Part shown: one piece after another, positions 1 to 46,092 of the stretch | Layout of the letters: each line of letters opens with the position of its first letter | How positions within the stretch are numbered: position 1 is the stretch's first letter | NCBI GenBank assembly: GCA_011042635.1 | Contig: DQWH01000050.1 | Coordinates: 1 to 46,092, forward strand | DNA: 46,092 bases | Reading direction: 5' to 3' | Origin: Bacteroidota bacterium | Lineage (GTDB): Bacteria > Bacteroidota > Bacteroidia > Bacteroidales > VadinHA17 | Notes under the pieces: generated by a model | Seen by the model: only the letters and a program-made list of their open reading frames with translations | Database searches by the model: none | Told to the model about the DNA's origin: nothing | Made by a program: the position numbers and the translations under genes

Positions 1-524
1 AGAAAATATTGCCCCACCACGCATACAACGAACATAAATTCCTCACATCCATCGTGCAACGGCTCCGGGAAGGAAATACCGTAGCCCTGGTCACCGATGC
101 CGGAACCCCCGGAATTTCCGACCCCGGGTACCTTCTGGTAAGGAAATGCCTGGATGAACACATCGAAGTAGAATGTTTGCCGGGCCCCACAGCTTTCGTA
201 CCCGCCCTGGTGCTTTCCGGACTTCCCATCGACCGTTTCTGTTTCGAAGGTTTCCTTCCCGCCCGGAAGGGCAGAAAAAAAACCCTTGAAAAACTGGCTG
301 CCGAAGACCATACCCTGGTTTTCTACGAATCCCCTCATCGTTTGTTGCGTACACTGGACGACCTCAGCACATTTTTCGGAGGTTCCCGCCGGTCCAGTAT
401 CTCCAGGGAACTGACCAAAATTCACGAAGAAACCCTAAGGGGCACCCTGGATGAGTTGCGGGAAATCTTCCGGCAACATCCTCCCCGTGGCGAGTTTGTG
501 ATTGTGGTGGAAGGGAAACGGTAA
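1..524 (+). CDS. rsmI: 16S rRNA (cytidine-1402-2'-O)-methyltransferase RsmI, 3' part
   Basis: RsmI 2'-O-methylates C1402 in the decoding centre of 16S rRNA using S-adenosylmethionine. The gene enters the window already open, so the N-terminus lies outside. The visible part keeps the tetrapyrrole-methylase-like SAM-binding segment VTDAGTPGISDPG, the following LPGPTAFVPALVLSGLP stretch, and the FEGFLPARKGRK and FYESPHR blocks typical of RsmI. The C-terminal end (GEFVIVVEG) is where RsmI usually stops. The TTG at position 9 is an internal leucine (LPHHAYNEH), not a start. I am confident of the family; only the first 60 or so residues are missing. Confidence 0.93.
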   Translation, partial: KILPHHAYNEHKFLTSIVQRLREGNTVALVTDAGTPGISDPGYLLVRKCLDEHIEVECLPGPTAFVPALVLSGLPIDRFCFEGFLPARKGRKKTLEKLAAEDHTLVFYESPHRLLRTLDDLSTFFGGSRRSSISRELTKIHEETLRGTLDELREIFRQHPPRGEFVIVVEGKR

Positions 525-540
525 ATCCTGCCTGCCAGAC

Positions 541-556
541 CGTACGTAAACGTACA
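541..556. repeat. Short perfect inverted repeat downstream of rsmI
   Basis: GTACGT, two A residues, then ACGTAC form a perfect 6+6 palindrome 18 bases after the rsmI stop. There is no T-run, so it is not an intrinsic terminator. It could be an operator or chance. The rest of 525-701 shows no gene. Confidence 0.3.
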
Positions 557-701
557 CCAGGTGTCCTCTTTCGTAGCATTTCCCTGGTCAGAAATAACTA
601 ACAAACCTGCTCTTATTGCCTGATTATATGCGTTATACAACTATTGGCATGCTATATGTGATATAAACTGGCAGAGGATAAAACCTTTAAAAAACAAAAC
701 C

Positions 702-884
702 ATGAAAAGGCTGATAACAGAAAAGAACGGTTTTCCCAAACCTCTGGGAATGTTGATCATCATGGTAATCATTATGGTCACTTCATTTGTGAACCTGGCA
801 TTTTCCGGCGATGGGCCTTCCAAAGGATTTCAGGAAGTTCACCAGGTCAATGAAGTAATCTCCACACCGGCTCCCAGGGTGTAG
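702..884 (+). CDS. Small predicted membrane or exported peptide (60 aa)
   Basis: An ATG preceded by an A-rich leader opens a 60-codon frame. Residues about 15-35 (LGMLIIMVIIMVTSFVNLAF) are a hydrophobic segment flanked by lysines on the N-terminal side, consistent with a single membrane span or an uncleaved signal; the tail is short and polar. I recognise no family. The best support that this is an expressed gene is a strong intrinsic terminator starting 82 bases after its stop, with no other plus-strand gene that would use it. It remains possible that the transcript is a non-coding RNA and the frame is chance. Confidence 0.4.
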   Translation: MKRLITEKNGFPKPLGMLIIMVIIMVTSFVNLAFSGDGPSKGFQEVHQVNEVISTPAPRV

Positions 885-965
885 CCACCGTACCATATCC
901 CGGCATGATCCCTGCCCTGTGGCTGTACCAGATCTGCCGGAAACCATGAAATATCCGTATTAAAC

Positions 966-989
966 GCAACCTCACAGGTTGCATTTTTT
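966..989 (+). terminator. Intrinsic terminator after the small ORF
   Basis: GCAACCT, loop CAC, AGGTTGC form a perfect 7-bp stem followed after one base by six T residues on the plus strand. It closes the transcript carrying the 60-aa frame and separates it from the next gene at 1148. Confidence 0.85.
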
Positions 990-1147
990 ATATGTACACT
1001 ACCGTACGAACCTGTCTTGATTTCATGCATTTTTAACAATCATTCAGATAGGAACAAAATCGTATTATTCTGATTATTTGACAGTTGTTTATTGTGGCAT
1101 GCCATATGAACCGGATTAAACGATCATCAAAAGCTGGAGGAATCACC

Positions 1148-1513
1148 ATGAAAATAACGATGCATTTCAAATGTCCGGGAATCATCCTGTTTTTATGGTT
1201 CCTGATGTGCAACGGTTGCCATGCCCAGCAAACCCCTGTTTTTACAAGCCATCATCACGGGGCGGATCATTGTCTGGTCTCCTGGATCAAGCACAGAGAA
1301 ATGGCCGGACTGGCCAGGGAATCGGATCAGTATATGACTGCCATCCGCTTGAATGATACCACCGAGCTGGAGCCCTGGATGCTGGATCCGGCAACCTGGG
1401 GAAATGATTCCATGAGCCGGATGCTGCGATTATGGTTTTCGGGGCATACAACCCAGACACGCCTGGAAAAATGGATGCTGGAACCATCTGAACCCGATGA
1501 AACAGGAGAATGA
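1148..1513 (+). CDS. Small exported protein with two EPWML-type motifs (121 aa)
   Basis: The start at 1148 is chosen because GGAGG lies eight bases upstream and the protein then opens with a clean signal peptide: charged MKITMHFK, a hydrophobic core GIILFLWFLM, then CNGCHAQ. The last Cys before HAQ could act as a weak lipobox, or signal peptidase I could cut after HAQ. The mature part has a His-rich SHHHGADHC patch and two related motifs, ELEPWMLDP (73-81) and RLEKWMLEP (105-113), 32 residues apart. I recall similar LEPWM motifs in short exported Bacteroidales proteins of unknown function, but cannot check. It converges on the helicase gene with only five bases between the stops. Confidence 0.65.
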   Translation: MKITMHFKCPGIILFLWFLMCNGCHAQQTPVFTSHHHGADHCLVSWIKHREMAGLARESDQYMTAIRLNDTTELEPWMLDPATWGNDSMSRMLRLWFSGHTTQTRLEKWMLEPSEPDETGE

Positions 1514-1518
1514 CGGGT

Positions 1519-2646
1519 TCACAGGTCCCGGGGAACGGGGATTTTATAAATATCTTTCTCCAGAAAATGTTCGATGCGGGTGAAATATCTCTTTTCTTCC
1601 GGTTCCACCAGGGTAATGGCTACACCACTGGCTTTGGCCCGGGCCGTGCGTCCAACCCGGTGAATATAATCTTCGGGATCACGGGGAACATTGAAATTCA
1701 CCACCAGGTCAATGCCCACTATATCGATACCCCTTGAAAGCAGATCGGTGGCCACCAGCAACTGGATGTTCCGGTTGCGGAACTGTCTCATCACTTCATC
1801 CCGCTGAGGCTGGGTCAGGTCGGAATGAATGGCCTTTGCGGAAAATCCGATGGATTTCAGTTCATTTTCCAGCTGAGAGGCTATTCGTTTGGTGGAGGTA
1901 AACATCAGCACGGTTTGGAGTTCTTTCCCCTGCAGCAGTTGCCTGATAAGAGGGATCTTTTTCTGAGGGGGAATAAAATAAGCCGCTTCCAGAACTCCTT
2001 CGGCCGGTTTCGAAGGGGCAACATTTACCTCCACGGGACGGTGAAGGATCTTTTTGGCCAGTTTGCGGATATCCGATGGCATGGTAGCCGAAAAAAGGAG
2101 ATTTTGCCTTACCCGTGGAAGAAAAGCCAGAATTTGAAGGAGGTCATCGTAAAAACCCATATCCAGCATCCTGTCGGCTTCATCCAGTATCAGGTGTTTC
2201 AGGTTGTTCAGTTTTAGGATGCCCAGGTTCAGATACGAGAGGAGTTTGCCCGGGGTGGCCACCACAATATCGGTCTGCATTTCCAGCGCCCGTTTTTCTT
2301 TTTCCCAGGCCACCGCATCGCCCCCGCCGTATACCGCTATGGAACTTACCGGAGTGAAATAGGCCAGCCCTTGCAGATGCATATCGATTTGCTGGGCCAG
2401 CTCACGCGTTGGGGCAATGATCAGGGTGTCGACTCCTTCTCTTTTTCCGTCTTCCAGAATATGATGCAATACGGGCAGCAGATAGGCGGCGGTTTTACCG
2501 GTTCCCGTCTGTGCACAACCGATCAGGTCCCGTTTTTCCAGAATGGCAGGAATGGTCTGTTCCTGTATGGGAGTGGGCTCGGTATACCCCATAGCTTCCA
2601 GGCCTTCCATAATCTCTTTTCTCAGTTTAAAATCTTCAAATTTCAA
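1519..2646 (-). CDS. rhlE: DEAD-box ATP-dependent RNA helicase, RhlE-like
   Basis: Unwinds structured RNA with ATP, typically in ribosome assembly or RNA turnover, and is often induced by cold. All core motifs are present: Q-motif PTPIQ (25-29), motif I AQTGTGKT (45-52), DEAD (155-158), SAT (186-188) and HRVGRTAR (329-336). At 375 residues it is the bare two-lobe helicase, without the long basic C-terminal tail found in many RhlE/DeaD proteins. The start is a TTG at 2646: it gives the usual MKFEDFKL opening, and an in-frame stop lies four codons upstream, so no longer protein is possible. The 146 bases upstream are extremely AT-rich. The rhlE symbol is by similarity only. Confidence 0.93.
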   Translation of the reverse strand: MKFEDFKLRKEIMEGLEAMGYTEPTPIQEQTIPAILEKRDLIGCAQTGTGKTAAYLLPVLHHILEDGKREGVDTLIIAPTRELAQQIDMHLQGLAYFTPVSSIAVYGGGDAVAWEKEKRALEMQTDIVVATPGKLLSYLNLGILKLNNLKHLILDEADRMLDMGFYDDLLQILAFLPRVRQNLLFSATMPSDIRKLAKKILHRPVEVNVAPSKPAEGVLEAAYFIPPQKKIPLIRQLLQGKELQTVLMFTSTKRIASQLENELKSIGFSAKAIHSDLTQPQRDEVMRQFRNRNIQLLVATDLLSRGIDIVGIDLVVNFNVPRDPEDYIHRVGRTARAKASGVAITLVEPEEKRYFTRIEHFLEKDIYKIPVPRDL

Positions 2647-2775
2647 GGGATTCTTTTATTTTATGTTATTATTATTAAATTAATATTTAATTTTATTAAT
2701 TTGTTATTTAACTATATTAATATGCATTTTAATTATATCTTTATTGTATTAAATTAAATATCTTTTTCACTTTTT
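2647..2775 (-). promoter_or_regulatory. AT-rich leader/promoter region of the helicase gene
   Basis: This stretch between the helicase and bioY is nearly all A and T (runs of TTTAAT, TATTAATA and ATTAAATTAA), in sharp contrast to both flanks. It contains no TAnnTTTG box on the minus strand and no open frame of note. Because cold-shock helicases commonly have long regulated leaders, this is a plausible site for control of the helicase, but that is inference. Confidence 0.35.
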
Positions 2776-2792
2776 TCGGGATATCAGGCAGG

Positions 2793-3350
2793 CTACCGGA
2801 AAAGCAAATCATGGATTTTCATGATCACGGGTACTGCTATCCCTCCTGCGGCGATCTTGATGATATAGCCCGGCAACTCGGGCATCAGTCCGTTCCGCAG
2901 GGCAGGAACAAATCCCTGACTGAATGAAAGATGAACCGTACCGAAAAAAAGGATCACCAGTGTCCCAAAGCTCAGGCTAATGAGGCTGAAGGGAATATTC
3001 CTGTTCCATTCCAGTTCGCCGTGCCGCCCCACATACCAGGCGGCCAGGGGATAACTGTATATGAATCCGCCATGGGAACCGGTCAGTACCGATAATCCAT
3101 ATTCCTCCCCGGCAAAAACGGGAACTCCGGCCACACCCACAACCAGATACAGCAGGGAAGCCCACACACCGATCCATCTGCCCAGAAGAAGCGCCATACA
3201 TAACACGGCAAAACTCTGTCCGGTCACCAGTATCAGGGAATCATTCCATGGCATGTAAAAATGGATCTGGGCAAAGAAAGCCATGATCAATGCACCGGCG
3301 GGTATCCACACCAGATAATTAAAAATCTTTCGGTGTTTCTTCAGATCCAT
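2793..3350 (-). CDS. bioY: Biotin transporter BioY (ECF S-component)
   Basis: Membrane substrate-binding subunit for biotin uptake. The protein (185 aa) is almost wholly hydrophobic with about six membrane segments and carries the BioY signatures GVAGVPVFAG and LTGSHGGFIYSYPLAAW, the latter corresponding to the conserved LxGPTGGYL region. The end, LMPELPGYIIKIAAGG, matches the BioY C-terminal block. I prefer the ATG at 3350; a TTG two codons earlier is an alternative. No EcfA/EcfT genes are in the window, so it either acts alone or uses a shared energising module. Biotin supply fits the biotin-carrier operon 4 kb away. Confidence 0.88.
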   Translation of the reverse strand: MDLKKHRKIFNYLVWIPAGALIMAFFAQIHFYMPWNDSLILVTGQSFAVLCMALLLGRWIGVWASLLYLVVGVAGVPVFAGEEYGLSVLTGSHGGFIYSYPLAAWYVGRHGELEWNRNIPFSLISLSFGTLVILFFGTVHLSFSQGFVPALRNGLMPELPGYIIKIAAGGIAVPVIMKIHDLLFR

Positions 3351-3366
3351 GGACAACTCATTGAGG

Positions 3367-3374
3367 CAAAAGTA
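3367..3374 (-). promoter_or_regulatory. -7 promoter box of bioY
   Basis: On the minus strand this reads TACTTTTG, a full match to the Bacteroidota -7 consensus TAnnTTTG, 16 bases before the bioY ATG. It implies a very short leader and separates bioY from the upstream gene. Confidence 0.5.
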
Positions 3375-3411
3375 GTAAAAATATCCGGCATGCCTGAATC
3401 AAAGGCAGGGG

Positions 3412-4047
3412 TTACTGAATTCCGAGCCGGATCATCCACCCGGGTTGCCGGCCCCTTACCGAGGATATCTTTCCCGACCTTACATCATTGGGAATTTCGA
3501 TAAAGAAATGGAAACGCACCTCCCCCACCCTCAGGATTTTTCCGTCCAGGTTCCCTCCGTAATAATAGTCGATTGGGGTTCCCCCAACCGAAGAAAGACG
3601 GCCTTTTTTCACCTCCCCGTCCATTTCCAGAAAATAATCCAGCTCCACATTGCCTGCTCTTTTCAGTTTCCCGGCCCGTGCATCGCCCAGGTAAGGATCA
3701 AAGTATTCCAGTTTCACTCCCCCGATTGCCGACAGCTTCCCGGCCCGCCGGGCATCATGGAAATAAACAATATCCACCTCATTCATCGATATGATCTTCC
3801 CGTATTCGGGTCCGATCAAGGTGGAATAGGCAAATTCTCCTTCCCCGGTGGCCTTTAATACCGGATTCCCCCTGTCATCTACAGACAGGATTACCTGGCC
3901 GTTGTTTCCCACCCTTATCAGGTCAATGAGAAAATTTTCTCCGCCGGGAGCCACATGCATTACCAGCGGCCCGGGCATCTGTGCGTTCACGGGCCGGTTC
4001 AGGAAAAGCCCCACGCCCAGCAGGATTATGCATAGGAGGTGTTTCAT
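3412..4047 (-). CDS. Exported protein built of 20-23-residue GK..G...YF repeats
   Basis: Residues 1-22 (MKHLLCIILLGVGLFLNRPVNA, cut after NAQ or NA) form a Sec signal peptide. Residues 83-199 consist of five full and one partial tandem units of 20-23 residues starting at 83, 103, 126, 149, 169 and 192. Each unit begins G-K/R-I/L, then has a small-residue Gly about six positions on, alternating hydrophobics, an aromatic pair (YF, YY or FF) and an Asp-rich turn. Such alternation suggests stacked beta-hairpins. I do not recognise a named domain. The gene is transcribed away from the nucleotidase gene. Confidence 0.75.
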   Translation of the reverse strand: MKHLLCIILLGVGLFLNRPVNAQMPGPLVMHVAPGGENFLIDLIRVGNNGQVILSVDDRGNPVLKATGEGEFAYSTLIGPEYGKIISMNEVDIVYFHDARRAGKLSAIGGVKLEYFDPYLGDARAGKLKRAGNVELDYFLEMDGEVKKGRLSSVGGTPIDYYYGGNLDGKILRVGEVRFHFFIEIPNDVRSGKISSVRGRQPGWMIRLGIQ

Positions 4048-4063
4048 GGTAACAGATTTCGGT

Positions 4064-4071
4064 TAAAAGTA
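4064..4071 (-). promoter_or_regulatory. Probable -7 box of the exported repeat protein
   Basis: Minus strand TACTTTTA, one mismatch from TAnnTTTG, 17 bases before the ATG at 4047. It sits back to back with the plus-strand box at 4095-4102. Confidence 0.35.
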
Positions 4072-4094
4072 ATGATTTTCCTGCGTGTGTTTTT

Positions 4095-4102
4095 TATATT
4101 TG
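4095..4102 (+). promoter_or_regulatory. -7 promoter box of the YjjG-like gene
   Basis: TATATTTG matches TAnnTTTG exactly and ends 15 bases before the ATG at 4118, which supports that start over the in-frame ATG at 4085, which lies upstream of the box. Confidence 0.5.
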
Positions 4103-4117
4103 TTGTTTTTTCAGACC

Positions 4118-4813
4118 ATGGCTCTGTACACCCATCTTTTCTTCGACCTGGACGGAACTCTCTGGGACATTGAACGCAACACCCGAATTACCCTGGAGCA
4201 GATCGTACACCATGTGAACCATGAACCGCTGACGTCCCGTTGTGACCGGTTTATCGAACGGTATCATGTGAACAATGACCGTTTATGGGAACTATACAGG
4301 AACCAGGGGATTGAAAAGGATAAGCTCAGATGGCACCGGTTTTATCTGACCCTGAAAGACCTGGGTATCGACAGCATGGCTATGGCCCGTGAACTGGACC
4401 GTGCCTACATTGAAAAATCTCCCCGGCAAACCAACCTGATTGCACACAGCCGGGAAATTCTGAAATACCTTACCGGGAAGTACTATCACATGTACATTGT
4501 CACCAACGGTTTTAACGAGGTACAGTTCAGAAAAATCAGGGAAAGTGGTCTGGAGAAATTTTTCCGTGGAATGATCACCTCGGAAATGGCCGGGGTCCTG
4601 AAACCCCACCCCCGGTTCTTCGAATACACTCTTTCCCAGACAGGTGCCTGCAGGGAAAGGAGCCTGGTTATTGGCGACAGTCTGGAAGCGGACATTCAGG
4701 GGGCACTGGATGCCGGTCTGCACGCCGTATATTTCGACAGAAGCCAACACGGGGAGGTCCCCGAAGGGATTCGGGTTATTCACACACTGACCGAATTGAA
4801 GGAATTTCTCTGA
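4118..4813 (+). CDS. yjjG: HAD-family 5'-nucleotidase, YjjG/YfnB type
   Basis: Haloacid-dehalogenase-fold phosphatase (231 aa) that in characterised relatives dephosphorylates nucleoside monophosphates, including non-canonical pyrimidines. Motif I is FFDLDGTLWD with nucleophile Asp10 and acid Asp12; motif II is VTNG; motif III is the lysine in GVLKPHPRFFEY; motif IV is IGDSLEADIQGA. The long alpha-helical cap between motifs I and II and the YTHLFFDLDGTLWD opening are typical of YjjG. I start it at 4118 because of the promoter box. Its stop codon directly abuts that of dnaB, the two together forming the palindrome TGATCA. Confidence 0.88.
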   Translation: MALYTHLFFDLDGTLWDIERNTRITLEQIVHHVNHEPLTSRCDRFIERYHVNNDRLWELYRNQGIEKDKLRWHRFYLTLKDLGIDSMAMARELDRAYIEKSPRQTNLIAHSREILKYLTGKYYHMYIVTNGFNEVQFRKIRESGLEKFFRGMITSEMAGVLKPHPRFFEYTLSQTGACRERSLVIGDSLEADIQGALDAGLHAVYFDRSQHGEVPEGIRVIHTLTELKEFL

Positions 4814-6337
4814 TCAGAAGGGAACATCCGTATCATTCTCATTCGGACTCATCCTGCCCCGCGAAATGTCGGGCTCGCCCTCCTCATTCATTTTCGAAGT
4901 ACGGGTCAGCACAGCAGGCATGTCATCCAGGATCGGGCTGATCATTTCTTCATCCATTTCCACGAATTTGGCCATGCTGTCCTTGAACCGGAGCCTGATA
5001 TCGCCTATCTGGCCGTTCCTGTGCTTAGCCACAATGATCTCGGCCACTCCTACCAGGGAGTTTCCCTCCTCATCGGTAGTCAGTCCGTACCGTTCGGGGC
5101 GGTGAATAAATATCACCAGGTCGGCATCCTGTTCAATGGCTCCCGATTCACGCAGGTCGGACAATTGCGGACGTTTGTCGCCTGATCGGAGTTCCACCGA
5201 GCGGTTAAGCTGCGAGAGGGCAATGATGGGAATATCCAGTTCCTTGGCAATGGCTTTGAGTGAGCGGGAAATATTGCTTACCTCCTGCTCCCGGCTGCCG
5301 CGGCCGTCGCCCGTGCCGGTGATAAGCTGCAGGTAGTCGACGAACACGGCCTGAATCTGGTGCTGGATTTTCAGCCGGCGGCACTTGGCCCGCAGTTCGA
5401 AAAGCGAAATAGCCGGTGTATCGTCAATAAAGATGGGGGCGTCCACCAGCTTTTTGATCTTGATATCCAGTTGCTGCCATTCGTACTCGTGCAGCCTTCC
5501 GTTCCTGATCTTGTCGGCAGGCAGTTCCGTTTCGCTGACTATCAGGCGGTTGACCAGCTGAATCGACGACATTTCCAGGGAAAAGATGGCGATGGGCCGC
5601 TTGTGTTCCACGGCAATATTGCGGGCCATACTCAGGGCAAAAGCGGTTTTTCCCATGGAAGGGCGGGCGGCAACGATGATCAGGTCAGACTTCTGCCAAC
5701 CCGAAGTAATGCGGTCAAGACGGGTAAATCCCGAAGGCACCCCGCTCAGGCTGTCTTCCCTTTTTCCTGCTTCCTGTATCTGATCTATGGCTTCGTTGAT
5801 CAGCACATCGAGGGAAGAGATCTCCTTCTTGATGTTCCCCTCGGCAATCTCAAACAGCTCCTGTTCGGAAAAATCCAGCAGATCGTCCACATCAATGCTT
5901 TCATCATAGGCGCGGGTCTGTATTTCCGAGGCCACCCGGATTAGCTCACGCTGAATGTATTTCTGGGCAATGATGCGGGCATGGTATTCCACATGGGCTG
6001 CCGAGGCCACCCGGCTGGTGAGCTGGGTAAGATAATGCGGACCACCCACTTCATCGAGCTGGTTCTTTGTCCTCAGGTCCTCGGTTACCGTCAGCAGGTC
6101 GATGGCCATCTCACGGGAAGAAAGGCTGACAATCGACCGATATATTTTCTGGTGCGCTTCCTTATAAAAACTTTCCGGCTTCAGAATATCCACTATGGAT
6201 ATAACGGCATCCTTCTCCAGCATGATGGCCCCCAGCACGGCTTCTTCCAGGTCAACCGCCTGAGGGGGAATTCTTCCAATATCCACGCTGACCGGGTCAA
6301 TGCGGTGGTTTTTCTGGTTTTCTCTTTTCTGGGCCAT
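4814..6337 (-). CDS. dnaB: Replicative DNA helicase DnaB
   Basis: Hexameric helicase that unwinds DNA at the replication fork (507 aa from the ATG at 6337, normal family length). N-terminal domain about 20-170 begins with PPQAVDLEEAVLGA; the RecA-like domain has Walker A ARPSMGKT (224-231), the IFSLEMS block (251-257), Walker B VFVDYLQL (331-338) and the arginine-finger region LSDLRESGAIEQDADLV. An upstream extension to 6436 is open, but the ATG at 6337 gives the conserved N-terminus and follows a good promoter. The C-terminus is a short acidic tail ending DTDVPF, which resembles the tip of single-strand binding protein. Confidence 0.96.
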   Translation of the reverse strand: MAQKRENQKNHRIDPVSVDIGRIPPQAVDLEEAVLGAIMLEKDAVISIVDILKPESFYKEAHQKIYRSIVSLSSREMAIDLLTVTEDLRTKNQLDEVGGPHYLTQLTSRVASAAHVEYHARIIAQKYIQRELIRVASEIQTRAYDESIDVDDLLDFSEQELFEIAEGNIKKEISSLDVLINEAIDQIQEAGKREDSLSGVPSGFTRLDRITSGWQKSDLIIVAARPSMGKTAFALSMARNIAVEHKRPIAIFSLEMSSIQLVNRLIVSETELPADKIRNGRLHEYEWQQLDIKIKKLVDAPIFIDDTPAISLFELRAKCRRLKIQHQIQAVFVDYLQLITGTGDGRGSREQEVSNISRSLKAIAKELDIPIIALSQLNRSVELRSGDKRPQLSDLRESGAIEQDADLVIFIHRPERYGLTTDEEGNSLVGVAEIIVAKHRNGQIGDIRLRFKDSMAKFVEMDEEMISPILDDMPAVLTRTSKMNEEGEPDISRGRMSPNENDTDVPF

Positions 6338-6357
6338 TCCGGGTAATTTTTCAGGTT

Positions 6358-6389
6358 CAAAGGTACGGAATTGAAACCGGCCCCGGCAA
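6358..6389 (-). promoter_or_regulatory. dnaB promoter (-33 and -7 boxes)
   Basis: On the minus strand TTG (6387-6389) is followed after 21 bases by TACCTTTG (6358-6365), a full TAnnTTTG match, 20 bases before the dnaB ATG. It is one of two places in the window where both Bacteroidota promoter elements are visible at near-canonical spacing. Confidence 0.6.
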
Positions 6390-6593
6390 CCCCAATATGG
6401 CAATATTATGAACAGAATGTCAAATCCGGCCGTCAACGATTGTTGAAAACTCCGAAAATATCATCAGGAGCGGCTGGTTCATTGACCGGATATGCCTGAT
6501 GCCCGGGGACGAATGCAAATTTTCCGCCGGGAAATATGAAAAGCCATGGAATTATCTGTTATTTTTACGCATTTGAAAAACCCGGCTGCTTTC

Positions 6594-7439
6594 ATGATTG
6601 TATTTCCCCATGCCAAAATCAACCTGGGTTTGCGGGTCACCGCCAAACGAACCGACGGATACCACTCCATCGAAACGGTGATGGTCCCTCTGGCATGGTT
6701 TGACATGCTGGAATTTGTTCCCGCACCGGAAGGGGAAGAAACAACCCTGTCGGTCAGCGGGCTGGAAACCGGCATCCCGCCTCAGGAAAACCTGGTATTC
6801 AGAGCCTGGCAGGTTCTGTCGGAAAAACACTCCCTTCCTCCCCTGCGCATCCACCTGCACAAAACCATTCCGGCCGGAAGCGGGCTGGGAGGGGGATCTG
6901 CCAATGCCGCTTTTCTGCTGAGGGGACTGCGTCATTATTTCAACATTTCCCTGCCGGAAGAGGACTGGCTGGAACTGGCTCTATCCCTGGGAAGTGACTG
7001 TCCGTTTTTCATGCACAACACTCCCTGCCTGGCCCGGGGGCGGGGAGAGATCCTGGAATCCGTAAATCCCGGTCTGGACCCTTACGAACTGATAGTGGTG
7101 GTCCCTCCCGTCCAACTATCCACTGCCCGGGCATACGAACTGATCACACCGGCCCCTGCAGAAACCTCCCTGGCTGAACGGATAAGGGAACCGGTTGCCG
7201 TATGGAAAAACCATATAGTGAACGATTTCGAACCCGTTATTTTCCGGGAGTATCCGGTAGTGAGGAATATCCGCGACCGATTGTACGAACGGGGGGCCCT
7301 GTACGCTTCCCTGAGCGGCAGTGGTTCGTCGGTTTTCGGCATTTTCCGGAAAGGAGAAGCCCCGGACCGGGCGGATTTTGCAGAAATGACTTACTGGAAA
7401 GGGGAAATAAAAAAACCGGGCAAACACCCGGTTTCATGA
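6594..7439 (+). CDS. ispE: 4-diphosphocytidyl-2-C-methyl-D-erythritol kinase
   Basis: GHMP kinase of the non-mevalonate isoprenoid pathway; phosphorylates CDP-methylerythritol at the 2-OH. Seen: the N-terminal block FPHAKINLGLRV with Lys8, ATP-binding glycine loop PAGSGLGGGSANAAF (93-107), the LGSDCPFF segment with the catalytic Asp, and the C-terminal GSGSSVFGIF. Length 281 aa is normal. Another in-frame ATG at 6546 would add 16 residues not typical of the family. The last codons (KKPGKHPVS) coincide with a stem-loop that acts as terminator for the opposite strand. Confidence 0.94.
   Translation: MIVFPHAKINLGLRVTAKRTDGYHSIETVMVPLAWFDMLEFVPAPEGEETTLSVSGLETGIPPQENLVFRAWQVLSEKHSLPPLRIHLHKTIPAGSGLGGGSANAAFLLRGLRHYFNISLPEEDWLELALSLGSDCPFFMHNTPCLARGRGEILESVNPGLDPYELIVVVPPVQLSTARAYELITPAPAETSLAERIREPVAVWKNHIVNDFEPVIFREYPVVRNIRDRLYERGALYASLSGSGSSVFGIFRKGEAPDRADFAEMTYWKGEIKKPGKHPVS
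7409..7434 (-). terminator. Terminator of the carboxyltransferase operon, inside the end of ispE
   Basis: AAACCGGG (7413-7420), loop CAAACA, CCCGGTTT (7427-7434) is a perfect 8-bp stem. The seven A residues at 7409-7415 become a T-run on the minus strand, so it terminates transcripts coming from the biotin-carrier gene whose stop is at 7444. The same bases encode the last residues of IspE. Confidence 0.85.
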
Positions 7440-7443
7440 GTCC

Positions 7444-7791
7444 CTATTCAGTTGCAACGTCCAGTTCAATCAGCAGAAGATCCCTAGGAACCTTTTCCCC
7501 CTCCTTAACATTCACCGCTTTTATTTTTCCATCCAGGGGTGATTTGATCCGGTTCTTCATTTTCATGGCTTCCAGTATCAGAAGGTCCTGTCCCTCCCTC
7601 ACTTTCTGGCCTTCGCTCACGAACACTTTCAGGATCATTCCGGGAATAAATGAAAGAATATGCAGGGGATTTTCGGGAATCCAGGGTTTTCTGTTCTCAA
7701 ACTTCCGGGTGAAGTGGGTTCTGTATTTTGTTCCCTCAATCACCAGGGATTTAAACCTGACTTTCTTCTGTTTGGTCTTGTCCTTATTCAT
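7444..7791 (-). CDS. Biotin carboxyl carrier protein
   Basis: Short biotinyl protein (115 aa) that carries carboxyl groups between active sites. The biotinyl domain fills about 45-112, with the biotinylation motif EAMKM at 74-78 (Lys77 is the acceptor) and the usual mirror-image layout: IPGMILKVFVSEGQKVREGQDL before and SPLDGKIKAVNVKEGEKVPRDLLLIEL after. A basic N-terminal stretch precedes it. Its ATG lies 11 bases after the carboxyltransferase stop, so the two are co-transcribed. This matches the gamma subunit of methylmalonyl-CoA decarboxylase or the carrier of an acyl-CoA carboxylase. Confidence 0.92.
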   Translation of the reverse strand: MNKDKTKQKKVRFKSLVIEGTKYRTHFTRKFENRKPWIPENPLHILSFIPGMILKVFVSEGQKVREGQDLLILEAMKMKNRIKSPLDGKIKAVNVKEGEKVPRDLLLIELDVATE

Positions 7792-7802
7792 GGCGCGGAT
7801 TT

Positions 7803-9347
7803 TTAGAACGGAGGAACCCCGTGTTTTTTCTTCGGCCCGGAAATGGCCTTACTGGCCGAAACTTCAATGGCATGGAGCAAAAGCTTCCGCGTTTCTTCCG
7901 GTTCGATCACGGAATCAATATACCCTTTGGCAGCAGCCACATAAGGGTTGGCGAATTTTTCCTTGTATTCCTTGACCTTTTGTTTCCTCATCTTATCAGG
8001 ATCCTTCGCTTCACTGATCTCCTTTCTGAAAATAATATTGGCAGCCCCTTCGGGTCCCATCACGGCAATTTCGGCCGTGGGCCAGGCAAACACGAAATCA
8101 GCACGCAAATGCCTGGAGCTCATAGCAATATATCCTCCACCATAAGCTTTCCTGAGGATCACAGTCATTTTCGGTACGGTAGCTTCGGAATAGGCGTACA
8201 GTACCTTGGCCCCGTGCCTGATCACCCCGGCATGCTCCTGGTCGGCACCTGGCAAATAACCCGGCAGATCCACCAGCGTAACAATGGGGATATTGAACGC
8301 ATCGCAGTACCGGATAAAACGGGCGGCCTTATCGGAAGAATCCACATCGAGCACACCGGCCAGCACCAGAGGCTGGTTGCATACGAATCCAACGGTTCTG
8401 CCGCCCATCCGTCCGAACCCGATCACCAGATTGCGGGCCCACTTTTCCTGTATCTCGAAAAAGTCGGAATCATCTACAATAGCCCGTACCACATCGCGCA
8501 CATCATACGGCTGGGTGGGATCGCCCTGCACGATCTTTTCTATCTGGTAATCGCTTTTTGGCTCCCGTGTTTCGAATGTGCGGGGTTTCTGCATATTGTT
8601 CCGCGGAATAAAAGTGATCAGCTTTTTTATTTGCTCGAAGCATTCCTCTTCACTTTCGGCATAGAAATGGGCATTCCCCGAAATTTCACTGTGTACATGG
8701 GCCCCTCCCAGATCTTCCATGGTAATTTCCTCGCCCAGTACGGTCTTGATCACCTCGGGACCCGTAATGAACATTTTGGAAATTTTGTCGACCACGAACA
8801 CAAAATCGGTGAGGGCCGGAGAATACACTGCCCCGCCGGCACAGGGTCCCAGTATGACCGATATCTGCGGGATAACGCCCGATGAAAGGGTGTTCCGGAA
8901 AAATATTTCGCCGTACCCGGCCAGCGAATTCACTCCTTCCTGTATCCTGGCTCCTCCCGAGTCGTTTATCCCGATGAGGGGCATCCGCATTTTCAGTGCA
9001 TGGTCCATGATCTTGGTGATCTTGCGCGCATGCATCATCCCGAGCGATCCCCCTGCTACGGTAAAGTCCTGGGCAAAGATACAGACCGGCTCCCCGTAAA
9101 TGGTGCCTGTCCCGATAATCACACCGTCGCCATGCAGGATTTTCTTATCCATGTTAAAATCCCTGGCTTCGTGTTCAACAAACAGGTCATACTCATGAAA
9201 AGAATCATCATCCAGGATCTTTCTGATTCTTTCCCGGGCGGTCAGTTTCCCCATGGCGATCTGCTTCTCGATGGCCTTCTCACCTCCGCCCAACAGCACC
9301 TCCTGGCGACGTTTCTGCAGTTCCTTGATTTTTCTTTTTAAAGGCAT
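7803..9347 (-). CDS. Acyl-CoA carboxyltransferase (propionyl-/methylmalonyl-CoA type)
   Basis: Carboxyltransferase of the PccB/MmdA family (514 aa), moving CO2 between biotin and propionyl-CoA. It has the two crotonase-like halves: N-terminal half with TGTIYGEPVCIFAQDFTVAGGSLG, GINDSGGARIQEGV and GPCAGGAVYSPALTDF, and C-terminal half with TLVDLPGYLPGADQEHAG and RKAYGGGYIAMSSRHL. These are characteristic of the propionyl/methylmalonyl branch. No biotin carboxylase and no membrane decarboxylase beta subunit is in the window, so it is undecided whether the complex is an ATP-driven carboxylase or a sodium-pumping decarboxylase. Propionate-type metabolism fits an anaerobic Bacteroidota. Confidence 0.92.
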   Translation of the reverse strand: MPLKRKIKELQKRRQEVLLGGGEKAIEKQIAMGKLTARERIRKILDDDSFHEYDLFVEHEARDFNMDKKILHGDGVIIGTGTIYGEPVCIFAQDFTVAGGSLGMMHARKITKIMDHALKMRMPLIGINDSGGARIQEGVNSLAGYGEIFFRNTLSSGVIPQISVILGPCAGGAVYSPALTDFVFVVDKISKMFITGPEVIKTVLGEEITMEDLGGAHVHSEISGNAHFYAESEEECFEQIKKLITFIPRNNMQKPRTFETREPKSDYQIEKIVQGDPTQPYDVRDVVRAIVDDSDFFEIQEKWARNLVIGFGRMGGRTVGFVCNQPLVLAGVLDVDSSDKAARFIRYCDAFNIPIVTLVDLPGYLPGADQEHAGVIRHGAKVLYAYSEATVPKMTVILRKAYGGGYIAMSSRHLRADFVFAWPTAEIAVMGPEGAANIIFRKEISEAKDPDKMRKQKVKEYKEKFANPYVAAAKGYIDSVIEPEETRKLLLHAIEVSASKAISGPKKKHGVPPF

Positions 9348-9407
9348 GGTACTAGGTTTTGGTTAGCATGCGGGCACGGTATCCCGTTTACCCGGATTAT
9401 TCCTTCC

Positions 9408-9438
9408 GGGACCACAATCCGGTCCCGCATCAAAATTA
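9408..9438 (-). promoter_or_regulatory. Carboxyltransferase operon promoter with a leader hairpin
   Basis: Minus strand TAATTTTG (9431-9438) matches TAnnTTTG. Just downstream in the leader, GGGACC (9408-9413 and its partner GGTCCC at 9421-9426, 7-base loop) forms a hairpin; the leader is about 75 bases long. I see no known riboswitch in it. Confidence 0.45.
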
Positions 9439-9513
9439 GGAAAAAAAACGAATAGCCATATTTTCTCTTCGTTATGCACAGATAACCGGCTTAGCGCCAG
9501 TATATCCGGGCAC

Positions 9514-10614
9514 CTATTTCGGAGCCATTTTGTACAGCACCAGGGCGATTATACCGTAAAGGATATTCGGGATCCAGGTGGCCAGCAGAGGGTTTATGGC
9601 CCCGCCAATGGCAAATTGCTGTGAAAATTGCATAAAAAGCAGGTAGGAAAACGTAAGGAACAGGCCGAATCCGATGTGCACACCCATGCCGCCTTTTACT
9701 TTCCGGGTAGACAGGGCCACGCCGATCAGAGTCAGAATGAGGGTGGAAAACGGAAAAGCAAAACGGTTGTACAGCTCAATGAGGTACTCCTCCACATTAC
9801 TGGCGCCCTGCAGTCGTTGCTGATCAATAAAGTCATTCAGTTCACCCACACTCATGGTCTCGGTGATCTTATCCTCCTGCAGGATAAAATCGGAAGGAGT
9901 AAGGTAAATGGTGGTATCCACCTCCCTTCCCGTTATCAGTTCCTCCCCTTCCCCGGTAAAATTCCTGATGTAATATTCCCGGGCGGTCCATTTATTGATG
10001 GTAGAGTCCCATTTGATATACGAAGCAAGCATCTTCGATTCAAGCTCTCCTTCGTCGTTGAACTTTTCCATAGAGAACTTATATCCAATCTGGGAAACGT
10101 TACTGTAGGTTTCCACATAAACAAAGATCCCCGGCCGAACCTGCCTGTGTATATTCTTCTCGCGGTGATAGGTTGGAGGAGTCCGGTAATACAGGGCTTC
10201 AAAGGCAATTCGTTTTTCATTGGCCTGAGGGATCACATAATTGCTGAGCGAGAAGGAAGCCAGTGCCAGCAGGGTGGCGCTGATCATATAGGGAACCATC
10301 AGCCTCCTGAAGCTCAGCCCGCTGCTCAGGATGGCAATGATCTCTGTATTGTAGGCCATTTTGGAGGTAAAAAAAATCACCGTGATAAAGGTGAAGAGGG
10401 GGGAGAACAAGACCGCAAAATAGGGAATGAAATTCAGGTAATAATCAAAAATAATGGCTTTCAGAGGTGCTTCCTTTTCAATGAAATCATCCAGCTTTTC
10501 GGAAATATCGAACACCACCACGATCATCAGGATCAGGGCCAGGGCCAGAACAAAGGTCCCCAGAAACTTCCGGATAATGTACCGGTCGATGATCAGTAAA
10601 CCGGAGATTCTCAT
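9514..10614 (-). CDS. lptG: LptF/LptG-family lipopolysaccharide export permease
   Basis: Inner-membrane subunit of the Lpt machine that extracts lipopolysaccharide for transport to the outer membrane (366 aa). Seen: the opening DRYIIRKFLGTFVLALALILMIVVVFD, a first span near 15-38, further spans around 55-80 and 95-115, a large periplasmic beta-jellyroll region about 130-270, and three spans at the C-terminus. The ATG at 10614 overlaps the tgt stop as ATGA, giving translational coupling; a longer frame to 10653 is less likely. Whether it is LptF or LptG cannot be told from sequence alone. I recall the tgt-lptG pair as common in Bacteroidota. Confidence 0.88.
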   Translation of the reverse strand: MRISGLLIIDRYIIRKFLGTFVLALALILMIVVVFDISEKLDDFIEKEAPLKAIIFDYYLNFIPYFAVLFSPLFTFITVIFFTSKMAYNTEIIAILSSGLSFRRLMVPYMISATLLALASFSLSNYVIPQANEKRIAFEALYYRTPPTYHREKNIHRQVRPGIFVYVETYSNVSQIGYKFSMEKFNDEGELESKMLASYIKWDSTINKWTAREYYIRNFTGEGEELITGREVDTTIYLTPSDFILQEDKITETMSVGELNDFIDQQRLQGASNVEEYLIELYNRFAFPFSTLILTLIGVALSTRKVKGGMGVHIGFGLFLTFSYLLFMQFSQQFAIGGAINPLLATWIPNILYGIIALVLYKMAPK

Positions 10615-11738
10615 AATTTTCTCATCAGCTTCGGAATGATCTGTTCTTTCCATTTACCAAACGACCCGTCGAGGATCCTTTCGCGACATTCCTGCAAAAG
10701 GTGCACATAGAACCCCAGGTTGTGCACACTGGCAATCACACTGGCCATAATCTCATTCGAAACGGCCAGATGCCTGAGGTAGGCCTTCGAATACCGGCTG
10801 TAGGAGGTGGGACCTGCCGGATCGATGGGAGAAAAATCATGCTGCCACTTTTTGTTCCGGATATGGATCATTCCCTCACTGGTAAACAGCATACCGTTCC
10901 TGGCATTCCGGGTGGGCATCACACAATCGAACATATCCACTCCCCGGGCCACAGACTCAAGCAGGTTGGCAGGCGTTCCCACTCCCATCAGATACCGGGG
11001 TTTCCCGGCAGGAAGAATCGCGTTCACCCGTTCCGTCATCCGGTACATTTCCTCCACGGGTTCCCCCACCGACAGTCCGCCAATGGCATACCCTTCAGCC
11101 TCCAGGCCAGCCACAAACTCGGCCGATTCTTTCCTCAATTCCGGAAAAACACTTCCCTGCACAATAGGAAAAAACGACTGGGAGTATCCGTAAAGCGGAG
11201 AAGTGTTCCGGAATTTTTCCCATCCCCGGAGCAGCCAGCGATGTGTCAGTTCCATGGATTTCCGGGCATCCTTTTCTGAAACCGGATAAGGAGTGCATTC
11301 ATCCAGGGCCATCATGATATCCGAGCCGATGGTCCGCTGAATACCCACCACTCCCTCGGGAGTAAACATATGCCTGGAACCGTCAATATGTGACTGGAAC
11401 ACCACGCCTTCCTCCCGAAGCTTGCGGTTGTTGGCCAGGGAAAAAACCTGGTATCCCCCGCTGTCGGTCAGCAATACCCCATCCCAGTCCATAAAACCGT
11501 GCAAACCTCCCGCTTCGCTCAACACATCCATCCCCGGCCTGAGGTACAGGTGGTACGTATTCGCCAGAAGGATCCCTGTGCCCACTTCTCCCCATAACAT
11601 TTGATTGCTTACCGCTTTTACGGTTCCCCCGGTTCCTACCGGCATAAAAACCGGTGTCGGTATCCGCCCGTGACCGGTGGTGATCATGCCGGCACGTGCT
11701 CCTGTGTGTTTATCGCAGGCCTCCAGAGTAAATTCCAT
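10611..11738 (-). CDS. tgt: Queuine tRNA-ribosyltransferase lacking the zinc-site cysteines
   Basis: Exchanges guanine 34 for the queuine precursor in tRNAs with GUN anticodons. TIM-barrel enzyme of normal length (375 aa) with TDSGGYQVFSL (91-101, catalytic Asp92), the MALDECTPYP and VGEPVEEMYR substrate blocks, and MFDCVMPTRNARNG with the nucleophilic Asp. The C-terminal zinc site of canonical enzymes (CxCxxC before YSRAYL, then a His) is not intact: the segment reads DPAGPTSYSRYSKAYL with no cysteine, although HNL is kept. I recall the same loss in other Bacteroidota, so it is probably lineage-wide rather than damage. First gene of the tgt-lptG operon. Confidence 0.95.
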   Translation of the reverse strand: MEFTLEACDKHTGARAGMITTGHGRIPTPVFMPVGTGGTVKAVSNQMLWGEVGTGILLANTYHLYLRPGMDVLSEAGGLHGFMDWDGVLLTDSGGYQVFSLANNRKLREEGVVFQSHIDGSRHMFTPEGVVGIQRTIGSDIMMALDECTPYPVSEKDARKSMELTHRWLLRGWEKFRNTSPLYGYSQSFFPIVQGSVFPELRKESAEFVAGLEAEGYAIGGLSVGEPVEEMYRMTERVNAILPAGKPRYLMGVGTPANLLESVARGVDMFDCVMPTRNARNGMLFTSEGMIHIRNKKWQHDFSPIDPAGPTSYSRYSKAYLRHLAVSNEIMASVIASVHNLGFYVHLLQECRERILDGSFGKWKEQIIPKLMRKL

Positions 11739-11755
11739 AGGGTCATTTTCCTGCG

Positions 11756-11763
11756 CAAAGATA
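11756..11763 (-). promoter_or_regulatory. -7 promoter box of tgt-lptG
   Basis: Minus strand TATCTTTG, a perfect TAnnTTTG match, 17 bases before the tgt ATG. Confidence 0.55.
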
Positions 11764-11862
11764 AGAATATATCATTCATCTTTTCGTTGAACAAAACGGT
11801 ATTGCGAAACCTGAAATTGTTTGATAATATTGACGGCTAACAATCCCGTGAAGGAAACAGAC

Positions 11863-12990
11863 ATGATCATTCCCGACAACTATTTGACTACCATTGTATT
11901 GATCGTTTATTTGTGTGCATTTCTGGTGCAGGGATTTTATCTGTTTTTCTTCTATATGCGGGTCGCCATGTTCCGGCAGGAAGCCGGAACGGCAAAACCG
12001 GAACCGATATCGGTCATTATCTGTGCCCGCGACGAAGCCAGCCACCTGGAAAAGTTCCTGCCGCAGGTGCTCACCCAGGATTATCCTGACTATGAGGTAA
12101 TCGTGGTAAACGACTGTTCCGAAGACCGAACCGGAGAAGTCCTTGAACAACTTGCCGGCAGGTATCCCCACCTGAGGGTCACTACCATCAAAAAGGACGA
12201 AAAATTCAGGCACGGGAAAAAGCTGGCACTGGCCATCGGTATCAAAGCCGCGAAACACGACCTTCTGCTGTTAACCGATGCCGATTGTGTTCCAGTGAGT
12301 AAGTACTGGACACGCGATATACAGAAGCACTTCGGGAAGGAAACCGATTTCGTGCTGGGATACGGCGGGTATTTCTCAGGCAAGGGCTGGCTGAACCTGC
12401 ACATCCGGATGGATACGGCATGGATAGCCATGCATTACCTGGGATATGCCCTGGCGGGGATCCCGTACATGGGAGTTGGAAGAAACCTGGCATACCGAAA
12501 AAAAATATTTTTTGAGAACAGAGGATTTGCCAGCCATACGCATCTGGAATCGGGTGATGACGATTTGTTTGTCAACGCTCATGCACGGAAAAACAACACC
12601 CGGGTTGAAATAGCTCCTACCGCTCACACACGGTCGGTTCCCGCCGGTTCTCTGAAAGAATGGCTTATCCAGAAACAACGCCATATAACCACAGGCAGCC
12701 GGTACCGGAAGGCAACCCGGTGGCTGCTTGGCGGGGAATGGTTTTCCAGGATCCTGTTTTATGCCGGTTTCATCACCCTGCTCTTTATTTATGAGCCCTG
12801 GTACATCCCTCTTTCCGTATTTGTATTACGCTGGCTGATGCAATTGATCGTATTCAAAATTGTCATGCGCCGTCTTAATGAAAATAATTTATTGTTATAT
12901 TCGCTATTTTACGATGCGGTTCAACCGTTTCTGAACATGTTGCTCTTTTTGGCTGCGAGGGTGAAAGCAAGAAAAAGTAAATGGAAATAA
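11863..12990 (+). CDS. Membrane-anchored family 2 glycosyltransferase
   Basis: Processive-type GT2 enzyme (375 aa) predicted to build a cell-surface polysaccharide or glycolipid. An N-terminal membrane segment (about 6-28) is followed by the GT-A domain: PISVIICARDEASHL, the DYEVIVVNDCSEDRT nucleotide-binding site, LLLTDADC (DxD-type metal site), SGDDDLFV (catalytic acidic pair) and QKQRH in place of the QxxRW motif. Two or three C-terminal spans follow. The start at 11863 has AAGGA eight bases upstream. It overlaps the sigma factor gene by ten bases. Acceptor and donor sugars cannot be inferred. Confidence 0.88.
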   Translation: MIIPDNYLTTIVLIVYLCAFLVQGFYLFFFYMRVAMFRQEAGTAKPEPISVIICARDEASHLEKFLPQVLTQDYPDYEVIVVNDCSEDRTGEVLEQLAGRYPHLRVTTIKKDEKFRHGKKLALAIGIKAAKHDLLLLTDADCVPVSKYWTRDIQKHFGKETDFVLGYGGYFSGKGWLNLHIRMDTAWIAMHYLGYALAGIPYMGVGRNLAYRKKIFFENRGFASHTHLESGDDDLFVNAHARKNNTRVEIAPTAHTRSVPAGSLKEWLIQKQRHITTGSRYRKATRWLLGGEWFSRILFYAGFITLLFIYEPWYIPLSVFVLRWLMQLIVFKIVMRRLNENNLLLYSLFYDAVQPFLNMLLFLAARVKARKSKWK

Positions 12991-13580
12991 ATCTCAATCT
13001 GTCTGAAAAGGCCCGGTATGATCTGCTCCTGGTGGAAAGGGCGCGGTCGGGCGATCAGCGGGCCTTTGCCGATCTGATGGGGCGTTACAGGGATGCCATT
13101 TATTTTATGCTTCTGAAGATGGTAAACAATGCCAGTGATGCGGAAGATCTTACCATTGAAGCTTTCGGAAAGGCTTTCAAAAACATTCACCAGTATGCTC
13201 CCAATTTCGCCTTCAGTACCTGGCTTTTCAAGATAGCCACCAACAACTGCATCGATTTTATCAGAAAAAAACGTGCCGATCATATTTCGCTCGACCAGAA
13301 CGATGAAGACCCCGACCGGCTGTCGGGCAATGTGCCGGCGGGAACTCCCGATCCGGAGGAAACCATGATCCGCAACCAGAAAGCCGTACTTCTGAGAAAT
13401 GTGGTTACCAAACTCAAACCGAGGTACCGGAAACTGGTGGAACTGAGATATTTCAATGAATATTCCTATGAGGAGATTGCCGATGAACTGGATCTGCCCA
13501 TAGGGACTGTGAAGGCCCAGTTGTTCCGGGCCAGAGAACTGCTGTACAATATCCTTAAAAGTACCGGTACCCGCCCCTGA
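12981..13580 (+). CDS. ECF-type RNA polymerase sigma factor
   Basis: Group 4 sigma factor (199 aa). Region 2 spans about 15-95 with DQRAFADLMGRYRDAIYFML, the DAEDLTIEAFGKAF core-binding helix and FSTWLFKIATNNCIDFIRKKR. Region 4 lies near 135-195 with YSYEEIADELDLPIGTVKAQLFRARELL, the -35-binding helix-turn-helix. There is no anti-sigma gene beside it; instead it is translationally coupled to the upstream glycosyltransferase (10-base overlap) and followed 18 bases later by rsmG. That housekeeping-like context suggests it is not a typical sigma/anti-sigma pair, though how it is controlled is not visible. Confidence 0.93.
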   Translation: MEINLNLSEKARYDLLLVERARSGDQRAFADLMGRYRDAIYFMLLKMVNNASDAEDLTIEAFGKAFKNIHQYAPNFAFSTWLFKIATNNCIDFIRKKRADHISLDQNDEDPDRLSGNVPAGTPDPEETMIRNQKAVLLRNVVTKLKPRYRKLVELRYFNEYSYEEIADELDLPIGTVKAQLFRARELLYNILKSTGTRP

Positions 13581-13598
13581 TCAATCCCTGTTTTTCTC

Positions 13599-14237
13599 AT
13601 GGAAAGACTCACGTGTTATTTTCCGGGAATTTCTCCGAAAACCATCGGTCAGCTTGAACGTGCCAGGGATCTTTTCCTGGAATGGAACCAGCGTGTCAAT
13701 CTTATTTCCAGAAAAGACAGTGAAAATCTCACCGAACGGCACATTCTGCATTCTCTTTCCATTGCCCTCTATTATCATTTCATGCCGGGAACCAGGGTTA
13801 TCGACATCGGCACGGGGGGGGGATTCCCGGGGATACCCCTGGCCATTTATTTCCCCGAAGTACAATTCACCCTGGTTGATTCAGTAAGTAAAAAAATCAG
13901 GGCCGTGCAGGAAATTACCGGCCGGCTGAAGCTGAAAAACGTGAACTCCCTGGCTGCCCGGGCAGAAACACTGGACAAAACCTTCGATTTCATAACCAGC
14001 CGGGCTGTAATGGCATTCCCCCGGTTTGTGAAACTCTTCCGCCACTTGCTGGCTCCGGGCGAACAAGAAGGTACCGCCCACGGGATCCTTTACCTGAAGG
14101 GCGGAGACCTGGAAGCAGAACTGGGAAGGTATTACGCTAAGGCCCGCATACATGAGTTGAATGAAAAGCTGGAAGAAACCTGGTTCAGAACTAAAAAACT
14201 CATTTACCTGCCTTACCATAGTTTTATAAAGGCATAA
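13599..14237 (+). CDS. rsmG: 16S rRNA (guanine-527-N7)-methyltransferase RsmG
   Basis: SAM-dependent enzyme that N7-methylates G527 of 16S rRNA (212 aa). Seen: the N-terminal helical part with LFLEWNQRVNLISRKD and ERHILHSLSIALY, SAM-binding loop VIDIGTGGGFPGIPLAI, the VDSVSKKIRAVQEI segment, and FITSRAVMAFPRFVKL. This layout is diagnostic for RsmG/GidB. It is the third gene of the run that starts with the glycosyltransferase. rpmH follows 80 bases on with its own promoter. Confidence 0.95.
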   Translation: MERLTCYFPGISPKTIGQLERARDLFLEWNQRVNLISRKDSENLTERHILHSLSIALYYHFMPGTRVIDIGTGGGFPGIPLAIYFPEVQFTLVDSVSKKIRAVQEITGRLKLKNVNSLAARAETLDKTFDFITSRAVMAFPRFVKLFRHLLAPGEQEGTAHGILYLKGGDLEAELGRYYAKARIHELNEKLEETWFRTKKLIYLPYHSFIKA

Positions 14238-14253
14238 TTTCAGAAAGGTATTT

Positions 14254-14282
14254 TTGGTTTATCGGAAAAAACATTACTTTTG
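14254..14282 (+). promoter_or_regulatory. rpmH promoter (-33 and -7 boxes)
   Basis: TTG at 14254-14256 and TACTTTTG at 14275-14282 (full TAnnTTTG match) are separated by 18 bases; the rpmH ATG follows 35 bases downstream. This is the second full Bacteroidota-type promoter in the window. Confidence 0.6.
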
Positions 14283-14317
14283 CAGTCTTATTGTGAAAAA
14301 CACAAAGCCGACGCACT

Positions 14318-14476
14318 ATGAAAAGGACATTTCAGCCCTCACGGAGAAAGAGAAGGAACAAGCACGGTTTCCGTAACAGGATGGCTACCGCCAACGGCAG
14401 AAAAGTACTGGCCGCCAGGCGTGCCAAAGGCAGGAAGAAGCTGTCGGTCAGCGACGAACCCAGGCATAAGCTGTAG
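14318..14476 (+). CDS. rpmH: 50S ribosomal protein L34
   Basis: Short basic ribosomal protein (52 aa) of the large subunit. It opens [19 protein letters not shown], continues with [19 protein letters not shown] and ends [12 protein letters not shown], matching L34 along its whole length. The terminator begins 26 bases after the stop, so it is a single-gene transcript. In many bacteria rpmH lies near the replication origin with rnpA and yidC; neither is here, though rsmG is adjacent. Confidence 0.97.
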
Positions 14477-14501
14477 CCGGTTTTCCCATAAAATCACCCT
14501 G

Positions 14502-14535
14502 AAAAAGTAAAGGAATTCCCTTTACTTTTTTTTTT
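14502..14535 (+). terminator. Intrinsic terminator after rpmH
   Basis: A 12-bp perfect stem (14502-14513 with 14519-14530, loop AATTC) runs into a ten-base T-tract (14526-14535). The A-rich left arm would also let it work on the minus strand. Confidence 0.9.
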
Positions 14536-14583
14536 GCAAATATTTTCATCCTCCCGTACCTCCGGTTAAACAACAGATAATTT

Positions 14584-14591
14584 TATCTTTG
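14584..14591 (+). promoter_or_regulatory. -7 promoter box of the PASTA-T9SS-rluD-ddl run
   Basis: TATCTTTG, perfect TAnnTTTG match, 46 bases before the ATG at 14638. Confidence 0.55.
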
Positions 14592-14637
14592 TTCTCACGT
14601 TCATAAAAAGAAACTGAAAAAACTCCCGCCAGCGGTC

Positions 14638-15480
14638 ATGAAATTCCGTCAGTTCATTTTCAGCAGGATATTCCTGAAACATCTTCTTTTCGCCGTTATT
14701 GCGGCCGTGGTCATTGTACTGGGCACACTCATCTGGCTCCATCTGTACACTTACCACGGAAAATCACGACCCGTCCCCGACCTCACCGCCCTTAGCCTGG
14801 ATGAGGTGGAAGAGATCGTGAAAAAAAACAAAATGCGGTATGTGGTATTCGACAGCGCCTATACCGACCTGGTTCCCAGGGGCACCGTGTATGAACAAAA
14901 TCCCCGCCCCGGCACCCGGGTAAAAAAAGACAGGAAAATTTTCCTTACCATGAATGCCGTATTTCCCGATTCGGTGGCCGTTCCCAATATTATCGGCAAC
15001 AGCCTGAGGCAGGCCAGGGCTATCCTGGAAAACAACGGGCTGATGGTGGGAAAGCTGAACTATTATCCCGACATAGCCATCAACAACGTGTTGCGGATCA
15101 AATACAATGGGCAGGAGATTCAACCCGGGAAAAACGTGGTTAAAGGCTCGACCATTGACCTCGACCTGGGGCAGGGGCTCAGCAACAGAAAAACCATACC
15201 CCCCGATCTGATCGCCCTGAGGCTCGAGGAGGCAAAGCGAAGAATCCTGAATGCCTCCCTCAATATGGGCGCCGTAACGTACGACGAAACCGTGGAAACC
15301 CTGAAAGATTCCCTGCAGGCCTTTGTGTGGAAACAGGTTCCAGTACACAACGAGGAAAATCAGGTGCAGCTGGGCACTCCCGTTTATGTTTGGCTTACCC
15401 TCGATTCCCTGTTACTGCCCGGGAAAAACACCCTTGACCTAAACCTCCCGCCGGGAAATGAAGAAGATATGGATCCATAG
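14638..15480 (+). CDS. Membrane-anchored protein with three PASTA domains
   Basis: One membrane span (about 17-38) is followed by three PASTA domains at about 44-107 (RPVPDLTALSLDEVEEIVKK), 112-179 (VAVPNIIGNSLRQARAILEN) and 185-256 (KTIPPDLIALRLEEAKRRIL), then a short acidic tail. PASTA domains bind uncrosslinked peptidoglycan or muropeptides. Unlike Firmicutes and Actinobacteria, where they sit on Ser/Thr kinases or penicillin-binding proteins, here there is no catalytic domain. It heads a run that ends in ddl, in keeping with a cell-wall role, but function is inference. Its 3' end overlaps the next gene by 23 bases. Confidence 0.9.
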   Translation: MKFRQFIFSRIFLKHLLFAVIAAVVIVLGTLIWLHLYTYHGKSRPVPDLTALSLDEVEEIVKKNKMRYVVFDSAYTDLVPRGTVYEQNPRPGTRVKKDRKIFLTMNAVFPDSVAVPNIIGNSLRQARAILENNGLMVGKLNYYPDIAINNVLRIKYNGQEIQPGKNVVKGSTIDLDLGQGLSNRKTIPPDLIALRLEEAKRRILNASLNMGAVTYDETVETLKDSLQAFVWKQVPVHNEENQVQLGTPVYVWLTLDSLLLPGKNTLDLNLPPGNEEDMDP

Positions 15481-17308
15481 CACCCTGATGTTTCTTATCG
15501 GTCTGGAACTGTCAGCCCAGGAATATCTCACCCCGTTCGGATTCAATCCCGTTCTGCATCAGCAGAAGGCCCGTTTCCTCCCGGTAAAAAAGGAAATCAC
15601 CGCTCCCGATACCCTGGAGCTTCCATTTTTCGACGATTTTTCCACTTCCGGCGTGTATCCCGACCAGAAGAAATGGATAGACAAAGGAGCCTATATCAAT
15701 TCCGAAATGGCATACCAGATGGTCAGTATAGGAGTGGCCAGTCTGGATGTGCTTGATTCTGCCGGCACGGTTTACCCCCATGCCACCAGCGGCCCTTTTA
15801 TAGCCGAATCGCTTACTTCCGCCCCCATCAATCTGAATCTCCCCGCCGGATCGGGAGTATACCTCAGTTTTTTTTACCAGCCGGGTGGAAGGGTCAATCC
15901 TCCGGAGACACAGGACAGCCTGCTGCTCGAATTCAGATCTCCGCTCACCGGGGAATGGGAAAAAGTGTGGAGCACCCCGGGATTCGAATCGGATACCTTC
16001 CACCACGTTATCCTTCCGGTGGATGATCTCCGGTTCCTGGTCAAAGGATTCCAGTTCCGTTTCAGGAATTATGCCAGTATCCTGGTTCCCCCCGGCCTGG
16101 AAGGCATGGCAGGGAACCAGGATATATGGCACCTGGATTACATCTTCCTTGACAAAAACCGGACGGAGAACGATACGCTGTACCGCGATGTGGCTTTTGT
16201 AGAACCCCTGCATTCGCTGCTGGTGAATTATGAAGCCATCCCCTGGCACCACTGGTCTTCCGCCCGGTTGCGGGAAATGTACGACAGCATATACATCACA
16301 TACCGGAACAACGGCACACTGACCAACGTTACCCGCTACTTCAAAATACGTGACTCCCTGAATCATAGTCAGGTTTATTACTACAGCGGGGGGGCCGACA
16401 ATATTGAAGCCCAGCAGGTCATAAAATACGGTTCGAAACTGGTGTATACCTTTTCTTCCCCTGCCACCGACAGCGCCCTTTTCGAAGTGAAAAGTTACCT
16501 GAATACCGACGTGTATGATTTCAGGGGAAACGATACCATCAGGTATTATCAGCGATTTAATAATTATTATGCCTACGACGACGGCTCGCCCGAAAGCGGG
16601 TACCTGGTGAACGGGGAGGGCACGTCGGGAGCCATGGTCGCCCTGAGGTATAAAACCTACCTCACCGATTCCCTGCGGGCTGTGGATATACTGTTCAATT
16701 CCACCTACCAGGGATCCGGCCAGGATCCTTTTACACTGGCCGTATGGGACGAGCAGGACGGATTGCCGGGAAACCTGATCTACTCACAGGAATGCAGCGT
16801 TCCCGAAACGAAGGAAGCACTCCGCGGGTTCCATACCATCCTTCTTGAAGAGCCCGTAGAAGTATCGGGCAACTTCTACGTGGGATATATCCAGTCAACC
16901 ACTCAGGGTCTCAATATCGGAGCCGATCTGAACCGTGACCGGTCGAAACACCTGTATTATTATGTCCCCGGAAGCGGGGGATGGCAAAATACCTCAAAAA
17001 ACCTGTCCCTCATGATACGGCCCATTCTCGGTTCGCCCATTATTTCAGGGATCATCCATCCGCCGGAAGGACCGCTCATAACTTTGTATCCCAATCCGGC
17101 AGGCGAGTACATTTCCCTTCACATACCGGGACAGGTACGGAAACAAATAAGGGGAATCGCCCTCATCAACAGCCAAGGCCAGAAAATCCTGGAGTACATG
17201 GAAATACCCGACCGGATCGAATTGTCCTCCTTTCCTCCGGGCATGTATTTCCTGGTGGTAAAAATGGAAGGCAACCGGGTAGAAAATTATAAATTCATGA
17301 TCATATAA
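15458..17308 (+). CDS. Exported protein with C-terminal type IX secretion sorting domain
   Basis: 616 residues. Signal peptide MKKIWIHSTLMFLIGLELSAQ, then a large Asp/aromatic-rich beta-type region that I cannot assign to a family (blocks such as LELPFFDDFSTSG, SGVYLSFFYQPGG and WHLDYIFLDKN resemble jellyroll modules). The last 75 or so residues are a typical type A CTD: LYPNPAGEYISLHIPG, GIALINSQGQKILEY, IELSSFPPGMYFLVV and a short basic end. It is therefore predicted to cross the outer membrane by the por/T9SS machinery, with the CTD removed on the surface. The start lies inside the PASTA gene in another frame, suggesting coupling. Confidence 0.88.
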   Translation: MKKIWIHSTLMFLIGLELSAQEYLTPFGFNPVLHQQKARFLPVKKEITAPDTLELPFFDDFSTSGVYPDQKKWIDKGAYINSEMAYQMVSIGVASLDVLDSAGTVYPHATSGPFIAESLTSAPINLNLPAGSGVYLSFFYQPGGRVNPPETQDSLLLEFRSPLTGEWEKVWSTPGFESDTFHHVILPVDDLRFLVKGFQFRFRNYASILVPPGLEGMAGNQDIWHLDYIFLDKNRTENDTLYRDVAFVEPLHSLLVNYEAIPWHHWSSARLREMYDSIYITYRNNGTLTNVTRYFKIRDSLNHSQVYYYSGGADNIEAQQVIKYGSKLVYTFSSPATDSALFEVKSYLNTDVYDFRGNDTIRYYQRFNNYYAYDDGSPESGYLVNGEGTSGAMVALRYKTYLTDSLRAVDILFNSTYQGSGQDPFTLAVWDEQDGLPGNLIYSQECSVPETKEALRGFHTILLEEPVEVSGNFYVGYIQSTTQGLNIGADLNRDRSKHLYYYVPGSGGWQNTSKNLSLMIRPILGSPIISGIIHPPEGPLITLYPNPAGEYISLHIPGQVRKQIRGIALINSQGQKILEYMEIPDRIELSSFPPGMYFLVVKMEGNRVENYKFMII

Positions 17309-17319
17309 TAGTTACCAGC

Positions 17320-18372
17320 TTGACCAACCGGAATCATTCAGAAGAAACATGTAACGATTCCCAGGACTTGTTTGAACATTTCCGTTTTGAGGCAGACCCG
17401 GGCCAGGCGCTGCTAAGGATCGACAAATTCCTTACCAACCGGATGCAGAACACCTCCCGGAGCCGCATCCAGGCTGCCGCCCAGGCAGGGAATATCCTGG
17501 TGAACAATCAGCCCGTGAAATCAAACTATAAAGTGAAGCCGGGAGATATTATCAGCATTGTGCTGGCTTACCCTCCGGTGGAAAAGGAGATTATCCCGGA
17601 AAATATCCCTTTGAACATCGTGTATGAGGACAAGCACCTGATCGTAATCAATAAAGAGGCTGGCATGGTGGTGCATCCGGGCCACGGGAATTACAGCGGC
17701 ACCCTGGTACATGCCCTGGCCTATCATCTGAAAGATGCCCCGCTTTTTAAACCGGGGGAGCTGCGGCCGGGACTGGTACACCGGCTCGACCGGTATACCA
17801 CCGGCATCATGGTGGTGGCCAAAACAGAGGTTGCTCTGAACCACCTGGCCAACCAGTTCTATAACCGGACTACCGACCGGAAGTACATGGCCCTGGTATG
17901 GGGGATCCCCGACCCGGAAGAGGGCATTATAGAAGGGAACATCGGCCGGAACCCGAAAGACCGCATCCGCATGCACGTTTTCCCCGACGGCTCCGACGGC
18001 AAACCGGCCGTGACCCATTACCGGGTAACCGAGAAACTGGGGTATGTGAGTCTGGTGGAATGCAAGCTGGAGACTGGCCGTACGCACCAGATCCGGGTCC
18101 ATTTTCAGCACATCCGACACCCCCTGTTCAACGACCCGGTTTACGGAGGCGACCGGATCCTGAAAGGGACCACCTTCAGCAAATACAAACAATTTATCGA
18201 GAACTGTTTCCGCATCCTACCCCGCCAGGCCCTGCATGCCCGATCGCTGGCATTCGACCACCCGGTTACCCGGAAAAGGATGGTATTCGATTCGGAACTT
18301 CCTGACGACATGCAACAGGTGATCGGCAAATGGAGAAATTATCTTTCCGGCAGGCAGGATGACACGATTTAA
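17320..18372 (+). CDS. rluD: RluA/RluD-family 23S rRNA pseudouridine synthase
   Basis: Converts uridines of large-subunit rRNA to pseudouridine (350 aa). S4 RNA-binding domain at about 31-90 (RIDKFLTNRMQNTSRSRIQ), catalytic domain from about 95 with VVHPGHGNYSGTLVHAL and the active-site motif HRLDRYTTG (154-162, catalytic Asp157), then TGRTHQIRVHFQH and HPLFNDPVYGG. The motif has Tyr where most members have an acidic or small residue (HRLDKxTSG); the nucleophile is intact. The start is TTG at 17320, the only start before the S4 domain; the T9SS gene ends 11 bases earlier. The exact target (RluD or a relative) is not certain. Confidence 0.9.
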   Translation: MTNRNHSEETCNDSQDLFEHFRFEADPGQALLRIDKFLTNRMQNTSRSRIQAAAQAGNILVNNQPVKSNYKVKPGDIISIVLAYPPVEKEIIPENIPLNIVYEDKHLIVINKEAGMVVHPGHGNYSGTLVHALAYHLKDAPLFKPGELRPGLVHRLDRYTTGIMVVAKTEVALNHLANQFYNRTTDRKYMALVWGIPDPEEGIIEGNIGRNPKDRIRMHVFPDGSDGKPAVTHYRVTEKLGYVSLVECKLETGRTHQIRVHFQHIRHPLFNDPVYGGDRILKGTTFSKYKQFIENCFRILPRQALHARSLAFDHPVTRKRMVFDSELPDDMQQVIGKWRNYLSGRQDDTI

Positions 18373-18390
18373 TTGTAATTTTATGCCCCG

Positions 18391-18398
18391 GAAGGAGG
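18391..18398 (+). promoter_or_regulatory. Strong Shine-Dalgarno of ddl
   Basis: GAAGGAGG lies four bases before the ddl ATG. This is the strongest ribosome-binding site in the window, where most starts show none. Confidence 0.7.
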
Positions 18399-18402
18399 TT
18401 TT

Positions 18403-19398
18403 ATGAAGAAAAAAATCGCCCTGGTCACCGGAGGCTATTCACAGGAATACTCCATCTCACTAAACAGCTCGAAGCAGATTGCCCGGGCCATGGATCCCGC
18501 CCGGTATGACCTGTTCACCATCCTGATCACCCGCGACCATTGGATGTATCTTACCCAAACAGGTGACCGCCTGCCCGTGGATAAAAACGATTTCAGCATC
18601 CTCCATGAAGGAAAAAAATTGCATTTCGATGCTGCTTTTATAGCCATCCACGGAACACCGGGGGAAGACGGCCAGCTGGAGGGCTACCTGGATATGCTGA
18701 ACATCCCCTACACATGCAGCGGAAGACTGGCTTCAGCCCTTACTTTTAACAAAATCGCCTGCAAACAATACCTGGCTCCTTTCGGATTCCGGTTTGCCGG
18801 AACGGTGCAGGTACGAAAAGGCACCCCTTACAGTGCAGAAAATCTGGTCAGTGAAGTGGGACTGCCCTGTTTTGTCAAGCCCAACGAGGGGGGCAGCAGT
18901 TTCGGGATCAGCAAGGTAACCCGGGTGGAAGACCTTCCGGCCGCCCTGGAAAAAGCATTCGAAGAAGATAAGCTGGCACTGGTGGAAACCTTTTTACCGG
19001 GTACGGAGATCACCTGCGGACTAATGAAAACCCTGGAAAAAGACTATATTCTCCCCGTTTGCGAAATCGTCAGCAAAAACGATTTCTTTGATTATGAGGC
19101 CAAATACACTCCCGGCATGGCTGATGAGATCGTTCCAGCCAGAATTCCGGATGAAGTGTCCCGCAAATGCCAGGAAATGTCATCGCGTATCTACTCCCTG
19201 CTCGATTGCCGGGGACTGGTCAGGATCGACTATATATGGACTCCCGAAGAGATCTGGTTCATGGAGGTAAATACCATCCCCGGGTTGAGTGCCGAAAGCA
19301 TTGTTCCCAAAATGATAAGAGCCGCCGGCCTGGAACCCGGGCAAATTTTCGGCGAGATGGTAGAAGATTGTATCCGAAGGAAAAATTCCCTGTCCTGA
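18403..19398 (+). CDS. ddl: D-alanine--D-alanine ligase
   Basis: ATP-grasp ligase (331 aa) making the D-Ala-D-Ala dipeptide of peptidoglycan precursors. Seen: KIALVTGGYSQEYSISL at the N-terminus with the conserved Glu, AIHGTPGEDGQLEGYLD, CFVKPNEGGSSFGISK (ATP-grasp lysine and Ser loop), VRIDYIW and the metal-binding FMEVNTIPGLSAESIVPKM. The last gene of the PASTA-T9SS-rluD run; 30 bases separate it from rluD. It converges on gcvP with 20 bases between stops and no clear terminator. Confidence 0.96.
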   Translation: MKKKIALVTGGYSQEYSISLNSSKQIARAMDPARYDLFTILITRDHWMYLTQTGDRLPVDKNDFSILHEGKKLHFDAAFIAIHGTPGEDGQLEGYLDMLNIPYTCSGRLASALTFNKIACKQYLAPFGFRFAGTVQVRKGTPYSAENLVSEVGLPCFVKPNEGGSSFGISKVTRVEDLPAALEKAFEEDKLALVETFLPGTEITCGLMKTLEKDYILPVCEIVSKNDFFDYEAKYTPGMADEIVPARIPDEVSRKCQEMSSRIYSLLDCRGLVRIDYIWTPEEIWFMEVNTIPGLSAESIVPKMIRAAGLEPGQIFGEMVEDCIRRKNSLS

Positions 19399-19418
19399 AG
19401 GAAAGTCCCTCTTCTTTC

Positions 19419-22301
19419 TCATTCTGCCTTTCCCTGCCGCACCTGATCGATGGCCGAGTACGAGCACATGAGATTACGGTCACCCCAGGCATCATCAACC
19501 CGCCTTACGGCAGGCCAGAATTTGTTCTCAGCCAGCCATTCTCCCGGGAAAGCCGCTTTCTGCCTTGAGTAGGGCCGGGACCAGTCGTCGGAGCAAACCA
19601 TGGTAACCGTATGGGGAGCGTTCTTCAATACATTATCCTCCGCATCCGCTTTCTTTTCCTTTACTTCCATGATCTCGGCATGGATCTGTTTCATGGCCGT
19701 GATGAACCGGTCGAGTTCCTCTTTCGATTCACTTTCCGTGGGCTCCACCATCAGTGTTCCGTGCACGGGAAAGGAAAGGGTGGGTGCATGAAAACCATAG
19801 TCCATCAGCCGTTTGGCTATGTCGGTTTCAGTAATGCCTGCCAGGGCCTTGAAAGGCCGGCAATCGACAATCATCTCATGGGCCACGAACCCGTTGTCGC
19901 CGGTATACAGAATTTCATACCCGTTTTTCAGGGCAGCAGCCAGATAATTGGCATTCAGTATGGCCAGCCGGGTGGCATGGGTAAGCCCTTCCCCTCCCAG
20001 CAACTTAATGTAGGCATGGGATATGGGAAGGATACTGGCGCTTCCCCAGGGTGCGGCGGCAATGGCTTTGATCCCTTTTTCTCCTCCGGTTTTCACCACC
20101 GGATGTCCGGGCAGAAATTCGGCCAGGTGAGCCGCAACGGCTATGGGTCCCATGCCGGGTCCACCGCCGCCGTGAGGGATACCGAAAGTCTTGTGCAGAT
20201 TAAGGTGGCATACATCGGCACCGATCACGGCCGGGTTGGTATAACCCACCTGGGCATTCATGTTGGCTCCGTCCATGTAAACCAGTCCGCCGTTCTCATG
20301 CACTACTTTGATCATTTCCCGGATACGTTCCTCGAACACGCCGTGGGTGGAGGGATATGTCACCATGAAAGCCGACAGGTTATTCCGGTGCTCTTCCGCC
20401 AGTTTCCTCAGGCTATCCAGGTCCACGTTTCCTCGGTCGTCACAATCCACCACCACCACGCGGCTGCCGGCCATAACAGCACTGGCCGGGTTGGTCCCGT
20501 GAGCCGATGCAGGAATCAGCACCACATTCCGGTGGCCCTCCCCCCGGCTCTTATGGTATTCCCTGATCACCATCAATCCAGTATATTCCCCGGCAGCCCC
20601 CGAATTGGGCTGAAAGGAAATGGCCGGGAAACCGGTGATCTCGCAGAGGTCTTCTCCCAGCTCGCGGAACAGCTGATGATACCCTTCGGCCTGTTCTACA
20701 GGGACAAAGGGGTGTATATTTCCGAATTCGGACCAGCTCAATGGCAACAGTTCCACCGCTGCATTCAGCTTCATGGTGCAGGAACCCAGGCTGATCATGG
20801 AATGGGTCAGGGAAAAATCCTTCCGCTCCAGCCTTTTTATGTACCGCATTAGCTCGGTTTCCGAACGATACTTATGGAACACGGACTGCTGCAGGAACTT
20901 CCCTTTCCGCCGGTGTACGGAAGAAAACTGCATTCCGGAAGGAACGGGTACCCGCACACCGGGTATTCCTCCGGTCGCTCTGGCCAGCACACCCACAATA
21001 TCGATCAGGTCTTTTTCCGTGGTGGTTTCATCCAGGCTGATACCGATGGTATGATCATCGATGTAGCGGAAATTGATCTCGGCCTCCAGTGCTTTTCCCC
21101 GGATGTGTTCAACAGTCATTCTTTCGGGCAATTTCAGGCACAGGGTATCGAAATAATCCCTGTGGGTGTTTTCATACCCGAACTTTTCAAGTGCGGCGCA
21201 CAGGGCGGCTGTTTTCCTGTGAATGCCGCCGGCAATTTCCTGCAAACCTTCCGGTCCGTGATACACCACGTACATGCCTGCCATGGTGGCCAGCAGAGCC
21301 TGTGCCGTGCAGATATTCGACGTAGCACGCTCCCTCTTGATATGCTGTTCGCGGGTTTGGAGGGCCATTCGCATGGCGGGATTTCCGTCGGCGTCGATCG
21401 TAACACCTATGATCCGGCCGGGAATGTTGCGTTTGAATTTCTCCCTTGTGGCAAAATATCCCGCATGGGGACCTCCGTATCCCATGGGAATGCCCAACCG
21501 CTGGGTAGATCCCACCACCACATCAGCCCCCCATTCACCCGGAGGAGTCAGGATAGCCAGGCTCAGGATATCGGCAGCCACCACCACCGGCACTTCTGCT
21601 TCACGGGCACGCTCCACCAGCGGCCGGTAATCGCGTATCTCCCCGTCGGCGGCCGGATACTGTACCAGCACACCGAACGTCATTTCATCGAATGCCATAT
21701 CCCTGTAATCGCCGGTAACCAGCTCTATCCCGAATGGCTCAGCACGGGTAACCAGCACATCGAGGGTTTGCGGAAAGACATTGCTGTCGACAAAAAATTT
21801 ATTAGCTCCCTTTTTCACGGCCTCCCGGCTGCGCGAGTTATGGAGCATGATCATAGCCTCGGCCGCGGCCGTGGCTTCATCGAGCAGCGAGGCGTTTGCA
21901 ATCTCCATTCCGGTAAGTTCCATCACGGCGGTCTGGAAATTCAGAAGTGCCTCCAGCCGGCCTTGGCTGATCTCCGCCTGATAGGGAGTATAGGAAGTGT
22001 ACCACGAAGGATTCTCCAGAATGTTCCGCTGGATCACCGCCGGAAAAACGGTTCCGTAATACCCCATCCCGATGTAGGTGCGCCATATCCGGTTTTTGGC
22101 CGCTATCTGCCCGATGCAGCGGAAATATTCGTGTTCACTCATCCCCGGAGGCAGGTTGAGCGGCGAACGCAGGCGTATGCTGGCAGGAATGGTTCTGTCA
22201 ATCAGTTCATCGGCATCTTTCACCCCAATTACACGGCACATTTCCCGAACATCTTCTTCACGGGGTCCGACATGACGGGATACGAATCCTTGCATAGACA
22301 T
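19419..22301 (-). CDS. gcvP: Glycine dehydrogenase (decarboxylating), P-protein
   Basis: PLP enzyme of the glycine cleavage system; decarboxylates glycine and passes the aminomethyl group to the lipoyl H-protein. Full-length single-chain form (960 aa) with both halves: N-terminal FVSRHVGPREEDVREM, YGTVFPAVIQRNILENPSWYTSYTPYQAEISQGRLE, and C-terminal SLGSCTMKLNAAVEL, QPNSGAAGEYTGLM and the PLP lysine in NLHKTFGIPHGGGGPGMG (Lys near 702). None of gcvT, gcvH or lpd is in the window, so the gene stands alone. The 120-base leader shows no glycine riboswitch that I can recognise; a near-match box TAATTTTA is present at 22352-22359 on the minus strand. Confidence 0.97.
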   Translation of the reverse strand: MSMQGFVSRHVGPREEDVREMCRVIGVKDADELIDRTIPASIRLRSPLNLPPGMSEHEYFRCIGQIAAKNRIWRTYIGMGYYGTVFPAVIQRNILENPSWYTSYTPYQAEISQGRLEALLNFQTAVMELTGMEIANASLLDEATAAAEAMIMLHNSRSREAVKKGANKFFVDSNVFPQTLDVLVTRAEPFGIELVTGDYRDMAFDEMTFGVLVQYPAADGEIRDYRPLVERAREAEVPVVVAADILSLAILTPPGEWGADVVVGSTQRLGIPMGYGGPHAGYFATREKFKRNIPGRIIGVTIDADGNPAMRMALQTREQHIKRERATSNICTAQALLATMAGMYVVYHGPEGLQEIAGGIHRKTAALCAALEKFGYENTHRDYFDTLCLKLPERMTVEHIRGKALEAEINFRYIDDHTIGISLDETTTEKDLIDIVGVLARATGGIPGVRVPVPSGMQFSSVHRRKGKFLQQSVFHKYRSETELMRYIKRLERKDFSLTHSMISLGSCTMKLNAAVELLPLSWSEFGNIHPFVPVEQAEGYHQLFRELGEDLCEITGFPAISFQPNSGAAGEYTGLMVIREYHKSRGEGHRNVVLIPASAHGTNPASAVMAGSRVVVVDCDDRGNVDLDSLRKLAEEHRNNLSAFMVTYPSTHGVFEERIREMIKVVHENGGLVYMDGANMNAQVGYTNPAVIGADVCHLNLHKTFGIPHGGGGPGMGPIAVAAHLAEFLPGHPVVKTGGEKGIKAIAAAPWGSASILPISHAYIKLLGGEGLTHATRLAILNANYLAAALKNGYEILYTGDNGFVAHEMIVDCRPFKALAGITETDIAKRLMDYGFHAPTLSFPVHGTLMVEPTESESKEELDRFITAMKQIHAEIMEVKEKKADAEDNVLKNAPHTVTMVCSDDWSRPYSRQKAAFPGEWLAENKFWPAVRRVDDAWGDRNLMCSYSAIDQVRQGKAE

Positions 22302-22420
22302 AGTGTTTCAGTTTTTATGGAATTTCCGAATTAAATCTGTATGTAAAGGCATAAAATTAACAAAGAACAACGGTCAAATTGCAGACAAAAATCATAAAGT
22401 GTACATGTTAAAGAATAGGT

Positions 22421-23059
22421 TCAGACGAAAAAGGGATTCGACTGTGTCTCCGTACTAATGGTGGTGGCGGGCCCGTGCCCGGGGTAGACTACCGTATCAC
22501 CGGGCAGGGTGAACAGTTTTTCACGGATGTTTTTCAGCAGGATCCGGTGGTCTCCGCCCGGAAGGTCTGTACGGCCAATTCCCCCTTTGAACAGGACATC
22601 CCCTGCCAGCAGGATGTGATCATCAGAACTGTAAAATACCACGCTCCCCGGTGAGTGCCCGGGCACATGGATCACCTGCAGGTTCGTATTCCCGAAACCG
22701 ATTTGTTCTCCCTCCCGGATGAATTTACCGGGACCGGGAGGATTTTCCGTTTTCAGGCCGAACATCCGGGCATGTGCCGCCGCATCCTTCAAAAGGAAAG
22801 CATCAGCTTCGTGGCAACGAGTCAGCAGGTCATATTTTCGCTTCATAAAACCGTTGCCCGTCACATGATCCACATGACAGTGTGTATTCAGCAGAACAAC
22901 CGGCTTCAGGCGCTGTTCCCTTATAAATTGTTCCAGTTCCTGTTCCTCGCGGGGATTCATACAGCCGGCATCCACTACTGCACACTCCAGGGTATCGTTA
23001 TACAGCACAAAGGTGTTTTCGCTGAACGGATTAAATACAAATGTTTTGATATGGATCAT
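22421..23059 (-). CDS. MBL-fold metallo-hydrolase, glyoxalase II-like
   Basis: Zinc hydrolase of the metallo-beta-lactamase fold (212 aa). Seen: motif THCHVDH (59-65), the HVPGHSPGSVVFY histidine, LLAGDVLFKGGIGRTDLPGGD with the bridging Asp, and the last histidine in VYPGHGPAT. This is the small YcbL/GloB-like subgroup without the C-terminal helical domain of true glyoxalase II. Substrate is unknown (thioesters such as hydroxyacyl-glutathione in relatives). It starts ten bases after pcm and is probably co-transcribed with it. Confidence 0.9.
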   Translation of the reverse strand: MIHIKTFVFNPFSENTFVLYNDTLECAVVDAGCMNPREEQELEQFIREQRLKPVVLLNTHCHVDHVTGNGFMKRKYDLLTRCHEADAFLLKDAAAHARMFGLKTENPPGPGKFIREGEQIGFGNTNLQVIHVPGHSPGSVVFYSSDDHILLAGDVLFKGGIGRTDLPGGDHRILLKNIREKLFTLPGDTVVYPGHGPATTISTETQSNPFFV

Positions 23060-23069
23060 GGGAAGTTTT

Positions 23070-23723
23070 TTACAGTTTATCCTGTGATTTTCCTTTCAAA
23101 AGGGGAACGAAAACAAAATATCCGTGTTCCTCCTTCTCATATTCATCCTCCCCCGTTTTCACCACCACCGTCATTACCTGTGATCCTTCGCCTCCCAGGG
23201 GAAGCACCATTCTTCCCCCTGTTTTCAGCTGTTCCAGTAGCTTTGGAGGAATCTCCCGGGCAGCCGCCGTAATCAGTATCCTGTCGAAAGGAGCAAAGGC
23301 GGGCAATCCCTCGGAGCCGTCACCGTAAAAAAAACGGGGCTTGTACCCCATGGCAGGCAGCAAAGACTGAGTTTTCAGAAAGAGTTCCCTCTGTCTTTCA
23401 ATGGTATATACCTTGGCTCCCATCTCCACCAGGATGGCCGCCTGATAACCGGAGCCCGTACCGATTTCCAGCACCTTGTCGTGCTTCCGCACCTGCAACA
23501 GCCCGGTTTGAAAAGCCACCGTATAGGGCTGGGAAATGGTCTGGCCGGCACCAATGGGAAAAGCCTGGTCGCGGTAGGCAAAATGAACGAATCCCGAATC
23601 CATGAACAGGTGGCGGGGCACCCGGCTCATGGCCTCAAGAACTCTTTCATCCTTGATTCCCTTGCTTCTTACTTCATCTACCAGCTTCTTTCTCAATCCC
23701 TTATGGCGGTATGTGTCGTGCAT
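23070..23723 (-). CDS. pcm: Protein-L-isoaspartate O-methyltransferase
   Basis: Repairs isoaspartyl residues in damaged proteins by SAM-dependent carboxyl methylation (217 aa). Seen: VPRHLFMDSGFVHFAYRDQAFPIGAGQTISQPYTVAF, which is the conserved substrate block, SAM loop VLEIGTGSGYQAAIL (84-98), YTIERQRELF, and ILITAAAREIPPKLLEQL near the C-terminus. Length and order are normal. Promoter box lies 24 bases before the ATG. Confidence 0.95.
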   Translation of the reverse strand: MHDTYRHKGLRKKLVDEVRSKGIKDERVLEAMSRVPRHLFMDSGFVHFAYRDQAFPIGAGQTISQPYTVAFQTGLLQVRKHDKVLEIGTGSGYQAAILVEMGAKVYTIERQRELFLKTQSLLPAMGYKPRFFYGDGSEGLPAFAPFDRILITAAAREIPPKLLEQLKTGGRMVLPLGGEGSQVMTVVVKTGEDEYEKEEHGYFVFVPLLKGKSQDKL

Positions 23724-23746
23724 TCCCAGGTTTTTCGTTCAGGCTA

Positions 23747-23754
23747 CAAATTTA
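23747..23754 (-). promoter_or_regulatory. -7 promoter box of pcm
   Basis: Minus strand TAAATTTG, full TAnnTTTG match, 24 bases before the pcm ATG. Confidence 0.5.
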
Positions 23755-23819
23755 GTTTTTCAACACGAAAACGTTGAAAAATAAGGTAAAAAAAACTGGA
23801 ACCAACCGTTTAAATGAAA

Positions 23820-23827
23820 TATGTTTG
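23820..23827 (+). promoter_or_regulatory. -7 promoter box of the oxidoreductase-fold gene
   Basis: TATGTTTG, full TAnnTTTG match, ends 18 bases before the ATG at 23846. It favours that start over a TTG at 23774 that would place the promoter inside the gene. Confidence 0.5.
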
Positions 23828-23845
23828 CAAAAACCTGCACGAAAG

Positions 23846-24781
23846 ATGATCAAGATCGGCATCCTGGGCGGTGAGGCCAACGGAAGCAACGCCATTGACA
23901 TCATCAGGAGGATTCCTTCCTTTCGGCTGGTAGGATTTTATGATCCCGATCCCGTTCGCCGGGAAATGCTGGGCCGCACCTGCCATCTGCATTCATTCAG
24001 TGACCCGGAAATGCTGACCGGTGTGGCCGATGCCATCGATATCACCGGACCTCTATGCCAGTACCCTTCGGCCTTCAGGCAGGCGATCAGGGAATCCAAA
24101 CATGTGTTCCTGCACAACCCGTATACCGGCAAAGCGCAGGTGCTGCGCGAACTTCTTAAGCTCATCGGTGAAGCCAGAGGGATAGTACAGGTTTCACAAC
24201 CTAACCGGTTTAATCCGGCTTTTCTGGCAGCCTGTCCCTATATCAGAACGCCGGGATACATGGAATTCCAGAGGAAGATCCCTTTCCAGAGGGCAGGAAA
24301 CACGCAATCGCTGGTGTTGCAGTATCTGATGCACGATATTGATCTGGCCATGTACCTCACCCGTTCGAACATCAGGAAAAGCAGTGTTAGCGGTGTAAGG
24401 CTGGTTTCGGGCAAACCCGACCTGGTGGAAGCCCGGCTGGAATTTGAAAACGGATGCGTGGCCAATTTCATGATCAACCGGGTGGGGCAGGAACAAAGCC
24501 ACACCTGCCACCTGTACCAGACCGGTATGACCATCCGGATCGACCTGCTGCGGCAAACTGCAGAGATCCAGCACCTGAAAAATGCGGAATCAGGCACCGT
24601 ATCCGGTGCCCGCATAGCCACCGAACAACTGCTGGTAACCCCTTCCGATCCCCTGGCCGATGAGCTGATGAGTTTTCATACCTCCATACACAGCCGGCAA
24701 TCGCCCCAGGTGAACCTGGAAGATGCCTTCAGGGCCATGGAGGTTCCTCTCGTCCCGCAGGAACGGCTGAACTGGCTGTAG
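23846..24781 (+). CDS. Gfo/Idh/MocA-fold protein lacking the EKP catalytic lysine
   Basis: 311 aa from the ATG at 23846. N-terminal Rossmann domain (IKIGILGGEANGSNAIDII, VGFYDPD) and the C-terminal alpha/beta domain of the Gfo/Idh/MocA dehydrogenases; RFNPAFLAACPYI and LMHDIDLAMYL are kept from the group I associate with UDP-GlcNAc 3-dehydrogenase (GnnA-like) enzymes. The hallmark KHVxxEKP motif reads KHVFLHNP (86-93), so the catalytic Glu-Lys pair is His-Asn, and the first glycine loop is also unusual (GGEANGS instead of GxGxxG). It may be a non-catalytic or altered relative. A sugar-phosphate transferase gene follows 89 bases on, suggesting surface-sugar metabolism. Confidence 0.8.
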   Translation: MIKIGILGGEANGSNAIDIIRRIPSFRLVGFYDPDPVRREMLGRTCHLHSFSDPEMLTGVADAIDITGPLCQYPSAFRQAIRESKHVFLHNPYTGKAQVLRELLKLIGEARGIVQVSQPNRFNPAFLAACPYIRTPGYMEFQRKIPFQRAGNTQSLVLQYLMHDIDLAMYLTRSNIRKSSVSGVRLVSGKPDLVEARLEFENGCVANFMINRVGQEQSHTCHLYQTGMTIRIDLLRQTAEIQHLKNAESGTVSGARIATEQLLVTPSDPLADELMSFHTSIHSRQSPQVNLEDAFRAMEVPLVPQERLNWL

Positions 24782-24870
24782 GTGACCGGAGCTAGCCGGA
24801 CAATTCTCTGCACACTCACAATAAAAACATGATTTTAGCGGTTCTTGATTCAGTTAACCGCCTTTGATGC

Positions 24871-26289
24871 ATGAAAAACAGGAAGCAGGTCCTGACCTAT
24901 CTGTTCTGGGATTTTTTTTCCGCAGCCCTCAGCTGGACCCTGTTCTTCGTTTTCCGGAAAATTATTATTGAGCCCCGTGTATTCGGCTATGCTGTCCCGG
25001 TAGAATTCGATGAAAGGTATTTTCTTGGACTGGGCGTGGTGCCGGTTTTCTGGATTTTCCTCTATCATACGGCCGGACTGTACCGGAACCTGTATCGCCG
25101 GTCGCTCCTGCATGAATTCGGAATGTCCCTGTTGATCACCTTGCTGGGCACCGTGGTCATTTTTTTCACCCTGATCCTCGACGATGTGGTATCGGGGTAC
25201 CGGCATTATTACCTTTCAGCTGCCGTGCTGCTGGCTTTGCATTTTCTTTGCTCCTACCCGCCGCGCCTGATCATTACAACCCGTACACGGAACAGGATCA
25301 GGAACGGGAAAATCGGTTTCCGTACCCTCATGATCGGCAGCAACGGCAAAGCAATGGACATTTACAGGGAGCTTACCCGCCCAGGCGGATATTCAGGGAA
25401 TATATTTTCCGGCTTTCTCATTCCCACGGGCAGGGAAAAGCCGGGCATGTTAAACAGGGAGCTTCCCCATCTGGGAACCATGGAAAACCTGGAACGGGTA
25501 ATAAAAAAACAACGCATCGAGGAGGTGATCATTGCCATCGAATCCCATGAACATGGCGAACTGGAAAAGATCATACGCCGGCTGGAACGGTATGATGTAC
25601 GCATACGCATTATTCCAAGCCTGTTCGATATCCTTACCGGGAAAGTAAGGCTGGTATCGCTGTTCGACGCCCCCCTGATGGAAATCTCAAGGGACCTCAT
25701 CTCCCCCTGGCAGGTAAGCCTGAAACGGATCACCGACATTTCCGTTTCCCTCATTTCTCTTCTGCTTCTGTCACCACTGTGTGCCGTTCTGGCCGTGCTG
25801 ATCAAACTGGACACCCGCGGCCCTGTCATCTACCGGCACGAACGCATCGGGCGTTTCGGAAAGCCTTTTACTATTTACAAGTTCCGTTCCATGATAGTTG
25901 GGGCCGAAGAGAACGGCCCTCAGCTCTCCAGTCGTAACGATCCCCGGGTAACCAGGGTGGGACGGTTCATGCGGAGGACCCGCCTGGATGAGGTGCCCAA
26001 TTTTGTCAATGTACTGAAGGGCGACATGTCGCTGGTAGGTCCCCGTCCGGAAAGGCAGTATTACATCGACCGGATCGTAAAACGGGCTCCCGAATACCTG
26101 CATCTGCAGCGGGTCAAGCCTGGGATCACCTCGCTGGGTCAGGTAAAATACGGATATGCCGGGAACCTCGATGAAATGATCCGGCGGATGAAATACGATC
26201 TGATCTATGTGGAAAACATGTCGCTGTTGATGGATATCCGCATCATAGCCTATACTTTCCTCACTATTATCCTGGGGAGAGGCATCTGA
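24871..26289 (+). CDS. Polyprenyl-phosphate sugar-1-phosphate transferase (WcaJ/WbaP type)
   Basis: Initiating enzyme of exopolysaccharide or O-antigen synthesis, moving a sugar-1-phosphate from UDP-sugar to undecaprenyl phosphate (472 aa). Four N-terminal spans within 1-130, a Rossmann-like CoA-binding-type domain about 140-270 (LMIGSNGKAMDIYREL, EEVIIAIESHE), a hydrophobic re-entrant helix near 290-310 and the catalytic C-terminal domain with YRHERIGRFGKPFTIYKFRSM split over 325-345, then RRTRLDEVPNFVNVLKGDMS and LVGPRPE. All residues of the bac_transf domain appear intact. Sugar specificity is not inferable. Its TGA abuts the TGA of thpR in the palindrome TGATCA. Confidence 0.92.
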   Translation: MKNRKQVLTYLFWDFFSAALSWTLFFVFRKIIIEPRVFGYAVPVEFDERYFLGLGVVPVFWIFLYHTAGLYRNLYRRSLLHEFGMSLLITLLGTVVIFFTLILDDVVSGYRHYYLSAAVLLALHFLCSYPPRLIITTRTRNRIRNGKIGFRTLMIGSNGKAMDIYRELTRPGGYSGNIFSGFLIPTGREKPGMLNRELPHLGTMENLERVIKKQRIEEVIIAIESHEHGELEKIIRRLERYDVRIRIIPSLFDILTGKVRLVSLFDAPLMEISRDLISPWQVSLKRITDISVSLISLLLLSPLCAVLAVLIKLDTRGPVIYRHERIGRFGKPFTIYKFRSMIVGAEENGPQLSSRNDPRVTRVGRFMRRTRLDEVPNFVNVLKGDMSLVGPRPERQYYIDRIVKRAPEYLHLQRVKPGITSLGQVKYGYAGNLDEMIRRMKYDLIYVENMSLLMDIRIIAYTFLTIILGRGI

Positions 26290-26868
26290 TCAGCCAGACT
26301 GAAAAGAAAACTTCCTAAGCGGCAGTTGCACCGCTCCTTCCGGCAGCAACCGGCTTTCGAAAAAATTGATCTCCTTCACCACCACTTGCCCCCAGTCGTG
26401 ATCTTTGTACTTTTCCAGCAGCTCCCATAATTTCTTCCTTTCGCTTACGAACCGGGGGCGGGCCAGGGTCAGGTGAGGCTTGAACGGCCGTACATCGGGT
26501 TCAAATCCGTGCCGCCGGGCCGTTTCATCGGCATCGACCTTCAGGCGTTGCAGCATGCCTCCTTCATCATCCACCCCGATCCAGATAACCCTGGGTCGGT
26601 TCATGCCCCCAAACAGGCCCAGACCTTTCAGGCGGATTGAAAAAGCCGGCAGGCTTTCCCAGCGGGCAGACAACTCTTTCCCGATGCTTTCTGCCTGAGC
26701 GGTAGTGGTATCGCCCAGGAAGGTAAGGGTAAGATGCCAGTGGGCCGGATCTGCCCATTTGATCGATGAACGGGGAAAAGAGCCGGTCCATTCCCGGAAA
26801 TGATTTCTCATTTCCCGGCTTACCGGTACAGGAACTCCGATAAAAGTACGCAGGACAGAAGACGACAC
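26290..26868 (-). CDS. thpR: RNA 2',3'-cyclic phosphodiesterase (2H family)
   Basis: 2H phosphoesterase (192 aa) that opens 2',3'-cyclic phosphates on RNA ends. The two catalytic HxTx motifs are HLTL at 45-48 (in HWHLTLTFLG) and HLTL at 132-135 (in FKPHLTLARPR), with the normal spacing, and the family opening RTFIGVPVP. The start appears to be GTG at 26868; no ATG is available before the first strand. It is convergent with the sugar transferase gene and divergent from elbB. Confidence 0.92.
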   Translation of the reverse strand: MSSSVLRTFIGVPVPVSREMRNHFREWTGSFPRSSIKWADPAHWHLTLTFLGDTTTAQAESIGKELSARWESLPAFSIRLKGLGLFGGMNRPRVIWIGVDDEGGMLQRLKVDADETARRHGFEPDVRPFKPHLTLARPRFVSERKKLWELLEKYKDHDWGQVVVKEINFFESRLLPEGAVQLPLRKFSFQSG

Positions 26869-26935
26869 GACAAAAGCAATTTGTTATCTGAAAGGAATTC
26901 GTTAAATTAGTGATCCAACCCAAAAATAGGAAATC

Positions 26936-27592
26936 ATGAACAGACCGAAAAAATTTGCCGTGATCCTTTCGGGATGTGGCGTATACGACGGAGCAGAAAT
27001 CCATGAAGCCACCCTTTCGCTGTATTTTATTTCCAAGCACGGGGGCATGTATGAAATGTTCGCCCCCGATATCGACCAGCACCATGTGGTAAACCACCTC
27101 ACAGGCGACGAAATGAAAGAAAAGCGGAACGTGCTGGTGGAAGCAGCCCGCATTGCCCGGGGAAAGATCAGATCCCTGCTGGATTTCAAAGCGGAAGATT
27201 TTGACGGTTTGCTCTTACCGGGAGGATTCGGGGTTGCCAAGAATCTTTCCGATTACGCTTTCAAAGGAGCTGAATTCACCGTATTGCCCGAAGTGGAAAA
27301 AGCCATCAAAGACATGGTGGCTACCGGCAAACCCGTCGGCGCCCTGTGCATTGCCCCGGTAGTGCTGGCTAAAGTACTCGGGGATGTAGAACTGACCATC
27401 GGGCAGGATACCGTCACGGCCTCCGATGTTGAAAAACTGGGGGGCCGTCACCGCCAAACAGCGCACGGACAGGTGGTGGCCGATTCACGGCATAAAGTGG
27501 TCACCACCCCCTGCTACATGCTCGATTCCACCATTGCCCAGATAGGCGAAGGAGCCGAAAAGGTGGTGCTGCACATGATGGAGTGGATGTAG
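26936..27592 (+). CDS. elbB: DJ-1/PfpI-family glyoxalase ElbB
   Basis: ElbB (enhancing lycopene biosynthesis protein 2; 218 aa), a DJ-1-superfamily protein with reported glyoxalase activity. Diagnostic blocks: FAVILSGCGVYDGAEIHEA, the acidic residue in that block, GLLLPGGFGVAKNLSD, and the nucleophile elbow GALCIAPV with Cys138. The end, CYMLDSTIAQIGEGAEKVV, is also typical. The ATG follows AAATC with no Shine-Dalgarno. Downstream lies the palindrome mosaic, whose first hairpin could act as its terminator. Confidence 0.93.
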   Translation: MNRPKKFAVILSGCGVYDGAEIHEATLSLYFISKHGGMYEMFAPDIDQHHVVNHLTGDEMKEKRNVLVEAARIARGKIRSLLDFKAEDFDGLLLPGGFGVAKNLSDYAFKGAEFTVLPEVEKAIKDMVATGKPVGALCIAPVVLAKVLGDVELTIGQDTVTASDVEKLGGRHRQTAHGQVVADSRHKVVTTPCYMLDSTIAQIGEGAEKVVLHMMEWM

Positions 27593-27603
27593 GGGTCAGG
27601 CGT

Positions 27604-27706
27604 AACCCGTAACCCTGACGATGGCTTCGCCATGTCAGGGTTCAATTCCGACTAATCCATCCGCTTCGCTTCGCTCCCGGATGGATAGTCTCATTGAACC
27701 CGTAAC
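27604..27706. repeat. Palindromic element flanked by AACCCGTAAC direct repeats
   Basis: AACCCGTAAC occurs at 27604-27613 and 27697-27706. Between them lie two overlapping hairpins. The first is 27611-27642 (AACCCTGAC with GTCAGGGTT, inner ATGGC-TTC-GCCAT, one bulged G). The second is 27638-27701: outer stem GGGTTCAAT with ATTGAACCC, inner stem 27650-27663 with 27678-27690. They share GGGTT at 27638-27642, so the two structures exclude each other. This could be a small mobile palindromic unit or an RNA switch after elbB. Confidence 0.6.
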
Positions 27707-27751
27707 ACGCATCTTCCTTGAGCCCCATACCCTTTGCCCCATGCAACTGAT

Positions 27752-27768
27752 CGACCCCGGAGGGGTCG
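27752..27768. repeat. GGA-loop hairpin, copy 1
   Basis: CGACCCC, loop GGA, GGGGTCG: a perfect 7-bp palindrome. A related hairpin with the same loop lies at 27880-27892. Confidence 0.55.
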
Positions 27769-27822
27769 CATGTGTCTTTGGCGGGGAGGCGGTAATTCGG
27801 TGAGTCGGGAAGGCCTGGTGCA

Positions 27823-27854
27823 TGTAATCGGGTAATCGAGTAATGGAGTAATGG
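27823..27854. repeat. Four tandem 8-base repeats (nGTAATSG)
   Basis: TGTAATCG, GGTAATCG, AGTAATGG and AGTAATGG follow each other without a gap. The unit is too short and lacks spacers, so it is not a CRISPR; it may be a slippage tract. Confidence 0.65.
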
Positions 27855-27879
27855 ACTGATTGGGTACGGTCGCCAACAT

Positions 27880-27892
27880 CCCCCGGAGGGGG
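27880..27892. repeat. GGA-loop hairpin, copy 2
   Basis: CCCCC, loop GGA, GGGGG. Same tri-loop as the copy at 27752-27768. Confidence 0.5.
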
Positions 27893-27913
27893 CACAGATA
27901 CCTGGTGCTGTTT

Positions 27914-27964
27914 ACCGGGCTATCTCCACTTTCCCCACCATTCGGTTGACTGCAACAGCCCGGT
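27914..27964. repeat. Inverted repeat ACCGGGCT / AGCCCGGT
   Basis: Perfect 8-base arms at 27914-27921 and 27957-27964, separated by 35 bases. No T-run follows. Confidence 0.4.
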
Positions 27965-28122
27965 GGCAGGATCTTTTTCCGGGTCTTTATGGCAGATCAT
28001 TACGATATGAGGGAAAAATCTAAAGGGTCAGTTTAATAAAATCATTTGGCTTTCCAGATGTATACCGTAACCTTCTTCCACAATAATGACAAACATCATA
28101 TATAAACAGCCAATAACCACTA

Positions 28123-28130
28123 ATTTTGCC
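28123..28130 (+). promoter_or_regulatory. -7 promoter box of the fused flavoprotein gene
   Basis: TAATTTTG, full TAnnTTTG match, 27 bases before the ATG at 28158. It starts after the palindrome cluster, which therefore is not part of this transcript. Confidence 0.5.
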
Positions 28131-28157
28131 TCTAAGTAATCCAATGATTATTGCACC

Positions 28158-31100
28158 ATGCCAAAGATCGAATCGCATCCGATACTCGACATCAAAAAAG
28201 GAGAACAGGTCACGTTCCTGTTCGAAGGGAAAAAGATTACCGGAGAAAAGGGAAGAACCATAGCGGCTGCCCTGCACCAGGCCGGATATTCTGTACACAG
28301 CCACAGCCTGTCGGGCAGGAACCGGAGCCTGGAATGCGGCATCGGTAAATGCGGGGCCTGCGAAATGCTCGTAGACGGAGTCATCAGGCGAATATGCATC
28401 ACACCTGTAGACGGAGTGAAAGAAGTAAAAGAAATCCCCTCCGATTATCAGCCGCAGGTAACGGAATACAGGAAAGCAGAGCCTTTCAGGGTGTACAAAA
28501 CCCGGGTGGCCATTATCGGGGCCGGACCAGCCGGACTGGCAGCCAGAGAAGTGCTGAATGAACACGGGATCGAGAACATCGTGATCGACAATAACGAGCA
28601 AATCGGCGGTCAGTTCCTGATGCAAACCCACCAGTTCTTCTTCTTCGAAAAGGAGCAGAAATTCGGCGGCATGCGTGGATTTGACATTGCCCGCACCCTG
28701 ACCGGAGAGAACCACGAAGGGATCTTTCTGAATTCTACCGTGTGGGATATCCTGGAAGGCGGACGTCTGGCCGTTAAGAACATCCGCACCGAAGAAATAT
28801 ATTATGTGGATACCGAGCATCTGGTGGTGGCCACCGGAGCCGTGCCTTTCATGCCCACTTTTGAGAACGACGACCTGCCCGGGGTATATACGGCTGCGGT
28901 GGTACAGAAAATGATGAACATAGAGTTTACCCTGCTGGGGAAGAAGGTTCTCACGGTAGGCGCCGGGAACATCGGCTACCTTACTTCCTACCAGCTCATG
29001 CAGGCTGGTGCCAGGGTAGTGGCCATCCTCGAGGCGCAGGACCACGAAGGAGGTTTCCCCGTACAGGCCAATCGCGTACGCAGGCTGGGTATTCCCATCC
29101 TCACCTCATACATCTTGCTAAAAGCCATCCCCAATGAAAACTATGACGGCATTACCGGAGCAGTGATTGCCCGCTGTGAGGATTTCAAGCCGGTCCCCGG
29201 TACGGAACAGGTTCTGGAAGGCATTGATGCCATCAATATCTGTACCGGTCTGGTGTCCGATGATCAGCTCCTGATCAAAGGCCGGGAGATTTTCGGCCGG
29301 AACTGCCACGGAGCGGGCGATGCCATCCGCATCGGAGAAGGAACCAGCGCCGTTCTACGCGGGAAACAGGTGGCTTTCGATATCCTGCAGGAACTGGATG
29401 AAAAGTACGATTATGACCGGTACCTGGCCATTTCCAAGGAATACATCGATTCCCAGCAACATCCGGTAAAGGTGCTGGAAAAACCTTTTCTGCCCACACC
29501 GGAAAGAATGCATGCCAGGCCGTTTGTGCTAATCGACTGCCTATACGGATTTGCCTGCAACCCCTGCCAGTTTGCCTGCCCGCACGGAGCCATTACCAAA
29601 ACCTCCTCCAGCACCGTGCCCCTCATTGATTTTGATAAATGCACGGGATGCATGCAATGCGTATACCAGTGCCCAGGACTGGCCATATTCGGGTACAATC
29701 TGAAAAAAAACTGGCTTTTCCTTCCGGTGGAATACGAAGTGGAAGAAGGAGCCGCCGTGTTCCTGGTGAATAATGAGGGAGAAAAACTGGGAACCGGTAC
29801 GGTGGATAAAGTGCTGCGGAAACCCAATAAAACCCATGTGGCCCGGGTCAAATCCCATGATCTTTCAGGCGGAGCCCTGCTGAAAGCCAGGGGATTCATT
29901 CTTCAGGAACAGTACCCTGAACCCCTTTCCCTCCATGAAGGCAATCCTTCCGGGAAAAGTCCGCAATATATCTGTCATTGCGATGACGTAACCCTGGACG
30001 AGATCATGGAAACCATCGGGAACAGAAAATTCATATCGGTGGATGAAATCAAGCATACCACCCGTCTGGGTATGGGTGCCTGCCGGGGTAAACGATGCAT
30101 CAAAAGGCTGAAGCAGACGCTGGACGGGAAAAAAATCGCCCTGGTGGGAGAAGCCACTCCGCGCGGGCCCCTGTCAAACCAGGTGAACATCGGCGAACTG
30201 TATCCCAGGGATAAACATGAACAGATCATTCCGGTGGTTGCCGGTAAAAGTATCCTGAAAAAGGAAGTGAAAACCCTGGTGGCCGGAGGAGGTATCGGAG
30301 GAAGTGCCCTGTTCCGTTACCTGGCTGAAGCCGGAATGGAACCCGTTCTGATCAATTACGGAAGGGGAGCATCGTGGAGGAATATTGCCGGAGGCCGCCC
30401 CAACTTCAGTGTACCCGAACTGGCCGACATTGCCCGGCATAATCTGGATATTTTCAAGGAATTACAGAATATCGGGAACATCGATTTCCGTTCAACCCGT
30501 TATGTCACCTTTGCCCATGACGAGGCTACCCGCGATATCCTGCTAAAATCACTGGAATGGTCGGATGGCTATTTTGTAGAACCTGCAGACTACCACAAAA
30601 AGATCAGCCCCTTTCTCAATAATAAAATGGATATCTACCTCGGTGCCCTGATCACCCATGACTGCTGGCAGGCTACGCCCGGCCGGGTGATTGATCTGAT
30701 CAGAACCCTGGGAATAGAAATCGGCGGAAAAGTGCTGGAAGATTGCCAGCTGATCGATGCAGTTAAGGAAAACGGCAAATTCCGGATTCTGGTCCGGGAT
30801 CATGACAGGCAGTACATTGAATACACCGCTGAAAACTTCATCAATGCCATGGGCCCGGAGGGTGGAGAAGTCGCCCGTAAAATGGGAATAGAAACCGGTC
30901 TGTTCCCTGTGAAGCACCAGGCCTTTATTACCCGACGTCTTCCCTACCTCGGACTGGACAACAATCCGCTGGATATGCTGATTGACAGAAGAAACTATAA
31001 AGGATTCGTGGCAGTTTACGGCCAGCAACTGGGAGAAACCGGCCAGATCATCGGCTGTGCATCACCGGCTGTGGAACCGAACGAAACAGGGAAAAACCTG

Positions 31101-31391
31101 AAGATCAACTCCAAAGAATTTATCGAGATCATCTCGGAAGTGTTCGTGAACTGGCTGCCCGAGCTCTCTTCTGTAGGATTTCAGGCAGTATGGGCCGGGT
31201 ACTATGTGGAACCGCGCATGATTATCGATCCGCAGGAAGGGCTTTTCCTTGGCCTTCGGGGACAGGGGTTCATGCTGGCCCAGTATCTGGCAAAACTTTA
31301 TGTGGACCACCTGACCGGGAAAAAGGTGCCGGATTATTTCCACCGTCTTTCCCTGCATGGCGACGGTCTGCTGGAAAAAGCCTTCAAATAA
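28158..31391 (+). CDS. Giant iron-sulfur flavoprotein: fused HcnABC / hydroxyproline-dehydrogenase-type subunits
   Basis: 1077 residues joining what are usually three separate subunits. In order: a [2Fe-2S] domain with Cys60, 65, 68 and 80 (HcnA/gamma-like); an FAD/NAD(P)-type disulfide-reductase domain with dinucleotide loops GAGPAG (121-126) and GAGNIG (268-273) (HcnB/alpha-like); a two-cluster ferredoxin with Cys461, 467, 470, 474 and 495, 498, 501, 505; a BFD-like [2Fe-2S] domain with Cys606, 608, 642 and 647; and a D-amino-acid-oxidase-type FAD domain from about 703 (TLVAGGGIGGSALF) to the end (HcnC/beta-like). Characterised relatives oxidise glycine, proline, D-hydroxyproline or opines. 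All cofactor motifs look intact. The inserted eight-Cys ferredoxin suggests electrons leave to ferredoxin or a quinone. The substrate is unknown. Confidence 0.85.
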   Translation: MPKIESHPILDIKKGEQVTFLFEGKKITGEKGRTIAAALHQAGYSVHSHSLSGRNRSLECGIGKCGACEMLVDGVIRRICITPVDGVKEVKEIPSDYQPQVTEYRKAEPFRVYKTRVAIIGAGPAGLAAREVLNEHGIENIVIDNNEQIGGQFLMQTHQFFFFEKEQKFGGMRGFDIARTLTGENHEGIFLNSTVWDILEGGRLAVKNIRTEEIYYVDTEHLVVATGAVPFMPTFENDDLPGVYTAAVVQKMMNIEFTLLGKKVLTVGAGNIGYLTSYQLMQAGARVVAILEAQDHEGGFPVQANRVRRLGIPILTSYILLKAIPNENYDGITGAVIARCEDFKPVPGTEQVLEGIDAINICTGLVSDDQLLIKGREIFGRNCHGAGDAIRIGEGTSAVLRGKQVAFDILQELDEKYDYDRYLAISKEYIDSQQHPVKVLEKPFLPTPERMHARPFVLIDCLYGFACNPCQFACPHGAITKTSSSTVPLIDFDKCTGCMQCVYQCPGLAIFGYNLKKNWLFLPVEYEVEEGAAVFLVNNEGEKLGTGTVDKVLRKPNKTHVARVKSHDLSGGALLKARGFILQEQYPEPLSLHEGNPSGKSPQYICHCDDVTLDEIMETIGNRKFISVDEIKHTTRLGMGACRGKRCIKRLKQTLDGKKIALVGEATPRGPLSNQVNIGELYPRDKHEQIIPVVAGKSILKKEVKTLVAGGGIGGSALFRYLAEAGMEPVLINYGRGASWRNIAGGRPNFSVPELADIARHNLDIFKELQNIGNIDFRSTRYVTFAHDEATRDILLKSLEWSDGYFVEPADYHKKISPFLNNKMDIYLGALITHDCWQATPGRVIDLIRTLGIEIGGKVLEDCQLIDAVKENGKFRILVRDHDRQYIEYTAENFINAMGPEGGEVARKMGIETGLFPVKHQAFITRRLPYLGLDNNPLDMLIDRRNYKGFVAVYGQQLGETGQIIGCASPAVEPNETGKNLKINSKEFIEIISEVFVNWLPELSSVGFQAVWAGYYVEPRMIIDPQEGLFLGLRGQGFMLAQYLAKLYVDHLTGKKVPDYFHRLSLHGDGLLEKAFK

Positions 31392-31492
31392 TCAGGATCT
31401 TACAGAACCAACGGGAAAGTCATACCATTGCCATACTGATCAAAATCCGTATTTATTTATTATACATATTAAACCAACAAAAAATACGGAAA

Positions 31493-31892
31493 ATGGCAAA
31501 AGATAATTTTTGAAAACATCGGCGGCTCTTGTTCTGGGCAGCATATTCGCCGGCCGCGCAGGAAAATTCAACGCTGCCGAGAATCTGCAAATAACCCTGA
31601 ACGCTGAGGGGCAATATGTACTTCCTTCCCCGGATTACTCCTATGATGCGCTGGAATCCTACACTGACAGGGAAACCATGGAGTTGCATCATTCGAAACA
31701 TCACAACGGATATGTCAACGGCCTGAACAAAGCCACTGCCATGATCAGGGAAGCCATTGAAAATAATGATTTTCTCTGGTGAAACACCGGGAAAGGAAGC
31801 TGGCTTTTCACGACGGAGGACATCTGCTGTATGTGATCAACTGGGAAGATCTATCGGCCCGGCTGGAAAGCCTGGCAGAAAAGTTTGCCTAA
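31493..31892 (+). pseudogene. Superoxide dismutase remnant (two frameshifts, internal deletion)
   Basis: Conceptual translation gives the N-terminal half of an exported iron/manganese SOD: a degraded signal ([14 protein letters not shown]), then [20 protein letters not shown] and [11 protein letters not shown] with the first ligand His. The frame is broken twice, each time consistent with one missing T in a T-run: after ATG at 31493 (near 31507-31511) and at 31770-31773. In the shifted frame the SOD continues KHRERKLAFHDGGHLL and jumps straight to YVINWEDLSARLE, the SOD C-terminus, so roughly 100 residues including the other three metal ligands are gone. The leader resembles a twin-arginine signal that has lost its arginine pair. 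This cannot make a working enzyme. Confidence 0.85.
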
Positions 31893-32245
31893 TAGACCTT
31901 TAAATTTCTATACAACATCCCATTGTGAAGAATAAATCCTTCCCCTCTCAGGGGAAGGTGGGTTCCGCCAACAGGCGGAAGACGGAAGGGGGCAGAAGGA
32001 GAAAAAACGGGGAAAAGTCGAGGAAAGGAAACAATATTAACATTTCCTTAAAAAAGGAGTCGGGAATTCCGCCACCCAACCACCCCGCCCTCCCACCAAT
32101 AGCAGAAGGGGAGCATTCCTCCTTGCAAAGAAGGGGATTTGTCGTACCATGCACCATGCTAGGTTGGTTTAACCGGAACCGAACGAAAAACACTCCGGGT
32201 GCGACTTTTAGTCGCTCCCGGACATTACCGTTTTAAAAATCTTCC
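31893..32245. other. 353-bp gap with palindrome-rich, MITE-like sequence
   Basis: No credible gene. From about 31935 to 32141 the ends are imperfect inverted copies of each other (left AAATCCTTCCCCT, right in reverse AAATCCCCTTCTTTG), and the left end contains two perfect hairpins. This could be a miniature inverted-repeat element. It separates the SOD remnant from the intact SOD. Confidence 0.45.
31938..31980. repeat. Two adjacent perfect hairpins
   Basis: CCTTCCCCT, loop CTC, AGGGGAAGG (31938-31958) and TTCCGCC, loop AACA, GGCGGAA (31963-31980). No T-run follows either, so they are not standard terminators. Confidence 0.65.
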
Positions 32246-32827
32246 CTATCCTGCAAAACGTTTTTCCACCGCCGACCAGTCGACCAGTTTCCAGAACGAT
32301 GCGATGTAATCGGGTCGCCGGTTTTGATAATCGAGATAATAAGCATGTTCCCATACATCGCAGGTCAGCAGGGGCTGCAGGCCCCTCCGCAGGGGATTGC
32401 CCGCATTCGACTCTTGCACGATGTCCAGGCCGCCCTCTTTTGTTCTAACCAGCCAGGCCCAACCCGATCCGAAAAGGGTGGCAGAGGCTCTTGTAAATTC
32501 TTCCATCAGGGTTTCCATACTACCAAAAGCCTGATCAATCGCACGTTTTAATTCTCCATCCGGCACCTTTTTCGGTTCCGGATGGAAGCCGGAGAAATAA
32601 AAGGTGTGATTCCACACCTGGGCGCCATTATTGAATAAACCTCCTTCAGCTTCCCTGATAATCGTCTCCAGGTCAGCCTGAGCAAATGGCGTCCCTTCAA
32701 TCAGCTTGTTCAGATTGTTTACATAGGCCTGGTGGTGTTTGCCGTAATGGAATTCAAGAGTTCTCCGGCTCACATACGGTTCCAGGGCATCCAGTGCATA
32801 CGGTAGTTCAGGTAGATAAAAGGCCAT
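32246..32827 (-). CDS. sodB: Superoxide dismutase, iron type
   Basis: Dismutates superoxide to H2O2 and O2 (193 aa from the ATG at 32827, a normal cytoplasmic length). Ligands are all present: His27 (FHYGKHH), His74 (WNHTFY), Asp157 and His161 (DVWEHAYY). FNNGAQVWNHTFYF with Gln70 is the pattern of FeSODs such as Escherichia coli SodB. A longer frame to 32902 adds 25 non-conserved residues. A near-match -7 box (TATCTTTT on the minus strand) lies about 30 bases upstream. It is the only intact SOD of the three in this locus. Confidence 0.95.
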   Translation of the reverse strand: MAFYLPELPYALDALEPYVSRRTLEFHYGKHHQAYVNNLNKLIEGTPFAQADLETIIREAEGGLFNNGAQVWNHTFYFSGFHPEPKKVPDGELKRAIDQAFGSMETLMEEFTRASATLFGSGWAWLVRTKEGGLDIVQESNAGNPLRRGLQPLLTCDVWEHAYYLDYQNRRPDYIASFWKLVDWSAVEKRFAG

Positions 32828-32936
32828 TTTGTTTGATGTTTGTTGTTTATATACAAAAGATACGGATTTTTTCTCAGGAATCCATACTGTCTGGCAAGTC
32901 ATTTAACAGTACCGGCCATAATACCGGAGCATACTG

Positions 32937-32977
32937 AAAAAAATACCGTCACGAAAAATGCGTGACGGTATTTTTTT
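32937..32977. terminator. Bidirectional terminator between the two SOD genes
   Basis: ATACCGTCACG, loop AAAAATG, CGTGACGGTAT form a perfect 11-bp stem with seven A residues on the left and seven T residues on the right. It stops transcripts of the frameshifted SOD reading leftward and would also work rightward. Confidence 0.9.
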
Positions 32978-32993
32978 AAAGCGTATTCAATGA

Positions 32994-33600
32994 TTATTTA
33001 CTGAACCTCCGGGCCACTTCATTCCTGTGAACCAGGTTCCAGAATGCTTCAGGGTATTCGGGACGGCGGTTCTGATATTTCAGATAATAGGCATGCTCCC
33101 ACACATCAAGCCCCAGAAGGGGAAATCCCTTCACCCCGGCAATATCCATCATGGGATTATCCTGATTGGAAGTGAACGTAACGGTAAGCAAACCGTCTTC
33201 TTTCCTGATCAGCCATGCCCAGCCTGAGCCGAATCGGTTAGCAGCCGCCCGTGAAAATTCGGAGTTGAAATCCCCGAAAGAACTGTAATCCCGGTTTATG
33301 GCATCCAGCAACTCACCTTCAGGCTCCCCTCCTCCATCGGGCGAGAGTATGGGCCAGAACAGGTTGTGGTTGTAGTAACCTCGCCCATTATTTCTTACAG
33401 ACACCGGGTATTCTGATATATGGCCCTTTATTTATTTCCTCTATGCTGAGTGATCCTGCAGGGGTCCCCTTAACGGCATCATTCAGTTTGGAAGTATATG
33501 CACTGTGATTTTTGGTGTGGTAGATCTCCATTGTCCTGGCATCTATGTGCGGTTCCAGGGCTTTATATTCATAAGGTAAATCGGGTAATTTAAAAGCCAT
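32994..33600 (-). pseudogene. Frameshifted superoxide dismutase missing a metal-ligand histidine
   Basis: The first half runs from ATG 33600 ([20 protein letters not shown]) to a premature stop at 33388; the second half ([12 protein letters not shown]... to RRFSK) continues in another frame to 32994. The shift falls at about 33417-33428 and would be repaired by removing one base from GGGCC. Independently, the first ligand segment reads [11 protein letters not shown] where active SODs have EIHH-x-KHH-x-AY, so the ligand His is Tyr and the gate His is Asn. [13 protein letters not shown] and LVHRNEVARRF also deviate from the Mn-type consensus. The later ligands (NH, DVWEH) remain. Substitutions plus frameshift argue for real decay rather than a read error. 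Confidence 0.85.
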
Positions 33601-33738
33601 GGTATCTTCTTTTTTATGAGTTATGCTATTAAAACTGATTCTTGATTAAGAGACAATCCGCGGGCACAATTGTTCACTTTTCCGAACAGGCTGCCATATT
33701 TTACTATCTTCAACCCCTTCATTTCCCAACACTGACCC

Positions 33739-35034
33739 ATGAACCGGAAGATCTTGAATCTGGCCGTGCCGAACATTATCAGCAACATTACGGTACCCCT
33801 GCTGGGAATGGTCGATCTTGCGCTGGTGGGGCATCTGGATTCGGCAGTGTATATCGGAGCCATAGCCCTGGGAGGGACCATTTTCAATTTCATATACTGG
33901 GGGTTCAGCTTCCTGCGCATGGGAACCAGCGGTTTTACTGCCCAGGCATGCGGAAGGAGAGATCTCCAGGAAGCGACTTTATGGCTGGTAAGGGCACTGG
34001 GGGTAGGACTGGCCGGAGCCATTCTGGTTTTGTTACTGCAACGTCCTATTGGATGGCTCAGTTTCACGTTATTCGGAGGAAGTAAAGAAGTGGAATACTG
34101 GGCAGCCCGGTATTTCTATATCAGGATATGGGCGGCCCCGGCCACCATCACACTGTATGCTTTCACCGGCTGGTTCATCGGCATGCAGAATGCCCGGTTC
34201 CCCATGATCATTACACTGGTAGTCAACCTGCTGAATATAGGCTTTAATGCTCTGCTGGTACTGGGAGCGGGCATGCGGTCAGACGGGGTGGCCCTGGGCA
34301 CGGTGCTGGCTCAATACAGCGGCCTGGGCACAGCTATCTGGCTCTACATGAGATATTACCGGAAGTCGGGCAGGAATATCGTCATCCTCAAAGTCTGGGA
34401 TAAAGACGCATTAAAAAGATTTTTCCTGATAAATAAGGATATTCTGATCCGCACCCTTTCTCTCATCTTCGTTTTCACCTTCTTTACAGCCAAATCAGCC
34501 AGCCGGGGAGATATCATCCTGGCCGTAAATACCCTGTTGCTTCAGTTTTTTATGGTTTTCTCCTATCTGATCGATGGTTTTGCCTATGCTGCCGAGGCGC
34601 TCACCGGGAAATACAAAGGAGGAGGCAACCAGCCCATGTTGAAAAAAACAGTACAGTATTTGTTCGCCTGGGGTTTTGCCCTGAGTATTCTTTTTGCTCT
34701 TTCCTATCTGGCAGGCGGAGAATTCCTGATCCGGAAACTGACGAGCAACCGGGAAGTAATTGCCGTTGTTCAGCCTTATATGTTCTGGACGGTGGTAATC
34801 CCTCTTATCACTTTCCCGGCTTTTCTGTGGGATGGAATTTATATCGGAGTAACCGCCTCGGCCGGCATGCGGAACAGCATGCTGATCTCTCTGGTACTTG
34901 TCTTCCTTCCGGGATATTATTTCCTGACCCCAATACTGGGAAATCAAGGGTTGTGGCTGGCCATGATGTTGTTTATGATCACCCGGGGAGTGGTGCAGAC
35001 TATTCTGTCAAAAAAAGTTGTTTTCGGAAAATAA
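33739..35034 (+). CDS. MATE-family exporter, DinF-like
   Basis: Multidrug/toxin extrusion protein (431 aa) with about twelve membrane spans in two similar halves. Opening RKILNLAVPNIISNITVPLLGMVDLALVGHLDS matches the MATE N-terminal block, and residues near 65-75 (FLRMGTSGFTAQACG) match the DinF subgroup. The second half starts at about 230 (RFFLINKDILIRTLSL) and includes the DGFAYAAEALTGKY block. Driven by sodium or proton gradient in relatives; substrate unknown. No operon partner: the flanks are a SOD pseudogene on the other strand and a gene-free stretch. Confidence 0.92.
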   Translation: MNRKILNLAVPNIISNITVPLLGMVDLALVGHLDSAVYIGAIALGGTIFNFIYWGFSFLRMGTSGFTAQACGRRDLQEATLWLVRALGVGLAGAILVLLLQRPIGWLSFTLFGGSKEVEYWAARYFYIRIWAAPATITLYAFTGWFIGMQNARFPMIITLVVNLLNIGFNALLVLGAGMRSDGVALGTVLAQYSGLGTAIWLYMRYYRKSGRNIVILKVWDKDALKRFFLINKDILIRTLSLIFVFTFFTAKSASRGDIILAVNTLLLQFFMVFSYLIDGFAYAAEALTGKYKGGGNQPMLKKTVQYLFAWGFALSILFALSYLAGGEFLIRKLTSNREVIAVVQPYMFWTVVIPLITFPAFLWDGIYIGVTASAGMRNSMLISLVLVFLPGYYFLTPILGNQGLWLAMMLFMITRGVVQTILSKKVVFGK

Positions 35035-35397
35035 ACAATCAGGACTGTGAAACCGAAAGGGGGCCTTTTTCCATTTTTTCTTCAACAAAGGAGGCAATCC
35101 GGATCCCGAAGAAATAAATTTTTACATCATACAATTTCACATGCCATTTGCGGTCGAGAGAAGGGACACTTCCTCTGTAATCCGTTTTCCTACCAAAAAA
35201 GGGATGCTTTTCCCCGTTCTTTCGCACGGTATCTGAAAACTTTAATTGACGGTGCAATAATACACTTTATCATTCAATTTACTATATGTCTCATGCATAT
35301 TTTGATCAACCACTTTCTAACAACCATAAATGCACAATGGATGTAGATAAATTCCTATCTTTATCCAGGAATAATGATCACCGGTGAAAAATAGATC
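35035..35397. other. 363-bp stretch without a convincing gene
   Basis: Two overlapping frames exist, plus 35047-35346 and minus 35039-35257 (TTG start, ending in YDVKIYFFGIRIASFVEEKM). I recognise neither and see no ribosome-binding site or full promoter for either. A near-match -7 box TATCTTTA lies just upstream of the next gene, about 40 bases before 35398. Otherwise I see nothing in it. Confidence 0.4.
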
Positions 35398-35661
35398 ATG
35401 ACGGTTATCTCACGCAATACAAGCATTGAAGAACTGGTGGAAAAAATTCCGGCCTCCGTGTCATACCTGATGAAAGAAGGCATCCGGTGTATTGCCTGTG
35501 GGGAACCCATCTGGGGAACTCTGGAAGAGGCAGCCCGTGACAAGGGATTTGACGACAACACCATCGACCGCTTTGTGAGGGAACTGAATGAGTTGGCATC
35601 ATCTCCCGGAGAAGAAAAGCAGGAACCCTCCATTCGTGTAAAAAAGCTGAAAGATCTCTGA
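35398..35661 (+). CDS. DUF1858 domain protein
   Basis: Small soluble protein (87 aa). Residues 1-60 form a DUF1858 domain: TVISRNTSIEELVEKIPASV, then YLMKEGIRCIACGEPIWGTL with the CxxC pair (Cys31, Cys34), and LEEAARDKGFDDNTIDRFV. In other proteins this domain accompanies hydroxylamine-reductase-like or iron-sulfur proteins, and its CxxC could bind a metal or take part in redox chemistry, but no function is established for the stand-alone form. It converges on hldD with ten bases between stops. Confidence 0.88.
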   Translation: MTVISRNTSIEELVEKIPASVSYLMKEGIRCIACGEPIWGTLEEAARDKGFDDNTIDRFVRELNELASSPGEEKQEPSIRVKKLKDL

Positions 35662-35671
35662 CCAGCCTCCT

Positions 35672-36637
35672 TCACTCATATCTTCCCTCAATCAGGAATT
35701 CCTTCACATACTGTCTGATCCCTTCTTCGAGGGAAGTAAATGGTTTTTTGTATCCTTCCCGTTGCAATTTTTCCACTCTGGCTTCAGTAAAATACTGATA
35801 TTTATCCCTGATATCTTCCGGAGTATCGATAAAACGGATCCTTTCAGGTTTTCCGGCAGCAGCAAACACACTGCGGGCCAAATCGAGGAAAGTACGGGCT
35901 CTACCGGTTCCCAGGTTGTATATCCCGCTGTGTTTCCGTTGCTGCATCATCCACACCATCGCATCGGTCACATCCTTTACATAAATAAAATCACGTTTCT
36001 GTTCACCGTCCTTCACATCCGGGCGATGTGACCGGAACAGCTTCATTTCACCTGTTTTGCTGATCTGGTGCCATGCATGCAACACCACCGACGCCATTCT
36101 GCCCTTGTGGTATTCATTCGGACCGTATACATTGAAAAATTTCAGGCCTGCCCAGAAATACGGTTTTTTCTCCTGTTCCAGCGCCCACATGTCGAATACC
36201 TGTTTCGATTCACCATAAGGATTCAATGGCTTAAGTTCGGGTATCAACCGGTGGTCGTCATCATACCCCTTTTCTCCCCTTCCGTAGGTGGCCGCCGAAG
36301 AAGCGTAGATCAATGGTAAGCCGTACCGTATGCAGTCTTCCCACACCCGCCGGGAATAGTCAATATTCAGCACACGGAACACATTCCGGTCGAACTCGGC
36401 GGTATCGGTCCTGGCTCCCAGGTGAAATATGAACTGCACAAAACGGTGGTTTTCGGAAAGCCAGGTAAAAAACTCATCCCTGTGAACTTTTCCCGTCAAT
36501 TCCTTTCCGGCAAGATTCCGGTTTTTATCCTCGCGGCTGAAATCGTCAACAGCTACCACATCCCGGTATCCTTCCGCATTGAGCCGAGCCACCAGATTGC
36601 TTCCGATGAAACCAGCCGCACCTGTAACAATAATCAT
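35672..36637 (-). CDS. hldD: ADP-L-glycero-D-manno-heptose 6-epimerase
   Basis: Short-chain dehydrogenase-fold epimerase (321 aa) making ADP-L,D-heptose for the lipopolysaccharide core. NADP-binding loop TGAAGFIGSNL (5-15), HLGARTDT, YASSAATYG and the catalytic YGESK (141-145), plus the HldD-specific LFRSHRPDVKDGEQKRDFIYVKDV stretch and FFNVYGPNEYHKGRMASV. With lptG in the same window it belongs to outer-membrane glycolipid assembly. A near-match -7 box TATTTTCG lies at 36656-36663 on the minus strand. Confidence 0.94.
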   Translation of the reverse strand: MIIVTGAAGFIGSNLVARLNAEGYRDVVAVDDFSREDKNRNLAGKELTGKVHRDEFFTWLSENHRFVQFIFHLGARTDTAEFDRNVFRVLNIDYSRRVWEDCIRYGLPLIYASSAATYGRGEKGYDDDHRLIPELKPLNPYGESKQVFDMWALEQEKKPYFWAGLKFFNVYGPNEYHKGRMASVVLHAWHQISKTGEMKLFRSHRPDVKDGEQKRDFIYVKDVTDAMVWMMQQRKHSGIYNLGTGRARTFLDLARSVFAAAGKPERIRFIDTPEDIRDKYQYFTEARVEKLQREGYKKPFTSLEEGIRQYVKEFLIEGRYE

Positions 36638-36740
36638 AACCTGCTAATTATAATGCGAAAATAGTCATTTCATTCCATGTTAACGAATACGCTCATTATG
36701 AATGATTCCCAAAACAACTATTTATCTGTTAAAGATTTTC

Positions 36741-36748
36741 TATCTTTG
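36741..36748 (+). promoter_or_regulatory. -7 promoter box of the queD/PTPS-folE pair
   Basis: TATCTTTG, perfect TAnnTTTG match, 32 bases before the ATG at 36778. Confidence 0.55.
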
Positions 36749-36777
36749 CCGGGGTTAAAGGCACCAATCACCTCAGC

Positions 36778-37209
36778 ATGCTTTATCTGACGCGCAGGGA
36801 AAGATTCAATGCCGCACACCGGATGTATATTCCGGAATGGACGGACGATAAGAATCTGGAGGTATTCGGAAAATGTTCCAATCCCAACTGGCACGGGCAT
36901 AATTACAATCTTTATGTCACCGTAAAAGGAGAGCCTCATCCGGAAACCAGCTTAGTGGTCAGCCTGAAAGAGCTGAGCCGGGTGATCAGGGAAAAGGTCA
37001 TCGAGCCCCTGGATCACCGGAACGTGAATCTGGAGGTGGATTTCATGAAAGGAAAAATCGCCTCCACGGAGAACCTGGCAATGGCTATCTGGGAAGTGCT
37101 CGAACAGGAGGTACAGGTGCTGGGAGTTAAGTTACACTGTATCAGAATTGAGGAGACAGAAAATAATATTGTGGAATATTACGGAGAAAAAAATCATGGA
37201 AATCATTAA
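36778..37209 (+). CDS. queD: 6-pyruvoyl-tetrahydropterin synthase / QueD family
   Basis: Zinc enzyme (143 aa) acting on 7,8-dihydroneopterin triphosphate. Zinc ligands His14 (FNAAHRM), His39 and His41 (WHGHNY), catalytic Cys33 in [13 protein letters not shown], then LDHRNVN and the C-terminal EETENN glutamate. The GKCxNPNxHGHNY form is closer to pyruvoyl-tetrahydropterin synthases than to Escherichia coli QueD. In this lineage the usual role is 6-carboxy-tetrahydropterin for queuosine, which would link it to tgt in this window, but tetrahydrobiopterin synthesis is an alternative. folE overlaps its 3' end by 14 bases, so precursor supply and use are coupled. Confidence 0.9.
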
Positions 37210-37831
37210 CGATGGTATAGAAACGCGTGATGATTTTGGTTATTCCAAAATTGAAAGGTACGATGCCGAATCAACGCGCCAGCTGGCTGAAAACTATAGA
37301 AATATACTGAAACTCCTCGGCGAGGATCCCGCGCGGGAAGGCCTGCTGGACACCCCCGTGCGGGTAGCCAAAGCCATTCAGTTCCTCACCAGCGGATACG
37401 ATATCAATCCTTCCGATATTCTGTCGAAGGCCCGGTTCAAGGAAGAATACAAGCAAATGGTCATTGTCAAGGATATTGAGGTGTATTCCATTTGCGAGCA
37501 TCATATGATCCCCTTTTTCGGGAAAGCTCATGTTGCCTACATTCCCAACGGCTATATTACCGGTTTGAGCAAAATTGCCCGGGTGGTGGATGCCTATGCC
37601 CGAAGGCTGCAGGTACAGGAGAGGATGACCACCCAGATACGCGACTGCATTCAGGAAACCCTGCAGCCCATTGGTGTGGCGGTGGTCATTGAAGCACACC
37701 ACCTGTGCATGATGATGCGGGGAATACAGAAACAAAATTCGGTGACCACCACCTCCGCCTTCACCGGTGAGTTCCTGAAGGAGCCCACCCGGGAGGAATT
37801 CATCCATCTGATTGGCTCCAAACTGCATTAA
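37196..37831 (+). CDS. folE: GTP cyclohydrolase I
   Basis: Opens GTP to 7,8-dihydroneopterin triphosphate, first step to folate, queuosine and biopterins (211 aa). Zinc ligands Cys100, His103 ([10 protein letters not shown]) and Cys171 (HHLCMMMRG); also [34 protein letters not shown] and NSVTTTSAF. The ATG at 37196 is preceded by GGAG and lies inside the end of queD; an earlier in-frame ATG at 37148 is less likely because it has no ribosome-binding site. Confidence 0.96.
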
Positions 37832-37875
37832 ACGACATTCCCGGGCTGTTTCCGGATTCGTGCCGAAGCAATTCA

Positions 37876-37883
37876 TATTTTTG
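37876..37883 (+). promoter_or_regulatory. -7 promoter box of fabD
   Basis: TATTTTTG, full TAnnTTTG match, 18 bases before the fabD ATG. Confidence 0.5.
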
Positions 37884-37901
37884 TAACCAAAAAACAGAAA
37901 C

Positions 37902-38783
37902 ATGAAAGCTTATTTATTTCCCGGGCAGGGTGCCCAGTATCCAGGTATGGGAAAAGATCTTTACGATTCCCTGCCGGAAGCCCGCGAACTATTTGAGTCA
38001 GCCAACCGCATCCTGGGATTCCGTATCACCGATCTGATGTTTGAAGGAACGGACGAGGACCTTCGCCAGACACGGGTAACCCAGCCTGCGATTTTTCTGC
38101 ACTCCGTGATCCTGGCCAGGGGACTGAAGGACAGTTTCCGGCCCGAAATGGTGGCGGGACATTCGCTGGGAGAATTCTCCGCCCTGGTAGCCGCCGGAGC
38201 CCTGAATTTTGAAGATGGTTTGCAACTGGTAAGCCAGCGTGCCCTGGCCATGCAAAAGGCCTGCGAAGCTGCTTCATCCACTATGGCAGCCATCATGGGG
38301 CTGGAAGATACCCTGGTGGAAAAAACCTGCCGGGAGATATCCGGGGTGGTGGTGCCGGCCAATTTCAACAGTCCGGGGCAGGTGGTCATTTCCGGCTCAA
38401 TAGAAGGAGTGAAAGAGGCCATTGAGAAACTCACCGAACTGGGGGCCAAGCGGGCCATTCCTCTGAAAGTGGGAGGAGCCTTCCATTCGCCCCTGATGGA
38501 ACCAGCCCGGGCTGAACTGGAAAAAGCTATCAATAAAACCGGTTTCCGGGCACCGGTGTGCCCGGTATATCAAAATGTGGATGCCCTTCCCTCCACCGAT
38601 CCGGAAAGCATCAGGAAAAATCTGGTAGCCCAGCTCACTTCGCCGGTAAGGTGGACACAAACCATAGAAAACATGATCCGCGACGGGGCCACCATTTTCA
38701 TAGAAGTAGGACCGGGCAATGTGCTTCAGGGACTTCTGAGAAAAATAAACCGGGAAATCCCGGCCAAAAGTGCCGCCCTTTAA
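37902..38783 (+). CDS. fabD: Malonyl-CoA:ACP transacylase
   Basis: Transfers malonyl groups to acyl carrier protein for fatty-acid synthesis (293 aa). Seen: YLFPGQGAQYPGMGKDL at the N-terminus, nucleophile Ser88 in VAGHSLGEFSALVAAGAL, VTQPAIFLHS with the conserved Gln, NFNSPGQVVISG, and the catalytic His in VGGAFHSPLM. It is not beside other fab genes here. Its TAA overlaps the TAA of the opposite-strand gene within TTTAAA, so the two share terminal bases. Confidence 0.96.
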   Translation: MKAYLFPGQGAQYPGMGKDLYDSLPEARELFESANRILGFRITDLMFEGTDEDLRQTRVTQPAIFLHSVILARGLKDSFRPEMVAGHSLGEFSALVAAGALNFEDGLQLVSQRALAMQKACEAASSTMAAIMGLEDTLVEKTCREISGVVVPANFNSPGQVVISGSIEGVKEAIEKLTELGAKRAIPLKVGGAFHSPLMEPARAELEKAINKTGFRAPVCPVYQNVDALPSTDPESIRKNLVAQLTSPVRWTQTIENMIRDGATIFIEVGPGNVLQGLLRKINREIPAKSAAL

Positions 38784-41700
38784 ACGGGCAGGTTCCCCGG
38801 ACTGGATATTTCTCCCGGTTTCATGATCACCCCACGCCGGTGCTTCCCGTCGATCTGTACCTTGATGGGCTGGTCGAACCTGATATGCCTCACATAATCG
38901 TCTTCGTAGGCAGCTTTCTGTTTTTTCAAAAAGTCCAGGTCATAATATCCTTCGTTGATATAAGGATTGATGGTAAAATATCCTACCCTGAAGGAAGTGA
39001 GGTTATGGAAGAAATGTGTTCCCTGACTGGGATCGATCCGGTAATCTTTCAGTCCCGATTCCACAATGACCCTAGCCATGGAAATCTGGGCCCACTTTGT
39101 GGGAATACCCAGCCAGGGATCGTTTGATCCCCAGCGACCCGGGCCTACCAGCACATAATTGCGGTTTTCTTTTTGAAACCGGTCATTCAGCTTTTCGATT
39201 GATGAAGCAATCCGGTCGCTTTTCGAGCTGTCGAAGGTTTCAGGTTTTACATAGATCAGGTCGGCTATACCGGCAATAATACCGTTGCCCAGTGCCGAAT
39301 CGGAAATGATAATGGCTCTCTCCGGAGGTATCTCCTGCAGTTTGAACTCTCTGGTCTGGTCATTGTCCACAATAGGGCGTATCTGAAGGAAATTGAAGAT
39401 TCGTGGATACCCTTTCGGGACATCCATATTCACGGCAAATTCAATTTCGATGGGACTATTCATTTCCTTCTGGCCCATTTCCAGAAGGGAATTCAGTATC
39501 TCAGGCAGGGGAAACTGGTTATGCCGCAATATTCCGGCAAACGACACAATGCTTTTCCCTCCTTCCTGATACCCGTCGCGGATCATATGGCTGTGATAAT
39601 CATAGGTTGATACTACATATTTTCTGAACAGGGGATCATTTTCAGCTTCTTTGACAGGAAGCTTCAGTATGTTCACCCCGTCGTCGGTGGAAGGGACAAA
39701 ACTATCCAGCGACATATCGAGGGCATAGAACCTTTTCTGGGTGTCACGCAGGGCCAGGTCAGGATCGGAAAGCTGAAGGATTTTCTGGGGATATTTGGGG
39801 GAGAACCTGAGGGAAGCTCCACCGTCCACAATCAGTTTCCCCAATCCGTAAGCTATGCTGGCTATTCCATCTTCGGGCATTTCTGGCTCGATGGGATAAA
39901 AATTGATGGAACGGGCCACTCCGCTGAGCGTGGGGTAAAACCGGTTCCCGTACTGCCGGCCACATACTTCCTGAAGAATGATCCCCATTTTTTCCTCATC
40001 AATCACATTGGCCGTAGCCATCATATAGGCCTTGCTGCTCTTGTAATACACCGAGGCATACACTTCCTTGATGGCATCGGCCAGGTATTTGATCATCACC
40101 GTATTATCATTTACCCGCGGGATCATGTAGGTAGAGTATATTCCTGCAAAAGGCTGGTAATGACTATCTTCCAGCTTACTGGAAGAACGGATAGCAATAG
40201 GATTCTTCACCACTCCCAGAAATGCATAGAGATCCTGGTAGATCCTTCCCGGGAACTGGGCGTTCACAAAACGCTGCAGTATCTCCTCATCGGGCAGGTC
40301 AGACAGGGCAATCTTGTAAAGTTCATTCATTTCCATGAACTCATCGAAAATGTCTGTACTCAGCACCACCGTACGGGGTATGGTGATCAGCACATCGGAA
40401 TGTTTGAAGAAAATGTTGTTCCTCTTGATAATGGAATTCACAAATGCCAGCCCCCGGGCTTTCCCTCCGATGGATCCCTCCCCTATCCGGCTGAAAATAA
40501 GGTATTCGTCGAAGCTGCTCTTGTCGAATTTGGCTATCACCCCCCGGCCTTTCCCCATCCGGAAACTGGAAATAGCCTGATACACAAACTTCCTCACCTC
40601 GTCGAGATTGTGGAAATCTTCCAGGCGAAGGAACTTGAACATCTGCGCTATGGGAAACAAAGCCCTGGCATTCAACCATTTTGAAAAATGGTTCCGGCTG
40701 GTATGGTATTCCAGGGTGGCATCGGGAATGGAATACAGCATTTGCTGGAACGACTGCAGATCGGTTGCCCTGCCGATTTCTTTCATGGTGGCAGGATCGC
40801 GGAAAATGAACGGCCCAAAAGCCAGCTGGGTGATGAAATAGTTCTGCAGTTCCAGGGTGATGGTTTTGGAGTATTTGTGCACAAAACCCACTCCCAGTTC
40901 AGTAGCCACGGCAGCATTTTTCAGGTCGGACGACTGCAAAAGGAAAGGCATGTGATCAACATCTTCCCTGATCTTGCGGCACAATCTGATCCCAGCCTCG
41001 GGGTCTTTTGTCCCTTTTCTTTTGAAACTGATATCGGAAATCACTCCCAGCAGATTATACTTGTATTTCTCGTATAGCTGTATAGCTTCCTCATAGTTGG
41101 TAGCCAGGAGTATTTTCGGGCGTCCCCTCATGCGAAGCATCTTCTGGTGTTCGTTCAGGGCTTCGCGCTGGAATTCCTTCGATTGCTTCAGTACAATTTT
41201 GTACAGCACCGGAAGGTAAGAGGAAATATACCTGATGGAATCTTCCACGAGCAGAATAGCCTGAACGCCAACCTGTTCAATATCGTAATCGGCATTCATA
41301 CGGTCCTCTATCAGCTTGATAATGGCTACCAGCAGGTCAGCGTTCCCAAGCCAGCAGAAGACATAATCAATAGCCCGGAGGTCTTCCTTCTCCAGCTTCA
41401 TGCTCACCTCACGCGAAAAATAGGTCAGCACCACAATGGGGATACGGGAATATTTTTCTTTGATCTTATGAGCCAGCTGAAAAGGATCCATATCGGCTAC
41501 ACTCAGCATGGAAATAACCAGATCAATACTTTCCTTCTCCAGAATCTCAAATGCTTCGCGTGCCGTATTGGTCTGAATAAAGACCGGCGGATACCGCAGG
41601 TTCAGGGAAACGTATTCATTGAAAATCTGTTCATCGATCCGGCCGTCCTCTTCCAGCATAAAGGCGTCGTAATTACTGCACAACAAAAGCACTTTATGAA

Positions 41701-41794
41701 TACGGTTCTGCATCAGGAGATTGAAAGAAGTCTCGCTGAAATCGTACTTCTTCATGTCAGCATATATGGCCGGATAATCAATTGGCATATTCAT
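38780..41794 (-). CDS. Pseudo-receiver + receiver + PEP-synthase-type ATP-grasp protein (1004 aa)
   Basis: Shorter of two adjacent paralogues. Residues about 32-168 are a receiver-like domain in which the phospho-acceptor position (DLVISM, Met96) is not Asp. Residues about 178-320 are a second receiver with acidic pair Glu184-Asp185, acceptor Asp254 (VISD), Ser288/289 and Lys307, and an insertion of about 30 residues near 200-225. After a linker (325-435), 438-830 match the PEP-synthase/PPDK nucleotide-binding domain: GSIGGKARGLAF, PIAIRSSSKLEDS and QPFAGIYSTYM. The C-terminus has a distinctive block VLVGPGRWGSNDPWLGIP. The swivelling phospho-histidine and PEP-binding barrel of true PEP synthase are absent. 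Three bases follow the upstream paralogue's stop, so they form one operon. Enzymatic role unknown. Confidence 0.85.
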   Translation of the reverse strand: MNMPIDYPAIYADMKKYDFSETSFNLLMQNRIHKVLLLCSNYDAFMLEEDGRIDEQIFNEYVSLNLRYPPVFIQTNTAREAFEILEKESIDLVISMLSVADMDPFQLAHKIKEKYSRIPIVVLTYFSREVSMKLEKEDLRAIDYVFCWLGNADLLVAIIKLIEDRMNADYDIEQVGVQAILLVEDSIRYISSYLPVLYKIVLKQSKEFQREALNEHQKMLRMRGRPKILLATNYEEAIQLYEKYKYNLLGVISDISFKRKGTKDPEAGIRLCRKIREDVDHMPFLLQSSDLKNAAVATELGVGFVHKYSKTITLELQNYFITQLAFGPFIFRDPATMKEIGRATDLQSFQQMLYSIPDATLEYHTSRNHFSKWLNARALFPIAQMFKFLRLEDFHNLDEVRKFVYQAISSFRMGKGRGVIAKFDKSSFDEYLIFSRIGEGSIGGKARGLAFVNSIIKRNNIFFKHSDVLITIPRTVVLSTDIFDEFMEMNELYKIALSDLPDEEILQRFVNAQFPGRIYQDLYAFLGVVKNPIAIRSSSKLEDSHYQPFAGIYSTYMIPRVNDNTVMIKYLADAIKEVYASVYYKSSKAYMMATANVIDEEKMGIILQEVCGRQYGNRFYPTLSGVARSINFYPIEPEMPEDGIASIAYGLGKLIVDGGASLRFSPKYPQKILQLSDPDLALRDTQKRFYALDMSLDSFVPSTDDGVNILKLPVKEAENDPLFRKYVVSTYDYHSHMIRDGYQEGGKSIVSFAGILRHNQFPLPEILNSLLEMGQKEMNSPIEIEFAVNMDVPKGYPRIFNFLQIRPIVDNDQTREFKLQEIPPERAIIISDSALGNGIIAGIADLIYVKPETFDSSKSDRIASSIEKLNDRFQKENRNYVLVGPGRWGSNDPWLGIPTKWAQISMARVIVESGLKDYRIDPSQGTHFFHNLTSFRVGYFTINPYINEGYYDLDFLKKQKAAYEDDYVRHIRFDQPIKVQIDGKHRRGVIMKPGEISSPGNLPV

Positions 41795-41797
41795 TCT

Positions 41798-44700
41798 TCA
41801 ATCATTTTTTCCGTTATCCACATGATTCAGGGTAATCACCGCAATGCTTTTTTTCCCGTCCATTTTGACCTGAAGGGGACGGGCAAAACGGACGTGCCTG
41901 AAATATTTCTTTTTTTCCACCAGTTCCTGTTCTCCGATAATATCCCAGTTGATGAAATCGCCCGGCGACTTATGGTTCACACTGAGGTATCCCACATTCA
42001 TTGAAGTTACGTTATGGAAGAAATGCGATCCCAGGGAAGCATCGAGAGGGAATTCTTCCATGCTCATCTCGACGATCACTCCTGCGTTCGATATCTGCGA
42101 CCACACCACCGGGATTCCGATAAAGGGGTCGCGTGTTCCCCACCGGCCGGGACCTATCAGAATATATTTTCGACCCAGATCGAGCATGGCGGCATTTATT
42201 TCTTCAATTTCAGAAATCATCCCCCGGGTCTTTGTCTTGTCGAACAGGTCCGGTTCCACGTAAATCACATCCTGAATATTTTCTATCAATCCGTTCCCCA
42301 TGCTCCGCTGTGAGAACAACAGAATATCTTTCCTCGGAATCCGGTCGATATCCACCTCATAATCTGTCCGGCTGCCTACCATGGGTTTGATCTGAAGAAG
42401 GTAGAACGAAGCCAGTCCATCCTGATCCTTTTCCAGGTCCACTGCGTATTCAATTTCCACCGGTGACCCAAGAGCTTCCTGCACTACTTCCAGGATTACT
42501 TTGATGGTATTGGCCAGGGGGACATAGTCATATTTCAGGATATTGGCAAAATTGATGACCCGTGGACCGTTTGCATCCAGGCCCGGTTCAACTCTGTCGT
42601 TCACCGGGTCGTATACGGAAGCCATGTACTTCAGTGTCCCGTGCTTTTCGGCTTCGGAGATATCCAGACACACCAGACCGGCATCTTCTCCTTCCAGCAG
42701 GTTAATTTTCTTTTTACTCATGTCCACTGCATAAAACCTCACCTGGGTATTTTTGTGAAGTTCTTCCGGAGTCAGTATATCCAGACGGGGATAGGAAGGA
42801 GAAAAACGATAAGCTCTTTCTCCCTCCACTACATACTGTCCCAGTCCCACAGCCGCTACCGCAAGCCCTTCTTCAGGCTTCATATGGGAAATGGGGTAAT
42901 AATTATATGACTGGGCGGTGCCGCTGATATGCGGATAGTAAGCTTCTCCGTACTGATTCCCCACCACTTCCTGCATCACAATGGCCATTTTTTCCTCCTC
43001 GATCTTGTGGTTGATGGCCATGAAGTAGGTCCTTGCATCGTTCGAATAGATGGATGCATACACCAGCTTGATGGCATGAACCGCCTGCATGTATCTTTCT
43101 TCAAAATCAGGATGATTGTTCGGAAGCATGTAGGTTTCAAACACCCCTGAAAAAGGCTGCATCAGGGAGTCTTCAAACAGGGAGGAAGAACGAATGGCTA
43201 ACGGGTTATCAATCAGTTTCAGAAATACTTTCAGTTTTTTCTCCAGGTTATAGGAAATTTCTGCATTCAGAAATGCCTGTCTGATCCTGTCATAATCTGT
43301 TTCCTGATATACCACATCATACAGGTGGTTTCTTTCCATGAAAATATCGAACTCATCTGTTCCGATGATGGAGGTGCGGGGTGTACGGATCCTGATGTTG
43401 GGGGTCAGACGGGAAAAGCCAAAATGATATATCAGGGTATTGATAAATGCCAGTCCCCGTCCTTTTCCTCCCAGGGAACCGCCTGCAAAATTCACAATAT
43501 TGCTTTCATCGAGCACGGCTGTTTCGTCAAAATTGACGATTTTTCCTTTTTCTTTCTCGTTGCGGTATTTGTGTATGATCCTGATAAGAAATTCACGAAG
43601 TTCCTCTGGGCTGCTGAAATCAGTTATTTTCAGAGGATTGATGATTTTGGCAATCTGTATCTCTCCACGGGCCATCAGCCAGAGCGAAAAGTGGTTCTTC
43701 ACACCGTGATAGACCAGGGATTCTTCGGGAACCGTGCGGAGGTATTGCTCAAACTCACGCATGCTTTTGGCCACGGCTATCTGTTTCCCCTGCTGGTCCC
43801 TGTATACGAAATGTCCAAAACCCAGGTGGTAATTGATAAAACTTTTCAGTTCCTGTATCAGGCTTTCCGAATTTTTATCGATAAAAACTGCCTTCAACCG
43901 GTGGGCAAGCTCCGCATTTTGCGGATCGGACGATTGCAGAACAGCCGGAAGATTGCTGATTTCGTTTTTCACGAAACGGATAAAATCAACCCCGGCCATT
44001 TCATCCAGTTTTCCGTTTCGGGGAAAGCGTACATCGGAAATAACACACAGCAGGTACTCTTTGTATTTGGTAAAAAGCCTCAGGGCTTCTTCATAGGTCG
44101 GAGCAAGCAGTATTTTGGGTCTTGCCCTGAGTTTCAATACTTTATACAGATCATCCGTGCTCACATCCTCAATGATCCGCTGGGTTTGCTCAAGCACAAC
44201 AGAATACAGCAGGGGCAGGTAACGGGAATAGTATATGGGACTGTCTTCCACCAGCAGGATAACCCGCGTCAGACCTATGCGGGTATCATTATCGGCGTTT
44301 ACCTTATCTTCCAGCAATTTGACCATGGCAAAGAAAACCTTTGAATCGCCGTTCCATACATATACATGATCCACCGCTTTCAGGCATTCAGCTTTGCTTT
44401 CCAGGCACTCATAATCCCTGTTGTTATTGAGCAACAGGAAAACCGGAATATACGGATATATTTCCTTGACGCGACAGGCCGTTTTCAGCGGCGTTTTCTT
44501 ATCCATTCCCATCATCACAATGATGAGGTCGAAATGTTTATATTTCAATCGTTCAAAGGCTTCTTCCTGAGAAGAGACTCCGGTTACCCGGGGCATGGAG
44601 GTAAGGTTCAGCTGATGATACTCTCCCAGGATATGGTCGGAGAATCTACCTTCTCCTTCAATGCAGTAAGCATCGTATAATGTGGCAACAAGCAGAATCT

Positions 44701-45307
44701 CATGTACCTTGAAGGGCATCAGATCATGAAAAATATCCCGGGAAGCATTGTGTTTATCGAGAAATTGCTGCAAAAGCTGCCGGCTGCTGGTAGGTTCCTG
44801 TTCCTCTTTCAGGAATTCTTCCTTATTGAATGGTTGCGGCCTGCTTCTCCGGATAATTTCCCTGGCCCTGAAACTGTTGATATACCCGGCAATGATATTG
44901 GCCAGAGTATTGATCAGGTCTCGTTCTTCTTTCAGGAAGGGCCCCTCATCCATTTCAGGGAATTCACGGGTATAACATACCTCAATTTCTCCTTCCTCAT
45001 CCCCGATGGTACTGAATTTCTGTGACTGTATCCACCGGGTTTCAGAAAAATTGGGCGAAAGAAACACCTGTTTATTGAAGGTGATACGAGCTCCCGCAAA
45101 ATCATGATATTGCCAGGCCAACGGAATGATCAGAACAATCTGTTTCAAAGATTCTTCAATGGGTTTCCCCTGCTTGAGGATGTTGGTTGTTTGATTGATG
45201 CATGCCAGTTCCTTTGTCCTTTCCTGTTTTTCAGCCAGGACCTTTGCCATTTCCTGCTCCATGCGGCTTTGCATTTCAGGATCGTGCCGGTTCGGATGCT
45301 CACTCAT
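41798..45307 (-). CDS. GAF-like + pseudo-receiver + receiver + ATP-grasp protein (1169 aa)
   Basis: Larger paralogue and first gene of the pair. It adds a charged helical start (5-35) and a GAF-like domain (about 36-145, ending FLKEERDLINTLANIIAGYI as in sensor kinases). Then come a degenerate receiver (about 200-335, Met265 where Asp is expected), an intact-looking receiver (about 347-495: Glu354-Asp355, Asp425, Ser459/460, Lys478), a linker, and the ATP-grasp domain with GSLGGKGRGLAF, LAIRSSSLFEDS and QPFSGVFETYM. The end again has ILIGPGRWGTRDPFIGIP. Same domain order and the same Met substitution as its partner show an old tandem duplication. Such proteins are often labelled PEP synthase, but the missing domains make that activity unlikely. 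Confidence 0.85.
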   Translation of the reverse strand: MSEHPNRHDPEMQSRMEQEMAKVLAEKQERTKELACINQTTNILKQGKPIEESLKQIVLIIPLAWQYHDFAGARITFNKQVFLSPNFSETRWIQSQKFSTIGDEEGEIEVCYTREFPEMDEGPFLKEERDLINTLANIIAGYINSFRAREIIRRSRPQPFNKEEFLKEEQEPTSSRQLLQQFLDKHNASRDIFHDLMPFKVHEILLVATLYDAYCIEGEGRFSDHILGEYHQLNLTSMPRVTGVSSQEEAFERLKYKHFDLIIVMMGMDKKTPLKTACRVKEIYPYIPVFLLLNNNRDYECLESKAECLKAVDHVYVWNGDSKVFFAMVKLLEDKVNADNDTRIGLTRVILLVEDSPIYYSRYLPLLYSVVLEQTQRIIEDVSTDDLYKVLKLRARPKILLAPTYEEALRLFTKYKEYLLCVISDVRFPRNGKLDEMAGVDFIRFVKNEISNLPAVLQSSDPQNAELAHRLKAVFIDKNSESLIQELKSFINYHLGFGHFVYRDQQGKQIAVAKSMREFEQYLRTVPEESLVYHGVKNHFSLWLMARGEIQIAKIINPLKITDFSSPEELREFLIRIIHKYRNEKEKGKIVNFDETAVLDESNIVNFAGGSLGGKGRGLAFINTLIYHFGFSRLTPNIRIRTPRTSIIGTDEFDIFMERNHLYDVVYQETDYDRIRQAFLNAEISYNLEKKLKVFLKLIDNPLAIRSSSLFEDSLMQPFSGVFETYMLPNNHPDFEERYMQAVHAIKLVYASIYSNDARTYFMAINHKIEEEKMAIVMQEVVGNQYGEAYYPHISGTAQSYNYYPISHMKPEEGLAVAAVGLGQYVVEGERAYRFSPSYPRLDILTPEELHKNTQVRFYAVDMSKKKINLLEGEDAGLVCLDISEAEKHGTLKYMASVYDPVNDRVEPGLDANGPRVINFANILKYDYVPLANTIKVILEVVQEALGSPVEIEYAVDLEKDQDGLASFYLLQIKPMVGSRTDYEVDIDRIPRKDILLFSQRSMGNGLIENIQDVIYVEPDLFDKTKTRGMISEIEEINAAMLDLGRKYILIGPGRWGTRDPFIGIPVVWSQISNAGVIVEMSMEEFPLDASLGSHFFHNVTSMNVGYLSVNHKSPGDFINWDIIGEQELVEKKKYFRHVRFARPLQVKMDGKKSIAVITLNHVDNGKND

Positions 45308-45380
45308 GGTGCTAAACAGAATTATTCGATCATACAGGAGTGTATCCTGATAAAGGTAATGGATTTTTGGAAAAGGAGGT

Positions 45381-45410
45381 AAAAAAAGCCGTTCCCAATT
45401 CAGAACGGCT
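45381..45410 (-). terminator. Intrinsic terminator of korB
   Basis: AGCCGTTC (45387-45394) and GAACGGCT (45403-45410) form an 8-bp stem with an 8-base loop; seven A residues at 45381-45387 give the T-run on the minus strand. It ends the korB transcript ahead of the paralogue pair, showing they are separate units. Confidence 0.85.
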
Positions 45411-45419
45411 CAGAGCGGG

Positions 45420-46092
45420 TCAAACTTTCCAGGTATTCCCGCTATGCAGAAGGTCATCTAAACTTTTCAGGGGGGAAGATTTTTTCACCTTCTCAATCTG
45501 AGTTTCCACGGCCTTTTCATAGGTTGGTGCCGTGACATTCCTGATCACTCCCAGCGCCACGGGATAATTTGGATACCTCATATTTGCCAGCATGAGGTGG
45601 ATTCCGGGATTATTTTCTGTTGCATTGTGCACCAGAATATCTTTCTCGGTGATCCCATTCTCACCGATCTTCACCACCTTCAGCTTGAGTCCGTCAAGCA
45701 CCAGTCCCTTATCCCTGTCCTTTCCGAATATCATAGGTTCACCATGTTTCAGGATAATCTGCCTGTCGTCCTTATGGGCTTTATCGGTGATTTCTGCATG
45801 GGTTTTGTCATTGAATATAACGCAATTCTGCAGAATCTCGATCACCGAGGTTCCTTCGCTTCTGGCTGCTTCAAAAAATATTTCCTGCGAAAGTTGTATA
45901 TTGTTATCTACTGAACGGGCAAAAAATTTCCCCTGGGCCCCGATCACCAGTTCTCCCGGGTGAAACGGATTTTCCACTGTGCCATAAGGAGAGGTTTTTG
46001 TCACAGCCCCCATTTTGGATGTAGGAGAATACTGTCCCTTGGTAAGTCCGTATATCTCATTATTGAACAGCACAATATTGATATCAATATTG
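45420..46092 (-). CDS. korB: 2-oxoglutarate:ferredoxin oxidoreductase beta subunit, 3' part
   Basis: Thiamine-diphosphate subunit of a 2-oxoacid:ferredoxin oxidoreductase, oxidatively decarboxylating 2-oxoglutarate (or another 2-oxoacid) with ferredoxin. The gene runs off the right edge: the reading frame stays open beyond GTG at 46073 as NIDINIVLFNNEIYGLTKGQYSPTS, the conserved metal/TPP block, so GTG there is an internal Val. Further on are PFHPGELVIGAQGKFFARSVD, EILQNCVIFND and the C-terminal LDDLLHSGNTWKV. korA would be expected upstream, outside the window. Followed by a strong terminator. Confidence 0.93.
   Translation of the reverse strand, partial: NIDINIVLFNNEIYGLTKGQYSPTSKMGAVTKTSPYGTVENPFHPGELVIGAQGKFFARSVDNNIQLSQEIFFEAARSEGTSVIEILQNCVIFNDKTHAEITDKAHKDDRQIILKHGEPMIFGKDRDKGLVLDGLKLKVVKIGENGITEKDILVHNATENNPGIHLMLANMRYPNYPVALGVIRNVTAPTYEKAVETQIEKVKKSSPLKSLDDLLHSGNTWKV

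Follow-up and report, generated by a model that had tools for sequence, protein, structure and literature searches.

A dehydrogenase-fold protein without its catalytic Lys and Asp occupies an ancestral slot beside an initiating sugar transferase gene in Bacteroidales and is probably a retained pseudoenzyme

Degenerate single members of the Gfo/Idh/MocA family are already on record. One of them is OxiC of Corynebacterium glutamicum, for which the accessible sections of PMC9603128 report no inositol dehydrogenase function and an unknown role; the same sections give the catalytic triad of B. subtilis IolG as Lys97/Asp172/His176. The triad of a scyllo-inositol dehydrogenase is again Lys-Asp-His (K106/D191/H195), and the available excerpt of PMC5969746 states, as data not shown, that each of the corresponding alanine mutants was inactive. 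No publication on the locus described below, or on recurrent loss of the Glu-Lys-Pro (EKP) motif, was found in the literature searched, which covered few subscription journals.

The window, that is, the whole stretch of 46,092 nucleotides analyzed here (contig DQWH01000050.1 from a Bacteroidota bacterium), contains at 23846-24781 (+) an open reading frame that we assigned, from the ORF list, Pfam, AlphaFold and structure alignment, to a Gfo/Idh/MocA-fold pseudo-dehydrogenase. The product is 311 aa long when counted from its ATG; the mechanical alternative start is a TTG located 72 bases upstream. The preliminary description of this DNA had proposed a Gfo/Idh/MocA protein with HNP at residues 90-92 and the loop GGEANGS at residues 8-14, and both were confirmed. 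The N-terminal Rossmann domain was matched by PF01408 (34.3 bits; Pfam cut-off, 24) and PF22725 fell just below its cut-off (26.2 versus 27 bits). The AlphaFold model showed a complete, confident fold (pLDDT 86.2, pTM 0.84; a canonical protein, with EKP intact, gave a pLDDT of 94.7), whose best solved structural matches were GnnA chains (Foldseek TM 0.87-0.88). Alignment of the model with GnnA 7bvj extended over 297 residues (Z 34.2, 22% identity), showing that the C-terminal α/β domain is present as well. By sequence, the closest solved relative was also 7bvj, titled GnnA of Acidithiobacillus ferrooxidans, and the best PDB sequence match of the canonical Bacteroidota profile was again GnnA. 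The best NCBIfam model was UDP-GlcNAc 3-dehydrogenase (NF040723), at 57.9 bits against a curated cut-off of 450, a cut-off that the canonical member L115 likewise failed to reach (171 bits).

HMMER alignments revealed that E-K-P and D-x3-H are common to the canonical Bacteroidota profile, GnnA and two inositol dehydrogenases, and placed the canonical catalytic positions at K91, D159 and H163. In the window protein, HNP replaces EKP (residues 90-92; 24113-24121, +), the catalytic Lys91 being Asn, and alignment to the canonical proteins and GnnA showed that Gln159 (24320-24322, +) replaces the catalytic Asp of D-x3-H. The dinucleotide loop GGEANGS (residues 8-14; 23867-23887, +) departs from GxGxxG by a Glu at position 10, where the second Gly is expected; many canonical relatives read GAGHLGK. 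HDID, which the preliminary description listed among the fold positions kept, is present at residues 163-166 (24332-24343, +), but since D159 of the D-x3-H pair is Gln, it covers a single residue of the triad, His163. The window protein retained 36 of 66 listed positions that are invariant among 17 canonical proteins, and His163, Asp164, Asp166 and an RFNP stretch are among the residues kept. Thus, a catalytic motif is missing from a conserved fold, as expected of a pseudoenzyme. The earlier suggestion of a non-redox protein is well supported at the sequence level, given that the catalytic Lys, the catalytic Asp and the second loop Gly are gone and that the slot relatives are degenerate in various ways, and we infer that the window protein would have no dehydrogenase activity. 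Chance and assembly or sequencing error were ruled out as the origin of HNP, because HNP and GGEANG recur in an orthologue with 90% identity from another genome (G001; the window genome is G000).

To place these changes, a scan of genome contigs for relatives gave 55 loci. EKP was found in 39/39 of the Bacteroidota loci L032-L070, and all 15 of the more distant loci L071-L085 retained the Lys (12 EKP, 3 DKP), while L031, from a genus-mate of the window genome, read HNP. L031 and contig C48 of G001, alike in length and content, are apparently the same contig, and HNP was therefore counted for G000 and G001, two genomes in all. Among 17 canonical proteins, the mean column identity was 65% and dozens of columns were invariant, 66 of which were listed and used for mapping. 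Canonical proteins are 30-36% identical to the window protein, and the mapped invariant positions are colinear and gap-free up to residue 233. The canonical Bacteroidota protein is a strongly conserved, GnnA-like relative of UDP-GlcNAc 3-dehydrogenase that retains EKP, and its gene is often found between PCMT (see below) and an initiating sugar transferase gene. Two overlapping ORFs take the place of a single canonical gene in L166 (from G163) and in L067; these loci, which have contigs of equal length (56,219) and identical sugar transferases, are probably one record.

The gene for the window protein lies in a conserved chromosomal slot. The adjacency to an initiating sugar transferase noted in the preliminary description was correct: the next gene on the same strand, at 24871-26289 (+), 89 bases downstream, encodes an initiating polyprenyl sugar-phosphate transferase (TIGR03025, 384 bits; Bac_transf and CoA_binding_3). 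The other border is formed by a divergent protein-L-isoaspartate methyltransferase gene (PCMT; 23070-23723, −), identified by domain matches and locus comparison. The gene order PCMT, Gfo, (lipoprotein-like gene), sugar transferase was common to canonical and degenerate copies, and the window has this order minus the lipoprotein-like gene. Among 72 family genes in the compared loci (one locus, L031 and L086, having been entered twice), 25 lay immediately upstream of the sugar transferase gene and on its strand, 28 were followed by the lipoprotein-like gene and then the sugar transferase, 17 were located elsewhere and 2 lay at a contig end; a simple script that took the longest ORFs delimited these loci, and neighbouring genes were identified from BLAST clusters. 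The lipoprotein-like protein (L033:7087-7962 and homologues; ~300 aa), which at those 28 genes separates the canonical GnnA-like gene from the sugar transferase, has a PEGA match that is weak at best (E 0.02), and its N-terminus, judged by eye from one protein, reads as that of a putative lipoprotein. With the single L033 protein as query, no match was obtained in 36/36 of the family genomes searched. No promoter or terminator was predicted between the window ORF and the sugar transferase on their strand, which is weak evidence at best, as is the scan itself, in which the site count was no higher than in shuffled sequence. Elsewhere in the window, 28158-31391 (+) encodes a 1077-aa protein fusing 2Fe-2S, pyridine-nucleotide oxidoreductase, BFD-like and FAD-dependent (DAO) domains, and 38783-45307 (−) encodes two adjacent large proteins that both carry PPDK_N; a response-regulator domain is present in one of them and a weak DUF5752 match in the other.

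Next to this conserved setting, EKP loss was general in the window's GTDB family (f1), for which the slot or the PCMT region was read in 38/98 genomes, the window included. EKP was lacking in 22/22 of the slot proteins examined (19 by alignment, 3 because the string EKP does not occur in them), and GxGxxG was kept in 0/19 of those aligned; one slot copy, that of G065, is known solely as a search match. The possibility that HNP marks a conserved subfamily, raised in the preliminary description, was not borne out: HNP occurred in two genomes of one genus, relatives read KNP, NYP, DFP, SLP and DHP, and TRI, IRT and others were found at the same position. We therefore regard HNP as one of many routes by which one gene lost its active site.

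Some f1 genomes have no gene in the slot at all. Twenty further f1 regions were taken at PCMT, of which 4 contained a slot gene, 1 ended before the slot and 15 were empty, the latter belonging to five genera (g2, g6, g7, g8 and g10); in 11 of the 15, PCMT was directly adjoined by a sugar transferase, 6 of these transferases being full-length and 5 short. These empty sites agree with a slow decay, in which the dehydrogenase was dispensable and the slot copy is eroding toward loss with no present function. The same explanation would fit the fast long-term divergence of the degenerate slot proteins, whose median identity was 21% (96 pairs) versus 60% for canonical proteins (141 pairs) at a sugar-transferase identity of 0.5-0.6, and the absence of any Pfam match at 0.1 in 4/7 of the degenerate copies scanned. 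Considering the low identity and the 15/20 empty regions, long-term constraint on the slot protein is weak. However, decay does not agree with the estimate of selection. For the window gene, dN/dS was 0.135 (95% bootstrap 0.087-0.207; Nei-Gojobori, G000-G001 pair only), indicating that, in this one pair, the gene is kept by selection. The same pair gave 0.147 for the sugar transferase, 0.156 for ddl, 0.046 for PCMT, 0.133 for an MBL-fold protein, 0.271 for ThpR and 0.104 for ElbB. Eight other within-genus slot pairs ranged from 0.087 to 0.348, both extremes being unreliable with a dS >1.5. The 30 residue differences between the G000 and G001 proteins were distributed as 10 in residues 1-120, 4 in 121-240, 8 in 241-270 and 8 in 271-311. 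The slot ORF is intact in nine of the genera sampled (1, 3, 4, 5, 9, 11, 12, 13 and 14), and this and the confident, complete predicted fold also argue against erosion, so that slow decay, although the main rival to a retained pseudoenzyme, appears unlikely.

Alteration of EKP was not confined to f1. The canonical profile matched 102/247 genomes of the wider order at 1e-30, and 20 regions were read, 19 of them new. In other families we found EPA (G175), KNI (G182), YPT (G238) and ETP (G134), together with DKI in G338, where the lysine is kept and the site was scored as lost since the string EKP is absent. In G232 (ENP) and G183 (EQP) EKP was altered in a protein that is otherwise near-canonical, and graded intermediates kept 50/66 (G183), 45/66 (G232) and 41/66 (G014) of the invariant positions. 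That an unrelated Gfo paralogue took over the slot is disfavoured by these intermediates and by the score of the window protein against the canonical profile (213 bits). The slot-protein tree had very long branches and gave warnings, and for this reason we relied on the sugar-transferase tree, which comprised 74 rows (39 EKP, 29 lost, 6 empty). On this tree, EKP versus not-EKP required 5 changes, 3 of them forced by well-supported branches, when the 6 empty slots were taken as not-EKP, G183 (EQP) as lost, and G049 as EKP despite its degenerate loop and D-x3-H. Thus, the EKP site was probably lost several times in the order. The empty slots formed one group (98/98). Loss of the lipoprotein-like gene was considered as a trigger and found to be unsupported, the gene being still present beside altered motifs in G175, G182, G338, G232 and G183.

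A different possibility is that the window protein is still an active enzyme, perhaps with another substrate, in which other residues have replaced Lys91 and Asp159. Migrated catalytic residues occur in some pseudoenzymes, according to the part of PMC10211241 available, and His163, Asp164, Asp166 and RFNP are retained. We compared 16 EKP-less representatives with 45 canonical proteins; the representatives were picked for EKP loss, so that Lys91 is kept in 0/16 by construction. K105 is commoner in the representatives (14/16) than in the canonical proteins (15/45) and is the only hint found of a possible substitute lysine. It is not a new residue, however, because a third of the canonical proteins have it, and it sits within the predicted helix 97-109 (AlphaFold). 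At position 91 the 16 representatives have N, L, Y, H, R, F, S, A, P, T or Q, their other triad residues vary too, and the dinucleotide-loop Gly is Glu in the window protein, all of which makes an active enzyme improbable. Structural positions survived in most representatives (G203 in 16, G30 in 14, F289 in 14), whereas H118 and R219 were each kept in 0/16, in this case not by construction. Position 118 is His in 45/45 canonical proteins and Asn in 10/16 representatives, 8 of which are from f1. It is possible that positions 118 and 105 have acquired new conserved roles in the slot proteins.

A second, intact copy was found in part of the family. In the canonical-profile survey of the 98 f1 genomes, for which the per-genome best scores are complete, six genomes (G003, G009, G011, G018, G020 and G026) scored >500 bits, the next best genome scoring 264 bits. 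All six intact EKP copies sit in a lipid A gene cluster and nest among canonical proteins on the slot-protein tree, as a group with 100/100 support. The proteins of the G009 cluster read as putative LpxD, LpxC/FabZ, LpxA and LpxB, and the other five contigs have the same gene clusters as far as they extend. Only LpxA matches over the cut-off were counted, because a control matched 14/14 genomes at a loose threshold; LpxA was over the cut-off in G009, G003 and G011, and in 11/11 of the genomes given. An lpxB-like gene accompanies the intact EKP gene in 6/6 of loci L087, L089, L091, L095, L109 and L010, some of which are cut by a contig end, and a ~383-aa protein without a Pfam match is encoded in five of them (not L089). 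In G218, from another family, an EKP copy also adjoins an lpxB-like gene. Considering the location in the lpx cluster and the similarity to GnnA, the substrate of the canonical enzyme is likely of the UDP-GlcNAc type. Besides the EKP copy linked to lpx genes, each of the six f1 genomes has a slot copy, and it could be imagined that the slot protein forms mixed oligomers with the intact paralogue and tunes it; this is very improbable and would not explain the window organism, because a canonical-profile search found no canonical copy in G000 (81% complete) or G001 (98% complete), and the lipid A cluster is collinear but without the insert in both, as it is in G014 and G012.

Combining the computed evidence on descent, chromosomal slot, lost catalytic residues, fold prediction and purifying selection within the genus, we conclude, with a probability of roughly 0.68, that the window gene encodes a retained pseudoenzyme in an ancestral slot, derived from a Bacteroidota GnnA-like UDP-sugar dehydrogenase, with a fold selected for a non-redox role. 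Keeping its slot, the gene has lost the dinucleotide-loop Gly, catalytic Lys and catalytic Asp of the ancestral dehydrogenase, whose substrate we infer to have been a UDP-sugar, and selection for the non-redox role would have maintained the fold. Most likely, the protein would act through binding, partnering the adjacent sugar transferase either in response to sugar nucleotides or in a structural capacity; this link is positional, and against it stand the 17/72 family genes without transferase linkage. The sugar-nucleotide-binding or regulatory role put forward in the preliminary description is plausible in view of the GnnA-like descent and the neighbouring transferase, and the similarly disarmed relatives in the same place by a surface-sugar gene suggest that a former enzyme was recruited for a function without catalysis. 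A bolder and doubtful extension is that, in one order, the dehydrogenase of a conserved surface-polysaccharide locus repeatedly became a non-catalytic regulator that binds the ancestral UDP-sugar, gates the transferase and thereby sets polysaccharide initiation. An intact enzyme, graded catalytic loss and an empty site all occur in one slot, which makes the path from enzyme to pseudoenzyme readable, and open to experiment, in proteins that occur in nature. If annotated by their family name, such slot proteins would be labelled oxidoreductases, a label that is probably wrong for most of them. The canonical GnnA-like enzyme itself is uncharacterised and found across Bacteroidota, by surface-polysaccharide genes and, in some genomes, by lipid A genes.

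Gal80 of yeast, another degenerate single member on record, is a Gfo/Idh/MocA-fold protein that is regulatory and not catalytic; unlike the window protein, it is a eukaryotic transcription regulator. OxiC, as described in the accessible sections of PMC9603128, shares with the window protein an incomplete GxGxxG and a missing catalytic Asp, but it is a single protein in an inositol setting, and those sections do not mention loss of the catalytic Lys. GnnA (UDP-N-acetylglucosamine 3-dehydrogenase of A. ferrooxidans, PDB 7bvj/7bvk) has the whole fold in common with the window protein, but its EKP, GVGHLG and D-LMI-H correspond to HNP, GGEANG and Q-YLM-H in the latter. The canonical Bacteroidota GnnA-like protein occupies the same slot between PCMT and the sugar transferase; unlike the window protein, it has an intact active site and its gene is often followed by the lipoprotein-like gene.
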